From contig JAVJRG010000005.1 of NCBI GenBank assembly GCA_040218535.1, positions 124,001-188,000 of the forward strand: a stretch of DNA of 64,000 nucleotides, written 5' to 3'. This document shows, piece after piece, positions 1-64,000 of the stretch. A program made the position numbers and the translations under genes. Within the stretch, counting starts at the first letter, position 1, and each line of letters starts with the position of its first letter. A model generated the notes under the pieces. That model had not been told where the DNA came from. It saw only the letters and a program-made list of their open reading frames with translations, and did no database searches. This DNA is from Lacipirellulaceae bacterium (GTDB lineage: Bacteria; Planctomycetota; Planctomycetia; Pirellulales; Lacipirellulaceae).

Positions 1-1946
1 TCGCCTACGTGTGCTTGCTGGTGGGGATGACCTTCTATCTGAAGAAGTTCGCTTCAGCCAGCCTTGAAGATTACTTGGTCGGAGGCCGTTCACTTCCTTG
101 GTGGATGCTCGGTGCGTCAGGGATGGCCAGCTTTCTCGATGTCGCGGGCACGATGTTGATTGTCTCTTTCCTCTACATGCTAGGACCGCGTGGGTTGTTC
201 ATCGAGTTTCGCGGTGGAGCGGTCTTGGTTCTCGCATTGATGATGCTCTGGACCGGTAAATGGCATCGCCGCTCCGGTTGTCTGACTGGGGCGGAATGGA
301 TGATCTACCGTTTTGGCGATGGACCTGGTGGCCGCTTTGCTCAGTTAGCGAAGGCACTGGCAACCATCGCTTGGCTGATCGGTATGTTGGCCTTGCTGAT
401 CAAAGCGATTGGCCTGTTCCTATCCATGCTGTTGCCGTTTTCACCAATGCAGTGTGCGGTGGTGCTGATCGGCTTTGCGGCCGTTTACACGATGTTTTCA
501 GGTTTCTATGGAGTCGTGTTCACGGACCTCTTGCAGTCGGTGATCATTGTGGCTGCAGTTGGCTTGGTCTCTTACCTGGCAATGACCGAGGTGCCCGACG
601 CTCAGACGCTCCAGGCACTGGCTACGCAAGTCACGGGCAACGCAAAGTGGATCACGGCCACGCCGGAGTGGAACACTCCTATGCCAGAAGGCTACAAGGA
701 TTACGAAGCCTTGATTGCTTTTGCGGGGATTTATCTGCTACGTAATGTTTTCTTTGGTATGGGCACTGGAGACGACCCAAAATACTTTGGCGCAAAGTCC
801 GATGCCGAGTGCAGTAAACTCTCATTCCTGTGGACCTGCCTGATGTCGGTTCGTTGGCCCATGATGATCGGTTTCGCGATCTTGGGGCTTGTGCTCGTGA
901 GCACTTTGTTTCCTGATCAAGCAGTCATTCGAGAAATCTCCGATCTCATCAAAGAGTCTCATCCCGAAGTGACTGAAGAGACCTGGCAGGATGTGACCTC
1001 GAAGTTGATCAACGCCGAATCACCAAGTGATCAGCAACTTGTCGAGGAGCTTCAATCACGACTTGGCGAACGCTGGAAGGACCAACTCCTGCTGGTGAGT
1101 TACAACGGCACCGTGAATCCCGAGCGCATTCTTCCGGCGGTCTTGCTCTTTAAGATTCCTTCCGGCTTTCGCGGGCTGATGCTCATTGCTCTGCTTGCCG
1201 CGTCGATGTCGACATTTGATTCAAACGTCAACATGACCGCGGGCTTGTTTGTTCGAGACATCTATCAGAAGTACATCCGCCCTGCGGCAAACATTCGTGA
1301 GTTGTTGATCGCGACTTGGGCATTTATCGCGGCGGTGGTGCTGGTGAGTTTCGCATTCGCCTACAGTGTGAAGAACATCCACGAGATTTGGGACTGGATC
1401 ATCATGGGACTTGGCGGCGGCATGATGATGCCCATCATCCTGCGGCTTTATTGGTGGCGTTTCAACGGCGGCGGATTTGCCTTTGGCATGGTTTGCGGAA
1501 TGGGAGCCGCTATTTTGCAGCGTTGGCTTGCTCCGGAAATGGGCGCACACTACCAATTACTTCTGATCGCCGCAGTTGGCCTCGTCGCCTCCGTAGCAGG
1601 TACGCTGCTAACTCCTGCCACTGACTCGGAAGTGCTCAGAAACTTTTACCGCACGACATGGCCATTCGGCTTGTGGAAGCAATTCAAAGACGAGCTCCCG
1701 GAGCACACGAAACAGCAGGTCACCAGCGAACACCGCCGCGATATCACAGCTTTGCCCTTCGCTTTGACCTTCCAGGTCATGATCTTCCTAGCCCCAATGC
1801 TCGTAGTGATTAGGAATTGGACCGCCTTCGCCACCTGCTCACTGATCGGAGCAGTCGCCTTCTTCGGGCTCTATAAGATCTGGCTACGCCACATAAATAC
1901 TCCCGCGCCTCAAATTAAGATGCGCGTAGGTGATCCCCTTCGATAG
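1..1946 (+). CDS. Sodium:solute symporter (SSS family), 5' end missing
   Basis: The reading frame is open to the left edge of the window: codons before the GTG at 9 read Ala-Tyr, so that GTG is probably an internal valine. The product is a multi-pass inner-membrane protein with many hydrophobic segments. The early stretch YLVGGRSLPWWMLGASGMAS is typical of the SSS fold, which couples Na+ to uptake of a sugar, amino acid or similar solute. A soluble insertion of about 80 residues, rich in Asp/Glu, lies around residues 305-385. The substrate cannot be read from sequence. The family call is firm and the true start lies outside the window. Confidence 0.9.
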   Translation, partial: AYVCLLVGMTFYLKKFASASLEDYLVGGRSLPWWMLGASGMASFLDVAGTMLIVSFLYMLGPRGLFIEFRGGAVLVLALMMLWTGKWHRRSGCLTGAEWMIYRFGDGPGGRFAQLAKALATIAWLIGMLALLIKAIGLFLSMLLPFSPMQCAVVLIGFAAVYTMFSGFYGVVFTDLLQSVIIVAAVGLVSYLAMTEVPDAQTLQALATQVTGNAKWITATPEWNTPMPEGYKDYEALIAFAGIYLLRNVFFGMGTGDDPKYFGAKSDAECSKLSFLWTCLMSVRWPMMIGFAILGLVLVSTLFPDQAVIREISDLIKESHPEVTEETWQDVTSKLINAESPSDQQLVEELQSRLGERWKDQLLLVSYNGTVNPERILPAVLLFKIPSGFRGLMLIALLAASMSTFDSNVNMTAGLFVRDIYQKYIRPAANIRELLIATWAFIAAVVLVSFAFAYSVKNIHEIWDWIIMGLGGGMMMPIILRLYWWRFNGGGFAFGMVCGMGAAILQRWLAPEMGAHYQLLLIAAVGLVASVAGTLLTPATDSEVLRNFYRTTWPFGLWKQFKDELPEHTKQQVTSEHRRDITALPFALTFQVMIFLAPMLVVIRNWTAFATCSLIGAVAFFGLYKIWLRHINTPAPQIKMRVGDPLR

Positions 1947-2355
1947 TGGAATCATTGACCATTCGATCGTGACTCCTATGGTTGATATCAATTTGAGTCA
2001 ACCGGATTTTTTCAAGTTGAGAACCAATTTGACTGTGACATCTAACTGATCCTCTCATACCACACAGGATTCGATTGCAGTCCGCATCAGTGGCAACGAA
2101 TTGGAAGGTTCCGAGATCCAGTTCCGAGTTGCAACCTGTTGGTTCAGTCAGTAAACCCCAGCGTCGGCGACTTGGCACGTCGTGAATCTCGCTTCGGTCT
2201 CTCCTCGTCGGGAACAACTCCTGCAGTTCTCCGGTTACCGTCATCGCATCGACTAATGCACTCTCAGCGTCCCGGCGAGCGTCAGAGACCGCGGCGGTCG
2301 ACATCACGGCCACGAACGTAGTCCCGCCGATTTCGGGAGCGGAAGACCGCGAGAG
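1947..2355. other. Intergenic region without a supported gene
   Basis: About 400 bp between the symporter and the convergent transglutaminase gene. Open frames exist on both strands (for example 1915-2313 on the minus strand), but none has a convincing ribosome binding site or recognisable protein, and they overlap each other. I see no terminator-like hairpin or long repeat. Confidence 0.5.
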
Positions 2356-4386
2356 TCAGTCTGCGGCTTGCTCGATCTTCTCCGACTTTACCTCGAATTG
2401 GTAAGTCCATTCGTCAAAGTAAAGGTTGCGGCCATCGATCTCGATCTCGCCACGCTGGAAGTCGTTCGGCTCGCTGCGGAAACTCGTCTTGGGCGGCGCG
2501 AGCTCTCGGGCGTAGTCAAGATTGACAATCAACCGATACGGGTCGGCGTGCCCGCAGAGGAAATCACGGACCCGAGGATCGGCGTGGTCGCGGGCGCCGT
2601 GTGACGCGTCGGCGGGGAGCCAGCCCCACGGCTCAATGTAGACCTCCGACCAGTCGTGCATGTTTTCGCTGCCGGGTTGCGTCTGCCAGCCGCTCTGCCA
2701 ACGAGCCGGTACGCCGGCGGCGCGGCACAGCGTAACAAACACAAGCCCCTGCACGCCACAATCGCCGCGTCGGGCGGCCAGTCCTTTGGTGGAAAGGCTC
2801 GGGATGATGCTGTATTCCATCTCCGCACACCACGGAATGTTCACTGAGACCCAACGAAAAATCAGCCGGGCCTTCTCAAGCGGGTTGCTCTCGTCGCCGA
2901 CAATGTTCTTGGCCAGCCGCCGAACGCTCGGGGGCAGGGCGATGTGTGGTAGCCGCTCTGCCGTGTAGCGGCGGTAAAGTTCGCTCGACGTGTCGTAGGG
3001 CTCGACCGTCGCCGGGTCGAGTCGCGGAATCCACGCTGACGTCAAGTACTCGAACTCAATCTCAAAACGGAGCGGCGTGTTTGTGTCGGTGATGGTCTGC
3101 TCAAAGTAGACGCTTCGATGGGGCGCACCGTTCGGCGCGATGGAATGATGCTTTGGTGTCGACTTCAGCAATCGGACCTCGCGCTGCTGGCGGTACTCTT
3201 GCGGGAACGGCAGCCATGCACGGACAATGGCCCCACGCCGCACAGCCGGGCATTCAGGCTTCACCTCGAGGCGATAGCGAACGCGTTGCCGAATCGGAGA
3301 GACGCTCGGCTCGTCGGCCGCTTCAGACAACTCGACCAGCTCGGCAATATGGCTGGTAAGGTCGAACCCCTTGCCCGCTGGTGCCGCCTGTCGACGCATC
3401 CGCGCGTCATCATTGAAGCGGTACAGGTTCGACACGGCCCGCCGGAAGTAACGCGGCGAGCCGTCGATCACGCGGTACTGCAAGTCTCCCGCGTCGCGCC
3501 ACCGCATGAGATCGGCGAGTGTCGCGTCGGGTATCGATTCGCGGATCTGCTGCAAAACCGTATCGGTCGTGAGAGAGAAATCGTGCCGGACGCGGCGGAT
3601 CAGCTCCAGTTGAATCGCTGGGTCGTGCGTGGCAAGATTTTCTTTAGCCTCGACTTGCTGACTGAGCGCCGACTCGGCCTCAGAATACCGTCCTTCGGCA
3701 ATGAGCGTGGCAATCTGCGGCGCTAGCTGATCGGCCGTTTCCACAGAGTCGGAGTTCAGCCGGCAAACGTAGGTCTGCTCGCGCGAGACGGCGCCACGGC
3801 CTTTCGGGTCATCACTGAAGTACTCAGTGCGGTCGCCGATACCATCGGTCGATTTTTGCGAACTCCGGTAGCGGAAGCCGACCAGCACGCCGTCCTCCTC
3901 AACCGGCTCAAGGAAAACGACGCTGTGCCCCGATCCGCTCTGTCGCCAAAACTGGACGAAGTCGCCCGACTTAGCGTCGGCCAGGTCGACCGCACGGCCG
4001 ATGCCTAGCGACTCAACAGCTAACACGCAGAGTGACTTGTCGCCTGGCTTGCCGTCGCCATACCAGAGTTTCTGGAAACGCCTGAGGTCGTCGGCGGTCT
4101 TTCCTTTGAAAAGGCCTCGCGTTTTCGCTACCTCGGTCGCGATCGACAGCGTGTAGCCACAGCAGATGGTACCGTCGCCTTTCGCCAAGATCACCTCGCC
4201 ATCGAACTCGATCGCAGCAGGCGTACCGGAATTGCCCTTAACCCAGTTGTAACCGCCACCGTCCGGATAGCTGTACGCCTGCGTCAAAACATCGTTGGCG
4301 ATCACTTCACCGGCGCAAAGCACGGCTATCGCAGCGAGAAGAGCCGGCAGGCGGCAAGAGACCAGAATCCAAGAGACCTGAATCAT
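2356..4386 (-). CDS. Exported protein with NlpC/P60-like and transglutaminase-like domains
   Basis: A 676-residue protein with an N-terminal signal peptide (hydrophobic residues 6-25, then AGEVIA). Residues about 65-165 look like a papain-like NlpC/P60 or CHAP fold: Cys75/Cys76 in TICCGYT begins a helix and His154 in SGHSVVFLEP begins a strand. Residues about 480-600 form a transglutaminase-like core with a complete Cys-His-Asp triad: Cys543 in RGDCGVQ, His577 in MHDWSEVYI, Asp593 in PADAS. The middle (360-450) resembles the beta domain preceding many bacterial transglutaminase-like cores. It probably hydrolyses or cross-links peptides outside the cytoplasm. The gene stands alone. The second domain is firm; the first is inferred from motif pattern. 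Confidence 0.8.
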   Translation of the reverse strand: MIQVSWILVSCRLPALLAAIAVLCAGEVIANDVLTQAYSYPDGGGYNWVKGNSGTPAAIEFDGEVILAKGDGTICCGYTLSIATEVAKTRGLFKGKTADDLRRFQKLWYGDGKPGDKSLCVLAVESLGIGRAVDLADAKSGDFVQFWRQSGSGHSVVFLEPVEEDGVLVGFRYRSSQKSTDGIGDRTEYFSDDPKGRGAVSREQTYVCRLNSDSVETADQLAPQIATLIAEGRYSEAESALSQQVEAKENLATHDPAIQLELIRRVRHDFSLTTDTVLQQIRESIPDATLADLMRWRDAGDLQYRVIDGSPRYFRRAVSNLYRFNDDARMRRQAAPAGKGFDLTSHIAELVELSEAADEPSVSPIRQRVRYRLEVKPECPAVRRGAIVRAWLPFPQEYRQQREVRLLKSTPKHHSIAPNGAPHRSVYFEQTITDTNTPLRFEIEFEYLTSAWIPRLDPATVEPYDTSSELYRRYTAERLPHIALPPSVRRLAKNIVGDESNPLEKARLIFRWVSVNIPWCAEMEYSIIPSLSTKGLAARRGDCGVQGLVFVTLCRAAGVPARWQSGWQTQPGSENMHDWSEVYIEPWGWLPADASHGARDHADPRVRDFLCGHADPYRLIVNLDYARELAPPKTSFRSEPNDFQRGEIEIDGRNLYFDEWTYQFEVKSEKIEQAAD

Positions 4387-4760
4387 AATTGGCTCAGCTG
4401 GCAGAGGTGGCGAATACCCAAGGCAAAGCGGGATGCGGATTGATTATACACTAGTAGCTCTTATTGAGTACGCACGCCTTCGCGTTCAGCCGCTCGTTCC
4501 GGATCGCCCCAAGGTGGATGGCTTCCTTTCGTGGCGAATGGGGGGCCGTCCTCAGCCGCAGTGCCACTTTGTGATGTCGTCGACCACGCTCCTACCACTG
4601 GTTCCTTCTCGGTAACTCGTACACGCCCAGAAGCCCAGCTAGCAATTACAAGCTCTTTTGTAAAAACGTACCTTCGTCAGCTTGTAGAACTTTCCCTTGA
4701 TGGGGCGTTGTGCAAAAAAACCACTTGGTTTTGGCTGTTTTCGCGTCGCAGCCCCAGGTT
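4387..4760. other. Intergenic region upstream of a sigma-54-like site
   Basis: This spacer lies between the divergent transglutaminase gene and a pair of small genes. Several short frames overlap here on both strands but none looks like protein or has a Shine-Dalgarno sequence. If the site at 4761 is a real sigma-54 promoter, enhancer sites for its activator would be expected in this stretch. I could not identify an obvious activator palindrome. Confidence 0.4.
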
Positions 4761-4776
4761 TGGCACGCGATCTGCA
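4761..4776 (+). promoter_or_regulatory. Candidate sigma-54 promoter of the small-gene pair
   Basis: The sequence TGGCACGCGATCTGCA matches the -24/-12 consensus TGGCACG-N4-TTGCW with a single mismatch (C for the first T of the -12 element). GG and GC have the exact spacing. Transcription would start near 4787, about 190 nt before the start codon at 4974. It points the same way as the two small genes downstream. Prediction from pattern only. Confidence 0.5.
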
Positions 4777-4973
4777 TCATCATTCTCTCGTCCGACATGC
4801 CTCGCACGTTGGGCCGCTTCGCGACTCGCGAGAACCAGAGCCACACCCGTCGAGCTTGGTCCGCACCGCAGTGCTTTTCAAAAACTTGATCTACTCGAAG
4901 CTTCTAATCAAAACATAAGTCGCGTGCCCGACCAAAGTCACGGATGGCAGCGATTTCCGAAAGGATTTCAAAA

Positions 4974-5321
4974 ATGGTTGCCCCGAAAAAGAACAAACGT
5001 ATTGTCTGCACAGTGATTCGTCTCCCTGAAAACCCGATGTCCGCGAAGAACCGCCTCAGCGATACCGGCGGTGTCCGTCCCAGTGAACTCTTGCCTTGGG
5101 CAGATCCGATGATCGCCAAGTTGGTGAGCCGGCTGCAAAACGAAGTTAGATCGGAACGCGACAGCAAAGGTCCTTTGCTCAAGCCACTCGACCCAAAGGT
5201 GAGCTTCGGCATCACCTCGGAACTCGAACCGGTCACGCCGTCCTTCGACACGGACTACGAGTTCAACGACGAGCCCCGCTTCAACTGGGACGAGCGGACC
5301 ACCGAGCAGGTAGGCAGGTAG
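4974..5321 (+). CDS. Small hypothetical protein (115 aa)
   Basis: The start was set at the ATG at 4974 because GAAAGGA at 4959-4965 sits 8 nt upstream; an in-frame ATG at 4944 lacks such a site. The product begins with a basic stretch (VAPKKNKR), followed by a mixed region containing SELLPWADPMIAKLVSRLQ and an acidic, aromatic C-terminus (DTDYEFNDEPRFNWDE). It has no signal peptide or membrane segment, so it is probably cytosolic. I do not recognise the family. It follows a sigma-54-like site and is followed by another tiny gene with the same type of ribosome binding site. Confidence 0.65.
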   Translation: MVAPKKNKRIVCTVIRLPENPMSAKNRLSDTGGVRPSELLPWADPMIAKLVSRLQNEVRSERDSKGPLLKPLDPKVSFGITSELEPVTPSFDTDYEFNDEPRFNWDERTTEQVGR

Positions 5322-5372
5322 GATCGCCTGACTCAAAGATTGATAACGAACGACATTGTGAAAGGATGCACC

Positions 5373-5486
5373 ATGTTGACTGCTTTGGCCTTATGCTGCC
5401 TATTTGCTCTCTTCCGCTCCGTACGGCGTCAAGAGGTACTCGACCCGATGGACCTGCCAGGGTCGAGTTCCTATGTCCGCGTCTGA
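5373..5486 (+). CDS. Tiny putative membrane peptide (37 aa)
   Basis: An ATG preceded by AAAGGA at 5361-5366 with 6 nt spacing opens a 37-codon frame ending at TGA 5484-5486. The product has a hydrophobic N-terminus (LTALALCCLFALF), then RSVRRQE and a short polar tail, as in a small single-pass membrane peptide. It lies 51 nt after the 115-aa gene and probably shares its transcript. Its last 16 bases overlap the 3' end of the convergent folC gene. The strong ribosome binding site is the main support; no homologue is recognised. Confidence 0.45.
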   Translation: MLTALALCCLFALFRSVRRQEVLDPMDLPGSSSYVRV

Positions 5487-6919
5487 GAAGTCTCCGCTAA
5501 CATCAGCGGACGTAACTCGGCTGCAATAAAGAAAGATCCCGTCACGCAAATTAATTCGTCAGCGCTAGCCCCCTGCCAAGCCTTTTGCCAAGCACTGGTA
5601 GGATCGTCATCGTAGTTGATTTCCGTTTTCTCGTACTGGCTTGGCGATTCTGCTCTAACCCGTTCGCAAAGCGACTGAAGTTGTGACACGGGGACTGCCC
5701 TTCCGTTTTCTTGATACTCGGTAAGCGTGACGTGGCTGAAGTAAGGTAGCAGCACCCGTAGCATCCCGAGCACGTCTTTCTCCTTCGTGGCAGCGAACAC
5801 GAGGTGCCTTTGGCCACCGTTGAAGTTCGCTTGTAACGTTTCAACCAGAGCTTCCGCGGAAGCCACGTTGTGGGCCACATCAAGCACAACGGCCGGACTC
5901 TTTGAAATCAGCTCCACCCTGCCTGGCAATGTGGTTTCAGCTAGCCCTCGCCGAAGCGCACCCTCCGGCAACAGCCACCCCTGGCGACGAAGCTCGATGG
6001 CTGTGGCTAGCGCAACCGCCGCGTTAGCGACCTGATGTTCGCCCAAGAGCTTGAGATCGATCCCCTTAAGTGCATAGCCTTCTTCCGAAGGAAATGCCGG
6101 ATCGGGCTCCATTCTGAAATTGAATTTTCCTGAGCGAGTCCTATTTCGCGCGTCCTCTCGTCCCGTCGTTTCGGTGCGGTAGCTGAAATGCTGACCGCCC
6201 GTTCGCATGCGGGCCCCGTGTTGCAGAGCGATACTTGCGATCACCACATGGGCTTCTTCCGCGAGTGGCCCGGTGATCAAGGGGACACCTGGCTTGACGA
6301 TTCCCGCCTTCTCCGCGGCAATTTCGGTCAGCGTGTTGCCGAGCTGCTTCATGTGGTCGTAGCTGATGCTGGTGATCACGGTGCAGCAAGGTGAGCAAAC
6401 ATTTGTCGAATCGAGCCGTCCGCCAAGACCAACTTCGAGAATCACCAGATCGACTTCCTTCTGTGCGAAGTACAGGAAGGCGATTGCCGTGGCGATCTCG
6501 AAGAACGTTGGGCGAAGTTGCGCGTCAGGAAAGGCGTCCGCTTTCTCATCCATACGATCCACTGCCGCGCGTACTTGTTGGACCAGCGCAACCAATTCCT
6601 CTGGAGAACAAGGCTCGCCATCCACCACGAATCGTTCTTCGATCCGCTGCAAGTGAGGCGAACTGAACACGCCGACGCGATAGTTGGCCGCCTGAACGAT
6701 TCCCGCCAGCAAGGCCGAGGTCGAACCTTTCCCCTTGGTCCCCGCAATGTGTACTGTGGGGATGCCGGCGGCGGGCTGCTCCAACAAATTGAGCAACTGC
6801 CGCATCCGATCAAGCTTCATGTGCCGTTCCGCATAAGGCGGCGATGGCATCCGCTCGTAATTGATACGGCTGAAGAGGTAATCGACTGCGTCGGCGTAGG
6901 CATCGGGCATCGAAGCCAC
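5471..6919 (-). CDS. folC: Bifunctional folylpolyglutamate / dihydrofolate synthase
   Basis: A 482-residue Mur-ligase-family enzyme that adds glutamate to dihydropteroate or folates using ATP in the cytosol. The ATP-binding P-loop is visible as GTKGKGSTS near residues 60-68. Other family landmarks are FSSPHLQRIEERF, the GGRLDSTNVC block, the SISYDHMKQLGNT segment with the Mg-binding His, and VLDVAHNVASAEAL in the C-terminal domain. The length is within the usual range, slightly long because of an insertion near residue 245. The gene stands alone; the upstream PEP-CTERM gene is on the same strand 175 bp away. Confidence 0.93.
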   Translation of the reverse strand: MASMPDAYADAVDYLFSRINYERMPSPPYAERHMKLDRMRQLLNLLEQPAAGIPTVHIAGTKGKGSTSALLAGIVQAANYRVGVFSSPHLQRIEERFVVDGEPCSPEELVALVQQVRAAVDRMDEKADAFPDAQLRPTFFEIATAIAFLYFAQKEVDLVILEVGLGGRLDSTNVCSPCCTVITSISYDHMKQLGNTLTEIAAEKAGIVKPGVPLITGPLAEEAHVVIASIALQHGARMRTGGQHFSYRTETTGREDARNRTRSGKFNFRMEPDPAFPSEEGYALKGIDLKLLGEHQVANAAVALATAIELRRQGWLLPEGALRRGLAETTLPGRVELISKSPAVVLDVAHNVASAEALVETLQANFNGGQRHLVFAATKEKDVLGMLRVLLPYFSHVTLTEYQENGRAVPVSQLQSLCERVRAESPSQYEKTEINYDDDPTSAWQKAWQGASADELICVTGSFFIAAELRPLMLAETSQTRT

Positions 6920-7094
6920 TCGGTGGGAGGGAGATTTCTCGTCAGTTCCGAATTCTAGTCGATGAAGCTGAACCGGTCAGCCATTTGCATCAGTAGAGTT
7001 GACTATTTCTTCTTCGGTCGTCGTTGGCTTTGAGCAAACAACCGAGGATGGAATCGATCGAAGAAAACTTGTCACCCGGACTGGCATGTGGGGA

Positions 7095-7700
7095 TCACTT
7101 CTCATGTGGAGAGCGTCGACGTGCCCCGCAGCCCAACCACAGAAGGCCCAGAGCGAAAAGGCTACAGCTCGGTTCTGGCACTGCGACAACTTGTAGTGTT
7201 CCGCTAATTAATCGTTGATTAAAGAAAAGATACACGGCGGCATCAGCGCCGACCTCAGGCACGCCCGGATCGTAGTTGACTTCGATGGCTGCGACTCCAA
7301 GTAGTGGATTTGGCCACCAGAGACTGGCACCGCCCGACTGCGTGTGTACGGTCGAGCTCAAATCGATCTCGGTGAGCAGGATGCTACCTTCCTTATCAAA
7401 AAAGGTGATCTTCTTCTGCGCGGAGTAGTTCTGCGACAGGTCGTGATTAAAAACCCGCATGCCCAACCGCCAGCGCTGACCAACGTCAGGCAGCAGGTTC
7501 AGGAGTTTTCCATCAGTAACTTCGAAACGGACGGTGCTCAAAGGCTCATCCAGCGGAAACTCTGCCGACTGCCAGTAGCCGTCAAACGAACTTCCGATGG
7601 GACCTGGATCGAACGTGTAGAGGGGCGTTGCACTTGCATGCTTCATCGCAGGGCAAGTGATAGCAAGAATCAATAACGAGGTCGCAGTCCGTGTTTTCAT
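7095..7700 (-). CDS. PEP-CTERM sorting-domain protein
   Basis: An exported protein with a signal peptide (MKTRTATSLLILAITCPAM) and a C-terminal PEP-CTERM tag: VPEPSCSLFALGLLWLGCGA followed by RRR. Such tags are recognised by an exosortase-type system that processes proteins to the cell surface or exopolysaccharide. The start was set at MKTRT because the eight residues before it are charged and would spoil the signal peptide. The body is beta-rich and unrecognised. No exosortase gene is in the window. Confidence 0.82.
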   Translation of the reverse strand: MKTRTATSLLILAITCPAMKHASATPLYTFDPGPIGSSFDGYWQSAEFPLDEPLSTVRFEVTDGKLLNLLPDVGQRWRLGMRVFNHDLSQNYSAQKKITFFDKEGSILLTEIDLSSTVHTQSGGASLWWPNPLLGVAAIEVNYDPGVPEVGADAAVYLFFNQRLISGTLQVVAVPEPSCSLFALGLLWLGCGARRRSPHEK

Positions 7701-8221
7701 TTCTCGACAAGGCGGGGTTGGCATTCGGGAAGTTGGAAACTTTGTTCTTTACGTGAATCTAGTATGGCAAATTCTCCCGACCAAGCGAACACAATCGCTG
7801 CGATCAACGAGCCAATTCCGTGAAACACTCAATGCAAGACAGGGAGAACACTTGCTCTATCCAAAAAGTCTATGCTTAGTGTTCCTAGGCTGCAAAGAGA
7901 GACCCTAGGTCGCGGTAACGGCACAACTTCGAGGATTCAGGGGGGATTGCGATAGGCGATCATGAAGTACGACGCGTTGCTGGCTGCGGTGTGAGTTGGT
8001 TGTTGGCGTAATGCTCGAATCAAGAGGATTTCGGGCCAGAATTCGCCGCCTAAGGCGAAATGAAAGCACTTGCCCAGCTCGCGTTCGGCGTGAAGACGCT
8101 CAGTCGTTACCCCCGAAAGTTCGATCGGTCACAAGCTGGTCACCACGACGTAACAAACCGGTAACGTCAGATTGCTATCGTTAGGCCAACTGCCGAAAAC
8201 CTTCCAGCCATTGAGGCCATC
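7701..8221. other. Intergenic region without a supported gene
   Basis: About 520 bp between the divergent PEP-CTERM gene and the beta-lactamase-family gene. Short frames on the + strand (around 7657-7908 and 7996-8184) have no ribosome binding site and look random. No strong promoter match or hairpin was found. The divergent arrangement means both promoters should lie here. Confidence 0.4.
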
Positions 8222-10030
8222 ATGTTCGCAAATAGCCTTATGAACAGACACAACTTAGTCGACTCTCGAAATCTCCTGCTATTAGCCCTGCTGCTAGGTT
8301 GTTATTTCAAAGCCGACAGCGCGTCCTCTCAAGAACCAAAACGAAATTTGACCGACCAGTGGGTTGAGCAAGCTGCGAAGCCACTGATCAAGGAACGCAA
8401 AGTCGACGGCATGTCGATCGGCTACCTACAGGGCAAGCACTACGGTGTGGTCCATCTGGGCGCGGCCAATCGTTCCAAAAAGAAAGCCACCAATACGACC
8501 ATCTACGAAGTTGGCTCCATCAGCAAAGTTTTCACCGGCCTGCTGCTCGCCGATGCGGTCGTGCGGGGCGAGATCGATCTCCAAGCGGCAGCAGCGACGG
8601 CGAACGCCGCTGGGGTGCAGTTCCCTGCATACGAGGGCACGCCCATCACGTGGACGAACCTCGCAACGCATCGCTCCGGCCTGCCACGGTTGCCCAACAA
8701 CTTCTCTGCATTCAATCTGCAGAATCCCTATCAGAAGTACGACTCTCGATTGGCTGCCGCGTACCTCGAAAACTTCGAACTCCGCCGTAAGCCGGGCGAG
8801 AGTTACGAGTACTCAAACTTTGGTGCTTCGGTTCTTGGTTACCTCGTCGCGGAGAATGCGAACTCGACTTACGAGCAACTTTTGCGTGATCGTATCGCGA
8901 AGCCGCTGAAGATGACCGACTGCACGACGAAGCTCTCATCCGAGCAAAAGAAACGCCTCGCCACGCCGCACAGCAGGTTCAGCGGCGTCACTCCCGCCTG
9001 GCACTTTGCCGATCTGCCCGGTGCCGGAGGCGTGCGGGCGTCGATCCGTGACATGATGCGCTTTGCCCGTGCCCAACTCCAACCGCCCAAAGGTGAAATT
9101 GGCGAGGCGATTGAGCTGGCTTGGAAACGACACGCTGTCGGCGATGAATCCGGCCCCGCCTTGGGACTCGGCTGGCACATCATGGGCGACGGCCAGACCC
9201 GTTGGCACAACGGCCAGACCGGCGGCTCACATGCGTCACTGTTCGTGAATCGCCAAACGAAGTCCGCAGTGGTCATCCTCTGCAACACGGCTGCGGGTAA
9301 CCAGATCGACGAACTGGCGATGCAAATGATGAGAAAGGCTGCCGGAGAGAAGGTGGAATTAGCCACCGCAGAGCAAGCTTCAGGCAAAGCCGCCCTGAAA
9401 ACGGCTCCCTTCCAAGCGATCCGCTGGCAAGATGAGCAGCCGGAGGTGAAGGTCAAAGGCAGGTGGTACAAACTGGTCAAGCTCGACCACCTGACGACCG
9501 AAAAAATCCTCGCCTTCAGTCGGCAGACCTACAACAGCAAATGGCAGAAACGCTTCGAGGAAGATCTGGTCGAACTGCTCCAAGCCATGGGCCACGCACC
9601 GAACAGGCGAGTGACGCTTGAGGTGCAACCGCTCGATTCCGCGGAGACAAAAACACTCAAGCGAATCCCGATGACGAAGGCCAATCGCGAGTCAATCCGT
9701 AACGCCGCCATGGACCAAGCAAAAGATAAACCGGCCAAAGAAAAAGTTGACGACGAAAAACTCGCCGCCGATCCCCAACATCGCCGCCGCCTCGAAGGCC
9801 GCTACCAACTCAACCCCAACTTCATCTTCACCATCCGCGACCGCGACGGCCGCATGATGGTGGCGATCACCAACCAAGCGACTCAAGAAGTCTTCCCCGA
9901 CAGCCCCACCCGTTGGTCGTACAAGGGAATTGAAGCAACGCTGGAGTTCGAACTCCCCAAGCAAGGCCAGGCCACCGGGCTGATTCTTCATCAGAATGGG
10001 TTGAAGCAGAAAGCGCGGCGGCTCAGATAA
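8222..10030 (+). CDS. Exported serine beta-lactamase-family hydrolase
   Basis: A 602-residue protein with all three signatures of the class C beta-lactamase / DD-peptidase fold: Ser99-Ile-Ser-Lys102 (VGSISKVFTG), Tyr197-Ser-Asn199 (YEYSNFG), and HNGQTGG near 329 in the place of the KTG box. An N-terminal hydrophobic stretch ends in LLGC at about residue 27, a plausible lipobox, so it may be a lipoprotein. After the catalytic domain (about 45-375) comes a C-terminal region of about 225 residues rich in Lys/Glu, typical of planctomycete 'beta-lactamase family' proteins. It may act on peptidoglycan peptides or esters; antibiotic hydrolysis is not implied. A later in-frame ATG (codon 7) is an alternative start. 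Confidence 0.88.
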   Translation: MFANSLMNRHNLVDSRNLLLLALLLGCYFKADSASSQEPKRNLTDQWVEQAAKPLIKERKVDGMSIGYLQGKHYGVVHLGAANRSKKKATNTTIYEVGSISKVFTGLLLADAVVRGEIDLQAAAATANAAGVQFPAYEGTPITWTNLATHRSGLPRLPNNFSAFNLQNPYQKYDSRLAAAYLENFELRRKPGESYEYSNFGASVLGYLVAENANSTYEQLLRDRIAKPLKMTDCTTKLSSEQKKRLATPHSRFSGVTPAWHFADLPGAGGVRASIRDMMRFARAQLQPPKGEIGEAIELAWKRHAVGDESGPALGLGWHIMGDGQTRWHNGQTGGSHASLFVNRQTKSAVVILCNTAAGNQIDELAMQMMRKAAGEKVELATAEQASGKAALKTAPFQAIRWQDEQPEVKVKGRWYKLVKLDHLTTEKILAFSRQTYNSKWQKRFEEDLVELLQAMGHAPNRRVTLEVQPLDSAETKTLKRIPMTKANRESIRNAAMDQAKDKPAKEKVDDEKLAADPQHRRRLEGRYQLNPNFIFTIRDRDGRMMVAITNQATQEVFPDSPTRWSYKGIEATLEFELPKQGQATGLILHQNGLKQKARRLR

Positions 10031-10160
10031 CCGCGATTTGCCTAAGCAGACCTGCGGTTTTAGCTTCCCACGATCTCCAAGATTCGCCCTTCGATTGCGA
10101 ATACTAACGACTGCTCTATCGGGCTGCCCGTTGCTCATCGCCCAAAGCAAAAAGTTTTAG

Positions 10161-10189
10161 GGAACTTTCTGCGTTCGAATCTGTATAAA
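10161..10189 (+). promoter_or_regulatory. Candidate ECF-type promoter upstream of the ECF sigma gene
   Basis: GGAACTT at 10161-10167 is the classic ECF -35 element. TATAAA at 10184-10189 follows after 16 nt. Transcription would begin about 50 nt before the GTG start of the sigma gene. The position suggests self-activation, a common ECF arrangement. Only pattern evidence. Confidence 0.45.
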
Positions 10190-10247
10190 CCTCCAGCAAG
10201 CAGAAATCGCTGGATCGATATCACTTAGATGACGGGGATCGCAACGC

Positions 10248-10790
10248 GTGGAAATCGAAGATCAAGAGCTCGTGAGGCGGGTCCTGTCTGGACAGACAGC
10301 CGCCTTTCGCCAGCTTGTTGATCGTCACCAGCAAGCGATCTACCGCTTTGCTTTGGGGCTGCTTGGCAAGCACGAAGACGCGCAGGACGTTACGCAAGAA
10401 GCCTTCCTCGCTGCGTTTGCTCATCTGTCCCGTTACGATCCGGCGCGGTCAGCCTTCGCAACTTGGCTGTTCACGATCGCCCGAAATCGGTGTTTCAACT
10501 TGCTCGGACGAAGTCGAACCGTCGAACACAACGAACTCGATTCGATCGCCGACGTTAGCCCAGCGGACCCAATCGTAAGACAAGAGATATCCGAACAGCT
10601 TGATCGCGTGTTGGCTGCTCTACCCGTAGAGCAACGCTCGGCGTTCGTCCTCGCCGAAATCGAAGAACTACCCTACACCGAGATTGCCCGCATCGAACAA
10701 ACCACGCTCGGCACCGTGAAGTCGCGGATTCATCGAGCGAAGCAGAAACTCCAATCCCTACTTAAACCCGTGATGAGGGATTCGCCATGA
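10248..10790 (+). CDS. ECF-family RNA polymerase sigma factor
   Basis: A 180-residue sigma-70-family protein with only regions 2 and 4. Region 2 is seen in the stretch from FRQLVDRHQQAIYRFALGLL through EDAQDVTQEAFLAAF and FATWLFTIARNRC. Region 4 is seen in LPVEQRSAFVLAEIEELPYT and the helix-turn-helix TTLGTVKSRIHRAK. The start is GTG at 10248; the nearby ATG at 10229 is out of frame. The gene ends with a 4-bp ATGA overlap into a small membrane protein gene, which suggests translational coupling with a regulator. A GGAACTT-type promoter lies upstream. Confidence 0.93.
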   Translation: MEIEDQELVRRVLSGQTAAFRQLVDRHQQAIYRFALGLLGKHEDAQDVTQEAFLAAFAHLSRYDPARSAFATWLFTIARNRCFNLLGRSRTVEHNELDSIADVSPADPIVRQEISEQLDRVLAALPVEQRSAFVLAEIEELPYTEIARIEQTTLGTVKSRIHRAKQKLQSLLKPVMRDSP

Positions 10791-11038
10791 ACGGTGACCT
10801 TTACCAACAATGGCTCGCCCAGCGACGTGAAATCGCTCCACCTGAGACCTTGCCGGATGAAATCATGGGCGAAGTCTTCGAGTTGGAGCAACGACGCCAA
10901 GAATTCTGGTGGTTGCTCTTAGCTCAGCAAGTCGAACGCTCGCGGATTGCCCGTTGGGGGATGTGTGGCGGGGCGCTCGCCATCGGCGGATTGCCATTTC
11001 TATTTCTTACTTACGTAGCCCGCTTTGTGACTTTTTGA
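10787..11038 (+). CDS. Small membrane protein, possible anti-sigma factor
   Basis: An 83-residue protein with a soluble, Glu/Gln/Arg-rich N-terminal half and one membrane segment near the C-terminus (GMCGGALAIGGLPFLFLTYV). It begins inside the stop codon of the ECF sigma gene (ATGA overlap), the classic place for an anti-sigma factor. It is much shorter than usual anti-sigmas and lacks the zinc-binding HxxxCxxC motif, so the role is inferred from context only. The signal peptidase gene follows 26 bp later. Confidence 0.7.
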   Translation: MNGDLYQQWLAQRREIAPPETLPDEIMGEVFELEQRRQEFWWLLLAQQVERSRIARWGMCGGALAIGGLPFLFLTYVARFVTF

Positions 11039-11064
11039 GCTCGGCTAATTTTTAGGAGTCCAAC

Positions 11065-11991
11065 ATGTCAAGTGAAGTGACATCACCACGAGTCCCCTGG
11101 GTTGCTCTCGCGCTTTCATTCCTCTCAGCCGGCGTAGGGCACGTCTATTGCGGACGGATTGCTAAAGGGCTGCCGCTCTACTTTGCGTGGCTGCTCGTAC
11201 CGCTCTCGACAACGATCGCGGCGCTGTCACCACCCTCGACGGCAAGCCTGTTGCTCCTGGTGATCTTGCCAGTTGTCATTGTCACAATGGTCTACTTTTA
11301 CGCAGCCGCGGACGCGTGGCGACTCTGCAATCATGCATCACCGAACTATTCGCTCCGCGATTACAACCGCGTCGGAGTTTATTGGCTGTTGATCGTCGTG
11401 CAGATGATTTTCTCGATTGGCCTCGTCGCAGGTGCCCGCGGGTTCGTTTACGAAGCATTCCTGGTTCCCACCAACAGCATGAGTCCGACCATCCTCAGCG
11501 GAGATCGGATCTTGGCTAGAAAACTCTTACCACAGGATCACTTTCCCAGGCGGGGAGACTTAATCGTCTTCCGCAATCCAACGCCGACGGGAGCCACCGT
11601 CTTCATGAAACGCGTCGTGGCGGTGGCGGGCGATCAGATCGAGATCGAAGGGGAACGCATTCTAATCAACGGCAACGAACTGAAGAGAGATCGTCTTCCC
11701 GCCGCGAGCCGAAAACGACTTGGGCAACAAGTGGAAGGACAAGTCGCCCATGAAGAGAACGCCGGCAGCCGTTATCTAGTGAGCTATAGCGACGCTTCCG
11801 AGGACAGCAAGGAACAGAAAGTTTTTGAAGCGACGGTCCCCGAAAACCAAGTCTTCGTACTCGGCGACAACCGCAACCGCTCACAAGATAGCCGCCATTT
11901 CGGCTCGATCCACCGGGGCGACATCATCGGCTACGTTGACTATATCTTTTGGCCGGCGGAATCGTGGGCACGGTTTGGGGTGGTGAACTGA
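11065..11991 (+). CDS. lepB: Signal peptidase I with N-terminal TM2-like membrane domain
   Basis: A 308-residue protein. Residues 1-90 hold membrane segments resembling a TM2-like domain (FLSAGVGHVYCGRIAKGLPL). Residues about 105-305 are the S26A peptidase: a membrane anchor, the serine in TNSMSPT (Ser138), the lysine in FMKRVVAVAGD (Lys182), and the box GDNRNRSQDSR near the end. It removes signal peptides from exported proteins. AGGAG at 11054-11058 serves as ribosome binding site. Clustering with an ECF sigma factor suggests that processing capacity is raised under envelope stress (inference). Confidence 0.93.
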   Translation: MSSEVTSPRVPWVALALSFLSAGVGHVYCGRIAKGLPLYFAWLLVPLSTTIAALSPPSTASLLLLVILPVVIVTMVYFYAAADAWRLCNHASPNYSLRDYNRVGVYWLLIVVQMIFSIGLVAGARGFVYEAFLVPTNSMSPTILSGDRILARKLLPQDHFPRRGDLIVFRNPTPTGATVFMKRVVAVAGDQIEIEGERILINGNELKRDRLPAASRKRLGQQVEGQVAHEENAGSRYLVSYSDASEDSKEQKVFEATVPENQVFVLGDNRNRSQDSRHFGSIHRGDIIGYVDYIFWPAESWARFGVVN

Positions 11992-12571
11992 CGAGTGCTT
12001 TCCTTTTCAACCAACAGGTTGTCTGGCACGTTCTCATAGGTGGCCAAAAACTGTTGCTGAACCCGTCGCCAAAAGCCCATAAAATGACTCCTGTTCGACG
12101 GCGGCTCTTGGGAGCGACAGCGGCGGACTGCGAAAAGGTTACGGCACACGCTTGAACAACGCGGCTGACGATTCTTAGCGGGATCGACTCGACCGCTTCC
12201 CGGGGGCGTGTGCGGCAGCCCGAGTAGCAGTGATCGCGAACGCGGTTCTCAGAGCCGACGAACGAGCGGCCCGAAGGATCGCCCGCTTTTCGAATGATGG
12301 ACGTCCATCTTGTTTATAGTTTTCAGTTGGCAGTTTTAAGTGTTCAGTGTTCAGTTACCAGTTCGAAATCGCTTGAGAGTATTAGCTGCAGGTGGCGGAT
12401 TTAATGTTAAAACGGTTTCCAAGAAACAACGAATCTTCACGAATAACACGAATCTTAGGGTGCCAAAATACCCCATAGGCTTACCAACAAACCATTCGTT
12501 TTATTCGTCTAATTCGTGGTTCAAAAACCTTTGCGATTCTTCGCGTCCTTAGCGTCTTTGCGTTAAAAACC
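11992..12571. repeat. Intergenic region with dispersed repeat modules
   Basis: No gene is supported. From about 12317 to 12363 the sequence is built from the unit AGTTTTCAGTTGGCAGT and variants, also found near 21154-21249 and 38622-38654. From about 12418 to 12520 runs a module rich in CACGAAT / ATTCGTGGTT, also seen at 22431-22504. From 12540 to the next start codon runs a module of the type TTCGCGTCCTTAGCGTCTTT, related to 60504-60567. The last module ends directly at the ATG at 12572. Confidence 0.6.
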
Positions 12572-13612
12572 ATGAACGAACCAAACGACAACCAAATAGC
12601 CCCCGATTCCCCTCCGCCGCCGACCGACGCGGTGCGGAATTACTTGCTGTACACACTCAGCCTCCCCGAGCGGGCGGTTCGCAGTTCTGTGGGCGCGGTT
12701 GGCGGGGCCGTGCGTGAGTCGACGGGGCTGCTCGTGCCGCAGGCGATTCGGGACAGCACGACGTATTCAGTGCTGGTCCAGCAAACGCTCGACTTTCTGA
12801 CCGAAGACGTCGGCGGCGTTAAAAAGCAGACCGAGGAAACGAACACAGCGACACCGCGGGTGGAAAACTTTGTCGCTCGCAAAACGGTAGGCAACTTTGT
12901 CGAGATGGCCGGCCTGGCCACGCTGCACCTCTCGCCATTGATGGTTTTGGCGATGGTTAGCGACGTGGCGCACGGTTCGCAAACCTACTTGAAGGAGCTG
13001 GCCGACGAACTGCGTCGTGAAGGGGTGATCGACGAGCAATCCACCATCGACAGCACGGGCGATTTGCTCGAAGCGTTGGGTCGCACTTCAAAGACGGCGT
13101 CCGCGGCGTTCGATACCCCGCCACTTTCACTCGACGGCCTCAAGGAAACGCTCAGCCAGACCACCTCGGCCGCTGGCGAGATTGACCTCACCAAGGCGTT
13201 GCCGCAGAGCGAGATCAACCGCATGTGGCAAGAGATGCGTGACTTGGCTTCGGAGGAAGAAGTGAGCCTGTTGGAGCTCTCCAGCGCGATGACGCTGCAC
13301 TCGCTGGGCAAGATCGCCAACGTGGGTCGCGGTGCGCTTTCGACCGTGCGAGTCGCAGGAAACCTGTTCGACCGTCACATTCTCGACCATTACGCAAACG
13401 CCCTGAGCGACATCCACAACAAAGGCTACTACGCGACACTAGCCGAAGTTAGCGGACCCTATGTTGAAGCGCTGTGGGAGAACTTCTCGACCGAGCGTTC
13501 GACGATTACCGAGGACTTGCTCAACGGTCGTATCTTGGGGCAAGCCAAAGCAAAGCTGGGGAGTTGGCTCGGGCTAACGGAAGAACAGATTGAAGAAAAA
13601 CAAAGCGACTGA
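12572..13612 (+). CDS. Hypothetical protein (346 aa)
   Basis: The protein has no signal peptide. It is mostly helical with Ala/Gly/Ser-rich stretches such as SSVGAVGGAVRESTGLL and a moderately hydrophobic segment near 110-130 (LATLHLSPLMVLAMVSDVA). Acidic helices follow in the C-terminal half. I do not recognise a family. There is no Shine-Dalgarno sequence: the bases directly before the ATG belong to a dispersed repeat, so the start could be elsewhere. It is convergent with yjbQ, with a hairpin between. Confidence 0.7.
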   Translation: MNEPNDNQIAPDSPPPPTDAVRNYLLYTLSLPERAVRSSVGAVGGAVRESTGLLVPQAIRDSTTYSVLVQQTLDFLTEDVGGVKKQTEETNTATPRVENFVARKTVGNFVEMAGLATLHLSPLMVLAMVSDVAHGSQTYLKELADELRREGVIDEQSTIDSTGDLLEALGRTSKTASAAFDTPPLSLDGLKETLSQTTSAAGEIDLTKALPQSEINRMWQEMRDLASEEEVSLLELSSAMTLHSLGKIANVGRGALSTVRVAGNLFDRHILDHYANALSDIHNKGYYATLAEVSGPYVEALWENFSTERSTITEDLLNGRILGQAKAKLGSWLGLTEEQIEEKQSD

Positions 13613-13618
13613 ATCCCA

Positions 13619-13646
13619 TTTAGCCGCCGAGCTTGCTCGGCGTTTC
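13619..13646. repeat. Hairpin repeat GCCGCCGAGC/GCTCGGCG
   Basis: A short palindrome (CCGAGCTTGCTCGG core) between two convergent genes. A near-identical copy lies at 46370-46397 between the two clpP genes. It lacks a U-tract but may act as a bidirectional stop or mRNA end. Confidence 0.5.
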
Positions 13647-13662
13647 CGTAAGACGCACTTGA

Positions 13663-14082
13663 TCATTCCCCCCACAACGTCGCAACAATCCGTCGCCCGC
13701 CGGCCCGATTGCGATGTTCACAAAGATAAATCCCCTGCCAGGTGCCAAGATTCAAACTTCCCTGTGTCACGGGGAGTGTTAGCGAGCAACCTAACAGCGA
13801 ACTCTTGACGTGTGCCGGCATGTCGTCGGGACCCTCACAAGTGTGACGATGCGGAAAGTCTTCGGGGGCGATTGCCGACAGCGAGCTTTCCAAATCAAGC
13901 GGCACATCCGGGTCGGCATTTTCGTTGATCGAAAGCGCCGCCGAAGTGTGCTGCAGAAACAACTGCAAGACGCCAACTCGCAGATCAGCCATCTCAGGAA
14001 GGGCGTTGACGACCTCGCGTGTAATGAGATGAAACCCGCGGCTTCGAGGGGCGAGCTGTAACATGGTTTGATGCCAGATCAT
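13663..14082 (-). CDS. yjbQ: YjbQ-family protein (UPF0047)
   Basis: A 139-residue protein matching the YjbQ family over its full length. Hallmarks are LQLFLQHTSAALSINENADP, the block EGPDDMPAHVKSSLLG, and LGTWQGIYLCEHR near the C-terminus, with conserved His, Asp and Glu residues of the metal-binding pocket. Members have been linked to weak thiamine-phosphate synthase activity; the physiological role is unsettled. Cytosolic. Single gene. Confidence 0.92.
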   Translation of the reverse strand: MIWHQTMLQLAPRSRGFHLITREVVNALPEMADLRVGVLQLFLQHTSAALSINENADPDVPLDLESSLSAIAPEDFPHRHTCEGPDDMPAHVKSSLLGCSLTLPVTQGSLNLGTWQGIYLCEHRNRAGGRRIVATLWGE

Positions 14083-14255
14083 CGTTGGACGTCCTCCGTG
14101 CGTGAAGTGGCCATGAATGTTAAGTGAGGGCAGTTGGATCGTCTGGGCTGCCAGCAGTTCAGGTGGAAATTCCCCGCAGAAAACCGCAGCCGGAACAGAT
14201 TCGCGCTGTCAAGTGGTCGACTCGCTGAAAAGCGATCTTTCAGCGCAGAAAAAAC

Positions 14256-14283
14256 TTGACTTCCTTAACGTGTTGGTAATAAT
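14256..14283 (+). promoter_or_regulatory. Candidate sigma-70 promoter for a short transcription unit
   Basis: TTGACT at 14256-14261 and AATAAT at 14278-14283 are separated by 16 nt, close to the consensus. Transcription would start near 14290, leaving about 260 nt of leader before the small gene at 14550, whose unit ends at a strong terminator. Confidence 0.5.
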
Positions 14284-14549
14284 CCCTTTCTAAAGCAACA
14301 CATTCCCAAGCCCGGAAAGACGTTGTTAGAGTTGAACTTAGGGCAATATAGCAGAGGCATGCCGCCCCCTTCCTGCGACGCTGTCCTCCCCTAAGTTACC
14401 AGACTTTCGTCTTTTGGCCGTGTGATCGGCTTGGATATCCAGTTTCGCCGCCCCGGTACGGACTACGGCAGTCCGCATGACGTGATGGGCAGCAATAGTC
14501 TAGGGTGATCGACAATCTGTTTGCACCCTCTAGATGAGAGAGAAACCCA

Positions 14550-14780
14550 ATGCCAGACCACAAGCTCAAGAACGTGTTCGAAGCCATCCTGAAGTACGGG
14601 CACGACGAAGATTTTGCTCCACGAATGGACGAAGATTTTCGTGCTACGCAGGCTCCTGCCGGTTCTCGCGAGAAGCTGGACGTCCTCGCTGAACGCGTCC
14701 GTATGGGACAGCCCTTGTGGCATGAGGAAGACCGTGCCGACTACAGCGGCCTGACCGGTGCTGTTCGTCCTCGCGACTGA
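14550..14780 (+). CDS. Small hypothetical protein (76 aa)
   Basis: The start ATG is preceded by the purine run GATGAGAGAGAAA. The product is highly charged with no membrane segment. It has a C-terminal signature ERVRMGQPLWHEEDRADYSG followed by LTGAVRPRD that looks like a conserved domain end. The function is unknown. It sits alone between a sigma-70-like promoter and a strong intrinsic terminator, so it is probably well expressed. It is convergent with csrA. Confidence 0.75.
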   Translation: MPDHKLKNVFEAILKYGHDEDFAPRMDEDFRATQAPAGSREKLDVLAERVRMGQPLWHEEDRADYSGLTGAVRPRD

Positions 14781-14822
14781 GCCTTCAGGCATTGAGTCCT
14801 TGAAAGCCATCGACTGTAACTT

Positions 14823-14860
14823 AAAGCCCACCCGAGCATTGCTTGGGTGGGCTTTTTATT
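14823..14860 (+). terminator. Rho-independent terminator
   Basis: The stem AAAGCCCACCC (14823-14833) pairs with GGGTGGGCTTT (14845-14855), followed by TTATT. It ends the 76-aa gene's unit. On the other strand it lies just past the csrA stop codon and may act there too. Confidence 0.88.
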
Positions 14861-14868
14861 GTTCTTGG

Positions 14869-15126
14869 CTACGCGACGGCTAAGCCGCAAGCGGCCGAGC
14901 AACAGTTGCCCAATTGGGGGAGCGATGTGTTTGCTGTCTTCTTGGAGCCGCTTTCAGGCGACGCGGCGGCCTCCTCAAGCGGTTCTAGTTCGTCTCGAAG
15001 CACTAACATATCCCGAGGGGCGTCGATCCCCAGTCGGACTTTGTCGCCGGCCAGCCGCACGACGGTGATGACAATATCTTCGCCAAGTCGGATTCGTTGA
15101 GACTCTTTTCTTGACAATACTAGCAC
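14869..15126 (-). CDS. csrA: Carbon storage regulator CsrA (GTG start)
   Basis: An 85-residue RNA-binding translational regulator. The start is GTG at 15126, giving MLVLSRKESQRI; GGAGG (15136-15140 on the + strand as CCTCC) lies 9 nt upstream. A longer frame reaches 15180 but adds unrelated residues. The core LVLSRKESQRIRLGEDIVI, then VRLAGDKVRLGI and APRDMLVLRDEL, is canonical and includes the RNA-contacting L4 and R-rich regions. The C-terminal tail after about residue 50 is long. Its last residues (AACGLAVA) are encoded by a dispersed repeat of the CGGCTAAGCCG type. A sigma-70-like promoter lies upstream. Confidence 0.93.
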   Translation of the reverse strand: MLVLSRKESQRIRLGEDIVITVVRLAGDKVRLGIDAPRDMLVLRDELEPLEEAAASPESGSKKTANTSLPQLGNCCSAACGLAVA

Positions 15127-15204
15127 TGGTGGAAACCTCCGTGTTTTCCCGTGACGGGTAGTTGTGTTTGAACTCTGCAATCTTCACTGAGTGCACGGGC
15201 GTCC

Positions 15205-15232
15205 AGTATACCTATCCGCCTGTTCACTGCAA
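15205..15232 (-). promoter_or_regulatory. Candidate sigma-70 promoter of csrA
   Basis: On the minus strand TTGCAG (15232-15227) and TATACT (15210-15205) are 16 nt apart. Transcription would start near 15198, giving a leader of about 70 nt before the GTG start. Confidence 0.5.
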
Positions 15233-15276
15233 GTTGGTTTTCAAAAAACTTTCTCACCGCTAGCACTCGAAACCAA

Positions 15277-15582
15277 TTAGGCAGCGCTAGCGACACATTG
15301 CTCGATGGGCGGGGCTGAAACCAAGTGCGTCCGTTGCACACGCTCGCCTCCTGATCCATAGAACAGAATCGTATTTCTCTCAGCCTCCCAAACGGCACTG
15401 AGGCGAACGGCGCGCGGTCCATGCAGACAGAAACTGATTCCGCATATCTCGCTGCCTCGCCAAAGAGTTGACTGGCTAAGAGGAAATTGGTTGGGCCTTA
15501 GTTGTTCGATCTCGCTGAGGGTTTGGTTAATGAAGCTGCATATATCGTTGAAGTTAGAAAGGCTTTCGTGGCTTTCCACCAT
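15277..15582 (-). CDS. Small hypothetical protein (about 101 aa)
   Basis: The frame extends to a GTG at 15636, but the ATG at 15582 with GAGG 11 nt upstream gives the better start. The product looks like real protein: a helical N-terminus (SNFNDICSFINQTLSEIEQL) and a C-terminal beta-rich half (RAVRLSAVWEAERNTILFYG). No signal peptide or membrane segment is seen, and the family is not recognised. It lies upstream of csrA on the same strand, with a csrA promoter between, so the two may be partly co-transcribed. Confidence 0.55.
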   Translation of the reverse strand: MVESHESLSNFNDICSFINQTLSEIEQLRPNQFPLSQSTLWRGSEICGISFCLHGPRAVRLSAVWEAERNTILFYGSGGERVQRTHLVSAPPIEQCVASAA

Positions 15583-15831
15583 GACTGCTGAAACCTCGGA
15601 TGGGTGATGGTCTTGTAGTCGCTCTCCTCGTTGCACACCAACGCTCGATCGTTGCTTTGGATGCGGCTAGCAGCTCTCTCAAAAAGACGCGCGGCCGACA
15701 TGTTAAAATAGGAATGTTGGGGCTACCCTATTACTTCGGTAGATCTTGCCGCATTTCTCCATCAACGCGACCTGAATAGTTGCTTGAACTTTTCTGGTTG
15801 TTTTCCGGCAAGACTTTTTAGGAGACCGCGT

Positions 15832-15882
15832 GTGCGCAAACGCATGCGTATGCCATGTTGGTTTAAAAAGAGGGCAGCGTAA
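15832..15882 (+). CDS. Very short basic ORF (16 aa), tentative
   Basis: AGGAG at 15820-15824 lies 7 nt before a GTG that opens a 16-codon frame, MRKRMRMPCWFKKRAA, ending at TAA 15880-15882. The peptide is strikingly basic. The strong ribosome binding site is the only support. It could be a leader peptide, a small protein or chance. Confidence 0.2.
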   Translation: MRKRMRMPCWFKKRAA

Positions 15883-15935
15883 TCTTGAGAGAGAACGATC
15901 CAAGGCTATACCAGCGAAGAGTGGTACGTCTCGAA

Positions 15936-17260
15936 TCAGCCGAACACGCGCTCAAGTAGCTCGTCAGTCAGCCAGACCTGCTCACGTACGTCGACTTGAT
16001 TGAACACCGCGTTTACTTCTTGCGTGTCGTCAGTTGCGCTCGCTGGGACGATTGCGGACTTCACGTGGCTTTCGCTTACAACTGGTTCAGAGAGTGGTTT
16101 CGCAATCAACGCGATAGTTTCTGATTCGGCTAGCTCGTGTCGAATCTGGTTATGTTCAATCGCTGCGTCAATCAGTTCAAGCCTTGTTCGCTCTGTCGTA
16201 TGGACTTGAGCCTGCTGCACAGGCGGACTTGTTGCTGCTTGGAACTGTAGCGCCGCTTGCTGGGAGTTCTTTTGCCAAGTGAGAAAGTCGAGGCCGTCAG
16301 CGTCGCCATCTTGGTCAGCATCAGCGACGGCGCCGCTTGAGGTGCCGTAGTCTCCTTTCCAGAGGTTGAGGTCGGCTTGATCGACATTCCCGTTGACGCC
16401 GAAATCACCAGGCAAGTCTTGAACAAATGTAGCCGTCGTTAACGCCGACCATTGACCATTAAAGAGAGCGCGAGCCTGAATCGTTTGGCCATTGCCTGGC
16501 GTAATCGGAGAGTTGTAAACCTGCGCTGAGCTCAAGTTGATGCCGCCACCGATCGCACGCGGATCTGAACCGTCGAGCGTGTAATAGATTGCCCCCTGCG
16601 CTGCCGAAATCTGTAAGGCAAAACCTGAGGAAATCGTCCCGCCATACTGGTTGTAAGATGGCGCTGAAATGGTCGGGTAAAGCAAGCCTCCTTGAAGCTG
16701 ACCTAGTACAAGCGAATTTCGGCTGCCGAAGTAGCTGCCGGTAATCGAGTTGATCTCGTTCTGCCAATGGGTCTTGTTGCGTGGCGTATTGCGGACTGAA
16801 TCACCCCAACGGGCCGATTCGGCGATAATGCCTGGCTCGACCTGCGCTGCACGAGCCAAGATAAGAGCCTGACTCGCCGCAGGAGTCATCACCCCGCCGT
16901 CGAACATGTGTAGCCGTACGCGATCCGCGAAGGCGAGTCGATACTCAGGGCTGGCCAATAAGTCTTGGTGGAGGAACCCGGGATTAAACTGCGAGAACAG
17001 TCTATCGTTGCTGCTCGTGAAAGGCTCTGTGCGATCGATATTGTTGCTGAAGTTTGCGCCTAACGAGTGCTCGTTGTCGTGAATAAAGAACTGAAATCCG
17101 TGGTCGTTGGTCACTCGGTTGCGGATGCCGAACCAGTTGTTTGCCTTTTCATCTGCTAGAAACTGCGAAATCCCTGTATCGAACGCACCCGTGGAAAAAT
17201 CGTAAGCATGTAGTCGGCAAGATTCTCGACATCGAGCAAGATGGGGAGGCGAAGCTATCA
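15936..17260 (-). pseudogene. CotH-kinase/dockerin-type surface protein remnant, frameshifted and truncated
   Basis: The C-terminal 430 codons are intact: the end of a CotH-like domain (NNWFGIRNRV, FQFFIHDNEHSLG, IIAESARWGDS), then a chitobiase-like beta domain (IYYTLDGSDPRAIGG), then a dockerin-like segment with DxDxDxD calcium loops (ADADQDGDADGLDFLTW) and a long tail. The expected upstream motif, DVENLADYMLTIF, is present at about 17198-17240 but in another frame. The break falls near the A5 tract at 17195-17199, and a TGA-TAG pair closes that frame about 10 codons further upstream. The N-terminal kinase core is therefore missing as well as frameshifted. Full-length relatives are large exported proteins. 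Confidence 0.7.
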
Positions 17261-17407
17261 GTGCGATCATGCTCTTCGAGCCGGCTCCAAAAGATGGAAG
17301 TAAGCCCGACTGTAGATGGCAATTGATTCCCTGCGGCCGTTTCAGGAGCGCTTAGCAACTCACCCAATCGGCGAGGAGTTTACCTTTGTTGGGTGGATGA
17401 GGACTTT

Positions 17408-17423
17408 TGGCACGTAGCTTGCA
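17408..17423 (+). promoter_or_regulatory. Sigma-54 promoter, full consensus match
   Basis: TGGCACGTAGCTTGCA matches TGGCACG-N4-TTGCW at every defined position, preceded by a T run (TTTTGGCAC). It points away from the CotH remnant. Transcription would start near 17435. No convincing gene follows until 17897, and a hairpin with terminator features lies at 17626-17678. The transcript could thus be a short RNA of about 240 nt, or the leader of the DUF1549 gene. Confidence 0.6.
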
Positions 17424-17434
17424 TAAGACTTACT

Positions 17435-17680
17435 AGCCGCCAAGCAGCGGCCCTGATTCGCCGGAACACGAATCATGGGGCCGGGACAGAGAAGAGGCAC
17501 TGCAACTGGGCCGGCAAGAGAAGAAGCAGCAACCGCAAGACCTTTGAAAGCAATAGTTTAGGGCGTTTTTCGACTTAATTACCCTCCCCGTAAGTCGAGG
17601 AACTCCCGCTCAAAGGTCACGTTCAAGGCGGGTCTGGGATGCACCTGAAGAGGCATTCCCAGGCCCGCCTGTTGCTTTTG
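17435..17680 (+). ncRNA. Candidate sigma-54-dependent short RNA, tentative
   Basis: The segment is bounded by a consensus sigma-54 site and a GC-rich hairpin followed by a T-rich stretch. It contains an internal hairpin (TCGACTTA at 17570-17577 with TAAGTCGA at 17591-17598). It also holds a 28-codon frame (17475-17561) with only a weak ribosome binding site. No known RNA family was recognised. The extent is inferred from the flanking signals. Confidence 0.3.
17626..17678 (+). terminator. Terminator-like hairpin
   Basis: The arm AGGCGGGTCTGGGATGC (17626-17642) pairs with GCATTCCCAGGCCCGCCT (17653-17670) with one bulge and one mismatch. It is followed by GTTGCTTTTGG, a weak U-tract. Confidence 0.55.
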
Positions 17681-17896
17681 GTGTGTTGCAAAATTGAACA
17701 CTTGGGCGATTTTGCTTCACCTCGAAATAGAACATTTGCGGTTTGCCTATCCTGATTGGCAAGTCGATCACTAGGCTCCAACTTTTAGCCGCGTTGAAAT
17801 CTCAAGGCTGCGTTTCCAATCGCTTTTCAACTTCCTGTACGATAGAGGGTAGAGATAGCCAGCTCGACATCTCCAGAAAGCACTCGACGGGGCATT

Positions 17897-19723
17897 ATGC
17901 GTTTCACTTGCCAGACATTAGGTCGCAAACACACGGTCAACCTGTTACGCGTCTTGTTGGCGACGCTAACTGGCTTCGCCGTCATGCTTTCTTTCGCACA
18001 CTCAGCAAGTGCAGAGGATTCAGCTCGCGACTCCAGCGCTCAGTTCTCCAGCCAACTGATTGACGACCTCATCACGAGGGGTTGGAAGGAATATGGCTTC
18101 GCACCTTCGAAAGAAGCCACCGACACTGAGTGGTGTCGGCGCTTGTATCTTGATGTGCTTGGTCGCATTCCAACGGTCGAGGAACTAGAGAGCTTCACCA
18201 ATCAGAAACGAACGGCTGACCGTGATGAAAAACTAGTCGAGAAGCTCCTAGGACCCGAGTACGTCGACGAGTACGCACGCAACTGGACCACGATTTGGAC
18301 CAACACGCTCATTGGTCGCACCGGTGGCACGGATCGCCGTGCGTTAACGAGCCGTCCGGGCATGATGCAGTACCTGGAAAGAGTGTTGCTTGAGAACAAG
18401 CCCTATCACCTGATGGCTCGCGACCTGATCACGGCCACAGGCGATGCTCGGCCTGATATGGAAAACTTCAACGGGGCGGTCAACTTCTTGGTCGAGAAGC
18501 TCGATGAGAATGGTGTCCAAGCCACGGCGAAGACCTCCCAGATTTTCCTTGGCATGAACGTCCAATGCACTCAGTGCCATAATCATCCATTCAACGAGTA
18601 CCAGCAAAATCAGTTCTGGGAACTCAACGCCTTCTTCCGTCAAACGCGAAACGAGATTGAGCGGATGATGGACGACGACAATCCAAAACCTTTCGCAACA
18701 CTTATCGACGACAACTTCGGTGGCGAAGGGCGCATGTTGGGTGATCGCCGTCGCGAGGTCGTGCTAGAAATGCGTGACGGCAAGCTGGTCGATCGCGACG
18801 CGGCAAGCGTACACGCAGCACCCACTTATTACGAACTTCGCAACGGCCAAGTCCGCGTCGCCTACCCCGTATTTGTGGACGGCACCTCACTGGCGGAAAA
18901 GTACGCCGACAAAGGCGAAGACTACGGCAACAGCGGGGCAATCGAGCAGATTAACCGCCGCGCTGAGCTCGCCGAGATGATTCTTGATGCAGATCAGTTT
19001 GAGCAGGCCTTAGTGAATCGCTATTGGGCACATTTCTTTGGCCACGGCTTTACCAAGCCGATTGACGATATGGGGCCTCATAATCCTCCCTCGCACCCTG
19101 AGTTGCTCGAGCAATTAGCTCAAGACTTCCGGCGTTCCGAGTTTGACCTCAAGGGCCTGATTCGCCGCATTGTTCTGAGCAAGCCTTATCGACTCAGCAG
19201 TCGTATGAATAGCAGCAATGCCGAGGACGATCCGGCGTTGGGTCGGCCACCCATGTTCAGCCGTTTTTATGTTCGCCAAATGCAGGCAGAGCAGTTGTTC
19301 GATTCATTGTTGATCGCGACCGAAGCCGATGCCCAGGCTACGAGTGATAAGAATCGCGACATGATGAAAGCTCGCTGGCTCCGTCAGTTCAGCACGGCTT
19401 TTGGTAATGATGAAGGCACGGAGTCGACCAGCTTCAATGGTTCGATCCCCCAAGTGCTAACGCTCATGAATGGCGATCTCACAAAGAAGGCCATCCGCAC
19501 GAAGGGAGAGAGCTTTCTTGGACGTGTTGCGAACGACACTTCTCTGAGCAACGCTCAGAAGTTTGAATATTTGTACAAGGCGGGGCTCAGCCGCAAGCCC
19601 TCGAAAGAAGAACGCAAGGTTTGCAATCAGTTGCTCGCCAGTCGCAAGGGCGATGTGGCTGGGACTTTGCAAGACGTGTGGTGGGCGGTGTTGAATAGTA
19701 ATGAGTTTATTTTGATTCACTAA
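17897..19723 (+). CDS. DUF1549/DUF1553 domain protein
   Basis: A 608-residue exported protein of a family greatly expanded in planctomycetes. A signal-like segment (VLLATLTGFAVMLSFAHSASA) is followed by DUF1549 (about 45-245: EWCRRLYLDVLGRIPTVEEL) and DUF1553 (about 340-600: ALVNRYWAHFFGHGFTKPID and PSHPELLEQLAQDFRRSEFD). The motif CTQCHNHPF near residue 223 could bind one c-type haem, but the separate N-terminal cytochrome domain of larger relatives is missing. It is followed by a DUF1501 gene, its usual partner; together they are thought to act outside the cytoplasm, with unknown substrate. The sigma-54 site lies about 470 bp upstream. Confidence 0.88.
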   Translation: MRFTCQTLGRKHTVNLLRVLLATLTGFAVMLSFAHSASAEDSARDSSAQFSSQLIDDLITRGWKEYGFAPSKEATDTEWCRRLYLDVLGRIPTVEELESFTNQKRTADRDEKLVEKLLGPEYVDEYARNWTTIWTNTLIGRTGGTDRRALTSRPGMMQYLERVLLENKPYHLMARDLITATGDARPDMENFNGAVNFLVEKLDENGVQATAKTSQIFLGMNVQCTQCHNHPFNEYQQNQFWELNAFFRQTRNEIERMMDDDNPKPFATLIDDNFGGEGRMLGDRRREVVLEMRDGKLVDRDAASVHAAPTYYELRNGQVRVAYPVFVDGTSLAEKYADKGEDYGNSGAIEQINRRAELAEMILDADQFEQALVNRYWAHFFGHGFTKPIDDMGPHNPPSHPELLEQLAQDFRRSEFDLKGLIRRIVLSKPYRLSSRMNSSNAEDDPALGRPPMFSRFYVRQMQAEQLFDSLLIATEADAQATSDKNRDMMKARWLRQFSTAFGNDEGTESTSFNGSIPQVLTLMNGDLTKKAIRTKGESFLGRVANDTSLSNAQKFEYLYKAGLSRKPSKEERKVCNQLLASRKGDVAGTLQDVWWAVLNSNEFILIH

Positions 19724-19728
19724 TGTCG

Positions 19729-19847
19729 TGTCATTCCGACAGGTGTCTCAGCACCGGAGGAATCCGGTTCGTATTCTAGTTGGCTTTCAAAGCGAACAAG
19801 AATACAGACCGGATTCCTAGGTCGGCGAGCCTCCCGTCGGAATGACA
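19729..19847. repeat. Inverted repeat module TGTCATTCCGAC, copy 1
   Basis: Outer arms TGTCATTCCGAC (19729-19740) and GTCGGAATGACA (19836-19847) are exact complements. Inner arms around GGAATCCGGT and ACCGGATTCC also pair. The last 28 bases (19820-19847) are identical to 58669-58696. It sits between the DUF1549 and DUF1501 genes. Confidence 0.85.
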
Positions 19848-19871
19848 TGAAAACCTAACTCCTAACGAACA

Positions 19872-21146
19872 ATGACCATGCACTCATCACCACGCACCTC
19901 CGGAATGTCCCGCCGTCACTTCATGTCACACCTGGCCGGTGCTTCGGCGCTCGCCGGGCCTGCTTGGGCATTCACCAATACGCTCCGCGCGAACGCGGCG
20001 ACACTTAAGAAGAATCAGAAGTCGTGCATTATGTTGTGGATGGGTGGTGGTCCGCCAACGATTGATATGTGGGATATGAAACCCGGCGCGACGACCGGCG
20101 GCCAGTTTAATCCGATCGCCACCACCGGTGAATCGCAAATTAACGAGCTGATGCCGAAGCTCGCTGAGCAGATGAAGCACCTGTCGGTCGTGCGTTCGAT
20201 GAGTACCCGTGAAGCGGACCATACCCGCGGCACCTACTACATGCGTACCGGCTACGTGCCGAATCCCAACATCGAGCATCCTAGCTACGGGTCGGTCGTG
20301 GCACACGAAATAGGAACGAAAACGAAGGGCTTGGAAATCCCACCTTTCGTCGCAATCGGCGGCTCGGGAGGCGGGCCAGGATTCCTGGGCATGACTTACG
20401 CGCCGTTCCAAGTCAATTCCAACGGTCGCATGCGGGACATGCAAATGGGCGTTGAGGATTGGCAACTCGCGGATCGGATGAAGCTGCTGAGCCTTCTGGA
20501 ACGCCGCTTTGTCAATCAGAAACGTGGCCCCGCACCGGAAGAACACGCCAAAGTGCTCGAAAGCACTCTGCAGTTGATGACAAGTGAGCAGTTGGTTGCC
20601 TTTAAGGTGGATCAAGAGCCGCAAGCGATGCGCGATCGCTACGGCAACGATTCGCTCGCCCGCAGTTGCCTGCTTTCGCGTCGCCTCGTGGAAGCAGGCG
20701 TACCTTTCGTTGAAGTGAACTTTGGCGGATGGGACTTGCACCAGAATTGCTTCACGTCGCTCGAAGAAAAATTGCCTCGCCTGGATCATGCACTGGCGAC
20801 GCTGACTCAAGACCTAAGCGAGCGTGGTTTGCTGGACGATACGGTGATCGTCTGCATGGGCGAGTTCGGACGCACTCCGCGTATCAACGAAAACGCCGGT
20901 CGCGATCACTGGGCACGCAGTTGGAGCGTCTTGGCCGGTGGCGGCGGACTCGCCGGGGGGCGGGTGATCGGTTCAACCAACGCCGATGGGACCCAAGTCA
21001 CCAGCGAGCCCTACAGCAGCGAAGATCTAATGGCTACCGTCTGCCAAGCGATGGGCATTTCGTTGCAGACCGTGTTCACGGCGAACAACGGTCGACCGAT
21101 GAAGATTGCGAACAGCGGGAAACTCATTGAAGGGCTTATTGCTTAA
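19872..21146 (+). CDS. DUF1501 domain protein with Tat-type signal
   Basis: A 424-residue protein beginning with a twin-arginine signal (SRRHFMSHLAGASALAGPAW), so it is probably exported folded by the Tat system. The remainder matches the DUF1501 / sulfatase-like fold of planctomycetes. Motifs include MLWMGGGPPTIDMWDMKP, EADHTRGTYYMRTGY, FVEVNFGGWDLHQN, and VIVCMGEFGRTPRINENAGR with DHW, which resemble the metal site of the alkaline phosphatase superfamily. It is co-oriented with the DUF1549/1553 gene, its standard partner, 148 bp upstream across an inverted repeat. The reaction is unknown. Confidence 0.92.
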   Translation: MTMHSSPRTSGMSRRHFMSHLAGASALAGPAWAFTNTLRANAATLKKNQKSCIMLWMGGGPPTIDMWDMKPGATTGGQFNPIATTGESQINELMPKLAEQMKHLSVVRSMSTREADHTRGTYYMRTGYVPNPNIEHPSYGSVVAHEIGTKTKGLEIPPFVAIGGSGGGPGFLGMTYAPFQVNSNGRMRDMQMGVEDWQLADRMKLLSLLERRFVNQKRGPAPEEHAKVLESTLQLMTSEQLVAFKVDQEPQAMRDRYGNDSLARSCLLSRRLVEAGVPFVEVNFGGWDLHQNCFTSLEEKLPRLDHALATLTQDLSERGLLDDTVIVCMGEFGRTPRINENAGRDHWARSWSVLAGGGGLAGGRVIGSTNADGTQVTSEPYSSEDLMATVCQAMGISLQTVFTANNGRPMKIANSGKLIEGLIA

Positions 21147-21153
21147 CATCGCT

Positions 21154-21249
21154 GTTAGTTTTCAGTTTGAAGTTTTCAGTGTTTAGTTCTACGGAGCTCG
21201 TTTGCTTTGAACTTGAGACTGAAAACTGAACACTGACAACTGAAAACTC
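21154..21249. repeat. Inverted repeat of AGTTTTCAGT units
   Basis: The left arm (21154-21190) and right arm (21215-21249) are built from AGTTTTCAGT / ACTGAAAACT units and pair imperfectly. Related direct units occur at 12317-12363 and 38622-38654. It fills the gap between the convergent DUF1501 and ychF genes and reaches the ychF stop codon. Confidence 0.75.
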
Positions 21250-22341
21250 TCACACATTAAACAAGAAGTGACACACGTCGCTGTCTTGCATGACGTACTC
21301 TTTCCCTTCGACGCGCATCTTGCCGGCTTCGCGAATGGCTTTTTCGCTGCCGTGCTCTTGAAGGTCGTCGACGGAGTACGTTTCGCAGCGGATAAAACCG
21401 CGCTCGAAATCGCTGTGGATCACTCCAGCGGCTTGGGGGGCGGTGGCACCGACGGGGATCGTCCAAGCGCGGATTTCTTTCTCGCCTGCCGTGAAATAGC
21501 TTTGCAGGCCCAGTAACTTGTAGGCTGCCCGAGCTAGTACTGCCAAGGCAGGTTCTTCCAGGCCAAGGCTTTCGAGCATCTCGGCTCGCTCGTCGTCGTC
21601 GAGCTCGGCAAGTTCTGATTCGAGACTCGCACAAACGGGGACGACGGCCCCTCCTTCAGACGCTGCACGTTCGCGAACTTTCGTCACATGCGTGCCTTCA
21701 CCGGCTAGGTCGTCCTCATGAACATTCGCGACATACAACACTTGTTTGGCGGTGAGTAGCTGGCACTCTTTGAACGCTTTCGCGAGTGCGGCATCATCAA
21801 AAGAAAGCGAACGAACCGGCTTGCCATCGGCAAGCAACGCCTGACAGGCTTCGAGGACTTCCACCCGCTGCTTCGCCTCCTTATCGCCAGTGCGAGCCGT
21901 GCGTCGTGCTTTATCGAGCATCGTTTCGACCGACTGCAGATCAGCCAACATCAGTTCCGTATCGATTGTCTCAATGTCACGAATCGGATCGACCCCGCCA
22001 TCGACATGCACGACGTCGGCATCTTCAAAACAACGCACCACGTGCAGGATGGCGTCGACGGTACGGATGTGCGAAAGAAACTTGTTGCCAAGACCTTCCC
22101 CTTCGCTCGCCCCGCGGACGATGCCCGCGATGTCGACCAGTTGCAAAACGGCGGGAATGACCTTCTGTGTTTCGATGAACGACTCAATCGTCGCCAGTCG
22201 CGGATCGGGGACCGGGACCGCGCCGACGTTGGGTTCGATCGTGCAGAAGGGATAATTCTCACTGGCGATCCCCGCCGAGGTGAGTGCGTTAAACAGCGTT
22301 GATTTGCCGACGTTGGGAAGGCCGACGATGCCTGCTTCCAT
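21250..22341 (-). CDS. ychF: Ribosome-binding ATPase YchF
   Basis: The start was set at ATG 22341, giving 363 residues and the canonical beginning [20 protein letters not shown]. An upstream in-frame start at 22404 only adds residues encoded by a TGATTGATGAAT-type repeat. The Obg-related P-loop is at 7-15, switch motifs DIAGIV and [10 protein letters not shown] follow, and NVHEDD replaces NKxD, which is why YchF prefers ATP over GTP. The C-terminal TGS domain includes [12 protein letters not shown]. It binds ribosomes and takes part in stress responses. Single gene. Confidence 0.95.
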
Positions 22342-22344
22342 GGA

Positions 22345-22504
22345 ATTTATGATTGATGAATGATGATTGATGAATTGCTGAGGCGTCGATTCTAGACGAA
22401 CCAACCTTCAAGAAATAGCGGCCAGTTGTGAACCACGAATAAGTCGAAAACCACGAATCTGCAGCGCCATCCTTATTCGTGCTATTCGTCTTATTCGTGG
22501 TTCC
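22345..22504. repeat. ATTCGTGGTT inverted repeat and GATTGATGAAT tandem
   Basis: The bases just upstream of the ychF start (22345-22372) are tandem copies of a TGATTGATGAA-type unit. From 22431 to 22504, AACCACGAATAA pairs with TTATTCGTGGTT across several CGAAT units. The same module occurs at 12418-12520. Its right end overlaps the last codons of the next gene. Confidence 0.6.
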
Positions 22505-25406
22505 TACCTGAAGATTTCGCTCGCACCACTTCGACCCAGTGCTTCGCTTCGACGCCCAGAAAGTCGCTTAGTTGTTGGCGGCAAGACGTGCCGGGGGCGA
22601 CGACCGTGTGGCCTGCTTTCACGGCTTCTCGCACTGCGGGGAAGAGGCGATCCTCGCCGATTTGCTCTGAGAGATCGTAGTGCGAGTAGCCGAAGGACCC
22701 CGCCATGCCGCAGCAGCCGGCTTCGATCTCGGTGAGCGTTGTTCCCTCAATCGAATCGAACAGCTTATGCAAATCCTGCGTGCCAAACACGGCCTTCTGA
22801 TGACAATGGCCGTGGAGCTTCAGCTCGACGGCATCGCACTCAAGTTCGATGCCTTCACTCAGCAGGAAGCTCTCCAAGAGCTGAACCTTCTCGGCGACGC
22901 GCTTGCCAGCAGCTTGATCATCGACCAGATCAGGTAAGTCGTCCGCTAATGATGAAGCACACGACGGTTCCAGGCACACGATCGGCAAACCTTCGCTGGC
23001 ATACTTGTCGAGGTTCGCGATCGTCTCCGCCCCGTGCTGCTTCGCCTCGTCAACGAGGCCCACAGAAATCCGCGGACGCTGACAACAGCCGGCTCTGGCG
23101 AGGATGACTTCGTAGCCGAGTGACTGAAGCAACTCGAATGCCGCTCGGCCGATGTTCGGCTCAAGATAGTTTGCAAACGTGTCGTCGAAGAGCACAACCT
23201 TTCCACGCGTGACGTTGCTTCGAGACGAGCTTTGAGCGAGTAGTTTTTCCAAACTCTCTGGAGCCGGGGTGGGAAGCGGTCGTCGCGGATCGACACCGGT
23301 CCCATATTCGATGAGTTTGCGTGCCCCTGGAAGCTTTGTCACGAAACTCGCGAGCTTGCCGAATCGATTGCCATACTTGCGGAGCTGATCAGGAAACTCA
23401 CCAAAGAGCTTCGCCGAACGTGGCACACCGTGTTGCTTGTAGCGCAACTGGAGGGAATCGGCCTTCATCTTTGCCATGTCCACGGCATTGGGACATTCGC
23501 TTTTACAGGCCTTGCAACTGAGACAGAGTTCGAGAACTTTGTGAACTTCATCGGAGCCTAGCGCGGCCAACGCATCTCCATCGAGTTGCCCACTCATGGC
23601 GAGACGTAAAGCATTCGCCCGACCGCGGGTGCTGTCCTGCTCCTCGCGTGTCGCCATGTACGAGGGGCACATGACGCCGGAGCCAACCTTGCGGCAGGCA
23701 CCAACGCCGTTGCATTGCTCGACCGCTAAGCGGAACCCTCCTTGGTCGCCGTAGCGAAAGCCTGTCGGGATTTCCGGTGCCTTGTAAGCGGAGCCATATC
23801 GGAGCATGCTCGGGTCGATCATAGAGGGGGCATCGACGATCTTACCAGGATTCATCAAGCCTTTGGGATCAAACAGTCCCTTCACCTGGCGAAAGGCTTC
23901 GTAAAGCTTCGGTCCGTAAAAGCGAGGCACGTACTCACCACGGAGCTGGCCATCGCCGTGTTCGCCGGCAAACGCTCCACCATATTGAACCACCAATTCG
24001 AATGCTTCGTCGGCGATGCCCTTCATGTGCTCCTGATGTTCGCGGAGATGCAAGTCCAGCTCCGGCCGGAAATGGATGACTCCCACTGAAGCGTGTGCAT
24101 ACATGGTGCTGGCAACACCGCGTCGGTCGCAGATAGCTTTCAGCTTGTCGATGTATTCGGCGAGAACTTCAACAGGCACGCAAGCATCTTCGACGAAGGC
24201 CTGGCCTTTGACGGATCCTTTCACGTTGGAGATGAGGCCCAAACCGAGGCGGCGAGTCTCCCACACTTTTTTATGTTCGGCAGGGTCGAATAGGGTAGGG
24301 GAGTCGTAACAATCGCGGGAGTGTGTTCCCCAGACGGCTAAGCCGCGAGCGGCTTGTTCGACTTCTTCTTCATCGCCAGAGAATTCAACAATGAGAATGG
24401 CGCCGGGCTCACCGACGATCCAATCGGCCAGCTTGCGTGTCGAGGCGTTCGTCTTCGCTTCCTTGAGGACTTTTCCATCAAGCATCTCGATCGCTGATGG
24501 ACCATGTTTAAGAATCTCCGGGACGGCTGCGAGCGATTCGATCTCGTCATGAAAATGCAGCAGGCACAGGGCGGTTTTCTTGGGAAGCGGTACCAGTCGG
24601 AGTTTCGCTTCCGTGACGGTGGCGAGTGTCCCTTCAGCGCCGACGATCAACGAACTTAGATTCCAAGCACGTGGACCTGCATTGTCGCGCGGGCCGATGG
24701 GCCCCGTGTAGCCGGCGCCGTCGACGAACTCATCAAGGTTATAGCCCGCGACGCGACGCATGATGTTGGGATAACGGGCGAGGATCTCCTCGCGATTGGC
24801 ATCAATGATTGACTGAAGACCCTTTTCAAGATCGTTGTTCGAATCGGCACCGGGAGTGAACTGCGAGAGTGAAAGCGTGCGTCCTCCCGCGAGTACGACC
24901 TTGGTTCCCAGCACATGGTCAACGGTCCTTCCATGAACGACCGATCGCGTTCCCGAAGAGTTATTGCCAATCATTCCCCCAACCGTGGCACGAGACGATG
25001 TGGCCGGATCGGGGGCGAATTGCAGGCCGTGTCCGACGAGTTGCTGATTCAGGTGATCGCGGACGACGCCTGTTTCGACGCGAGCCCAGTTTTCGTCCGC
25101 GTTGACTTCCAAAACTCGGTTCACGTGGCGAGAGAGATCGAGCACCATCCCGGGGCCAAACGTCTGCCCGGAGAGGGCAGTGGCTCCGCCGCGGGGCGTG
25201 ATTGGCATGTCGTAGGCGGCAGCAAACGCGAGTGCTGCTCGCACATCCTCTTGGTCCGCCGGGGCAACGACGCATGCTGGGGTGATTTGGTAGTGGCTCG
25301 CGTCGGTGGCGTGGATGCCACGGATCACCGGGTCGAACGAAACTTCGCCACGAACTGCCTCGCGAAGATCACGCTTGAGTTTTTCAGTGACTGGAAAGGT
25401 TTTCAT
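22491..25406 (-). CDS. FAD-linked oxidase fused to Fe-S oxidoreductase
   Basis: A 971-residue fusion (start at MKTFPVTEK, codon 25406). Residues about 45-270 are an FAD-binding type 4 domain (PITPRGGATALSGQTFGPGM). About 290-540 is the matching C-terminal FAD-oxidase domain (AGEHGDGQLRGEYVPRFYG). About 560-680 carries Fe-S cysteines (CNGVGACRK and LCLSCKACKSECP). The end has two cysteine-rich motifs (AGCCQRPR, AGCCGMAGSFGYS). This arrangement is that of YdiJ / D-lactate or 2-hydroxyacid dehydrogenases linked to the respiratory chain. The exact substrate is not clear. TATACT lies 7 nt before the start codon, so the leader may be very short. It is divergent from cutA. Confidence 0.88.
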   Translation of the reverse strand: MKTFPVTEKLKRDLREAVRGEVSFDPVIRGIHATDASHYQITPACVVAPADQEDVRAALAFAAAYDMPITPRGGATALSGQTFGPGMVLDLSRHVNRVLEVNADENWARVETGVVRDHLNQQLVGHGLQFAPDPATSSRATVGGMIGNNSSGTRSVVHGRTVDHVLGTKVVLAGGRTLSLSQFTPGADSNNDLEKGLQSIIDANREEILARYPNIMRRVAGYNLDEFVDGAGYTGPIGPRDNAGPRAWNLSSLIVGAEGTLATVTEAKLRLVPLPKKTALCLLHFHDEIESLAAVPEILKHGPSAIEMLDGKVLKEAKTNASTRKLADWIVGEPGAILIVEFSGDEEEVEQAARGLAVWGTHSRDCYDSPTLFDPAEHKKVWETRRLGLGLISNVKGSVKGQAFVEDACVPVEVLAEYIDKLKAICDRRGVASTMYAHASVGVIHFRPELDLHLREHQEHMKGIADEAFELVVQYGGAFAGEHGDGQLRGEYVPRFYGPKLYEAFRQVKGLFDPKGLMNPGKIVDAPSMIDPSMLRYGSAYKAPEIPTGFRYGDQGGFRLAVEQCNGVGACRKVGSGVMCPSYMATREEQDSTRGRANALRLAMSGQLDGDALAALGSDEVHKVLELCLSCKACKSECPNAVDMAKMKADSLQLRYKQHGVPRSAKLFGEFPDQLRKYGNRFGKLASFVTKLPGARKLIEYGTGVDPRRPLPTPAPESLEKLLAQSSSRSNVTRGKVVLFDDTFANYLEPNIGRAAFELLQSLGYEVILARAGCCQRPRISVGLVDEAKQHGAETIANLDKYASEGLPIVCLEPSCASSLADDLPDLVDDQAAGKRVAEKVQLLESFLLSEGIELECDAVELKLHGHCHQKAVFGTQDLHKLFDSIEGTTLTEIEAGCCGMAGSFGYSHYDLSEQIGEDRLFPAVREAVKAGHTVVAPGTSCRQQLSDFLGVEAKHWVEVVRAKSSGRNHE

Positions 25407-25482
25407 GCGTCGAGTATACCATCGGCACAACGAAAAACATCATGCGAACAACATCATGCCGTCTTGCGGGAAGAACGAACTC

Positions 25483-25797
25483 ATGACCGAATTCTTACAG
25501 GTAATGATCACTGCCGGAACCCGTGCCGAAGCGGAAAGCATCGCTCGTGTGCTTGTCGAAAAACGCTTAGCCGCGTGTGTGCAAGTTTCCGGACCGATTA
25601 CCAGTGTCTACCGCTGGCAAGAGAAGATCGAGCAGAGCGAAGAGTGGAAGCTCACTGCGAAGACTTCACCGGCGCGATTTAAAGAACTCGCTGCGCAAAC
25701 CAGCGAACTTCACTCTTGCGATTGCCCAGAGATCGTTGCCACGGCGATTTCCGATGGGAGTAAAGCTTATTTCGAGTGGTTGGCCGAGCAGTTGTAG
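25483..25797 (+). CDS. cutA: Divalent-cation tolerance protein CutA
   Basis: A 104-residue protein (start MTEFLQVMITAG) matching CutA1 over its length. Motifs include the AEAESIARVLVEKRLAACVQ helix, the SVYRWQEKIEQSEEW hairpin, HSCDCPEIVATAI and a final YFEWLAEQL. CutA forms very stable trimers and has been linked to copper tolerance. An in-frame ATG at 25456 is possible but would add a non-conserved stretch. Divergent from the FAD/Fe-S oxidase gene with a 76-bp spacer. Confidence 0.95.
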   Translation: MTEFLQVMITAGTRAEAESIARVLVEKRLAACVQVSGPITSVYRWQEKIEQSEEWKLTAKTSPARFKELAAQTSELHSCDCPEIVATAISDGSKAYFEWLAEQL

Positions 25798-25902
25798 AAA
25801 CAGACTCAGAAGAAGGAGTTTCAATAAGACTTCAGCGTCTTGAGGTTCTGGTTTTGGGAACCCGACGCCGAATGTCTAGCAGATGCTCTCGCTCAGCTAG
25901 CT

Positions 25903-27276
25903 CTAGTTTGCGCGAGAAGGCTTTGACCGCAGGATCCGTCCGGGTGCTTGTGCTAGGTGAGGCTGCAGGCGACTGCGACCGAAGAGGAATCGACCGGAGT
26001 AAGCGAGGACAAGCATTGCGAGGAAGCAGAAAATGATCTGGTTCGTAAAGGTCGAGATATCCCCACGCGCCCAGCCAATCAGGTGACCGCTGGCCGCAGC
26101 CAGGAACGCAATCAAATAAGAGTTGTTCGGTTGGGTGATCAGCAGTTGGTCAACGAATCGCAGAGCGAACGCAGTTAGGAACGCATAGAAGACGAGCATG
26201 TGCAGCCCTCCTTCGTGGTAGCCGTGGCCGACGATTCCCGGGCCCCACGTCGCACGCGTATTGGCCTTGGCATCCTTGGGTAGTTCAAAGCCAAGACCAA
26301 TCGGTTTGTCTTCCCAGATAGCACGCGGAATGGGCGTCAAGAGGACGAACTTCAGGGCATTGAAGGGCTTGGTCTCGACTTCGTTCCGATAAATGTGGAT
26401 CGCAGTCAAGGAAAGTTGCGCGCAGTTCTGCCCTAAGAAGTGATCGGTCGAGGAACTCATCAGGCGCTTGGGGATCTCTTTCAACGCTGCGAGAGAACTC
26501 GACGCACTGCGATCTTCGGCAGCGACATTTTTAATGTCAATTCGGCTAAAGTGTCTAATCTCCGAATAGGCGGCGATGACCGCCATGCCACAGAAGCCGG
26601 TTATTCCTAGTACCATCAACGCGTAGCGAGGAGTTCGATTTCTCAGTGTTAACCAGTAAAGAGCAATCGGGACCACCGAAAGTACGCCGACCATGTTTCT
26701 GCGGCCACCACCAACAACAATGGCAAGCAAAACCGCGTAGAAGAAAGTTCCCAGCAAAATGCTCAGCAGGAACGGATTCTTCCGCTGCTTCCACCAGGCG
26801 ACGAATGCAAAGGCAAAGGCAAAGATGCTTCCCTTGCCACCGACCTGGAAGATGACCTGTCCAATTCCCTGAATGTTCAACGGGAAAAGCACAGCTAGGC
26901 CCATTAAACAGGCGATGGCTACCATGCAGAACAAAGTGGCAGGGGATTGGGGAGGCCATTTTCGGAAGCGACGATTCGCCAATTTTGCGGCGAAATTCAA
27001 TTTGTAATAGAAGAGAAACAGAAAAACGGTGAAGACGATCGCACCGACCATGTAGTCCATGTAGTCACGTCGTTCGAACTCTTTGACGCGAAAGAGTTCG
27101 GGCCAATAGCCGGCCGTGAGTCCCGAAATTCCAATGAAGTTGATGAGGCTCAACAACATGAAGTTCCACGTCGTGAGCAGATCGCTCTTGCGACGCAGGT
27201 AAGGGAGCAGAATCGCCACGCCGAGGACGAACATGTAGACCCAGCAGAACCAGACAAGTAGTCGTTCAGGGGGCAT
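25903..27276 (-). CDS. O-antigen polymerase-like (Wzy-type) membrane protein
   Basis: A 457-residue protein with about 11-12 membrane segments and a large extracytoplasmic loop in the second half (about 275-370, with LLTPIPRAIWEDKPIG and GPGIVGHGYHEGG). This pattern is typical of Wzy / oligosaccharide repeat-unit polymerases, which join lipid-linked repeat units outside the membrane. These proteins vary greatly in sequence, so the call rests on topology, loop motifs and context: it is the last gene of a polysaccharide cluster on this strand. Confidence 0.72.
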   Translation of the reverse strand: MPPERLLVWFCWVYMFVLGVAILLPYLRRKSDLLTTWNFMLLSLINFIGISGLTAGYWPELFRVKEFERRDYMDYMVGAIVFTVFLFLFYYKLNFAAKLANRRFRKWPPQSPATLFCMVAIACLMGLAVLFPLNIQGIGQVIFQVGGKGSIFAFAFAFVAWWKQRKNPFLLSILLGTFFYAVLLAIVVGGGRRNMVGVLSVVPIALYWLTLRNRTPRYALMVLGITGFCGMAVIAAYSEIRHFSRIDIKNVAAEDRSASSSLAALKEIPKRLMSSSTDHFLGQNCAQLSLTAIHIYRNEVETKPFNALKFVLLTPIPRAIWEDKPIGLGFELPKDAKANTRATWGPGIVGHGYHEGGLHMLVFYAFLTAFALRFVDQLLITQPNNSYLIAFLAAASGHLIGWARGDISTFTNQIIFCFLAMLVLAYSGRFLFGRSRLQPHLAQAPGRILRSKPSRAN

Positions 27277-27437
27277 GATTTACCTCTTCAGGGGAACTAA
27301 CGTGGCCGGGCCGGGGCCCAACCCTGAGTTATGCGATTCAAAGGGGGACTGGTAACCACTGTAAAGGTTGCTTATCTGCAGCCATTATAGGGGGTAATGC
27401 TGATTTACTTGGTAACATAATCAAGGAAATAAGTCGT

Positions 27438-28346
27438 CTAGCTGTCACATCCGGCAAAGTCGTTCCACGGGATGTTTCGTCCAAGCTCAAGCTGTCTCAG
27501 TCGACGAACATCTTCCCGGTAATACTGAATGAGTCGGTTGTGAAGTTGCTCAGATAGTTTGGGGGCTGACTGGCCGAAGAGCCGAGCCCAGCACAAGCGA
27601 TCTAAGGCAACGTTCATGCGATTCGCGATTCTCGAAAGCGGGTCTTTGCGGCGCTCGAAGAACTTTCCGCCGTGCTTGGCTTTTCTCAAAAGGCGGTCGA
27701 TTCCGTTCCAAAGGCGAAGTCGCGTCAGCGAATAGCTTGCCGCCATAGGGCGACTCCCTCCAGAGCTTGGCTGGAACGAACGCTCGACTCCGAGGAAGTC
27801 GTACAGCTCCTCGATGGTCTGCTGCCCCGCCTGCTTGATGTTTTCCAAAGTGACGACTCTTAATTGTTCCTCAGGGAAAAACTTGAGGTAATTCGCCAGG
27901 TGCTCGCCATAGAGACCAAACGTGAGGACCTCTGACGCTCGCGGGTACTCGGTGTATTGGCCGTCTAGTATTTTAGGCATTCCGACCTCAAGAGGCACGA
28001 TAGGAAGGAAGCCGGTCTTCATGTAATGGAAGTAAGCTGAGACCGCTCGCGCTACGGGGTTCCGCAACACGGCGATCAATTTCGCCTCGGGCAAATGCTT
28101 TGCGAGGCGTTCAGGACATTCGGGGAGCCCAAGTAGGTTGGGCCGCTTGAAACCGACCAGTTGCCCAGCTTGCGCTGCTTGAAAATGACTCTCGAAGGCA
28201 TCCATTCGCTCAGGCGAATAGAGCTCGCCCTCGAAAAAGGCGACTTCATACGGCGGCATGAAGATCTCGGGGTGCTCTTCAAGACACCGCAACACGTAGG
28301 TTGAGCCTGCTTTCTGGGCACCGATGACGACGAACTCTGGATGCAT
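27438..28346 (-). CDS. PAPS-dependent sulfotransferase
   Basis: A 302-residue cytosolic enzyme. The 5'-phosphosulfate loop is seen at the start (FVVIGAQKAGSTYVLRCLEE) and the 3'-phosphate site as LIAVLRNPVARAVSAYFHY. It transfers sulfate from PAPS to a hydroxyl or amine, here most likely a sugar, as it lies among glycosyltransferase genes. It follows the GT4 gene by 57 bp and precedes the Wzy-like gene, all on the minus strand. Confidence 0.88.
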   Translation of the reverse strand: MHPEFVVIGAQKAGSTYVLRCLEEHPEIFMPPYEVAFFEGELYSPERMDAFESHFQAAQAGQLVGFKRPNLLGLPECPERLAKHLPEAKLIAVLRNPVARAVSAYFHYMKTGFLPIVPLEVGMPKILDGQYTEYPRASEVLTFGLYGEHLANYLKFFPEEQLRVVTLENIKQAGQQTIEELYDFLGVERSFQPSSGGSRPMAASYSLTRLRLWNGIDRLLRKAKHGGKFFERRKDPLSRIANRMNVALDRLCWARLFGQSAPKLSEQLHNRLIQYYREDVRRLRQLELGRNIPWNDFAGCDS

Positions 28347-28403
28347 AGTGTTGACGATCGAAGTTGATGGAAACGTTGTTGGAGTCGTCGCTTGCGCGGT
28401 TGG

Positions 28404-29591
28404 TCAGCGATTTTTCGAATAGCAATAGCGGATGGCAGCCTCGAAACCATCGATCATGTTGCCGAGCGTAAATTCCTCGGTCGCCGTTTGCCAGGCGTTG
28501 CTCCCTAACTTATTGCGATACTCGGAGTCGGAGAGAAAACGCTCCAACGTGGACGCTAGTGCGTCGCTATCACCGTGCGGGAAAAGTGCCCCGTTCTTGC
28601 CGTCACGCAATGCGGCAATCTCAGGGTTGTGGCTGGCAATATGGCTGCCGGTGACCACAGGTAAACCATATCCGAAGGCATGCAGGAGACTCAGGCCGAT
28701 ATTCGCCGGGTAGCAGAAGACGTCAGCGGAAAGAAACCAGGCTGCCAGTTGCTCCTCCTCGTAGATTGCGCCTAGGAAGCGAACGTTTTGGGTGACACCG
28801 AGTTCCTCTGCGAGTGCTTTCAGGCGGAGCTGTTCGTCATTCTCTTTGCCAATCAGAATCACGTTGAGATGCGGGTGCTTGTTTCTCAGTTTCGCCGCTG
28901 CCTCGATCAACAGGTCGACCCGGTTGCCCGTTTCGAAACGTGAAACGTACAGAACAGTGGGGCCTTCGTTAAGTTCGTTCTCGTGCTTAAACGCTTCCAG
29001 TTCGTCCGGTCGGTCTAACCAGTGCTGACGAGCGGCTTGGACGGGTGCCTGGTCAAGGCTGTTGCATGCCACATAAACGCGATTCTCAGAAAAGCCCTCC
29101 GCCAGATACTGATCGGCCGCTGGCTGATTGTAGAATAGCAACGCATCGCTCAACTTGGCGATGCTCTGGCGGATGAGCCTTCGCGGCGTTGATTCGGCTT
29201 TGGAGTATCCGTGCCCCCAGAGGATCGTCTTGACGCCCGTGAGTTTTGCTTTCAGCAGCGTGGGGATTAGGCTGAGGTATCGAGCATTCCAGACAAGAAC
29301 GGCGACATCCGCGTTGCGTTTGCTGACGGCTCGCCCCTGGGCGGTGTGCCAGAGGAGTTCGGTGCCAAGAAACCGATGCTGACCAAGCGGGACAAGCTCG
29401 GAGCGAAAACCCTGAGCATCCACGTTCGGGATGCCGTCCAAGTCACCGTATAGGAGGTCGAACTCGATCCCCTCCCGAGCGGCAAGTTCTCGGAACACGG
29501 GGACGCGATACTTCGCGAGCGAAGGCTGTTGAATAACTACACGGATCGTTTCGCTAGGGCACTGATCGTCGTTTTCACTCTCCGTGGTCAT
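28404..29591 (-). CDS. Glycosyltransferase family 4, variant active site
   Basis: A 395-residue GT-B fold protein. The N-terminal domain carries RVVIQQPSLAKYRVPVFREL; the C-terminal domain carries VLYVSRFETGNRVDLLIEAA and the sugar-nucleotide region CYPANIGLSLLHAFGYGLPV. The usual E-x7-E pair of GT4 enzymes is replaced here (Asn and His at the expected places), as in some acceptor-variant enzymes. It starts with a 4-bp overlap on the upstream sulfotransferase gene, so translation is probably coupled. The sugar donor is unknown. Confidence 0.85.
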   Translation of the reverse strand: MTTESENDDQCPSETIRVVIQQPSLAKYRVPVFRELAAREGIEFDLLYGDLDGIPNVDAQGFRSELVPLGQHRFLGTELLWHTAQGRAVSKRNADVAVLVWNARYLSLIPTLLKAKLTGVKTILWGHGYSKAESTPRRLIRQSIAKLSDALLFYNQPAADQYLAEGFSENRVYVACNSLDQAPVQAARQHWLDRPDELEAFKHENELNEGPTVLYVSRFETGNRVDLLIEAAAKLRNKHPHLNVILIGKENDEQLRLKALAEELGVTQNVRFLGAIYEEEQLAAWFLSADVFCYPANIGLSLLHAFGYGLPVVTGSHIASHNPEIAALRDGKNGALFPHGDSDALASTLERFLSDSEYRNKLGSNAWQTATEEFTLGNMIDGFEAAIRYCYSKNR

Positions 29592-30496
29592 GGCTGGTCC
29601 GAGTGCTCCTTCGAGTCACAGGGCCATTGGTATCCGAGCCACAGCATCGTAGGTTCGATCCACTTGCGGAGAACGGTTAGGTCCTGCTCGGTCGCTGAGG
29701 ATCGTCGGCCAGTCGCGAGTTTGGGGTTGATGATGCTTTGGAAGTTTTCGAGTACGGCAGGCTCTGGGTCGAGGTTTGCGAAGCGAAGAATCTCTTCAAA
29801 GGCGGTCAGATCGAGTTCTTCCAGCTTCAGCTCATGGTAATTCTCCGCAGCTAGTCGCAGGCCGTCGCTACGGGCCGCTTCTGCACAGCTGCGCCATTGC
29901 AACGCGGCGACTTCAAGAAGGTCGAGCTCTTTGACCATGCTTCTCAAGCCTGGAATGCGAGGCCCCCAAAGATTCTGTCCGACCGCTTTGCTTAAAGGCT
30001 TCGGAGCCATACGACGCAGAAGTTCCATGCTGTAATAAGGAACCTGACGGAGCTTCACTTCGCTGAGCCGTGACTTCCATTTGCCGGGCATCATCTGCTG
30101 TGTGCCGTGGCTTGTATTCTGCCAAAAGGCGCGGATCGAAAGGGAAGAGTCGATGCCGTTCCGGGTGATGTGAATCACTCTAGCGTCCGGTAAGACTTTC
30201 AAGACGAATGCGATCCTGACCGAGTTGCTCGGCGTTTTTTCCAAAAGCCGCGTCTTGCCGGCTTGGCGGACTTGCTGAGCGAAACGCTGGCGGATGTGGG
30301 CAATGACTTCGGGCCGGGCGTCTTCGGGGCGGAGGGCGTCTGACTTCTTGTCGTTGCCATAGCGCCATGTGAGTCTAGGCTCTTCGACTTCGCAAACGGT
30401 CGAGTGCGCACTGATCAACTGGCCGAGACGTGTCGTGCCGGATCGCGGAGCTCCGACGACGACAATGGGCTGCCGCAACAATTCGTCGTCAGTCAT
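29588..30496 (-). CDS. Sulfotransferase family protein
   Basis: A 302-residue enzyme distinct from the one at 27438. The PAPS loop is VVVGAPRSGTTRLGQLISAH and the 3'-phosphate site is RVIHITRNGIDSSLSIRAFW. It overlaps the GT4 gene on each side by 4 bp (ATGA type), so the three genes form a tightly coupled set. The target is probably the polysaccharide made by the cluster; this is inferred from context. Confidence 0.85.
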   Translation of the reverse strand: MTDDELLRQPIVVVGAPRSGTTRLGQLISAHSTVCEVEEPRLTWRYGNDKKSDALRPEDARPEVIAHIRQRFAQQVRQAGKTRLLEKTPSNSVRIAFVLKVLPDARVIHITRNGIDSSLSIRAFWQNTSHGTQQMMPGKWKSRLSEVKLRQVPYYSMELLRRMAPKPLSKAVGQNLWGPRIPGLRSMVKELDLLEVAALQWRSCAEAARSDGLRLAAENYHELKLEELDLTAFEEILRFANLDPEPAVLENFQSIINPKLATGRRSSATEQDLTVLRKWIEPTMLWLGYQWPCDSKEHSDQP

Positions 30497-31677
30497 TGCG
30501 AAGCTCCCGCAGCCAGTGCTCTGCCGACCGCTTCTTCATACATTTCGACCATTTGTCCCGTCACGTGATCGGGAGCGAGCCAATCATGCACGTGCTGCCG
30601 ACCCTGCTGACCTCGCGTGGCAAGCTCTTCAGGGTCGGCAACAAGATCGGCGATTCCTTTGGCCACCGCTTTTGAAGTGTTCTCGACAATCGTCGCGCCG
30701 CCGTTTTGCAGATCTTCCCAAATGTCGACTCCGTAGGTCGTGAGTACTGGTGTCCCGCAAAGCATGGCTTCGACCGAGACGAGTCCGAAGTTCTCCTGGC
30801 TAGTTGGTAGGACGAACAGGTCCGCCGCCTCGTAGAGCGACAGCTTCAAATCGCCACGGACCATGCCTAAGAAGTTTGAGCAGTCTTGCAGGCCCAGCTC
30901 TTGGGCCTTGTTCTTGAGCATGGCGACATAGTCTTCTTCGCCAGGACCAGCGATCCAAAGTTTGAGATTGGGATTTGAGTTCCTCAAGGAGGCGACCGCT
31001 TCGAGCAAGCGTTCGATCCCCTTCTTCACGTGCAGCCGACTCAAGAACAATAGATTGATTCCCACGGACGCCAATTCCGGGAAGTGTTCTCGCGCCAGTT
31101 CGGGCCCGGGCAAGTTTGCGTAGGCCGGAAGATCAACCAAACAGGGAACCACTTTCCAACGTGCGCCGGGGGCATGTTGGCTGGACTGACGCTGTTCCTC
31201 TTGTGCCGTGCAATGGACGAAGGCAGCCTCCTCGAGCAATCGTCGTCCGCCGAGTGCAAGGTAGAGTTTTTTCTTCCAGCGTTTCTGTTCGATGCACCAG
31301 TCGTCGAGCATGCCATGCAGGGTGATCACGTAGGGGGTCGCCATGCGTTGACAAAGCCCCCCGACCTGATGATTGCTGGGGACCCAGGGCGTATGCAGGT
31401 GGACGACATCGCTGTCTTGGAGGTGCCTGGACAGAGTGCGTAAATCTGCCGCACGCATGCGTTTGCTGCCAGGTAGCAACGACCCAAGCTGCACGACGCG
31501 AGGGCCGTTCTCGTTCGAATCGGCTTCTTTCCACTCGGGTGGGCAGTCGAGCGCATCGTGTGTGAGAAGCGTCACCGATTGCCCTGCATCAGCCAGCGCC
31601 GTGACGCCATCTAGGATCGCGCGCACGACACCACCATCTTCCTCAACCATCGCGGGAAAATAATGGACGATATGCAC
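30493..31677 (-). CDS. Glycosyltransferase family 4
   Basis: A 394-residue GT-B enzyme. The N-terminal domain has MHIVHYFPAMVEEDGGVVRA and HLHTPWVPSNHQVGG. The C-terminal domain has LLFLSRLHVKKGIERLLEAV and the retaining-GT4 signature SQENFGLVSVEAMLCGTPV with both glutamates of E-x7-E. It is the first of a set of four-base-overlapping genes and lies 64 bp after the WecA-like gene. It probably adds a sugar to the lipid-linked repeat unit at the cytoplasmic face. Confidence 0.9.
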   Translation of the reverse strand: MHIVHYFPAMVEEDGGVVRAILDGVTALADAGQSVTLLTHDALDCPPEWKEADSNENGPRVVQLGSLLPGSKRMRAADLRTLSRHLQDSDVVHLHTPWVPSNHQVGGLCQRMATPYVITLHGMLDDWCIEQKRWKKKLYLALGGRRLLEEAAFVHCTAQEEQRQSSQHAPGARWKVVPCLVDLPAYANLPGPELAREHFPELASVGINLLFLSRLHVKKGIERLLEAVASLRNSNPNLKLWIAGPGEEDYVAMLKNKAQELGLQDCSNFLGMVRGDLKLSLYEAADLFVLPTSQENFGLVSVEAMLCGTPVLTTYGVDIWEDLQNGGATIVENTSKAVAKGIADLVADPEELATRGQQGRQHVHDWLAPDHVTGQMVEMYEEAVGRALAAGASQ

Positions 31678-31741
31678 GCTTACTGCTCGCAGGATCGAGA
31701 AGAGTTGGACACGAGGTAGTTTGACGAGAGCCGCCTGCGAG

Positions 31742-33283
31742 TCACACGGATTCGGCCGCGGTCTTGGCTAAGGCGTGTCCTTCGCCGTTGGTTTCCTCGA
31801 GAGCTGGCTCTTCGGGATGAAGGGCTTCTTGCTTGTGGCTTTCGAGGAGTTGGATGATCTCCGCTTCGAGCGGCTCGAGCATCTCGGCGAGGCGTTCGAT
31901 GGTCTCGCAGTAGGTCGAACCTTCTTTCCGCTCGCCAATGACTGTCAACTTGCCGACGGCATGGCCCCCGGAGATCAACGGTAGTTCGGTCCGCCATTGC
32001 TCGCGGCGTTCCGTGTCCGTGGGACGACGCCAGGTGGCGTGATAGCCTTCTTGCACGGCGGCTAGGTTGATGTCGAGACGCGCCTCGACCAGTTGCATTT
32101 TTTCGGCGAACTCGGTGACCGATTGCCAAAGCAAATTCCACTCTCGAGTGCCCTGTAGACGGAATGCCTCGCTACGGGCACTGTTTTGGCGAACTGGCTT
32201 AAGCAGGTTGTAACTGAGTGACTTGGCGCGACTGGCAAGCATGAGAAACTCAACGTGGCCGAATGCTTGGGTGAGAATCAGGATGCAAACCACAATTCCA
32301 ACACCAGCGAGGGCAAGCAGATCGCTGTGCATCAGCATGCTCAACAAGGCACCAATGCATGTGACGGCACAGCAGACGGCAACCACAGCGAGGACGCGTG
32401 TGTTCGTGCCGAACTTGTTCATCAGACGGTGATGCAAATGGCCGCGGTCGGTGGCGTAGATGCTTCTTCCCGTCATTTTGCGACGCACGATGGCAGCCAT
32501 TGAGTCGAACATCGGTAGTGCCCACAAGGCAATCGGCGCGGCCATGGCGACGGTGGCGGTCCCTTTCATCGCCCCTTCAATCGACAGCGTACCAACGACC
32601 AAGCCAATTAGCATGCTCCCCGCGTCGCCAAGGAACATCGAGGCAGGCGGGAAATTGTATTTCAAGAAACCAATGAGACCGGCGGCAACAGCGGCGGCTA
32701 TTAGCGCGACATCCATGCGGATGGGGTTCGAGACGGTCGTGGCCATCGTCGCGATGGCGATGCACAGGATGATACCAATGGTCGAAGCAAGGCCGTCGAT
32801 TCCATCAAGCAGGTTGAGTGAGTTAATCGCTCCCAGCAGCCAGAACATCGTGAACGGAATGGCAAGAACACCGAGCTTCACACGCCAGCCGAAGGCAACG
32901 AACTCGGGGATGACCAATCCCGAGGTGATCAGGATCAGCACGCCTAGAATCTGCCCAAGCAGTTTGTACTTGCCGGGCATGCCGTAGCGGTCGTCATAGA
33001 GACCTAGCATCACCATCCAAGCACCGGCGAGTGCCAGTGAACCCATCGTGGGCGAAATGTACTGGCGAATCTCAGGCAGAAAGAAAAAGGCTCCCGCGAG
33101 CGTAACGATCACGGACAGAAAAACTGCGAGACCGCCACCCAGGGCGACGTCTCCCTCGTGGTACTTGTGATGGCCATCCGGCCGATCGACGAACCCTGAT
33201 TTCCTCGCTGCCCAGCGAACCAGCATTGTCATGAAGTAGCTGACAATGACTCCAGCACAGGCAATGGCGAGTAGTTGCTTCAT
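31742..33283 (-). CDS. WecA/MraY-type undecaprenyl-phosphate sugar-1-phosphate transferase
   Basis: A 513-residue membrane enzyme that starts lipid-linked glycan synthesis by moving a HexNAc-1-phosphate from its UDP form to undecaprenyl phosphate. Family motifs are GHHKYHEGDVALGGGLAVF, NSLNLLDGIDGLAS (catalytic Asp pair), NFPPASMFLGDAGSML and ATDRGHLHHRLMNKFG. About 10-11 membrane segments occupy 1-355. A cytosolic extension of about 150 residues follows, with a coiled-coil-like end. It heads the minus-strand polysaccharide gene set; UDP-GlcNAc as substrate would fit the nearby wecB. Confidence 0.9.
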   Translation of the reverse strand: MKQLLAIACAGVIVSYFMTMLVRWAARKSGFVDRPDGHHKYHEGDVALGGGLAVFLSVIVTLAGAFFFLPEIRQYISPTMGSLALAGAWMVMLGLYDDRYGMPGKYKLLGQILGVLILITSGLVIPEFVAFGWRVKLGVLAIPFTMFWLLGAINSLNLLDGIDGLASTIGIILCIAIATMATTVSNPIRMDVALIAAAVAAGLIGFLKYNFPPASMFLGDAGSMLIGLVVGTLSIEGAMKGTATVAMAAPIALWALPMFDSMAAIVRRKMTGRSIYATDRGHLHHRLMNKFGTNTRVLAVVAVCCAVTCIGALLSMLMHSDLLALAGVGIVVCILILTQAFGHVEFLMLASRAKSLSYNLLKPVRQNSARSEAFRLQGTREWNLLWQSVTEFAEKMQLVEARLDINLAAVQEGYHATWRRPTDTERREQWRTELPLISGGHAVGKLTVIGERKEGSTYCETIERLAEMLEPLEAEIIQLLESHKQEALHPEEPALEETNGEGHALAKTAAESV

Positions 33284-33730
33284 GTTTGGTTAGCTTCCGA
33301 CGATTCCTAAATGATCGAGGAGACCGAGCCGGACTCGGGGGTTTGAGTTGAATCCTTAGAGCAACTGGCGGGCCGTTTCTGGCCGAAAGTGCCATACGAT
33401 GAGAGAAGAATCGCAAGAACACCCGATCCGGGATGATGCTCCAGGATCGGTCTTTTCGCGGAAAAACCCTTGTCCCGTAAGGGTTTGCTGCGATCTGAGT
33501 GTGCCTACTATCCCCTGCCCCCAACTTCACTGTTCACGGTACCAAATGCCATAGGCTTGTCAATGAAATGGTAGGCATCGCGGACGTTGATGACAATTTA
33601 CAACCTCTTGCGGCATAACGCGTTGGGCTGAGGCAACGTTCAGATTTGGGTGTTTGTAGGGGTTACACGGAGTGTGCAAATCCCCATGGGTTGCAGCAGA
33701 CGCCGTGCTCGAAATACCGATGGACACTCG
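33284..33730. other. Intergenic region before the WecA-like gene
   Basis: No gene is supported in these 450 bp. They hold one terminator-like hairpin (33460-33486). The promoter of the polysaccharide genes should lie between that hairpin and 33283, but no strong match was found. Confidence 0.4.
33460..33486 (-). terminator. Terminator-like hairpin after the GH95-like gene
   Basis: On the minus strand AAACCCTT pairs with AAGGGTTT over a 7-nt loop and is followed by further T residues. It lies about 245 nt past the GH95-like stop codon and before the WecA-like gene, separating the two units. Confidence 0.5.
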
Positions 33731-36067
33731 CTACCTGCTTCTCAGTCCAAAAGTGTTGACCGAGGATGGTTCGGCAGGAATCGGGGAAATCGTCGCGGCG
33801 ACAGGCTTCGTGCCACTCCACAGCAATGCTTCTTCCCCCTTTTTCAGGTCGATGCTGAAGACCCCTGGCTCGATCTCTTCCAGCAGGTGTTCACGATTGC
33901 CCGTGATTTTTACCTGGCCGCTCAAGCTGGGGCTGATCACGCAGGGTTCACCGGCAAGGCTTTTTACACGAACAAACTTTGTTTCGCCATCGTTGCGTTT
34001 CGCACTGACGAGAAACGCGCCTTCGGTGCGTAGATCGTGAAAAACAATGTCGGGCCATGCGTCGGGCCCTGCCGGGAAGACGCGGATACGATCGCCCCAA
34101 CTTTGCAGGAGCATGTCGTGCATGCTTTGCGCTGCGGAGAGCGGCGTTTCCATCACGGGGCCGGCTTCCTTGTAAAGCCCGTTGGGTTGGAGGAAACGTT
34201 CGAGCCCCTTGAGATACTTCAAGGAATCGTTTCCGTTGCCGATCGCTGCTGAAATGGAAGAAGCTCCAGTGAATGAGTAGCCTTGCAGAGCCCCCTTGAA
34301 GCTGATCCAGTGTTTCAGAGACTTCTCGATGAGCTCGCGCTGGCCGGGCTGGTCAACGTTGACGAGATACAGGGGGTAGGCCATTAACAGATGCGAGTAG
34401 TGTCTGTGAGAGCGACTGAACGGTTGCCCTCGACCGATCATGAAGCCGTTTTCGTCCGCGGGGTAATCAGCCAGTCTTTCTAAGAGGTCTTTCCAAGCAG
34501 GTCGGAGCGGGTCGGCGATGTCGAGTCGCTCGGAAGCCTCGAGTAGCGCTTCGCAACCCCAGCGGAGTAAAGCCAAATCGTAATTGCAATCGGGAGCGGT
34601 TCCGCCATACTCAGGGGAGTAGGTTGGTGGAAGGTGCAAGCGGCCATCGTCACCCTCTTCGAGTAAATGGCGTTGGAAATTGACTGCTCGTCGCAACAGC
34701 GGGTAAATCTTCTTGCGGAGCAGCTCGTCGTCCATCGAATAACGGTAGTGCATCCAGCAGTTGTGCATCGCCCAGGTGAGATTCCCCGTGCAAGCCCAGT
34801 AGCGCATGTCTCCATTGCGGGGTTCGATTAAGTCTTGAGCGGACGTTACGGGAATGTAGGCGGAGTCCTCCTGCCATTCTTTCGGACTTACATTGTTGAT
34901 CAGGTGTTGCTGATTCTTGTGGAGCGTGTTGATGAGCGACTCGGCCAAATGCAATCGGTTCGAGGCGCAGGTCGGCCAATAGCAAAGCTGGACGTTGAGG
35001 TCCCAGGTGATGTAGGGCCAGGGAGTTGGCTGAATCCATGGGCCGGCGGTATCCATCATTGGTCGGTCCGAACGAGTCGCGCAGGCCATTTTGTACATTT
35101 GGTGCCAGTAGAAGCTCTCCAGTCGTGTGTCGGGGATCGAGACGAAACTTGCAGGATAGTAACTGTGCCACCAGTCCAGATGCTCCTCGGGAATCTGGTG
35201 ATATTTGTTCTTAGTTGCTTGTTCGACATTCGCCTTCGCGCGGTAGGCTGCGGTGGTTTCCGGAAACGTTTTTTCGATGCTGACGATGTGTCGCTCGTGA
35301 TGATTTCCGGTGGGCGTGCTTTCCCAGGCAACCGCATATTGGCCGCCGGCGAGTAGGTTTTGAACCGAAAAACCTTCCAAGGCGTGCGCAGAAGCGTCTG
35401 GCTGCTGGACGGGGGTAACTTCGACCGGCGGGTTGGGCTCGAAGAGCTTGAGCGTCTTACGGTAATGGTTGCCGTACCTTTCCGCGAAATCTTCAACTTG
35501 CTTTTCGGTTCTGGGATAACCTGGACGGGTCGTTTCCGCTTTCGCTGGCTCCCAGGTCCAGTGGCAGGATTGGAAACTGCCTGAATTGACCCCCGTCAAG
35601 AACGTTTCAATGAGCATCTTGTCGGCGTGAACGTAGTGCTCAATTCCTACCTCGCCTGCATCCGTGGTAATCGTACCACGCAGGGCGGCGTCGTAGAGAT
35701 TGAGACGCCAATTGCAGCCAGTGACCTTTTCCTCGAAATTCAGGTAGAAGGAACCGATCATTAGTCGCGGTCGACTGTAAGCGGTCCAGCCGTGGGTGTT
35801 GTCACGGTGGTCTTGGATGTCGACACGGAAGAGTTGCAGGCGAAGAGCCTCACGCTTCTTGTCCCAGTAGAGCATCGTGCCCAGATTGCCGTTGCCCAGG
35901 TAGGGAGCTTCTTCCCAGCGTGTCGGCACGCGTTCCCAAAGAAGATCGTGTCGGGCCATGAATCTTGACCAGTCAACTTCGAGTTGGCAGAGGTCTTCAG
36001 ATTTAGCAGTCTGAACAAACGTGCTGATCAGCACGAACAGGAGCAGAGAGAGCGACTTCGTTTTCAT
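33731..36067 (-). CDS. Exported glycoside hydrolase, GH95-like
   Basis: The start was set at MKTKSLSLLLFVLISTFVQT, a clean signal peptide, giving 778 residues. Residues about 30-270 form an N-terminal beta-sandwich (WEEAPYLGNGNLGTMLYWD is the family-type opening). About 300-690 is an alpha/alpha-barrel (TWDLNVQLCYWPTCASNRL, HLPPTYSPEYGG, RSHRHYSHLLMAYPL). A beta C-terminal domain follows. This matches GH95 alpha-L-fucosidase/galactosidase relatives. Periplasmic or surface location is likely. It may recycle or trim fucose-type glycans; the substrate is inferred from family only. Confidence 0.75.
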   Translation of the reverse strand: MKTKSLSLLLFVLISTFVQTAKSEDLCQLEVDWSRFMARHDLLWERVPTRWEEAPYLGNGNLGTMLYWDKKREALRLQLFRVDIQDHRDNTHGWTAYSRPRLMIGSFYLNFEEKVTGCNWRLNLYDAALRGTITTDAGEVGIEHYVHADKMLIETFLTGVNSGSFQSCHWTWEPAKAETTRPGYPRTEKQVEDFAERYGNHYRKTLKLFEPNPPVEVTPVQQPDASAHALEGFSVQNLLAGGQYAVAWESTPTGNHHERHIVSIEKTFPETTAAYRAKANVEQATKNKYHQIPEEHLDWWHSYYPASFVSIPDTRLESFYWHQMYKMACATRSDRPMMDTAGPWIQPTPWPYITWDLNVQLCYWPTCASNRLHLAESLINTLHKNQQHLINNVSPKEWQEDSAYIPVTSAQDLIEPRNGDMRYWACTGNLTWAMHNCWMHYRYSMDDELLRKKIYPLLRRAVNFQRHLLEEGDDGRLHLPPTYSPEYGGTAPDCNYDLALLRWGCEALLEASERLDIADPLRPAWKDLLERLADYPADENGFMIGRGQPFSRSHRHYSHLLMAYPLYLVNVDQPGQRELIEKSLKHWISFKGALQGYSFTGASSISAAIGNGNDSLKYLKGLERFLQPNGLYKEAGPVMETPLSAAQSMHDMLLQSWGDRIRVFPAGPDAWPDIVFHDLRTEGAFLVSAKRNDGETKFVRVKSLAGEPCVISPSLSGQVKITGNREHLLEEIEPGVFSIDLKKGEEALLWSGTKPVAATISPIPAEPSSVNTFGLRSR

Positions 36068-36184
36068 GGCGTAGAGGGGAGAGTGTTTGTTGATCACGCG
36101 GAAGAATCACGTAGCCGCCGTCGCCAGATGGTGGAGGGCAGCCCACATTGATTCAGCCCATTGTCCACGTTTTCGCAAACGTCT

Positions 36185-37333
36185 CTACACGCTATCTGAC
36201 ATCAGAAACGCGCGAACACCCTCGACGATGCGTTCTGCGGCATTTCCATCGCCGTAAGGGTTGGCGGTTTGGGCCATGCGCTGGTAGGCCTGATCATCGG
36301 TGAGCAGCGTCATGGCCTCGCTGACGATACGCTCGGTGTTCGGCCCCACCAGTTTGACGGCCCCGGCAGCGACGCCTTCGGGGCGTTCGGTTGTGTCTCG
36401 CATCACCAGGACCGGTTTGCCGAGGCTGGGCGCTTCTTCCTGCACTCCGCCCGAGTCAGTCAGGATAAGACGGCTAGCGCGAGCGAGTGCAACGAACTGC
36501 GTGTAGGGTTGCGGAGCGATCAACCGAACATTCTTGAGGTTACCTAGCTTCTTGTGCACCACGTCTTTCACGCGGGGATTCAAATGAACCGGGTACACGA
36601 ACAAAGCTTCAGGGCGAAGCTCCGCAAGTTGGCGAATGGCATCACAGATTTGCAGGAACCCTTCGCCGAGGTTCTCACGGCGGTGGCCGGTGATCAGGAT
36701 CATCTCGCGGTCAGCGATTTCTTCACCAACGAGTTCGGCAAGCTCGGCTTGAAGCTGGGGAGCAACCTCAGGCTGTTGCTGCCTTTCGACTTCCATAAGC
36801 AGTGCGTCGATCACCGTGTTACCGGTCACGGTGATTCGCTCCTCGGAAATCTTCTCCGCTAAGAGCGCATCGCGCGAAGTCGTCGTCGGCGCGAAGTGCA
36901 GGTCGGCGAGCGGGCTTACCAAACGGCGGTTCGCTTCTTCGGGAAACGGCGAGTGGAGGTTTCCCGTCCGCAAGCCGGCCTCGACGTGTCCGATGGGTAT
37001 TTTGCGATAGAAGCTCGCCAGTGCTGCACAAAGGACGGTCGTCGTATCGCCTTGGACGAGAACAAAGTCAGGCGTCAGTTCAGCGAGTGCCTCGTCGATG
37101 CGACTCACCAGCCGCGAGGTAAGCCCCGCGAGGGTTTGGTCCTTCACCATCACGTCCAAGTCCTTATCGACTTGAATGCCGAACAGGTCGATTACCTGGC
37201 GGATCATTTCGCGGTGTTGCCCCGCGTTGATGACGACTGGTTCGAGCTGGTCGTCGGCTTTCAACGCTGCGACAACCGGGGCCATCTTGATGGCTTCGGG
37301 GCGGGTTCCAATGAAGACAGCAACGCGATGCAT
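36185..37333 (-). CDS. wecB: UDP-N-acetylglucosamine 2-epimerase (non-hydrolysing)
   Basis: A 382-residue cytosolic enzyme making UDP-ManNAc from UDP-GlcNAc. Motifs are VFIGTRPEAIKMAPVV at the start, VLVQGDTTTVLCAALA, the GHVEAGLRTGNLHSPFPEE block, and DSGGVQEEAPSLGKPVLVMR with the catalytic and allosteric residues. The length is typical. It supplies a sugar nucleotide to the surrounding polysaccharide genes. It is on the same strand as the GH95-like gene, 117 bp upstream of it. Confidence 0.95.
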   Translation of the reverse strand: MHRVAVFIGTRPEAIKMAPVVAALKADDQLEPVVINAGQHREMIRQVIDLFGIQVDKDLDVMVKDQTLAGLTSRLVSRIDEALAELTPDFVLVQGDTTTVLCAALASFYRKIPIGHVEAGLRTGNLHSPFPEEANRRLVSPLADLHFAPTTTSRDALLAEKISEERITVTGNTVIDALLMEVERQQQPEVAPQLQAELAELVGEEIADREMILITGHRRENLGEGFLQICDAIRQLAELRPEALFVYPVHLNPRVKDVVHKKLGNLKNVRLIAPQPYTQFVALARASRLILTDSGGVQEEAPSLGKPVLVMRDTTERPEGVAAGAVKLVGPNTERIVSEAMTLLTDDQAYQRMAQTANPYGDGNAAERIVEGVRAFLMSDSV

Positions 37334-37450
37334 ATGGAGAGGCGAGAGGTTAGGGGAGAGAGGCTAGTGCGAGGCAAGTGCTATCATCGCAAGCAGCGTG
37401 GGCGTTTGCAAATTCGAGGAAGCAAAAGTGATCAAGAGTTATCGATTCTC

Positions 37451-37481
37451 ATTTCGCCGCTGAGCAAGCCAGCGGCGAAAT
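37451..37481. repeat. Perfect hairpin ATTTCGCCGCT / AGCGGCGAAAT
   Basis: An 11-bp perfect stem with a 9-nt loop in the divergent spacer between wecB and the GT9 gene. The core resembles the GCCGCTGAGC hairpin repeats at 42275-42325. Confidence 0.7.
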
Positions 37482-37578
37482 ACGAGCGATCTGTGAATCC
37501 CTCTTCCAATTGCTGTATTCACAAACAATTGCTATCGTTCAGATTCTCAGCACTTCTCAAGCCTGCAAGGAAGCAGCA

Positions 37579-38619
37579 ATGTCGTCGAGTTCCCCAAGAA
37601 TCCTCATCGTTCGCCTAACCGCTGTCGGCGACGTGATTCACGGCATGCCGGTGGCGTGTGCTCTGCGCGATGCCTTTCCAAACGCAACTCTTGGCTGGGT
37701 TGTTGAGGGTGGTGGCGGCGATTTACTCGAAGGGCATCCGGCGATTGATCATCTGATTCGCGTGCCGCGGCGGTGGTGGAAGTCGCTGCGGACGATACGC
37801 ACCGCTGGCAAGCAGCTTCGGGCGCTTGAGTTTGACACCACCGTCGACCTCCAATGCCTGACCAAGAGCGCCGTGCTAGCAAAGTTCAGCGGTGCCCGCA
37901 GGCGGCTCGGGGCCGGGGGAAAGTCGGCCCGTGAAATCAGTGGCTGGTTAAACAATGAGCTGACGGTCGTGAAAGCGGATCACGTTGTGGACCTTTACCT
38001 GGGGATACTCAAGCCGTTAGGAATTACCCAACCAGAGGTCCGCTTCGACATGCCTGAGCGGGAAGTCGATGGGCAGTTCGCTGATAGCGTCCTGCAAGAA
38101 TTGAGTCTTCCCGCCAAACAGTATGTCGTCCTGAATCCTGGAGCGGGGTGGAACTCGAAGCTCTGGCCAGCGGAGCGCTACGGCGAAATTGCGAAGCGAC
38201 TGTTTGAGCGGTTTGGAGTACGTTCGCTGGCGGTATGGGGAGGGCAGGAAGAGCTGGCGATGGCGGAGACGATTGTTCGCACGAGCGACCGTGCGGCAAT
38301 GCTCGCCCCGAGCACATCACTGCGTGAGCTTTCTGCTCTTCTACGGCGGGCGAGACTATTCATTGGCAGTGACACAGGTCCGATGCACTTGGCAGTCGCG
38401 GTCGATACGCCGGCCGTGAGTTTGCATGGCACCAGCCGTGCCGAGTGGTGCGGGGCCTACGGAGCTTCAAATCGTCGCGTGCAGGCTTACTACCAGGAAG
38501 GCTCGGCCAAAGAGCGGCGGAGTGCTGAGAACACCGCGATGCGTGCGATCACTGTCGAGGACGTTTTCGTCGCGGCGTCGGAATTGCTTGAAGCGGACGA
38601 GTTGCGGCGGTGTGGGTGA
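37579..38619 (+). CDS. Glycosyltransferase family 9 (heptosyltransferase-like)
   Basis: The start was set at ATG 37579 because AAGGAAG lies a few bases upstream; an earlier start at 37510 adds non-conserved residues. The 346-residue product has the GT9 opening ILIVRLTAVGDVIHGMPVAC. The C-terminal donor-binding block shows VLNPGAGWNSKLWPAERYGE and then FIGSDTGPMHLAVAVDTPAV. GT9 enzymes add heptose or similar sugars to lipopolysaccharide core. It is convergent with a GT4 gene; a DUF4254 gene is near, a combination that suggests outer-membrane glycolipid assembly. Confidence 0.9.
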   Translation: MSSSSPRILIVRLTAVGDVIHGMPVACALRDAFPNATLGWVVEGGGGDLLEGHPAIDHLIRVPRRWWKSLRTIRTAGKQLRALEFDTTVDLQCLTKSAVLAKFSGARRRLGAGGKSAREISGWLNNELTVVKADHVVDLYLGILKPLGITQPEVRFDMPEREVDGQFADSVLQELSLPAKQYVVLNPGAGWNSKLWPAERYGEIAKRLFERFGVRSLAVWGGQEELAMAETIVRTSDRAAMLAPSTSLRELSALLRRARLFIGSDTGPMHLAVAVDTPAVSLHGTSRAEWCGAYGASNRRVQAYYQEGSAKERRSAENTAMRAITVEDVFVAASELLEADELRRCG

Positions 38620-38621
38620 GG

Positions 38622-38705
38622 CCAGTTTTCAGTTGGCAGTGTTCAGTTTTCAGTAAAGAAAGATCACCAACCACTGTCCAATTCTGTGATCGAGAACTGA
38701 GAACT
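38622..38705. repeat. AGTTTTCAGTTGGCAGT repeat module
   Basis: The segment 38622-38654 repeats AGTTTTCAGT / AGTGTTCAGT units; a degenerate reverse arm (GAGAACTGAGAACTC) lies near 38690-38705. The 17-base unit is identical to one at 12318. It fills the gap between convergent GT9 and GT4 genes. Confidence 0.65.
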
Positions 38706-38707
38706 CA

Positions 38708-39835
38708 CTATCCCAACACACGATCGTAGACGCCTTCAAGCGTTGACGTGAATCGGTGCCAGGAGAACACGTCGCGTGCTCTTTCGCGACCAGCTTCACC
38801 CATCTTGCTTGCGAACTCGCGATTGTCGAGTAGCGTGAGAATCGCTTCGGCCACTGCCGGTCCATCACCGACGGGGACCAGCAAGCCGGTCTCGCCGTTG
38901 GCAATCGATTCGGGCGCTCCACCTGCTTGGCAGCCTACGATGGGGCGAGCGCTGAGCGCCGCTTCGATGTAGACCAACGCACACGGCTCGCGATGTGAGG
39001 GCAGAGCCATCACATCGATCGCGTTCATCAGGTCTGCCGTGTCACGACGGAAGCCGTTGAAGCGAACATTTTCGAGAAAGCCTTCGTCACGAGCTTTTGT
39101 CTCTAGTTCTTCGCGAAGCTTCCCAGTGCCCATGACCCAGAACTGTGTTGTGGGGAAGAGGTTGAGGATTCGTGGGATCGCTTCGAAAAGTTCGCGGTAA
39201 CCTTTCTTGATGGAAAGATGGCCGAACGTGCCGATCACCGGGGTCTCGGCGTCGGCTCCGAATTCCTTCCGCACTTCGAGTGGATCGCGTGTGGGGACGA
39301 ACTCGTCTTGCTCCAGTGCGTTATAGAGGACGGTAATCTTTGCTGGGTCGATGCCTTGGTCGACCATGTGTTGTTTGATCGCATTGGAGACGCACAGCAA
39401 ATGGGTCTGCTTGGAGTGCCATTTGGCCGAGGTGAAGCCTTGGACGTGACCGATCGACTTCGGCCCTCCCAAGGTTTCCATCCAGCCGCACCACCAGCTG
39501 GCAGAGGACAGCGTCGATTGGACGACCTGCACGTGATGACGCTTGGCGGCCCGGGCGATCAGCGCGGGTGCCGCGACGTTCACTTTGCCGCCAATGCGTG
39601 CCACGTCGACATCCATTCCTAAGTGTTGCATCTCAGGGATGGCAGGCGAGCCGCTCTTCACGAGGACCGGCATCACGTGGCCGCGAGCGGTCATTCGTTT
39701 AGTGAGACGCACCAGTTGCATCTCCGCTCCCGACATGTGCGACGGGGTGATGACTTGCAGGATGCGCCGCGTCTTGACCTTCTGCGCGTTGGCGAAAAGA
39801 CGCTTGTTGTTGGATGTCTTGAGCGTGGAGGGCAT
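38708..39835 (-). CDS. Glycosyltransferase family 4
   Basis: The start was set at MPSTLKTSNN (39835). A longer frame to 39910 exists, but its first 25 codons fall largely in a perfect inverted repeat and are not conserved-looking. The 375-residue GT-B enzyme shows RILQVITPSHMSGAEMQLVR, VIGTFGHLSIKKGYRELFEA and HREPCALVYIEAALSARPIV with the E-x7-E pair. It probably extends a surface glycan. The DUF4254 gene lies upstream on the same strand, separated by the repeat. Confidence 0.88.
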   Translation of the reverse strand: MPSTLKTSNNKRLFANAQKVKTRRILQVITPSHMSGAEMQLVRLTKRMTARGHVMPVLVKSGSPAIPEMQHLGMDVDVARIGGKVNVAAPALIARAAKRHHVQVVQSTLSSASWWCGWMETLGGPKSIGHVQGFTSAKWHSKQTHLLCVSNAIKQHMVDQGIDPAKITVLYNALEQDEFVPTRDPLEVRKEFGADAETPVIGTFGHLSIKKGYRELFEAIPRILNLFPTTQFWVMGTGKLREELETKARDEGFLENVRFNGFRRDTADLMNAIDVMALPSHREPCALVYIEAALSARPIVGCQAGGAPESIANGETGLLVPVGDGPAVAEAILTLLDNREFASKMGEAGRERARDVFSWHRFTSTLEGVYDRVLG

Positions 39836-39845
39836 GGATTTAGCC

Positions 39846-39917
39846 GTAGGGTATGCCGAGGTACGAGGCATACCATGAACATCGGTTAGGTATGCCTCGT
39901 ACCTCGGCATACCCTAC
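39846..39917. repeat. Perfect 29-bp inverted repeat
   Basis: Arms at 39846-39874 and 39889-39917 are exact reverse complements (beginning GTAGGGTATGCCGAGG) with a 14-nt spacer. It lies 10 bp before the GT4 start codon, between that gene and the DUF4254 gene. Confidence 0.92.
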
Positions 39918-39936
39918 AAGTGAAGCGAATCGGCGT

Positions 39937-40575
39937 CTAAGCAGCCTTCTTGTAGAGATAAGGATTCAGCGTTGCGTCGTTGTACATTTTCATCTGGCGA
40001 TAGACTTTCAGTAGTTTCTCGCCCGAGAAGAGGTCGCCGAGAAGTTCAGCAAGTGAGTTGGAGAGGTCCGCCTGTTGCAAACGGCAGCGGTCGAGACGTT
40101 CGTTGACCTTGTCGCAGTGGGCTTGGTCTACATCGTCGCGATCGAGCTGTTCTTCCAAGTGATAAACCCGCAGCGACATGATCGAGAGCCGGTCGATCGC
40201 GCTGCCGGGTGTTTCCGTGTTGAGTCGCGCATCCGCCTTGGGGGTCACGCCAGACTCGCCAAGCGCGTCGATGATCGCTTCGTCAACACGTTCGATCCAG
40301 TCGTTGCGGTTTTGGTTGTAACCATCGATGGCGCGCTTCACCATCGCGATTCGCGCGTCGCTAACGTCTTTGCTGCGTGCGATATCTTCCTCGTGCCACA
40401 ACAGGAAATTGAATTGGTGTTGTTGGCAGATGGTAGCCATTAGGCCCACGTAAGGATTGTCCGGATCACGCTCATGCCAGCCAGCGACGGTGTCGCGATG
40501 GAGGCGATTGACCGACGCCACAAAAGCGATGGAGTCTTTAGGAAAGGGAGCACCCGAGAGGATTTGGGAAGACAT
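39937..40575 (-). CDS. DUF4254 domain protein
   Basis: A 212-residue protein, start MSSQILSGAPFPKD. It is mostly helical and charged, without signal peptide or membrane segment. Landmarks are HRDTVAGWHERDPDNPYVGL, FNFLLWHEEDIARS and PGSAIDRLSIMSLRVYHLEE, typical of DUF4254 proteins that occur beside heptosyltransferase and other lipopolysaccharide genes. Its role there is not known. An upstream in-frame start at 40647 is less likely because it adds a low-complexity Thr-rich stretch. Confidence 0.85.
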   Translation of the reverse strand: MSSQILSGAPFPKDSIAFVASVNRLHRDTVAGWHERDPDNPYVGLMATICQQHQFNFLLWHEEDIARSKDVSDARIAMVKRAIDGYNQNRNDWIERVDEAIIDALGESGVTPKADARLNTETPGSAIDRLSIMSLRVYHLEEQLDRDDVDQAHCDKVNERLDRCRLQQADLSNSLAELLGDLFSGEKLLKVYRQMKMYNDATLNPYLYKKAA

Positions 40576-40670
40576 GGCACGCGTCCTTGCGAGGGATTGG
40601 GTATTTGTAAGCGTGGGGATACTAGGAACCGTACCCGTTGTTAGCAAGGTAAGATGGGTAAAAGAGTTAC

Positions 40671-40740
40671 TAGCCCGCGAGCTACGTCTCGCGCGGAAGA
40701 TTAGCTTCTAGGTTCCGCGCGAGGCGTAGCTCGCGGGCTA
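40671..40740. repeat. 28-bp inverted repeat TAGCCCGCGAGCTACG
   Basis: Arms at 40671-40698 and 40713-40740 are reverse complements with one mismatch. The first 26 bases recur exactly at 57190-57215, and a fragment abuts the start codon at 52136. It lies in the spacer between the divergent DUF4254 and M28 peptidase genes. Confidence 0.9.
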
Positions 40741-40773
40741 GGTATCAATAAACGAGTGGCTTACAATCAAATC

Positions 40774-41883
40774 ATGAGTTCAACCACGATGAAAAAAGCC
40801 CGAACAGCAGATCCGGTTAAGCCTAGTCAGATGAAACTGCTTGTCGGTTTTCTGCTAGCACTCGGTTTGGGGATCGTCGTGGTTGCACTTTTTCAGAGGA
40901 AGCCGCCGAAGCTGGATCCGGGGCCACTCCCTCTGGAAACGGGCACGGCAGCTTCTGCTCGTGAGATATTACGTGTTGGGAAACCACTCCCGAAGTCGGA
41001 ACGGTTCTCGGGGAGAGTTGCTTATGCCCATCTGCTGGCGATTTGCGAACTGGGTTCGCGAATGAGCGGGTCGCCAGGAATGAAAGCCCAGCAGGAGGTA
41101 CTCACGAAGCACTTCACGCAGCTTGGGGCGCAAGTTTCGCTGCAGGAGTTCAATGCCGGCCGAAACCCAGCGACGGGACAAGAGCAACCGATGCAGAACT
41201 TGATTGTCGAGTTTCACCCCGAAGCAACTGAGCGGGTTTTGCTCTGCGCGCACTACGATACTCGACCTCTGCCCGACCGCGACCCCGATCCCTGGCAGCG
41301 TCGCAATGGCGTTTTTCTGGGGGCCAATGATGGGGCCAGTGGCGTGGCTCTGCTGATGGAGTTGGGACATCGGTTGCCGAAGGATCCCCAGTTGGGAATC
41401 GACTTTGTGTTCTTCGATGGCGAGGAATACATCTACGACGAACGGATCGACGAGTACTTTTACGGCAGTACTTACTTTGCCCAGCAGTATCGTTCGAACC
41501 CACCCGCCCATCGATACAAGTATGGCGTGCTTGTCGATATGGTCGCTGACGCGCGTTTGGGAATCCCCATGGAATGGCACAGCAGCAACTGGCCAGACAC
41601 ACGGCCCCTGGTCCAAGAGATTTGGGGCGTCGCCAAGCAACTGCGCGTCCGCGAGTTTATTCACAAAGTGAATCCCGATCCGGTGCTTGACGATCATATT
41701 CCGTTGAACAAGATTGCGCGGATACCGACGATCGACATTATCGACTTCGCTTATCCGAACCCGCGCAACGGTTATTGGCACACGACCGCGGATCGCCCCG
41801 AGAACTGCTCAGCCGATTCCCTTTACAAGGTTGGTTGGGTTTTGCAGGAATGGTTGCACGCGAAATTGAGCGAGAATAAGTAG
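40774..41883 (+). CDS. M28 peptidase / glutaminyl-peptide cyclotransferase-like
   Basis: A 369-residue protein anchored by one N-terminal membrane segment (LLVGFLLALGLGIVVVALF) with the catalytic domain outside. The zinc site is complete: HYDTRPLPDRDP, the bridging GANDGASGVALLMEL, DGEE (FVFFDGEEYIYDE) and the late DDHIPL and HTTADRPENC. The spacing and WHSSNWPDT-type insert resemble glutaminyl cyclases, which form N-terminal pyroglutamate, rather than aminopeptidases. The start was taken at ATG 40774; a GTG at 40756 is possible. A small membrane protein gene follows 10 bp later, probably in the same operon. Confidence 0.85.
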   Translation: MSSTTMKKARTADPVKPSQMKLLVGFLLALGLGIVVVALFQRKPPKLDPGPLPLETGTAASAREILRVGKPLPKSERFSGRVAYAHLLAICELGSRMSGSPGMKAQQEVLTKHFTQLGAQVSLQEFNAGRNPATGQEQPMQNLIVEFHPEATERVLLCAHYDTRPLPDRDPDPWQRRNGVFLGANDGASGVALLMELGHRLPKDPQLGIDFVFFDGEEYIYDERIDEYFYGSTYFAQQYRSNPPAHRYKYGVLVDMVADARLGIPMEWHSSNWPDTRPLVQEIWGVAKQLRVREFIHKVNPDPVLDDHIPLNKIARIPTIDIIDFAYPNPRNGYWHTTADRPENCSADSLYKVGWVLQEWLHAKLSENK

Positions 41884-41893
41884 ACTCCAAGAA

Positions 41894-42253
41894 ATGATCC
41901 TCTTCGGCTACGCATTGATCGCACTCTCCGCCGGGCTTCTGGCTTTGCACTGGCAAGCATGGCGCGAGGCGGAGGCGACGCGTGGGGAGTTTGAGTCGCG
42001 GCAACTCAATCGACGCAGCCAAGCGAGCGCCCTGATCGGCGTGGTTGGACTGGCCGTTACGCTGTTCGAGCAGATTCCGCGACGCCCCTGGCCCTTTACG
42101 ATTTATGCTGCTTGTTTGGTCGTCGCGACCGGTCTGATCTTGTGGCTGGCTTTCGCCGACGTGATGGCAAATCGGCAACAAGAGCACGAGCAGCGGATGA
42201 GTGACCTGGCGGAGGCGCTCAAAGAGCATCTGGCCGACAGCGAAGAGCAGTGA
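41894..42253 (+). CDS. Small two-pass membrane protein
   Basis: A 119-residue protein with a hydrophobic N-terminus (ILFGYALIALSAGLLALHW), a short basic linker with a second hydrophobic stretch (ALIGVVGLAVTLF), a third membrane segment (FTIYAACLVVATGLILWLAF), and a charged helical C-terminal tail. The family is not recognised. It lies 10 bp after the M28 peptidase gene and upstream of another membrane protein gene of unknown function. Confidence 0.75.
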   Translation: MILFGYALIALSAGLLALHWQAWREAEATRGEFESRQLNRRSQASALIGVVGLAVTLFEQIPRRPWPFTIYAACLVVATGLILWLAFADVMANRQQEHEQRMSDLAEALKEHLADSEEQ

Positions 42254-42274
42254 CCTACGCGGGAAGCCAGTTTC

Positions 42275-42325
42275 GCCGCTGAGCTTGCTCCGCGTAGAAG
42301 CCTAGCGCGGAGCAAGCTCAGCGGC
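42275..42325. repeat. Perfect 20-bp inverted repeat GCCGCTGAGCTTGCTCCGCG
   Basis: Arms at 42275-42294 and 42306-42325 are exact reverse complements with an 11-nt spacer. Related short palindromes are at 13619, 37451 and 46370. It may reduce read-through between the flanking membrane protein genes. Confidence 0.88.
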
Positions 42326-42398
42326 TATATGTGGATGCTAGCGATTGCCATGCGTTGCGTTAGAATAGAGTTTCGCAATCCGCTCTTTGGACTTTTCC

Positions 42399-43055
42399 AT
42401 GCTTCCTGACCCCTTACGCCTCGCTATCGCTTTGCTTCCGCTGGCGGTTTACTGTTTGCTGATCGGGTTGATCAACGCGCGGCGACGGCCTTTCATGACC
42501 ACGGGTGGCTGCGACCTAGCGGCCTTGGGGGCGGCCTTGTCGGGGTTGGTGCTGATTGGTCCGATCGAGTTATTCCGTCCCGAAGCAACGCGGATTGAAT
42601 TCGGACGCTATGTCTGGCTGTTCCTGCTGCTGTTCTATTGGCTCTGGGTTTGGCTGGCCGTGCTGCTAACGCGACCGCGGATGGTGATTTACAACGCCAG
42701 CATGGATGAGATCCGCCCGGTGCTTTCTGAAGCAGCTCGGAAGGTTGATGACCAAGCACGTTGGGCGGGCGATAATCTCGCCTTGCCGACACTCGGCGTG
42801 CAGGCGCATCTTGAGAGCTTCGACGCAATGCGACACGTCTCGATTGTCTCCAGCGGCGCGAAGCAGAATCTCGAAGGGTGGCGTCTGCTCTCAGCAGAGC
42901 TGCACAATCACCTTGATGATTTGCCAGTAACGCCCAACCCACGAGCGTTGGGACTGTTCCTAGCGGCGACGGGCTTGGTCGTGGTTAGTCTTTCGCGAGT
43001 ATTGGCAAGCCCCGAGCAGGTAGCCCAAGCGATGACTGAGATGTTTCTTTTCTAG
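42399..43055 (+). CDS. Hypothetical membrane protein (218 aa)
   Basis: The start was taken at ATG 42399 (MLPDPLRLAIALLP); a TTG four codons earlier is possible. Three membrane segments lie in the first 105 residues (LRLAIALLPLAVYCLLIGLI, LAALGAALSGLVLIGPIELF, YVWLFLLLFYWLWVWLAVLL). A soluble domain of about 90 residues and a C-terminal membrane segment (GLFLAATGLVVVSLSRVL) follow. I do not recognise the family. Confidence 0.75.
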   Translation: MLPDPLRLAIALLPLAVYCLLIGLINARRRPFMTTGGCDLAALGAALSGLVLIGPIELFRPEATRIEFGRYVWLFLLLFYWLWVWLAVLLTRPRMVIYNASMDEIRPVLSEAARKVDDQARWAGDNLALPTLGVQAHLESFDAMRHVSIVSSGAKQNLEGWRLLSAELHNHLDDLPVTPNPRALGLFLAATGLVVVSLSRVLASPEQVAQAMTEMFLF

Positions 43056-43084
43056 TCGGCAGGGGGCAGTTAGGGATAGGTTCC

Positions 43085-43399
43085 TTATGTGGGATCTGGC
43101 TCATTCACCTTGTGGAACGTCACGCGGAACGCTTGGTAGCCTGCGGCTAGCTTCTCGCCGTAGATCGTTTGCAATTCTTCGCGGAGAGCTTCTGCCGTTT
43201 TGAAACCGTCAGGCACTGCGTCGGCGTCGGTGAGTTCTTCCAGGCGGACTTGGCCTACCGTGTCGATACGGATCGGTCCGATTCCCGGGATGTAGCTACG
43301 TTGGCCTGATCGCATCATGCGATGCTTCCAGAGCCGGATGGTCTGCGTCTTTTCGCCTGAGCGAATCGCGGGCAGGAATTTCTTCTTGAAGAGCAGCAT
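43085..43399 (-). CDS. ASCH domain protein
   Basis: A 104-residue cytosolic protein beginning LLFKKKFLPAIRSGEKTQTI, the classic ASCH opening (a PUA-like beta-barrel that binds RNA or nucleotides). IDTVGQVRLEELTDADA and a late YGEKLAAGYQAFRVTF complete the fold. The related EVE/ASCH group includes amidohydrolases acting on modified nucleosides; the activity of this one is unknown. Convergent with the upstream membrane protein gene. Confidence 0.82.
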   Translation of the reverse strand: MLLFKKKFLPAIRSGEKTQTIRLWKHRMMRSGQRSYIPGIGPIRIDTVGQVRLEELTDADAVPDGFKTAEALREELQTIYGEKLAAGYQAFRVTFHKVNEPDPT

Positions 43400-43547
43400 G
43401 GGGCTAAATCGACGAAGGTCTGGAGTCAGAGATTGCAGTTTATCAGGGTTTCGCCGCGTGTGCTTGCACCGCGGGCAGTGAGTGGGCTTACTTGTTGAGT
43501 CTTAGCCGTGCAGCATTAGCTAAAAAGACGAACGCTGGCAGCGAGTA
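43400..43547. other. Intergenic sequence before the CCCTCTCCCCC repeat
   Basis: No gene or clear signal is seen here. It is the first part of the 520-bp gap between the ASCH gene and tRNA-Gly. Confidence 0.4.
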
Positions 43548-43752
43548 CCCTCTCCCCCACGATTTCGCACTTTATAATCTATCCACTCTCAAACGCGTTG
43601 ATGCGAAATTGTGGGGGAGAGGGCAGGGTGAGGGGGCTGAAGCGGGTACCCGGCGCACCCCCTCACCCCGGCCCTCTCCCCCAGGTTGCTGTCCACAACG
43701 CACTTAGAAAGGTTCAATCCTAGACGGTCTAGCAACCTGGGGGAGAGGGAGC
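43548..43752. repeat. Composite CCCTCTCCCCC inverted-repeat element
   Basis: Three nested pairings: CCCTCTCCCCCACGATTTCG (43548 on) with its complement at 43602-43623 (one mismatch in 22 bp); AGGGTGAGGGGG (43625-43636) with CCCCCTCACCCC near 43658; and CCTCTCCCCCAGGTTGCT near 43673 with AGCAACCTGGGGGAGAGG at 43731 on. The whole block is a compact palindromic cassette of about 205 bp with no coding potential, between the ASCH gene and tRNA-Gly. Confidence 0.85.
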
Positions 43753-43849
43753 ACCGTGGTCGCAAACCTAACCAAATTTGAGACGCTCCCACTTTGCGAT
43801 ACCTCTGAGGACGACCGCGGCTCGCCCCTTCGCCTAGCTCACTTCCCCC

Positions 43850-43877
43850 TTGCGTGGACCCCTAGGCGACTTATAAT
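43850..43877 (+). promoter_or_regulatory. Sigma-70 promoter of tRNA-Gly
   Basis: TTGCGT at 43850-43855 and a perfect TATAAT at 43872-43877 are 16 nt apart. Transcription would start about 40 nt before the tRNA. The same transcript could continue into tig. Confidence 0.65.
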
Positions 43878-43922
43878 TCGGGAACCACTGGAGTTCATCC
43901 GGCTACAGTGGGCGAAGCAGTC

Positions 43923-43994
43923 GCGGGTGTAGCTCAGTGGTAGAGCATCACGTTGCCAACGTGATTGTCGTGGGTTCGATCCCCATCACCCGCT
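43923..43994 (+). tRNA. tRNA-Gly (anticodon GCC)
   Basis: A 72-nt cloverleaf: acceptor GCGGGTG pairs with CACCCGC at 43987-43993, D-arm AGCTCAGTGGTAGAGC, anticodon loop TTGCCAA at 43953-43959 with anticodon GCC at 43955-43957, and T-arm GTGGGTTCGATCCCCAT. CCA is not encoded. It has a good promoter upstream and lies 174 bp before tig. Confidence 0.97.
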
Positions 43995-44168
43995 CTTAGT
44001 GGAAGTCCGAGAAGCGAAAAATACGCATTTGGTGCTGTCGGCCCATGCTTTCTCATATCAGAGGATGCTGGGCTCTTGCACTTTCTGGACCCTTCGTTTT
44101 CAGGCGAATGAAAGCGAAGCCTACCGTACCGTCGAGTCAATTTAGCCGAGTTCAACCGAGCAAAAGCC

Positions 44169-45638
44169 ATGAGTGAAGAATTACTAGAAGACGATGTCGC
44201 CGTCGAAGAAGCTCCCGAAAAGCTCAATCTAGAAGTCGAGGTGACCAGCCCCAGTGCCTGCGAACGGCATGTGACCGTGACCATTTCGCGTGAGGACATC
44301 GATCGCTACCTCGACGATGCCTACGGCGAGATGATGGCAACCGCCTCGGTGCCGGGCTTCCGGATCGGGCGGGCTCCGCGGAAGTTGGTTGAGAGCCGCT
44401 TCAAGAGCGAAGTGGGCGATCAAATCAAGGGCTCGCTGTTGATGGATAGCCTTGGTCAGATCAGCGAAGAGCAAGAGTTCACGGCGATCAGTGAGCCGGA
44501 ACTGAATCTCGACGCGGTTGAGGTTCCCGATGAAGGGCCGATGACCTTTGAGTTTGATATCGAGGTCCGCCCCGAATTCGACATGCCGAAGTGGAAGGGC
44601 CTGAAGATCGTTCGCCCAACGCGCGACTTCACCGACGAAGATGTCGAGCGGCAGAAAGTTCAGATGCTTGCCCGCTACGGCAAGCTTGCCCCGCACGATG
44701 GCCCGGCCAGTGAAGGCGATCACGTCACGCTCGATATCACGGTTACTCATGAAGGCGAGCAAGTCTCGAAGGTCGAGGATCGTGTGGTCCGCGTACTCGA
44801 TAACCTCAGCTTCCAAGATGCCCGTCTTGAGGGCTTCGCGAAGTTGATGGAGGGTGCGAAAGAGGGCGACAAGAAGACCGCAAAAGTTACGCTGACTGCC
44901 GACGCGCCCAACGAAGAGCTTCGCGGCAAGGAAGTGGATGTCGAATTCAAAGTGCTTGAGGTCAAGAAAATCAAGCTGCCAGAACTGTCGGAAGACTTCT
45001 TGGCAGAGATCGGCAACTTTGAGTCGGAAGAGAAGTTCATCGAGGCGATCAAGGCGAACCTTGAGCGTCAGCTTGAGTATGAGCAGCAGCAGAAATCACG
45101 TGAGCAAATCACCGCCGAACTGACCAAGCAAGCGGATTGGGAGTTGCCACCAGGACTGCTCAAGCGTCAATCGGTCCGTGAAGTCGAACGTGCCACGATG
45201 GAACTTCGCCGTGCTGGGTTCAGCGAAGCGGAAATCCGGGCTCGCGAGAACATGCTTCGCCAGAACAGTGCGCAATCGACCGCTCGGGCACTCAAGGAAC
45301 ACTTCATTCTGGAACGTATTGCTGAAGAAGAAAACATTGAGGCGGAACAGGGCGATTTCGATAAGGAAATCTTCCTGATGGCCATGCAGAGCGGCGACTC
45401 GCCACGTCGCGTACGTGCTCAGATCGAAAAACGTGGCCTGATGGACGTTCTGCAGAACCAGATCATCGAGCGGAAGGTGCTCGAAAAAGTTCAAGCCGAA
45501 GCCAAGTTTAAGGACGAACCATTCGAACCGGCCAAAGACGATACCGAGGCGATCTACATGGCTGCCGGTGGTGGAGCGGGTGAAGCGAACATTCCCGATG
45601 CCACGGAAGCCGACGAAGAGGAAGCTGCTGAGGGCTAG
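44169..45638 (+). CDS. tig: Trigger factor (ribosome-bound chaperone and prolyl isomerase)
   Basis: A 489-residue cytosolic chaperone. The ribosome-binding domain (about 20-135) contains GFRIGRAPRKLVESRF, matching the GFRxGKxP ribosome-docking loop. The FKBP-type domain lies at about 170-265 (EGDHVTLDITV, FKVLEVKKIKLPELSEDFL). The C-terminal helical cradle extends to about 440, followed by a low-complexity acidic tail. It is slightly longer than usual. Gene order tig-clpP is conserved in many bacteria. No clear Shine-Dalgarno sequence precedes the ATG. Confidence 0.95.
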   Translation: MSEELLEDDVAVEEAPEKLNLEVEVTSPSACERHVTVTISREDIDRYLDDAYGEMMATASVPGFRIGRAPRKLVESRFKSEVGDQIKGSLLMDSLGQISEEQEFTAISEPELNLDAVEVPDEGPMTFEFDIEVRPEFDMPKWKGLKIVRPTRDFTDEDVERQKVQMLARYGKLAPHDGPASEGDHVTLDITVTHEGEQVSKVEDRVVRVLDNLSFQDARLEGFAKLMEGAKEGDKKTAKVTLTADAPNEELRGKEVDVEFKVLEVKKIKLPELSEDFLAEIGNFESEEKFIEAIKANLERQLEYEQQQKSREQITAELTKQADWELPPGLLKRQSVREVERATMELRRAGFSEAEIRARENMLRQNSAQSTARALKEHFILERIAEEENIEAEQGDFDKEIFLMAMQSGDSPRRVRAQIEKRGLMDVLQNQIIERKVLEKVQAEAKFKDEPFEPAKDDTEAIYMAAGGGAGEANIPDATEADEEEAAEG

Positions 45639-45722
45639 CCCTTCTAAATCAACAGAAGTCAGTCGACCAAGTGGGAAAGTCTACTTGGGCGAAGGAAACG
45701 GATACTGAAAAGGACATTCTCG

Positions 45723-46367
45723 ATGAACCAACTCGACCCGCTCGCGGTATTGGCCCAGCGCGACCCACAGCTTGCAGCCGCGGCTAGTGCCTATCAGCGG
45801 CAGCGTCAAATGACGCTCGGCGATTTGCTGCTCGAAAACCGCGTGATCTTTCTCCAGGGAGAGATTTACGATGGCAACGCCAATGAACTGGTGATGAAGC
45901 TGCTCTACCTGCAGAGCGAGAATCGCCGGAAGGATATTCACTTCTACATCAACTCGCCGGGTGGCAGCGTCACAGCAACGCTGGCCATCTACGATACGAT
46001 GCAGATGATCTCACCGCCGGTTTCGACCTACTGTGTGGGCTTGGCAGCGAGTGGTGGCTCTGTGCTACTTGCCGGTGGAGAAAAAGGCAAACGCTATGCC
46101 TTGAAGCACTCCAAGGTGATGATTCACCAACCTCACGGTGGCGTTGGCGGACAGGTTTCCGACATCGAGATTCAAGCCAACGAGATTATCAAGACGCGTC
46201 AAACACTGAACGAGATCCTCGCCGGTCACACGGGAAAAACCGCCGACGAGATTCAAGCCGCCTGTGATCGCGATCATTATCTGACGGCCCAAGAGGCGGT
46301 CGACTTTGGTCTTGTTGACGACATCCTCATCAAGCCGCCCGGTAGTGACGACGAAGACGAAGATTAA
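45723..46367 (+). CDS. clpP: ATP-dependent Clp protease proteolytic subunit (first copy)
   Basis: A 214-residue serine protease subunit. It has the catalytic serine in GLAASGGSVLLAGG, the histidine in VMIHQPHGGVGGQ, and an Asp in ACDRDHYLTAQEAVDFGLVD. The serine motif differs slightly from the standard AASMGAVLL of the second copy. ClpP forms a 14-mer barrel fed by ClpX, ClpA or ClpC. It probably forms a mixed or separate ring with the second clpP 64 bp downstream. Confidence 0.94.
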   Translation: MNQLDPLAVLAQRDPQLAAAASAYQRQRQMTLGDLLLENRVIFLQGEIYDGNANELVMKLLYLQSENRRKDIHFYINSPGGSVTATLAIYDTMQMISPPVSTYCVGLAASGGSVLLAGGEKGKRYALKHSKVMIHQPHGGVGGQVSDIEIQANEIIKTRQTLNEILAGHTGKTADEIQAACDRDHYLTAQEAVDFGLVDDILIKPPGSDDEDED

Positions 46368-46369
46368 TC

Positions 46370-46397
46370 TTTAGCTGCCGAGTTTGCTCGGCGCTTC
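46370..46397. repeat. Hairpin repeat between the clpP genes
   Basis: GCCGAGTTTGCTCGGC forms a small palindrome; the whole 28-bp unit is nearly identical to 13619-13646. It may modulate expression of the second clpP relative to the first. Confidence 0.55.
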
Positions 46398-46431
46398 AAC
46401 TCACATAGAGATTCAACGGATTGCCACGGTT

Positions 46432-47019
46432 ATGAACCTGATTCCCTACGTTATTGAAAAGTCCGGCCGCGAAGAGCGGGCGATGGACATTTACAGCCGG
46501 CTCTTGAAGGATCGTATCATCCTGATGGGTTCGGGCGTGAACGATGACATCGCTAACAGCATGGTCGCCCAGATGTTGTTCCTGCAGTCGGACGACCCGA
46601 AAGCAGACATTCACCTCTATATCAATTCGCCCGGCGGCAGCGTCACTGCGGGCATGGCGATTTACGACACGATGCAGTTTGTGACCTGCGATGTGGCGAC
46701 CTATTGCCTCGGACAGGCGGCTTCGATGGGGGCCGTGTTGCTAGCAGCAGGGGCACCGGGGAAGCGTCACGCGTTGCCGAACTCGCGGATCATGATCCAC
46801 CAACCTTCGGCCGGCATGCAGGGCACCGCTGAGGACATCATGATCCACGCGACCGAGTACAAGAAGACCAAGGATAAGCTCAACCGCATCCTGATTGAGC
46901 ATACCGGCCAATCGATGGAACAGATCGAGAAGGACACCGATCGCGACCACTTCATGTCCGCTGAGGAAGCGCTCGAGTACCGCATCATCGACAAGGTCGT
47001 CGAACACATGGAAGGCTGA
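46432..47019 (+). CDS. clpP: ATP-dependent Clp protease proteolytic subunit (second copy)
   Basis: A 195-residue subunit, start [20 protein letters not shown], which is the canonical ClpP N-terminus; an earlier frame start at 46384 only adds spacer-encoded residues. The triad is intact: Ser in [14 protein letters not shown], His in [12 protein letters not shown], Asp in [14 protein letters not shown]. It resembles typical E. coli-type ClpP more than the first copy does. No clpX follows; a terminator ends the unit. Confidence 0.95.
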
Positions 47020-47029
47020 CCTCCGTTTG

Positions 47030-47053
47030 CGGCTAAGCCGACAAGCGGCTGCT
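47030..47053. repeat. CGGCTAAGCCG repeat, 24-bp exact copy
   Basis: This 24-base unit (beginning CGGCTAAGCCGACAAGCGGC) is identical to 55097-55120. Related forms occur at 14877-14895 (inside the csrA 3' end), 57222-57245 and 61667-61707. Confidence 0.8.
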
Positions 47054-47073
47054 AGCAGTTTGATACACCCACG

Positions 47074-47113
47074 AAGCCCCGGATCGCAATTGACGCGATC
47101 CGGGGCTTTTTCT
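47074..47113 (+). terminator. Rho-independent terminator of the tig-clpP-clpP unit
   Basis: AAGCCCCGGATCGC pairs with GCGATCCGGGGCTT around a short loop, followed by TTTTTC. It lies 55 bp after the second clpP stop codon. Confidence 0.92.
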
Positions 47114-47176
47114 ATTTCTCCCGATGCTTAAACGCCCAGAGTTTGCGCTCGGGGTACCCAGTGCGTGAGAAATAGC

Positions 47177-48544
47177 ATGATGAAACAGCCAGAAGCTCTT
47201 TGCTTAATGTTCCTCGTAGCCTTGGTGGCGAGCGTCACCGGCGGTTGCCGTAGCGTGGATAACGCCCAGGTTGATGTTCTCGAACGCGAGAATCGTCAGC
47301 TGAACGACTACATCTGGGAATTGGAAGATTACCTCTTGGAGTACTCAGACAAACTACGCGATTGCCGTTGCTCACAGCCTGCTCCGTTCCACAGTTCCGT
47401 TGAGCATGGGACCGTTAGTTCTGGCGAAACCATCATCAGCGAAGGTGCCGTGACGCCAGCGCCAACTTCTTCGAAATCGAAGAAGCCGCCAATGGCTGAG
47501 CCGGAACTGGCCGACGACACGCCTATCGATATTGATGAGGAGGAAGTGCCGACGCCGGCTGACTCCGTTGAGGAAGAGATTCCCACGCCAGCCCCTTCAA
47601 CGCCGGAGCCCGAATCGATTATTCCAGAAGAACTCGATATTCCTGAGTTGGAAATTGAACCCACAAGTGCGACAGAGCCTCGTAGGAATCGAGGCTTAGT
47701 CATTCCCGACCCGGCGAACTTTGCGGAAGCTGAACCGCCGAGGCCGAATAACACGGTAGAAGCTGAAGGTAAATACGTTGTTACCCAGGAAGAAGCTCCC
47801 GAAAGATTTGATGCTGAGCAGTTGAAAGTACGACGCTTGTTGCGAGGCTCTGAGGAGCCAGGAAGCGGACTGCTCGTGGTGGTCGAAGCGCTTACCGAGA
47901 TGAACGAACCGGTCGATGCGGTCGGCGATCTGTCCGCGATGGTTCTTACGGCCGGTGGAAAGCAAAAGCGTGTCGAACGCTGGGATTTCACGCCCGACGA
48001 AGCGGCTGCCGCTTGGCAATCGACGGCGATGGGCGACGGCTTGCATCTGGAGCTGCCGATCACGCGCGGTCAGCTTCCTCAGCAGCCCTTAGAGCTATGG
48101 ATTCGACTCGTCACAGATGATGGGCGAAAGCTCCTTACGAAGATGCCCTTCGTCGAAAATACCTTGGCGACGCTGGCCGAGGTTGAGCAGGAATTGATGC
48201 TCGTTGACGATCGCGATGCCCAGGATGAGTTTGCTGAGCAGGATAACCAGCTTTTTGAAGTGGCCCAGCTCAAGCGAACTTCTGATGCGAGTGTTCAACA
48301 GGCAATTGCCGTTGAGCCCGCGAAAGCTGAAGACAAGGACAGCTCTCAATGGCGGAACTCCACGGCTGCCAGCATGCCAGCAAGACCTGCTAACTATGCT
48401 TCGACCAAGGATCGGAGAGTCGCGCGTTGGTCGCCAGGCAAGCCGGCGAAGGAACGGCCTTCGACGGTTGTGAATCCCTTGCGCGAGGCAAAGCCGGAGA
48501 AGAAGCCTGCTACTAATTCGACGCGCTGGGCTCCGTTTCAGTAG
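47177..48544 (+). CDS. Putative lipoprotein (455 aa)
   Basis: The N-terminus is a lipoprotein signal: LCLMFLVALVASVTGGC, with the lipobox cysteine near residue 25. A short coiled coil follows (DVLERENRQLNDYIWELEDY). Next come a long Pro/Glu-rich linker (about 75-200), a compact beta-rich domain (about 215-335: LLVVVEALTEMNEPVDAVGD), and a basic, disordered C-terminus. It should sit on the periplasmic face of a membrane. The family is not recognised. Either of two adjacent ATG codons (47177, 47180) may be used. Confidence 0.78.
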   Translation: MMKQPEALCLMFLVALVASVTGGCRSVDNAQVDVLERENRQLNDYIWELEDYLLEYSDKLRDCRCSQPAPFHSSVEHGTVSSGETIISEGAVTPAPTSSKSKKPPMAEPELADDTPIDIDEEEVPTPADSVEEEIPTPAPSTPEPESIIPEELDIPELEIEPTSATEPRRNRGLVIPDPANFAEAEPPRPNNTVEAEGKYVVTQEEAPERFDAEQLKVRRLLRGSEEPGSGLLVVVEALTEMNEPVDAVGDLSAMVLTAGGKQKRVERWDFTPDEAAAAWQSTAMGDGLHLELPITRGQLPQQPLELWIRLVTDDGRKLLTKMPFVENTLATLAEVEQELMLVDDRDAQDEFAEQDNQLFEVAQLKRTSDASVQQAIAVEPAKAEDKDSSQWRNSTAASMPARPANYASTKDRRVARWSPGKPAKERPSTVVNPLREAKPEKKPATNSTRWAPFQ

Positions 48545-48555
48545 TGCGTTTTCGC

Positions 48556-48921
48556 CTAGGGTGCCGGTACGTTGATTCCTAGAGCTATACGTTTGCCCTC
48601 CAAGTACCTTGGGTCGACGCTTGTGAAATAACGACCAGGCTCATATTTTTCGATACGATCTTTGATGATTTCTAGCAAGAGTCGACGACTCGATATTTCA
48701 AGGTCGGCGACTGCGATAGTAGGAATGCGTTCGTGATGCTGGAAATATGGGTAGTATCCTAAGTCGAAAAAGTCCCAAAAAGCATCCTCACATTCCGTGA
48801 TACAGCTAGGTAAGCACAAAGAGTCAAACTTTTCACGGTTTTTGAGAACATAGTCTTCCCACTCTTTCGTACGAATGTATTCTAGTTTTCCCTTACGTCG
48901 AAATGACATAGTGGATTCCAT
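48556..48921 (-). CDS. Hypothetical protein (121 aa)
   Basis: A soluble, charged protein without signal peptide: FRRKGKLEYIRTKEWEDYVL, then ECEDAFWDFFDLGYYPYFQH and a C-terminal PRYLEGKRIALGINVP. Aromatic residues are unusually common. The ATG at 48909 (MSFRRKGK) is an alternative start. Two Cys residues (LCLPSCITEC) are the only metal-site hint. No family is recognised. It is convergent with the lipoprotein gene and downstream of the cyclase gene. Confidence 0.6.
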   Translation of the reverse strand: MESTMSFRRKGKLEYIRTKEWEDYVLKNREKFDSLCLPSCITECEDAFWDFFDLGYYPYFQHHERIPTIAVADLEISSRRLLLEIIKDRIEKYEPGRYFTSVDPRYLEGKRIALGINVPAP

Positions 48922-48943
48922 ATGGGCTTCATGCTCAGTGTAT

Positions 48944-50539
48944 TCAAATTTGCTTACTGTTCTTATCTAAAGCATACACGCAAATTGCTTCGCCTTTGCC
49001 TTTGACATTTTGCGGCGGAAGTTCTTCTAAGGGCAAGTCTTCTGGCAATTCCTTGCGAGTTGCAGCGGTCACCAGCAGCGGTCTGCCGACTTGTTTGGTG
49101 AGTGATTCCACCCGAGCGGCGACGTTCACCGTGTCGCCGATCGCGGTGTACTCCTGGCGGGCGGGGGAACCGATACTCCCCACGACGGCCGTGCCGGTGT
49201 TGATGCCGACTCCGATGGCCAAGCCGGGCCAACCCGCGGCGGCCAGCTCGTCGCAGGCCGATTCGACGCAATCAATCAACGCGCACCCGGCTTGGAAGGC
49301 TTGGTTAGCGCCACTGGCGTCTTCCTCATCGGGGTTGCCGATCCCGAACAGCGCCATGAACCCGTCCCCGAGGAACTTGTTGACCATGCCACCGTGCGAC
49401 TCGACCGTTTCCACGGCTATCGTGAAGAAGAGGTTCAACGCCTCGACGACTTCCTCAGGCGAATGGCGTGACGAGTGGTCCGTAAAGTTGCGGACGTCGA
49501 CGAACATCACCGAGATCACTTGCTCCGTGCCGGTGAGGCCATCCCCTTGGGCGAGGATCTGCTCCGCAGCGGCTTGGCCCACGTGACGACCGAAGGTCTG
49601 CTGGATGCGTTCCCGCTCGCGCAAGCCTGCGACCATGTCATTAAAACTGGCGATCACCGTGCCGAACTCATCAGCACGGCGAAGGTGGATGCGAGTGTCG
49701 AGATCGCCGCCGGTTATACGTCGGGCAGCTTTTTCGAGTTGCTGAAGCGGCCTGTTCATCAGGTCCTTCATCATCCACGCGGTTGCCATTCCGAAGATGA
49801 TCGAGACGACTCCCACGGCGACCGGGTAGAGCGGCGCTTCGCTGGTTGCCTGCGGGATCACTTGCAGCAAGATGAGGATGATGATCGGGCTGACGACCGC
49901 CGAAAGGGCCCACATCCAGCCGCGTGTGGTCATTGACATCGGAGCGGCACCCGGCACATCCGCTGGATTCTCCCGGCGAAAGAACACGGGGTACAGCGTT
50001 CGCATGCTGACCATTTCCACGGCAAAAAAACTTTGCGTCACCGCAATCATTCCCGCGGTCAGAAACGAGATGACTAAGTGCCACACCACGGTTCGCGTGA
50101 GCGGTTCCTCCAGACTGGCCAGCGCCAGCGGAAAGATGGGAATGCATATGAGCCAACTCATCGCCGCGACGGTAAGAATCCACCAGGGCAAATTCACGAC
50201 CGTCCGTTGGGCTTGAACCAGTTGCTCGTGATCGGTTGGCTTCCCCGTGATCAGCTTTTTGTGTATCGAGCGCAACCAGAAAATCGGCGCTGCCCAACTT
50301 GCGACGGCCAACGGATAGACGATCAGGTTAAAGACTTTCCAACAGCCATCGAAGCGTTCGATCTGCGCGGCTGAGAGCTCGGGACGAATCTGCTGCGTGT
50401 TGTACCAGATGTTGAACGCGCTACCGATCAGGTTGGCGATCACGGGCGAGATCGCCACCAGCAGTAGTCCGTGGCGCTGGAAGAAGCTCCATTTACGGAG
50501 ATTCTTTGGTGCTTCCGTATTGTCGGGCTCGTTTGACAA
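48944..50539 (-). CDS. Membrane-bound class III adenylate/guanylate cyclase with HAMP domain
   Basis: A 531-residue protein with about six membrane segments in the first 260 residues. A HAMP linker follows (NRPLQQLEKAARRITGGDLD, near 262-320). The class III catalytic domain occupies about 340-525. Metal-binding Asp residues are visible in VMFVDVRNFTDHS and FLGDGFMALFG; the base-selecting Lys (VNKFLGDG) and Thr (EYTAIGD) fit cAMP production. The transition-state Asn and Arg are in GDTVNVAARVESL. It likely turns a membrane signal into cAMP. Single gene followed by a HAD gene. Confidence 0.92.
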   Translation of the reverse strand: MSNEPDNTEAPKNLRKWSFFQRHGLLLVAISPVIANLIGSAFNIWYNTQQIRPELSAAQIERFDGCWKVFNLIVYPLAVASWAAPIFWLRSIHKKLITGKPTDHEQLVQAQRTVVNLPWWILTVAAMSWLICIPIFPLALASLEEPLTRTVVWHLVISFLTAGMIAVTQSFFAVEMVSMRTLYPVFFRRENPADVPGAAPMSMTTRGWMWALSAVVSPIIILILLQVIPQATSEAPLYPVAVGVVSIIFGMATAWMMKDLMNRPLQQLEKAARRITGGDLDTRIHLRRADEFGTVIASFNDMVAGLRERERIQQTFGRHVGQAAAEQILAQGDGLTGTEQVISVMFVDVRNFTDHSSRHSPEEVVEALNLFFTIAVETVESHGGMVNKFLGDGFMALFGIGNPDEEDASGANQAFQAGCALIDCVESACDELAAAGWPGLAIGVGINTGTAVVGSIGSPARQEYTAIGDTVNVAARVESLTKQVGRPLLVTAATRKELPEDLPLEELPPQNVKGKGEAICVYALDKNSKQI

Positions 50540-50551
50540 GAGTTCTTGTAA

Positions 50552-51253
50552 TTACGCTGTGGCGCGATACTCATTGAGGGCTGCGGTGATTGCTTGCAAT
50601 AGCGGTTCGGCTTCGGTGAGATCGTTTAGCAACACATGAGGCTCAGCGGCTTGGAGTTCCTCTGCCGTGGTGTGGCCTGTCGGTAGTGCAACGGTAAAGG
50701 CATCGACGGATTTGCCGCAGGTGATGTCGTGCACGGTGTCGCCGATGACCATGGTGCCACAAAGAGGTTGTTCGCCAATGTGCCGTTTAGCCTCAACGAC
50801 GGCTGCGGCGGCGATGTCGTCGCGGTTGGTGGCTGTGTCGCCGTAGCCTCCGAAGGCAAAGCGGTCCCAGAGTTCGTAGTGTATGAGTTTCGCGCGGGCT
50901 CCTGCTTGCATGTTGCCGGTGAGCAAGCCGATCACCACGTCGGGAATCTCTGCCAGGCGATCGAGCAGTTCGCGAACACCCGGAAGCACGCGCCCGTCGA
51001 GTTCGTGGAGTGTCGTCGGTAGGCGGCTCAAATAGCCGGCTTTGAACTTCTGCCAGTTCTCTTCGGAGGGATCGATTCCCGCATGTTGCATCAGGTCGAG
51101 CGTGATCGCCCGATCGCTCCGGCCTGCGAAAGGAACTTCGCGTGACATCTCCTCAACGCCGAAATCTTCAGCAAAAGTTTTGTTGAAAGCCCCTTGCCCG
51201 GAGCCTCCGGTAAGGATGAGCGTTCCATCAATGTCGAATAAGACAGCGTACAT
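50552..51253 (-). CDS. HAD-family hydrolase (phosphoglycolate phosphatase-like)
   Basis: A 233-residue HAD enzyme with motif I VLFDIDGTLILTGG (nucleophile Asp in FDIDGT), motif II IGLLTGNMQ, and motif III/IV MVIGDTVHDITCGKSVD. The alpha-helical cap after motif I places it with phosphoglycolate phosphatases and pyrophosphatases. The exact substrate is not determined. It is on the same strand as the cyclase gene, which starts just 12 bp downstream, so the two may be co-transcribed. Confidence 0.88.
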   Translation of the reverse strand: MYAVLFDIDGTLILTGGSGQGAFNKTFAEDFGVEEMSREVPFAGRSDRAITLDLMQHAGIDPSEENWQKFKAGYLSRLPTTLHELDGRVLPGVRELLDRLAEIPDVVIGLLTGNMQAGARAKLIHYELWDRFAFGGYGDTATNRDDIAAAAVVEAKRHIGEQPLCGTMVIGDTVHDITCGKSVDAFTVALPTGHTTAEELQAAEPHVLLNDLTEAEPLLQAITAALNEYRATA

Positions 51254-51300
51254 GCTGGGGTTCTCGTTCCGGAGCGAAGTTGAATCAATGAACTAATAGT

Positions 51301-51620
51301 GTACCCCGAAGGGGTTTCATCCTACAGCCCAGGGTTCGATCATCACGAGCGACAGCGAGTGTGATCGTACCCTGGGTTGAGAGAGATCGGCATCAATCGA
51401 CCGAGGAGCAAGTTCTGTTTGCCGGATTGACGGTACCGAGGTCGAAATCGGCATGGATGGCTTCGGGCTGTTGCGACCTCGTTTACGTGCCGCCTGTAGT
51501 CAAGCCGCATTGCTCGGTCGCGCTGTCGGTGGCGTTAGTCTACCCAGGGTACGCCCACACTCGCTGGGGCTCGCTGCCCGCCAACCCTGGGCTGTGGGGT
51601 GTAACGCCTTCGGCGTAGCT
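51301..51620. repeat. Composite repeat with AGCCCAGGGT inverted arms
   Basis: The left block begins ACCCCGAAGGGGT and contains ACAGCCCAGGGTT and TACCCTGGGTTG. The right block contains TACCCAGGGTACG and AACCCTGGGCTGTGGGGTG, then GTAACGCCTTCGGCG. The blocks are reverse-complement related. The region between them (about 51390-51540) has no supported gene. It separates the HAD gene from the RF-like gene. Confidence 0.8.
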
Positions 51621-51638
51621 CGATATTCGAAACAAAAA

Positions 51639-52136
51639 CTAACTTAACGTTTTCAACCCCAACGCTTCGCGTTGCTGATTCACCAACCTGAATGCCGGTG
51701 GATGTTGCTTGCAAAGCTTGATGAGCTGCGAGCTCGAAACCCCGAGCCTATCGGCAGCGTCTGAAGGCTGCCACGCGAACTCGACCAACTGATCGAGTGC
51801 CTCAGCCAGCAAAGCGGGGTAATCATTGTGCTGATCATTGACGGAAACTTTTCCGGCTCGGCAACGGCTTTGCCAGAGCGTTGATGGAGATTCGTTTGCC
51901 GTGTGCCGGACCTCCACCGCCAGTTTCAAACGCAGCCGGAAGATTGCCATCGCGCGATTCTGCTCTTGGCTACGCCGCTCAGAAGCTTCCCCGCGAATGC
52001 CTGTTGGAGTATGGGTGATGACGATGGCCGTCTCGACCTTATTGCGATGCTGACCGCCAGGGCCCGAGCCACGAGTGCGTTGTGTGGTGCAGTCGGCAAG
52101 CAACGCTTCGAGGGAAAGCTGTGAAGGATGCGACAT
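51639..52136 (-). CDS. Release-factor-like GGQ protein (RF-1 domain)
   Basis: A 165-residue protein with the peptidyl-tRNA hydrolysis motif of class I release factors, RGSGPGGQHRNKVETAIVIT (GGQ at about residues 27-29), but without a codon-recognition domain. Such proteins (ArfB/ICT1 and planctomycete relatives) release stalled ribosomes. The C-terminal half is a helical extension (AADRLGVSSSQLIKLCKQHP), like a small helix-turn-helix. The start was taken at MSHPSQLS (52136). The bases just before it are a fragment of the TAGCCCGCGAGCTACG repeat. Confidence 0.88.
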   Translation of the reverse strand: MSHPSQLSLEALLADCTTQRTRGSGPGGQHRNKVETAIVITHTPTGIRGEASERRSQEQNRAMAIFRLRLKLAVEVRHTANESPSTLWQSRCRAGKVSVNDQHNDYPALLAEALDQLVEFAWQPSDAADRLGVSSSQLIKLCKQHPPAFRLVNQQREALGLKTLS

Positions 52137-52169
52137 CGTAGCTCGCGGACTAGACAATCATATGAACTT

Positions 52170-52856
52170 CTAAACAAGTTCGCTCATCGATTGTAAGCCA
52201 ATCGGCTCGCGGCTCGTGAAGGGCTCGCCGTAGTCGACACCGATCGACTTTCCCCAGTAGGCCGCTTCGTCGCGTAGTCGATCAAGGAATGAGGGATTCG
52301 TGGGACGGCCCGTGATGAACTGGCTCTCGTAAGCAGCAATCGCGGCGAGCTTCTGCTCCCAAACGTCGCTGATATCGAGGATGAAGGCGGGCTGCGGGTT
52401 CATCTTAAGATGGACACAATAATAGTTGTAGATGCGCTCCGGATGAAAGGGTTCGCCCGGCATGTCAGTCTTGCTGAGCTTTGCCCAGAAGCGGGCATCA
52501 TCCACGAGCTGCGTCGCGGCAACGTGATCGGGGTGGGCATCGACCCAGTAGGGGGCGAATAACCAGCGCGGCCGTTGCTCACGGATGACGCTGGCGAGCT
52601 TCTCACGAGCTTCCAAGGTCGCTTGTAAGCTGCGATTCGGGAGTCCTAGATTTTCGCGCCAGTCGAGCCCGAGGATCCCAGTCGCTTTGGCGGTTTCTGC
52701 CGCACGAAGTTCCAAAGAGCCATGCGGTGTCGGCTCGCCGGTGGTAAGGTCAAGGACACCGACGCGTTTTCCCTCGGCTTTGAACTTCAGAATGGCACCC
52801 CCCATGCCAAGTTCGGCATCGTCGGGGTGTGGGGCGATGACAAGTAGATCGAGCAT
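52170..52856 (-). CDS. bshB1: Bacillithiol biosynthesis deacetylase BshB1-like
   Basis: A 228-residue PIG-L-family zinc deacetylase. The metal site shows as VIAPHPDDAELGMGG and WVDAHPDHVAATQLV. The block LTTGEPTPHGSLELRAAETA and LGLDWRENLGLPN are characteristic of the BshB1 group, which removes acetyl from GlcNAc-malate during bacillithiol synthesis. BshA and BshC are not in the window. Other PIG-L deacetylases with different sugars remain possible. Confidence 0.85.
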   Translation of the reverse strand: MLDLLVIAPHPDDAELGMGGAILKFKAEGKRVGVLDLTTGEPTPHGSLELRAAETAKATGILGLDWRENLGLPNRSLQATLEAREKLASVIREQRPRWLFAPYWVDAHPDHVAATQLVDDARFWAKLSKTDMPGEPFHPERIYNYYCVHLKMNPQPAFILDISDVWEQKLAAIAAYESQFITGRPTNPSFLDRLRDEAAYWGKSIGVDYGEPFTSREPIGLQSMSELV

Positions 52857-52893
52857 GGTTGGCTATTTGCAGTCGGCTATCAGCTGATAGCCC

Positions 52894-53373
52894 TTAAAGA
52901 TTGATAAAGCTCATGTGTAGGCCCGCATGGCGGCGGTGGAGCAAGTCGTACTCGTCATAAGTCATTTTGCCAAAGAATGGATGATGTGCCACCTCGGACG
53001 AAGACTGGAAACGACGAATCGAGGTGCGTAAGTGATCGAGTGCTGCCGAGGTTTCAGTTTCCGATGGGCCGATAACGGCTGCAGCTTCTTTGGAAAGCTG
53101 AAACCCAGCGGGCATCGGCTTGCCGAGAAACATTTTTCTCATCAATGGTCCGGCGATTCGAAAGAAGAACGGAGCCTTGAAGCCGAAACCGTCGAGCGAG
53201 CAATCGATCGTTTTCGCCAAGTGATCAAAGATCATCGCCAGCGACCAGTTGCCTTGGGTTGAGGCATTTTGAGCAGCGGCTTGTTCTGCCTCGGCGAGGA
53301 CTTCGTCGAGGGAAGCGTAGTCAAGTTCACGCCGTTTGACTTCCTTCGTGTTAACTGGGGTCGCCGTGAACAT
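52894..53373 (-). CDS. DUF1569 protein
   Basis: A 159-residue protein, start MFTATPVNTKEVKRREL; the earlier frame start at 53430 adds a hydrophobic stretch that is probably not translated. The helical bundle fold, LAMIFDHLAKTIDCSLDGFG early on and HHPFFGKMTYDEYDLLHRRH with its C-terminal His pair, fit DUF1569, a relative of DinB-like four-helix metal proteins. The function is unknown. Cytosolic. Convergent orientation is absent; the deacetylase gene is downstream on the same strand. Confidence 0.82.
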   Translation of the reverse strand: MFTATPVNTKEVKRRELDYASLDEVLAEAEQAAAQNASTQGNWSLAMIFDHLAKTIDCSLDGFGFKAPFFFRIAGPLMRKMFLGKPMPAGFQLSKEAAAVIGPSETETSAALDHLRTSIRRFQSSSEVAHHPFFGKMTYDEYDLLHRRHAGLHMSFINL

Positions 53374-53491
53374 GGGGGCCTCTTGAGCCAGTGGAAATAG
53401 AAACGGGGGAGCCGTTGCCACTGCTGGCAATTTCGCTTAGCTTCACTTCAAAGTCAACGCATAACGTGAAGATACTTACAGAGAGAAATCC

Positions 53492-55018
53492 ATGAGTGCC
53501 AACGCTCAGAAATTACAGAAAACTTACGCCAAGCTCTGCGAACACGTTCAGCAGACGGCAATGCTCTCAGGTGTCGAGGAGCTGTTGCAGTGGGACGAAT
53601 GCACGAAGATGCCTCCCGCGGCTGGTCCCTATCGGGCGGAGCAAGTCGCACTGGTGGCGGGAATGTTGCACGGGCGGCGGACGGATCCTCAGTTGGGCGA
53701 GTGGCTGGCTGAGCTTGTCGATAGCCCTTTGGCGGCTGATCCGCACAGTGATTTTGGCACCAACATTCGCCAGATTGCTAAAGACTACGAAAAGAAAACC
53801 AAGCTGCCACAGAAGTTGGTCGAGGAGCTCTCCCGGACTAGCGTACTTAGTCAACAGACATGGGCGGAAGCTCGCAAAGAGAATGACTTTGACGCGTTCG
53901 CGCCGATGTTGGAGAAGACCTTTGACCTGAAGCGGCAAGAAGCGGCAGCACTTGGTTTCGAGGAGACGCCCTACGATCCGTTGCTTGATGACTACGAACC
54001 GGGCGAGTCGACGGCGAATGTCGCGAAGGTGCTGGGTGACCTGAGGGAAGCGATCGTCCCGCTAGTCCAGGAAATCGTCGGCAGCGACCATCAGCCGGAT
54101 CGAAAAGTTCTCGAGCAGGACTTCGACATTTCGCAGCAAGAGAAGCTCGGTCGACATGTCGCTGAGAAAATCGGCTACGACTTCAACGCGGGCCGATTGG
54201 ATACGACCGTTCATCCGTTTTGCTGCACGCCGGGGGCTGGCGATGTGCGGATTTGCACCCGTTATAGCATCGACAACTTTGAGAACGCGCTGTTCAGCAC
54301 GATTCATGAAGTCGGGCACGCACTTTATGAGCAGGGACTCGTCAGCGAGCAACACGGTTTGCCGACGGGCTCGTCGGTTTCGCTTGGAATTCACGAATCG
54401 CAGTCGCGGATGTGGGAGAACCAAGTGGCGTTCAGCCGTGGTTTCTGGCAGCACTTTTTTCCTGTGACCCAGCAGCATTTTTCAGAGGTCCTCAAGGGAA
54501 GTAACGTCGAAGAGTTCTATGCCGCACTGAACGTGGTGCGACCTTCGTTGATTCGCGTTGATGCTGATGAGGTGACTTACAACCTTCACATCTTTGTGCG
54601 GTTCGAGTTGGAGCAGGCTTTGCTGGAAGAGAAGCTGACAATCAAGGACTTGCCAGAGGCTTGGAACGCCAAGTACGAAGAGTATCTGGGCATCAAGCCG
54701 CCGAACAATGCTGAAGGCGTCATGCAAGATGTGCATTGGAGTGCGGGGCTCGTGGGATACTTCCCGACTTACTCTTTGGGCAATCTTTACGCCGGGCAGT
54801 TTTTTGCGAAAGCTGAGGAGGATCTCGGCGACTTGCAAACAGCTTTCGCCAAGGGGGAGTTTACCGAGCTGCTCGATTGGTTGAGGAAGCACATCCACAG
54901 AGCAGGGCAACGGTATTCGCCGTCGCAGCTTGTGGAGCACGTGACAGGAAAGCCGTTGTCGCACGAGCCGTTGCTGGCTCAGCTTCGCAAGAAGTATGGG
55001 GAGCTGTATCAGTTGTAA
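53492..55018 (+). CDS. Carboxypeptidase Taq (M32) metallopeptidase
   Basis: A 508-residue cytosolic zinc carboxypeptidase, all helical. The zinc motif is HEVGHALYEQG (HExxH, residues about 271-275). The third ligand lies in GIHESQSRMWENQVAFSR, where the conserved HESQS is diagnostic of M32. DVHWSAGLVGYFPTYSLGNL near 410-430 is another family block. The length is typical. A start at 53492 is supported by GAGAGAAA upstream. Stand-alone gene. Confidence 0.95.
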   Translation: MSANAQKLQKTYAKLCEHVQQTAMLSGVEELLQWDECTKMPPAAGPYRAEQVALVAGMLHGRRTDPQLGEWLAELVDSPLAADPHSDFGTNIRQIAKDYEKKTKLPQKLVEELSRTSVLSQQTWAEARKENDFDAFAPMLEKTFDLKRQEAAALGFEETPYDPLLDDYEPGESTANVAKVLGDLREAIVPLVQEIVGSDHQPDRKVLEQDFDISQQEKLGRHVAEKIGYDFNAGRLDTTVHPFCCTPGAGDVRICTRYSIDNFENALFSTIHEVGHALYEQGLVSEQHGLPTGSSVSLGIHESQSRMWENQVAFSRGFWQHFFPVTQQHFSEVLKGSNVEEFYAALNVVRPSLIRVDADEVTYNLHIFVRFELEQALLEEKLTIKDLPEAWNAKYEEYLGIKPPNNAEGVMQDVHWSAGLVGYFPTYSLGNLYAGQFFAKAEEDLGDLQTAFAKGEFTELLDWLRKHIHRAGQRYSPSQLVEHVTGKPLSHEPLLAQLRKKYGELYQL

Positions 55019-55096
55019 CCTTGTGCGAGAATCCCCAGTCCGCAAAGTCTAGCAAGGTGATCTTGCTAGCAGTGCAGGATTTGTGGGAGATTGCCA

Positions 55097-55120
55097 CGGC
55101 TAAGCCGACAAGCGGCTGCT
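55097..55120. repeat. CGGCTAAGCCG repeat, exact copy of 47030-47053
   Basis: All 24 bases are identical to the copy at 47030. It lies between the M32 gene and the zinc-ribbon gene. Confidence 0.8.
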
Positions 55121-55180
55121 GGATTGGTAGACTGAGGGCTCATTTGTAGGGCCAATACTGAACTTTGGAGTCGCGTTGCG

Positions 55181-57166
55181 ATGTCGTCGATTGCTGCCTG
55201 TCCCCGCTGTACTTCTACTTTGCAGATCCCCTTCGGTGCTTTTGCCGAGAGCACAGTGCGTTGCCCCGTTTGTGGAGCGGAGTTTGCTGTGAGCGAAGCG
55301 CCCGTGCAGGCGCTGCCTGAGGCGGAGGTGATTCTTTCTGGCCCTGAGGATGAGCGGAAGATGACGGTTAATGTTGAGCCAGACGGTGCGGCGAAACCGG
55401 CAAGCGTCGCGGACGGAGCAATTGGCCATTCAGAAGAGTCGTTAGACCAGTGGGAGCAACTTCGTGCCGAGTTGAGTCCACAGGCCGGCAAGAGTATTGA
55501 AGAGAAGGAGAGTGATGAAGCGACGAAGCAGGCGGGCGAAACGCTCGCAAAGCTAACCGAGAAGATGAAGAAGCCGACGCTGAGCAGCCTGATCGAGAAG
55601 TCGGAGGCCGAAGAGGAAACCGAGGAGCAGTTCGTTCAGCATGACTGGGAACAAATCCCTGACGCGACCGATTCCGCTGCGAGAGAAGAACCACAGGCTG
55701 AATCTCCAAAGCGTTCTCTCGAAGAGATGCTCGCCGAGTTTCGCAAGCCTGTTGAAGAGCAGACTATTGAGCCAGAGCATGTCGAGCCCAAGACTGTCGA
55801 GCCAGCGGGAGCTGAGACTGCCGGGATAGCTGATGCATCCGATACCGAGCAAGAAGAAGCGGGTACGGTTGAGCCAGCCTCGCTATTCCAGAGCCGTTTG
55901 AGTCTTCCTAGCGAGGCAGACAAAGTTGCAGAGACTCCAGCGGTTTCAGAGGCGGAAGCCTACAAAGCGGTTGAGTTCGATCACTCGCTAGAGCACACAG
56001 TGCGTAGTCTGGAGCAGACAACAAGTAGTCGCGACACAGAGGAGCCTGCCAGTTCTTCTTATGAATCTCGGGATGCAATCGTCACAGAGAAAGCGACCGA
56101 TTCGATCAGTCGCCATTCCTATAAAACATACCAGGACGAACCGCTCGATCTGAGGATTGATTCAGCCGAAAGGCAACGCAGCTTGAAGCCTTTGGCGAAG
56201 GTTGCTGCTGGTGGCCTGCTTGGCTGCTTAGGTTTGGCCTACAGCTTGCTTTGGATCGCCGGACCGAGAGCCGACCTTTTGCAGATGGGACGCTGGGCTC
56301 CTCAGGCTATGCTGCCCGCTTCGATGCGTAGTCAGACCGAGATGGTCGCCGCGCGTGAAAAATCAGTACCCGAAGAGCCTGCCGATCAACCAGGTACGCA
56401 GTCTGCCGATAAATACCTTGCAGGGGCGTCTCCTTTGCAGCAGGACCGTGACGACAGGCCTACTGAACTTCCCGTTGACAGCGAAGTAGCCCCTGCGAGT
56501 GCCGTTACTCCAGCCGCAGGGCAAGACGATGATGCGCAAGCCTCTGAATTGCTCAAAGCGGGGCAACTTAGCGCCCTGTTGGTGAGCCCACGTGCTGTTT
56601 CTACCGCTGCGCTTGCTGAAGCCGTGGCGGAAGCACGCGCGGCGCTACCCGACTTGCTGACTGGGAATCTCTCCGACGCCAATTCGATTGCACGTAAAGG
56701 TGGTGCCTATAAGTCGTTCGCCAAGTTGGCGGAATGCGTTGCGCTAGCAGGGGCGTCAGGCTCAGGCGGGCAAGTTGGGGATGATTCGGACTTCGTGATC
56801 GAACTGGCCGAAGGGAAGCAATTGCTCCGACGTGCGATCAGTGACAAGTACGAACGTGATGAAGTCTCGCAAATCGCCGCCCGCTGGACAGAATACACCA
56901 AACGTCCCAGCTCGGGGATTGCCTTTGTGGGCACCATCATCGACGTGCGAGCCGTTGGTGCGCTGACGGAGTATTTGGTCGAGATCCGTTGGCAGGACGA
57001 GCAACTCGCCGTTCCTGTACTGATGCCGCGGCTCCGCTTTACCACGGGTGATCAGATCGGCGTCGTCGGTGTCGTCGCGGCGAATCCTCGCGAGTCGCTC
57101 CGTGGCTACGAAGGGGACGCGCCGCAGACGATTGTGGCCGACGATTCGTTTCTGCTAGAGGAATGA
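55181..57166 (+). CDS. Zinc-ribbon membrane protein of unknown function (661 aa)
   Basis: Residues 7-31 form a zinc ribbon: Cys7-x2-Cys10 and Cys28-x2-Cys31 (ACPRC and RCPVC). A long Glu/Ser/Ala-rich, low-complexity region runs to about 335. One membrane segment follows (LAKVAAGGLLGCLGLAYSLL, about 338-362). A second low-complexity stretch leads to a folded C-terminal domain (about 530-660) with beta strands (IAFVGTIIDVRAVGALTEYL), possibly OB-like. Orientation would place the zinc ribbon in the cytosol and the C-terminal domain outside. Such zinc-ribbon-plus-anchor proteins are common in planctomycetes; the role is unknown. Confidence 0.78.
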   Translation: MSSIAACPRCTSTLQIPFGAFAESTVRCPVCGAEFAVSEAPVQALPEAEVILSGPEDERKMTVNVEPDGAAKPASVADGAIGHSEESLDQWEQLRAELSPQAGKSIEEKESDEATKQAGETLAKLTEKMKKPTLSSLIEKSEAEEETEEQFVQHDWEQIPDATDSAAREEPQAESPKRSLEEMLAEFRKPVEEQTIEPEHVEPKTVEPAGAETAGIADASDTEQEEAGTVEPASLFQSRLSLPSEADKVAETPAVSEAEAYKAVEFDHSLEHTVRSLEQTTSSRDTEEPASSSYESRDAIVTEKATDSISRHSYKTYQDEPLDLRIDSAERQRSLKPLAKVAAGGLLGCLGLAYSLLWIAGPRADLLQMGRWAPQAMLPASMRSQTEMVAAREKSVPEEPADQPGTQSADKYLAGASPLQQDRDDRPTELPVDSEVAPASAVTPAAGQDDDAQASELLKAGQLSALLVSPRAVSTAALAEAVAEARAALPDLLTGNLSDANSIARKGGAYKSFAKLAECVALAGASGSGGQVGDDSDFVIELAEGKQLLRRAISDKYERDEVSQIAARWTEYTKRPSSGIAFVGTIIDVRAVGALTEYLVEIRWQDEQLAVPVLMPRLRFTTGDQIGVVGVVAANPRESLRGYEGDAPQTIVADDSFLLEE

Positions 57167-57189
57167 GTGCTCTGACTTGCTTAATTCCC

Positions 57190-57250
57190 TAGCCCGCGAG
57201 CTACGTCTCGCGCGGGGCGTAACGGCTAAGCTGCAAGCAGCCATGCGAGC
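57190..57250. repeat. TAGCCCGCGAGCTACG half-site and CGGCTAAGC unit
   Basis: The segment 57190-57215 is identical to the left arm at 40671-40696 but its partner arm is missing here. A CGGCTAAGCTGCAAGCAGC unit follows at 57222. It lies before pntAa. Confidence 0.75.
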
Positions 57251-57354
57251 CAATTCTAGTATGACAGTGCTCGGGCCAGGGGTGTTTGTGCGAGAGGATT
57301 TGTGGCACAATCTCACAGGTGGACACAGCCTGAGTTGCCCTCTGCGAGCCCCCT

Positions 57355-58575
57355 ATGAAGATTGCCGTCCTCCGCGAAACCTTTCCTGGCGAACGCCGCG
57401 TTGCGTTGGTGCCCAGCGTCGTTGCTCAAGTGAAGAAGCTCGGTAATGACATGCAACCGGTGGAGGTTCTCGTCGAAGCCGGAGCCGGCGAGGCGGCTGG
57501 CTTTACTGATGAGATGTATCGAGAAAAAAGTGCGGAAGTCTGGGACGATCGCCGGTCGCTCATCGAAAAAGCCGATGTCTTGCTGCAAGTCCGGACTTTG
57601 GGCGCAAATCAAGAGGCGGGGCGTGACGATCTGGATTCGCTCCAGCGAAATCAAGTCATTATCGGCACGGCAGATCCCTTGGGTGCCCCGGAAGCCGTGA
57701 AGGAACTCGCCGAGAAGCACGTCAGCCTTTTCGCGTTGGAACTCATTCCACGCATCACGCGTGCCCAGAGCATGGATGTGCTCTCCTCCATGGCGACCAT
57801 CGCCGGCTACAAAGCGGTGATCTTGGCGGCCAATCATTTGCCGAAGTTGTTTCCGATGCTGATGACTGCCGCGGGGACGCTCACCCCCGCGAAAGTGTTT
57901 GTCTTGGGTGCGGGCGTGGCGGGCTTGCAGGCGATCGCTTCGGCCAAGCGATTAGGAGCGGTCGTGCAAGCGTATGATGTACGACCGGTCGTGAAGGAGC
58001 AGATCGAGTCGCTGGGGGCGAAGTTTGTCGAGCTTGACCTCAATACGGGCGATACCGAAGACAAGGGTGGCTATGCTAAGCAGTTGACCGAAGAACAGCT
58101 CGTTGAACAACGCAAGCAACTGGCCGACATTGCCGCTGAGAGTGACGTCGTGATCACAACAGCAGCCATCCCTGGACGGCCCTCACCGCTGTTGATCACT
58201 GCCGACGCGGTTGAGCGGATGGCACCGGGGTCGGTGATCGTCGATTTGGCGGCTGAACGTGGCGGCAACTGTGAACTGACCGAGGCGGATCAGACGGTCA
58301 CGAAGCACGACGTCACCCTCTGCGGCCCGACGAACCTACCCAGCGAAGCACCTCAACACGCGAGCCAGATGTTCGCCAAGAACGTGGCGACTCTGCTCGG
58401 ACTGTTGATCAAGGAGGGAGAAGTCGACATCGATCTGAGTGACGAGGTGATCCGCGACACCCTCGCCACGAAGGATGGCACTGTGCAGAACGATCGGCTA
58501 CGGGAAATGTTGGGGATGGAACCGCTAACGAAACCAGCCACGGAGCCGCCAGCGGAGCATTTGGCGGAGAAGTGA
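57355..58575 (+). CDS. pntAa: NAD(P) transhydrogenase subunit alpha, part 1
   Basis: A 406-residue soluble NAD(H)-binding subunit (dI). The start MKIAVLRETFPGERRVALVP is canonical. VLGAGVAGLQAIASAKRLGA is the NAD-binding Rossmann motif, YDVRPVVKEQIESLGAKF the mobile-loop region, and VIVDLAAERGGNCELTEADQ a family block. The membrane part of alpha is encoded separately (pntAb), as in the split three-subunit form. The enzyme links proton flow to hydride transfer between NADH and NADP+. An inverted repeat lies between this gene and pntAb. Confidence 0.95.
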   Translation: MKIAVLRETFPGERRVALVPSVVAQVKKLGNDMQPVEVLVEAGAGEAAGFTDEMYREKSAEVWDDRRSLIEKADVLLQVRTLGANQEAGRDDLDSLQRNQVIIGTADPLGAPEAVKELAEKHVSLFALELIPRITRAQSMDVLSSMATIAGYKAVILAANHLPKLFPMLMTAAGTLTPAKVFVLGAGVAGLQAIASAKRLGAVVQAYDVRPVVKEQIESLGAKFVELDLNTGDTEDKGGYAKQLTEEQLVEQRKQLADIAAESDVVITTAAIPGRPSPLLITADAVERMAPGSVIVDLAAERGGNCELTEADQTVTKHDVTLCGPTNLPSEAPQHASQMFAKNVATLLGLLIKEGEVDIDLSDEVIRDTLATKDGTVQNDRLREMLGMEPLTKPATEPPAEHLAEK

Positions 58576-58585
58576 TTAGCTTATG

Positions 58586-58696
58586 TGTCATTCCGACCGA
58601 GCGACAGCGACCGAGGAATCTGGTTTGTGCTCTTGTTAACTTAACACTTACTTCAAGGCAGATTCCTCGGTCGGCGAGCCTCCCGTCGGAATGACA
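58586..58696. repeat. Inverted repeat module TGTCATTCCGAC, copy 2
   Basis: Outer arms TGTCATTCCGAC and GTCGGAATGACA are exact complements. GACCGAGGAATC pairs with GATTCCTCGGTC inside. The last 28 bases are identical to 19820-19847. It is inserted between pntAa and pntAb, within what should be one operon. Confidence 0.88.
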
Positions 58697-58720
58697 AGTA
58701 CTGAAAACGCGAATCCCCCC

Positions 58721-58987
58721 ATGACCATAATCACCGCCCTTACGATCTTCGTCCTCGCCATCTTTATCGGCTTTGAGATCATCACGAAGGTCCCGCCGAC
58801 CTTGCACACGCCCTTGATGAGCGGTTCGAACGCCATCAGCGGCATTACGCTCGTCGGGGCGATCCTCGCAGGCGGGAGTACGTTGGGATCGTTACTCGGG
58901 TTCCTGGCGATTGTGTTCGCCACGCTGAACGTCGTAGGCGGTTTTCTAGTCACGCATCGCATGTTGGAAATGTTCAAGAAGAAATAA
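58721..58987 (+). CDS. pntAb: NAD(P) transhydrogenase subunit alpha, part 2
   Basis: An 88-residue membrane subunit, start MTIITALTIFVLAIFIGFEI. It has three membrane segments and the conserved KVPPTLHTPLMSGSNAISGI loop, which lines the proton path. It ends in a Lys run (EMFKKK). An earlier frame start at 58691 lies in the end of an inverted repeat and is not expected to be used. pntB follows 43 bp later. Confidence 0.94.
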   Translation: MTIITALTIFVLAIFIGFEIITKVPPTLHTPLMSGSNAISGITLVGAILAGGSTLGSLLGFLAIVFATLNVVGGFLVTHRMLEMFKKK

Positions 58988-59030
58988 TACCGCTTGCGTC
59001 ATAGCCGCACCAATACGAAGAAAGCCAACC

Positions 59031-60500
59031 GTGCTTGAAAACCTACTCCTACTCGCCGAGACCACGACCGTTACCTTGAAGAACGGTGATCTGACCGTGA
59101 CTGAAGGTGTTGATGCTGCAGTAACGGAGAACTTCGCGCAGATCGGATATCTCGTTGCCGCGGTGTTGTTCATCCTCGGCATCAAAGGCATGACGCACCC
59201 GCGGACCGCGGTCCGTGGGAATTTGCTCGGCGCCGTCGGAATGTTTGTTGCCGTGCTGGTGACGGTTGTGCAGCAAGGGGTTTCGCTACCGACGGTACTT
59301 GCCGGCATCGCTGTTGGTGGTGCGGGGGGGATGTGGCTTGCCAAGAAGGTCGAGATGACGCAGATGCCGCAGTTGGTGGCGTTGTTCAATGCGTTCGGCG
59401 GGATCGCCTCGGTGTTCGTCGCTGGGGCGGAAGTCTTGAAAGGTCCGGCTGCCGATGTCGACGGAACGGTTGCTGGGCTGGCGGCCGGACTGGCGGGACT
59501 GATTGGGGCGGTCACGTTCAGCGGCTCGCTGGTTGCCGCGGGGAAGCTTCAGGAGCTGCCCCAGTTCAAAAAGCCTTGGACCTTCGGTGGGCTGCAAGCG
59601 GTTTGTGGCTTGCTACTGCTGGTGGGTTTGTTTTTTGTCCTGGAAATGGTCGACAACACCGGTTGGGAATATTTCCCGCTCGTGATTCTGGCTTTGGTAC
59701 TCGGGGCTTTGCTTACGTTACCCATCGGCGGTGCCGACATGCCGGTGGTAATTGCGCTGTTGAACAGTTACTCCGGCCTGGCCGCGGCTGCTGCCGGTTT
59801 TGTGATCTCGAACAACGTGTTGATCATCGCTGGCTCGCTAGTGGGGGCATCGGGGCTGATTCTTACCAGCATTATGTGCAAGGCGATGAATCGCTCGCTG
59901 ACAAACGTGTTGTTCGCAAAGTTCGAACCGGCAGCCGACGGCCCGTCCGCCGACAGCGTGTACGAAGGCAAGATCAAGAGTACGTCACCCGAAGAGCTTG
60001 CCATGCTGCTTGATGGTGTGCAGCGGGTGGTGATTGTCCCCGGGTACGGCTTGGCCGTGGCACAAGCTCAGCACACGGTGCGTGATTTGGCGAACTTACT
60101 GGAAGCCGAGGGCGTCACGGTCGAGTACGCCATCCACCCGGTGGCAGGTCGGATGCCGGGGCACATGAACGTGCTGCTCGCTGAGGCGGACGTGCCGTAC
60201 GAGCAGCTCAAGGAAATGGATGAGATCAACCCAACCTTCGCTCAGTGCGACGTGGCAATCGTCATCGGCGCCAACGACGTCGTGAACCCCGTCGCCAACA
60301 CCGACCCCACCAGCCCGATCGCCGGGATGCCGATTCTTGATGTGATCGAGGCCCGAACCGTGGTGGTCATCAAACGGAGCTTGAGCCCTGGTTTCGCTGG
60401 CATACCCAATCCGCTCTTTGCTGCTGATAACTGCCTGATGTTGTTCGGCGACGGCAAGAAGGCACTTAATGAGTTGGTAGCGGCACTCAAGGAAGGGTGA
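59031..60500 (+). CDS. pntB: NAD(P) transhydrogenase subunit beta
   Basis: A 489-residue subunit with GTG start. Residues about 35-290 hold eight or nine membrane segments. The C-terminal NADP(H)-binding domain dIII spans about 310-489: VVIVPGYGLAVAQAQHTVRD, HPVAGRMPGHMNVLLAEADV and VIGANDVVNPVANTDPTSPI, then VVIKRSLSPGFAGIPNPLF. All family blocks are intact. It ends with a 4-bp GTGA overlap to a possible early mutY start. Confidence 0.96.
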   Translation: MLENLLLLAETTTVTLKNGDLTVTEGVDAAVTENFAQIGYLVAAVLFILGIKGMTHPRTAVRGNLLGAVGMFVAVLVTVVQQGVSLPTVLAGIAVGGAGGMWLAKKVEMTQMPQLVALFNAFGGIASVFVAGAEVLKGPAADVDGTVAGLAAGLAGLIGAVTFSGSLVAAGKLQELPQFKKPWTFGGLQAVCGLLLLVGLFFVLEMVDNTGWEYFPLVILALVLGALLTLPIGGADMPVVIALLNSYSGLAAAAAGFVISNNVLIIAGSLVGASGLILTSIMCKAMNRSLTNVLFAKFEPAADGPSADSVYEGKIKSTSPEELAMLLDGVQRVVIVPGYGLAVAQAQHTVRDLANLLEAEGVTVEYAIHPVAGRMPGHMNVLLAEADVPYEQLKEMDEINPTFAQCDVAIVIGANDVVNPVANTDPTSPIAGMPILDVIEARTVVVIKRSLSPGFAGIPNPLFAADNCLMLFGDGKKALNELVAALKEG

Positions 60501-60503
60501 GTT

Positions 60504-60567
60504 CTCGCAAAGGCGCTAAGGCGCGAAGTGAGTTTTTAGTCTTTGTGCTTTGGCGCCTTTGCAAGAG
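60504..60567. repeat. GCAAAGGCGC inverted repeat
   Basis: CTCGCAAAGGCGCTAAGGCG (60504 on) pairs with a GGCGCCTTTGCAAGAG arm ending at 60567, imperfectly. The related module TTCGCGTCCTTAGCGTCTTT lies near 12540. If the GTG at 60497 were used for mutY, this repeat would be translated. Confidence 0.6.
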
Positions 60568-60577
60568 TTCCTTTGTC

Positions 60578-61663
60578 GTGACCAAGTTAGATTCCAAGTG
60601 GAAACAGACTTTTCGTCGAAAGCTGCTCGCTTGGTACGCAAAGCATGAGCGAGATCTTCCTTGGCGGAAGTCGAGCGATCCTTATCGCGTGTGGGTCAGT
60701 GAGGTGATGCTGCAGCAGACCCAGGTGGAGACCGTCAAAGCCTATTTCCAACGCTTCATGACGGCTTTCCCCACGGTTCACCGCTTAGCCGCTGCGGAGG
60801 AACAAGAAGTCTTAAAGCTGTGGGAGGGGCTCGGCTATTATCGTCGCGCTCGGGGATTACACGCGGCGGCGAAGGTTGTTGTTGAAGAATATAAAGGGGC
60901 GTTTCCTGAGGATGTCCCCACTCTGATGAAGCTACCGGGCATCGGACGCTACACCGCAGGGGCAATTGTTTCAATTGCGCATGACAAGCCGGCACCGATC
61001 CTCGAAGCGAACACGATTCGATTATTCGCGCGGCTGATTGCTTACCGAGATGACCCGACCAAGTCTGCCGGGCAGCGCCGGCTGTGGTCGACCGCTGAGG
61101 AAGTTCTTCCGCGAAAGAATGTCGCTCGTTTCAATCAGGCATTGATGGAGTTGGGCTCGCTGGTCTGCAAACCGGCTTCTCCGTTGTGCGAGGAGTGTCC
61201 GGTCAATACGCTATGCGAAACCAATCGTCTGGGACTTCAAGAGAAGATTTCTGGTGCGAAGAAGAAGCTGAAATTCGCGGAAGTACGCGAAGCAGCAGTT
61301 GTCGTGCGAAAGAACAGCAAGTTTCTTCTAAGGCAGTGTGCCGAAGGGGAACGCTGGGCCGGTTTGTGGGACTTTCCCCGGTTTGAAGTGGAAAGCGAGG
61401 GGCCGCTTTTTGTTCAGAACGAGTTAGCAAGAAAGGTGAGTCAGCAAACCGGCATCACGATTGGAAACGCTCAACTGCTGAAGACCCTCAAACATGGCGT
61501 GACGCGATTTCGGATTACGCTGGATTGCTTCGAGGCGGATTGCAACGGTGGCAGGGTGCGCTCCACAAAAGAAAAGCCCGTGCGCTGGGTGAGTGCCAGC
61601 GAGCTTGCTGAGTTGCCCCTCAGTGTGACGGGGCGGAAGATTGCGAAGATGCTAGGCAACTAA
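60578..61663 (+). CDS. mutY: A/G-specific adenine DNA glycosylase MutY-like
   Basis: The start was taken at GTG 60578, giving 361 residues; a GTG at 60497 overlapping the pntB stop is possible but would add repeat-encoded residues. The catalytic domain has SEVMLQQTQV (Glu42), the helix-hairpin-helix LPGIGRYTAGAI and the 4Fe-4S cysteines Cys-x6-Cys-x2-Cys-x5-Cys (VCKPASPLCEECPVNTLC). The C-terminal Nudix-like 8-oxoG-sensing domain starts near residue 235. MutY removes A opposite 8-oxoG. Oddly, the usual catalytic Asp motif DGNV is EANT here (Glu143). All else is intact. Confidence 0.92.
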   Translation: MTKLDSKWKQTFRRKLLAWYAKHERDLPWRKSSDPYRVWVSEVMLQQTQVETVKAYFQRFMTAFPTVHRLAAAEEQEVLKLWEGLGYYRRARGLHAAAKVVVEEYKGAFPEDVPTLMKLPGIGRYTAGAIVSIAHDKPAPILEANTIRLFARLIAYRDDPTKSAGQRRLWSTAEEVLPRKNVARFNQALMELGSLVCKPASPLCEECPVNTLCETNRLGLQEKISGAKKKLKFAEVREAAVVVRKNSKFLLRQCAEGERWAGLWDFPRFEVESEGPLFVQNELARKVSQQTGITIGNAQLLKTLKHGVTRFRITLDCFEADCNGGRVRSTKEKPVRWVSASELAELPLSVTGRKIAKMLGN

Positions 61664-61666
61664 TCT

Positions 61667-61707
61667 CTTGCGGCTTAGCCGTTGCTGTAAGGCCTAAGCC
61701 ACAAGTG
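61667..61707. repeat. Inverted repeat CTTGCGGCTTAG / CTAAGCCACAAG
   Basis: Arms pair with one mismatch across a 15-17 nt loop. It is a diverged member of the CGGCTAAGCCG family and lies between convergent mutY and the symporter gene. Confidence 0.65.
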
Positions 61708-61711
61708 GTAG

Positions 61712-63244
61712 TTATATGTTCAACTCACCCTCGACCGGGACTTTTGGCGTCTCTTCTCCCTCCGCTTCAAACCGTGCGATCACCGCACAGCCGCAGGAGT
61801 CGCTCCAGACGTTCACGGCCGTGCGGCCCATGTCGAGGACACGGTCGACAGCGATGATGAGGGCTTGATCTTCAGTCGGCAGGCCGACGGCTTGCAGGAT
61901 AATGGCCATCATCACCAGCCCCGCGTGCGGGATTCCTGCGGCACCGATGCTCGCCAAGAGTGCCGTGAAGGCGACGATCATTTGGTCGGCAAGGCCCAAA
62001 TCGAGTCCGTTAAACTGGGCGATGAACAGCACGGCAACCACTTCGTAGAGTGCCGTGCCGTCCATGTTGACGGTTGCCCCAAGCGGCAGCACGAATGAGC
62101 CGACGCGGTTGCTGACTTTCGCGCGTTCTTCTACGCAAGTCAGCGTTAGCGGCAAGGTGCCGTTGCTGCTGGCGGAGCTGAATGCCGTGAGCAGCGCGGG
62201 ACTCATCGCTTGGGCGTAGGCCCAGGGGCTACGTTGAGCAATGAACCGCACGATCAGTGGTAGCGTGATCAGGGCGTGGACGCCAAGCGCCATCGCGACC
62301 GCCAACATGTACCAGCCGAGCGTGCCGAAGATGCCGATCCCTTGCGTTGCAGTGACGGCAAGCATGAGGAAGAACACGCCGATGGGCGCGAGGGCAATGA
62401 TGATCGTCGTGAGCTTCATCATCACCGCAAAAACGGCTTCGACCAGTTCGCGAATCCGCTCGGCTGCGGTCCCGCCGACGAGGATCGTGCAAACGCCGAA
62501 GAAGATCGTAAAGGCGATGATCGAAAGAAAGTCCCCATTTGCGGCTGAGGCGAACGGGTTGGTGGGGATCATGTTGAGAAGTTGCTCGTAAAGGACTTCT
62601 CCTAAGGGTTGGGCTTCGTGCGCCTCAGCTACCACAGGTTCTGCTTCAGGTTTCTCAGCTCCGCCAACTCCTGGCCGGATGAGGTTCACCATGAGCAGGC
62701 CGGTCATGATCGCCAGCAAACTGGTTGAAACGTAATATAACAGCGTCCGACCAAACATTTTCCCGAGCCGTTCGGCTTGGCCGAGTCCCGTGACTCCTGA
62801 GAGTAACGAGGCGATGATCAAAGGCACGGAGACCATCTTCAACATACGTAAGAAAAGGTCGCCGATCAGCTTGGCCGTATCGCCGCACCAGCGGGCGGTG
62901 CTGCGGCCATTTTGGTGAAAGGCTTTGAAAGCTGTTGGGTCCTGCTTCTTGAGCTCCGCCAGTGTCGGGAAGAACTTTGGCCGGGGGGCTGCGTCCACCA
63001 GCGGCGGATTCGGCCAATCGAGCTTCTCTTCTGTTTTCTCGCCGACAACGATCCGCCGAGGCGACTTGCCATCATCAATCGCCAGCAAGATGCGGTCCGG
63101 TGAATCCGCGGACCAAATCTTCGCATTCTTGAGTTCAACCGGTTTCTCAAGTTCGTAAGAACTGGCCCCTGCGTTGAGTACGACACCGATGATGGTGCCA
63201 AGAATCATGGCGATAAGAATCTGCCAGTGGAGAGCTAAGCGCAT
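61712..63244 (-). CDS. Dicarboxylate/amino acid:cation symporter (DAACS family)
   Basis: A 510-residue inner-membrane transporter of the GltP/DctA type. The transport core is recognised by SSASSNGTLPLTLTCVEERA and FVLPLGATVNMDGTALYEVV, covering the serine-rich reentrant loop and the NMDGT substrate site; GIPHAGLVMMAIILQAVGLP is the second loop. It differs from common members by an insertion of about 85 residues between the first and second membrane segments (about 28-112), probably extracytoplasmic. It takes up C4-dicarboxylates or acidic amino acids with Na+ or H+. Confidence 0.92.
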   Translation of the reverse strand: MRLALHWQILIAMILGTIIGVVLNAGASSYELEKPVELKNAKIWSADSPDRILLAIDDGKSPRRIVVGEKTEEKLDWPNPPLVDAAPRPKFFPTLAELKKQDPTAFKAFHQNGRSTARWCGDTAKLIGDLFLRMLKMVSVPLIIASLLSGVTGLGQAERLGKMFGRTLLYYVSTSLLAIMTGLLMVNLIRPGVGGAEKPEAEPVVAEAHEAQPLGEVLYEQLLNMIPTNPFASAANGDFLSIIAFTIFFGVCTILVGGTAAERIRELVEAVFAVMMKLTTIIIALAPIGVFFLMLAVTATQGIGIFGTLGWYMLAVAMALGVHALITLPLIVRFIAQRSPWAYAQAMSPALLTAFSSASSNGTLPLTLTCVEERAKVSNRVGSFVLPLGATVNMDGTALYEVVAVLFIAQFNGLDLGLADQMIVAFTALLASIGAAGIPHAGLVMMAIILQAVGLPTEDQALIIAVDRVLDMGRTAVNVWSDSCGCAVIARFEAEGEETPKVPVEGELNI

Positions 63245-63300
63245 AAGGGCTAGTCGTTTTGAGAGGAGAGTCTTGGTAGTTGGCCATCCCGACGAGTCGG

Positions 63301-63477
63301 GACACGGATGACACGGATTTGGGCTGACGAAGAGAGGGGAATCCTAACCCGAAGCGTAAGCGAGGGGGAATGCGTGTTGGCGATTTCTCTCGCTTACGCT
63401 TCGGGTTAGGATCTCGAATGCGATCTGCTCACTACCTGATTCCTGAACGATCCGTGTCATCCGTGATATCCGTGGCC
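63301..63477. repeat. Nested inverted repeats CCTAACCCGAAGCGTAAGCG
   Basis: Inner arms 63341-63364 and 63389-63412 are perfect 24-bp reverse complements. Outer, less exact arms are built of CACGGATGACACGGAT (63303 on) and ATCCGTGTCATCCGTG (63450 on). It fills the divergent-from-left spacer between the symporter start and the TPR gene end. Confidence 0.88.
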
Positions 63478-63483
63478 AAAAAC

Positions 63484-64000
63484 TTATTCAGCCACTGCGG
63501 CATCGGTCGATTCCACAGGCTCAGTTTCAATCGTTTTCGCGGCCTCTTCGAGTTGTTCCTTCAACTGCTCAACCGTCTGTCGTTCGCGCATCGGTTGGTT
63601 TTGCTTGTACTTTTCGAGTTCTTTCTTCAGTTCCTCAAGTTGCTCGGGCTTGCCGACTTCGATCGCTTTGTTCGACCACTCCTTGGCTTTTTCGAAGTCG
63701 CCTGTTTCCGCGTACGCGGCAGCGAGGGTGCTGAGGATGTGCCCGGCTTTGTACTCTTCGATTTCACATGCTTTGGTGGCAAGTTCGATGGCGAGCTTGC
63801 CGTTGCGGACCTCCTCGTCAGGGGAAGTCGCGAGCAGCCAGGCGTAATTGTTTAAGAGGAACGAATCATCCTGCCTTAGCTCATAGGCCTTTTGGAAGTC
63901 GACAACGGCCGAAGCGTGGTCGCCGAGGTTGAGGTGTGCGTCGCCGCGACTGCGGAGCGCCAGATAGTTTTCAGGGAAAGCCTGGAGCACTTCCGTGTAG
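63484..64000 (-). CDS. Tetratricopeptide-repeat protein, 5' end missing
   Basis: The frame is open to the right edge, so the N-terminal part is outside the window. The visible 170 codons hold about three TPR units (NYLALRSRGDAHLNLGDHAS, DDSFLLNNYAWLLATSPDEE and HILSTLAAAYAETGDFEKAK), with the usual small and aromatic positions. A Glu/Lys-rich coiled-coil-like tail and an acidic C-terminus follow. TPR arrays bind other proteins; no specific function can be read from this fragment. Confidence 0.85.
   Translation of the reverse strand, partial: YTEVLQAFPENYLALRSRGDAHLNLGDHASAVVDFQKAYELRQDDSFLLNNYAWLLATSPDEEVRNGKLAIELATKACEIEEYKAGHILSTLAAAYAETGDFEKAKEWSNKAIEVGKPEQLEELKKELEKYKQNQPMRERQTVEQLKEQLEEAAKTIETEPVESTDAAVAE

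Follow-up and report, generated by a model that had tools for sequence, protein, structure and literature searches.

A putative sigma-54-activated RNA sponge and its CU-rich partner RNA in the Pirellulales

Two small RNA genes of the Pirellulales are conserved, co-occur across the genomes of the order, and carry a dedicated complementarity to each other. One of them follows a sigma-54 promoter in the window (the whole stretch of DNA that was analysed, 64,000 nt long), and the other, which we call the partner RNA, lies elsewhere in the genome (Table 1). Judging from their sequences, we consider it likely that the first RNA is a sigma-54-activated sponge, or decoy, of the second, a CU-rich small RNA that would be made constitutively. 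In the cell, the sigma-54 RNA probably titrates the partner in response to stress or nutrient signals.

Table 1. Features of the two RNA genes and of their surroundings (positions in the window unless stated otherwise)
Feature	Position	Strand	Basis or remarks
444-aa ORF with Fn3_assoc/CHB_HEX_C_1 domains	15936-17270	-	upstream, opposite strand
Sigma-54 promoter TTGGCACGTAGCTTGCA (-24 GG / -12 GC)	17407-17423	+	consensus match, conservation in relatives
Non-coding RNA (putative sponge)	~17435 to ~17680	+	ends inferred; alignment, fold, covariance-model matches
5' hairpin, loop GGAACA (17463-17468), complementary to partner UGUUCC	17451-17478	+	inverted repeat 17451-17460/17469-17478
Pairing site 1 GGGGCCGGGACAGAGAAGAGGC	17477-17498	+	22 contiguous predicted pairs (one G-U) with the partner
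Pairing site 2 GGGCCGG..GAGAAGAAGC, bipartite copy of site 1	17507-17528	+	predicted duplex -31.5 kcal/mol
Central two-part hairpin, C-rich loop CCCTCCCC (17582-17589)	17539-17618	+	stems 17539-17547/17610-17618 and 17561-17577/17591-17607
Terminator hairpin with weak U-tract; loop holds GAAGAGGCA (17647-17655)	17626-17680	+	covariation
Tandem TGT-N11-ACA sites TGTTGCAAAATTGAACA-CT-TGGGCGATTTTGCTTCA, second degenerate here	17684-17719	.	proposed activator-binding sites
DUF1549/DUF1553 (PSCyt2/PSD1) gene, usual downstream neighbour	17897-19723	+	Pfam E 2.5e-41 and 3.1e-39
DUF1501 gene	19872-21146	+	Pfam E 1.8e-106
Partner RNA	G000:C12:1402001-1402162 (L021:704-860), outside the window	+	conserved promoter, near-invariant segment, terminator

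The sigma-54 promoter and the RNA that follows it

The sequence TGGCACGTAGCTTGCA (17408-17423, forward strand) is the only match without mismatches to TGGCACNNNNNTTGCW (TGGCACN5TTGCW) in the 64-kb window, which agrees with the consensus -24/-12 site of the original prediction, and it is kept across relatives. The site by itself is weak proof because matches with up to two mismatches are about as frequent in the window as chance alone would give (36 vs 34.9 expected); the proof lies in its conservation. We searched 96 relatives by BLAST using positions 17290-17900 as a query. The homologue from the same genus aligns over 17405-17704 (79%), which spans exactly the region from promoter to terminator, and more distant relatives match the 3' hairpin only. 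This hairpin alone located 14 relatives, in a search where the promoter played no role, and all 14 loci have a -24/-12 site with at most two mismatches upstream of the common motif (a perfect TGGCAC-N5-TTGC in nine). Among 39 non-redundant loci, TGGCAY-N5-TTGC is kept in 34 and GG-N10-GC in 38, a count biased by the use of the promoter in finding part of the set. Lack of conservation of these bases in close relatives had been named as an argument against the promoter; the comparison gave the opposite outcome. The promoter stands at a fixed place before the RNA, and the genome encodes RpoN (PF04552, E 6.5e-62).

The pattern formed by promoter and motif occurs in 11 stretches of named genomes, all labelled as planctomycetes, including Rhodopirellula sp., Bythopirellula polymerisocia, a Thermoguttaceae, and a Pirellulales MAG. 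We made a covariance model from the first 130 nt of the sigma-54 RNA, promoter included, and took its counts as evidence of presence only, since it includes the promoter and the fold computed for it has no meaning. The model matches 116 of the 296 sampled genomes of the order (Pirellulales, as judged by its named members), almost always with a single match in each. Among 294 genomes drawn from across the phylum, only four had a match, all from the same order, and no sigma-54 RNA outside the order was found in that draw. The match in one genome (G090) is the antisense of the partner RNA itself. We rejected the idea that the locus is a repeat or a mobile element, since it is present in a single copy in the genome.

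We estimated both ends of the RNA: a start about 12 nt after the -12 GC, and an end at the T-run that follows the terminator hairpin. The fold of this strand over 17435-17700 beats that of 200 out of 200 shuffles (z -4.95). There is no convincing coding sequence in the spacer between the minus-strand ORF and the gene at 17897, as had been observed initially. The 28-codon frame proposed within the RNA did not survive the comparison: it is not conserved, because the spacers between conserved blocks change in length by numbers that are not multiples of three (a verdict drawn from alignments, with no codon test). The Rfam 15 covariance models gave no match to 17200-17950 up to an E of 5.

The terminal hairpin with its weak U-tract, seen from the start, is real. 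It has 14-bp arms (17626-17639 and 17657-17670, 93% complementary) followed by the weak U-tract TGTTGCTTTT, and it covaries across homologues: 11 pairs of the 15-bp consensus stem show compensatory (both-side) changes over 22 loci. Nearly all homologues share this weakness of the U-tract behind the hairpin (consensus CGCCTGTT...TTTT), which speaks against the sponge reading, and a simple terminator scan did not call the hairpin at 17626-17680. An internal hairpin also exists, but it is larger than the 8 bp at 17570-17598 initially described, with 17-nt arms nested inside a second, 9-bp stem. Each of the six consensus pairs of this central hairpin is changed on both sides in some sequence, yet broken pairs are found too. 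CCTCCC occurs in 27 of 39 homologues, within the hairpin loop for most of those folded, and the C-rich loop CCCUCCCC is displayed by the central hairpin in most homologues that have this hairpin. The loop of this genome, CCCTCCCC, resembles the anti-Shine-Dalgarno loops of other regulatory RNAs.

In summary, the original prediction of a short regulated RNA made from an activator-dependent promoter, to be checked by comparing this spacer across relatives, is supported by an order-wide promoter, conserved RNA motifs, and a covarying terminator hairpin.

The partner RNA and its complementarity to the sigma-54 RNA

The most conserved block of the sigma-54 RNA (17477-17498) is also matched elsewhere in nearly every genome of the order, as revealed by BLAST. 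At this second locus, the block sits on the strand opposite to a second small gene, that of the partner RNA. The gene has a promoter of the form TGGACA-N15-19-TA...T. A variable stretch, usually of 60-110 nt, separates this promoter from the near-invariant GGCCTCTTCTCTGTTCCGGCCCC, which is followed by a terminator, CCCCGTCG...CGGCGGGGTTTTTT. Of 35 loci, 30 have the promoter pattern on the sense strand, and none has it on the antisense strand. The predicted promoter is housekeeping-like and the predicted terminator is canonical, with a compensatory change in its stem (CCCCATCG/CGATGGGG at L019). The near-invariant segment of 23 nt, GGCCUCUUCUCUGUUCCGGCCCC, is CU-rich and essentially confined to the order. 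A model of the last 64 nt of the partner gave strong matches (E<1e-10) in 143 of the 296 genomes of the order. None of the partner loci matches Rfam at the gathering score, the only matches being at chance level (E>3). The gene adjoins an inositol monophosphatase gene, and homologous neighbours flank the partner in 28-31 of 32 loci. Its promoter, invariant segment, and terminator are those of an independent sRNA gene, from which transcription is predicted. By these sequence criteria, the partner is a putative small RNA that is order-wide and previously unreported.

The predicted 22-bp duplex between site 1 and the partner has an energy of -49.9 kcal/mol, vs -26.1 +/- 2.9 for 1,000 shuffles of the sigma-54 RNA (best shuffle -37.1), and is thus about 8 sd beyond them. 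The sigma-54 RNA therefore has the extended complementarity to an sRNA pairing region, beyond chance, that characterises RNA sponges. GGGGYCGG-N-GAAGAGGCA is present at the position of site 2 in most homologues. A third candidate site, in the terminator loop, gives a duplex of -27.9 kcal/mol that is no better than shuffled. The sub-motifs GGAACA and GAAGAGGCA are repeated in the sigma-54 RNA and are complementary to GGCCUCUUCUCUGUUCCGGCCCC. In both genomes tested (this one and a congener), matches to the 20-nt core with up to three mismatches are confined to two loci, those of the two RNAs. We searched for enriched 6-mers in the 39 non-redundant homologues with the main pairing site masked. 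The top ones—AAGAGG (48 vs 4.2 expected), AGAGGC, and GAAGAG—are all complementary to the partner, GGAACA is enriched as well (28 vs 3.3 expected), and all partner-complementary 6-mers sum to 312 observed vs 64 expected. Several partial copies of the site are thus kept in the homologues, which is what a decoy would be expected to show. We sought variants of the partner segment for a coevolution comparison and found the segment to be practically invariant. Both RNAs are partly structured on their own, which counts against the sponge reading.

The pairing of two RNAs does not reveal which of them is the regulator. The sigma-54 RNA could be the effector and pair with the Shine-Dalgarno regions of mRNAs through its loop CCCUCCCC; the constitutive partner would then be its inactivating antagonist. 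We kept this explanation because the loop could indeed pair with Shine-Dalgarno sequences, and it is favoured by CCTCCC, which 27 of the 39 homologues have, in most cases as part of a stable hairpin's loop. However, the C-rich loop is absent in about one-third of the homologues, whereas the segments complementary to the partner are near-universal. Furthermore, the paired segment of the partner is far more constrained than the sigma-54 RNA, as expected of a hub with many targets. We regard this role of the sigma-54 RNA as quite improbable.

The two genes co-occur across the 296 genomes: 95 have both, 10 only the sponge, 48 only the partner, and 143 neither (Fisher p 4e-29, a statistic that ignores the relatedness of the genomes). 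The 10 sponge-only genomes are mostly incomplete assemblies. About one-third of the partner-positive genomes lack a sponge match, which counts against the sponge reading. A motif search identified further, diverged sponges with sigma-54 sites in two partner-only genomes (G049 and G453); the other near-matches in partner-only genomes were rejected. A chance sigma-54 match combined with a shared motif of other origin, such as a mobile element or a protein-binding sequence, would fit the chance-level frequency of two-mismatch -24/-12 matches in the window and the presence of a related CGGAACAGAGAAGAGG at three loci that share a GAGGGGCCTCGTCT hairpin, one of which lies next to a transposase-like end. 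Such a coincidence is nevertheless scarcely credible given the order-wide conservation, the fixed arrangement, the single copy per genome, the covarying terminator, and a motif that runs in opposite directions in the two RNA genes. L176, L182, and L184 have CGGAACAGAGAAGAGGGTAGA followed by a GGGGAGAGGGGCCTCGTCTCCCCC-like hairpin, in one case next to the end of a transposase-like coding sequence; this is possibly the end of a mobile element unrelated to the RNA pair.

Neighbouring genes, tandem sites, and a proposed mechanism

Of the 49 loci analysed, a set that counts some places twice, 41 have a DUF1549 homologue downstream of the RNA in the same orientation. Such strong synteny counts against the sponge, because an RNA acting in trans does not require it, and favours the other possibility raised by the original prediction, a long leader of the DUF1549/DUF1501 genes. 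If the RNA were a regulated 5' leader of this operon, the hairpin would be an attenuator and the pairing of the CU-rich sRNA would alter termination or decay, thereby controlling the operon. The weak conserved U-tract after a strong stem is consistent with read-through; the tandem sites described below also fit, as does the lack of an obvious second conserved promoter between the RNA and the DUF1549 gene in the part of the alignment listed. On the other hand, a leader should be found with the same operon, in the same orientation, at every RNA locus, and we find otherwise. The RNA is intact in the absence of the DUF1549 operon in Bythopirellula (L039, convergent DUF3485), L040 (convergent VWA), L042 (arginine decarboxylase), and L045 (convergent ParA), and thus it does not depend on this operon. 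The 15-bp covarying terminator has no visible alternative antiterminator, and about 215 nt of unconserved DNA precede the start codon. Hence, the synteny expected of a leader holds in most loci, but its generality does not, and we consider a leader unlikely. A mixed form, with a sponge plus leaky read-through, is possible, and at loci with the operon downstream, leaky termination could plausibly give the RNA a second role in cis. The upstream neighbour also varies: in L037, L040, L041, and L047 it is an ABC transporter and not the Fn3_assoc/CHB_HEX_C_1 ORF.

The tandem sites (consensus TGTatCAAAATtGAACA-N2-TGTtccATTTtGaTACA) lie directly 3' of the terminator. A strong downstream match is found in 35 of 37 homologous loci with a matrix for which 29 of these dyads were the training set; the remaining dyads still score well above any upstream site, and no site of this type occurs within 300 bp upstream of the promoter in the 37 loci. 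We rejected an RNA hairpin at this place: the two arms show no covariation within loci beyond shuffles (138 of 2,000 shuffles are as good), and for this reason we read the sites as DNA-binding sites. The double site was not found elsewhere in the four genomes searched, the copy of this genome being too degenerate for the pattern. It is retained in three loci without a downstream DUF1549 gene (L039, L040, and L042). The tandem sites probably bind an activator, and we infer an enhancer-binding protein acting from a downstream position. The enhancer sites of AAA+ activators are usually 80-200 bp upstream.

In the sponge mechanism that we propose, such a protein would occupy the tandem sites just downstream of the RNA and activate the RpoN polymerase, leading to transcription of a sponge of about 245 nt that would stop at the hairpin 17626-17680. 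The 22-nt site, the second, bipartite site, and the shorter loop sites would base-pair with GGCCUCUUCUCUGUUCCGGCCCC. This would sequester the partner and cover its CU-rich segment, thus freeing its mRNA targets. The composition of this segment would suit pairing with purine-rich translation-start regions. A search for such targets with a 14-nt core in two genomes gave extra matches that were not common to both, and we called no target. In a genome with no detected sponge, we observed a partner-complementary site with two mismatches that precedes the start of a secreted-looking protein by about 50 nt (L181, G404:C119, ~3859-3878, minus strand), a candidate mRNA target of the partner.

We put forward a broader scenario more tentatively. 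The two RNAs might form a core, order-wide circuit of the Pirellulales, in which a constitutive sRNA restrains a broad set of mRNAs through its frozen 23-nt segment and an RpoN-controlled sponge with multiple sites releases them, with activator sites downstream and maybe leaky transcription into DUF1549/DUF1501.

Comparison with known systems

The analysis provides two conserved RNA genes at once, with a concrete predicted pairing and a predicted class of inducer (RpoN plus one activator), and the named matches include cultured test organisms (Bythopirellula and Rhodopirellula relatives). The RNA pair is also a handle on the function and control of many DUF1549/DUF1501 gene pairs; R. baltica has 41 copies each of DUF1549 and DUF1553 (PMC2754498). 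We found no description of a base-pairing sRNA in planctomycetes within the literature searched. RNA sponges and sigma-54 sRNAs are already known; this RNA pair is new. By analogy, its nearest precedents would be CrfA/SisA and QrrX/Qrr for the mode of working and CrcZ/CrcY for a titrating RNA under sigma-54 control.

GlmY and GlmZ of enterobacteria are a sigma-54-linked sRNA pair in which one acts as a decoy. GlmY titrates the protein RapZ by mimicry and is thus a protein decoy, whereas we propose a decoy that acts by base pairing. CrcZ and CrcY of Pseudomonas titrate the Hfq/Crc system, not an sRNA. In Vibrio, it is the sponged Qrr RNAs that are sigma-54 products, whereas here it would be the sponge.

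Like CrcZ and CrcY, the RNA described here is predicted to be a sigma-54-dependent titrating RNA. CbrB activates crcZ and crcY by binding TGTTAC/GTAACA subsites 20-25 bp apart, and the TGTTGC...GCAACA sites are similar in style, but the CbrB sites are in the promoter region while these are about 265 bp downstream of the promoter (PMC6296734). QrrX of Vibrio cholerae, switched on by the LysR-type QrrT, is a sponge of Qrr1-4 (PMC9732341). QrrX resembles the sponge predicted here in that it comes from an independent small RNA gene and inactivates regulatory sRNAs by pairing with them (PMC9732341). CrfA of Caulobacter crescentus is a starvation-induced sponge of the SisA-D (alpha-r8) sRNAs (PMC12559287). 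We found no sequence relation of either of our RNAs to this system (no Rfam match). In both cases, a dedicated small RNA pairs with the conserved core of its sRNA partners, which are abundant in the case of CrfA, and relieves their targets, which is a prediction for the Pirellulales (PMC12559287). CrfA has no known activator, involves Hfq, and binds four sibling sRNAs with one described site (PMC12559287), whereas the putative sponge of the Pirellulales has a sigma-54 promoter, several sites, and one partner RNA.
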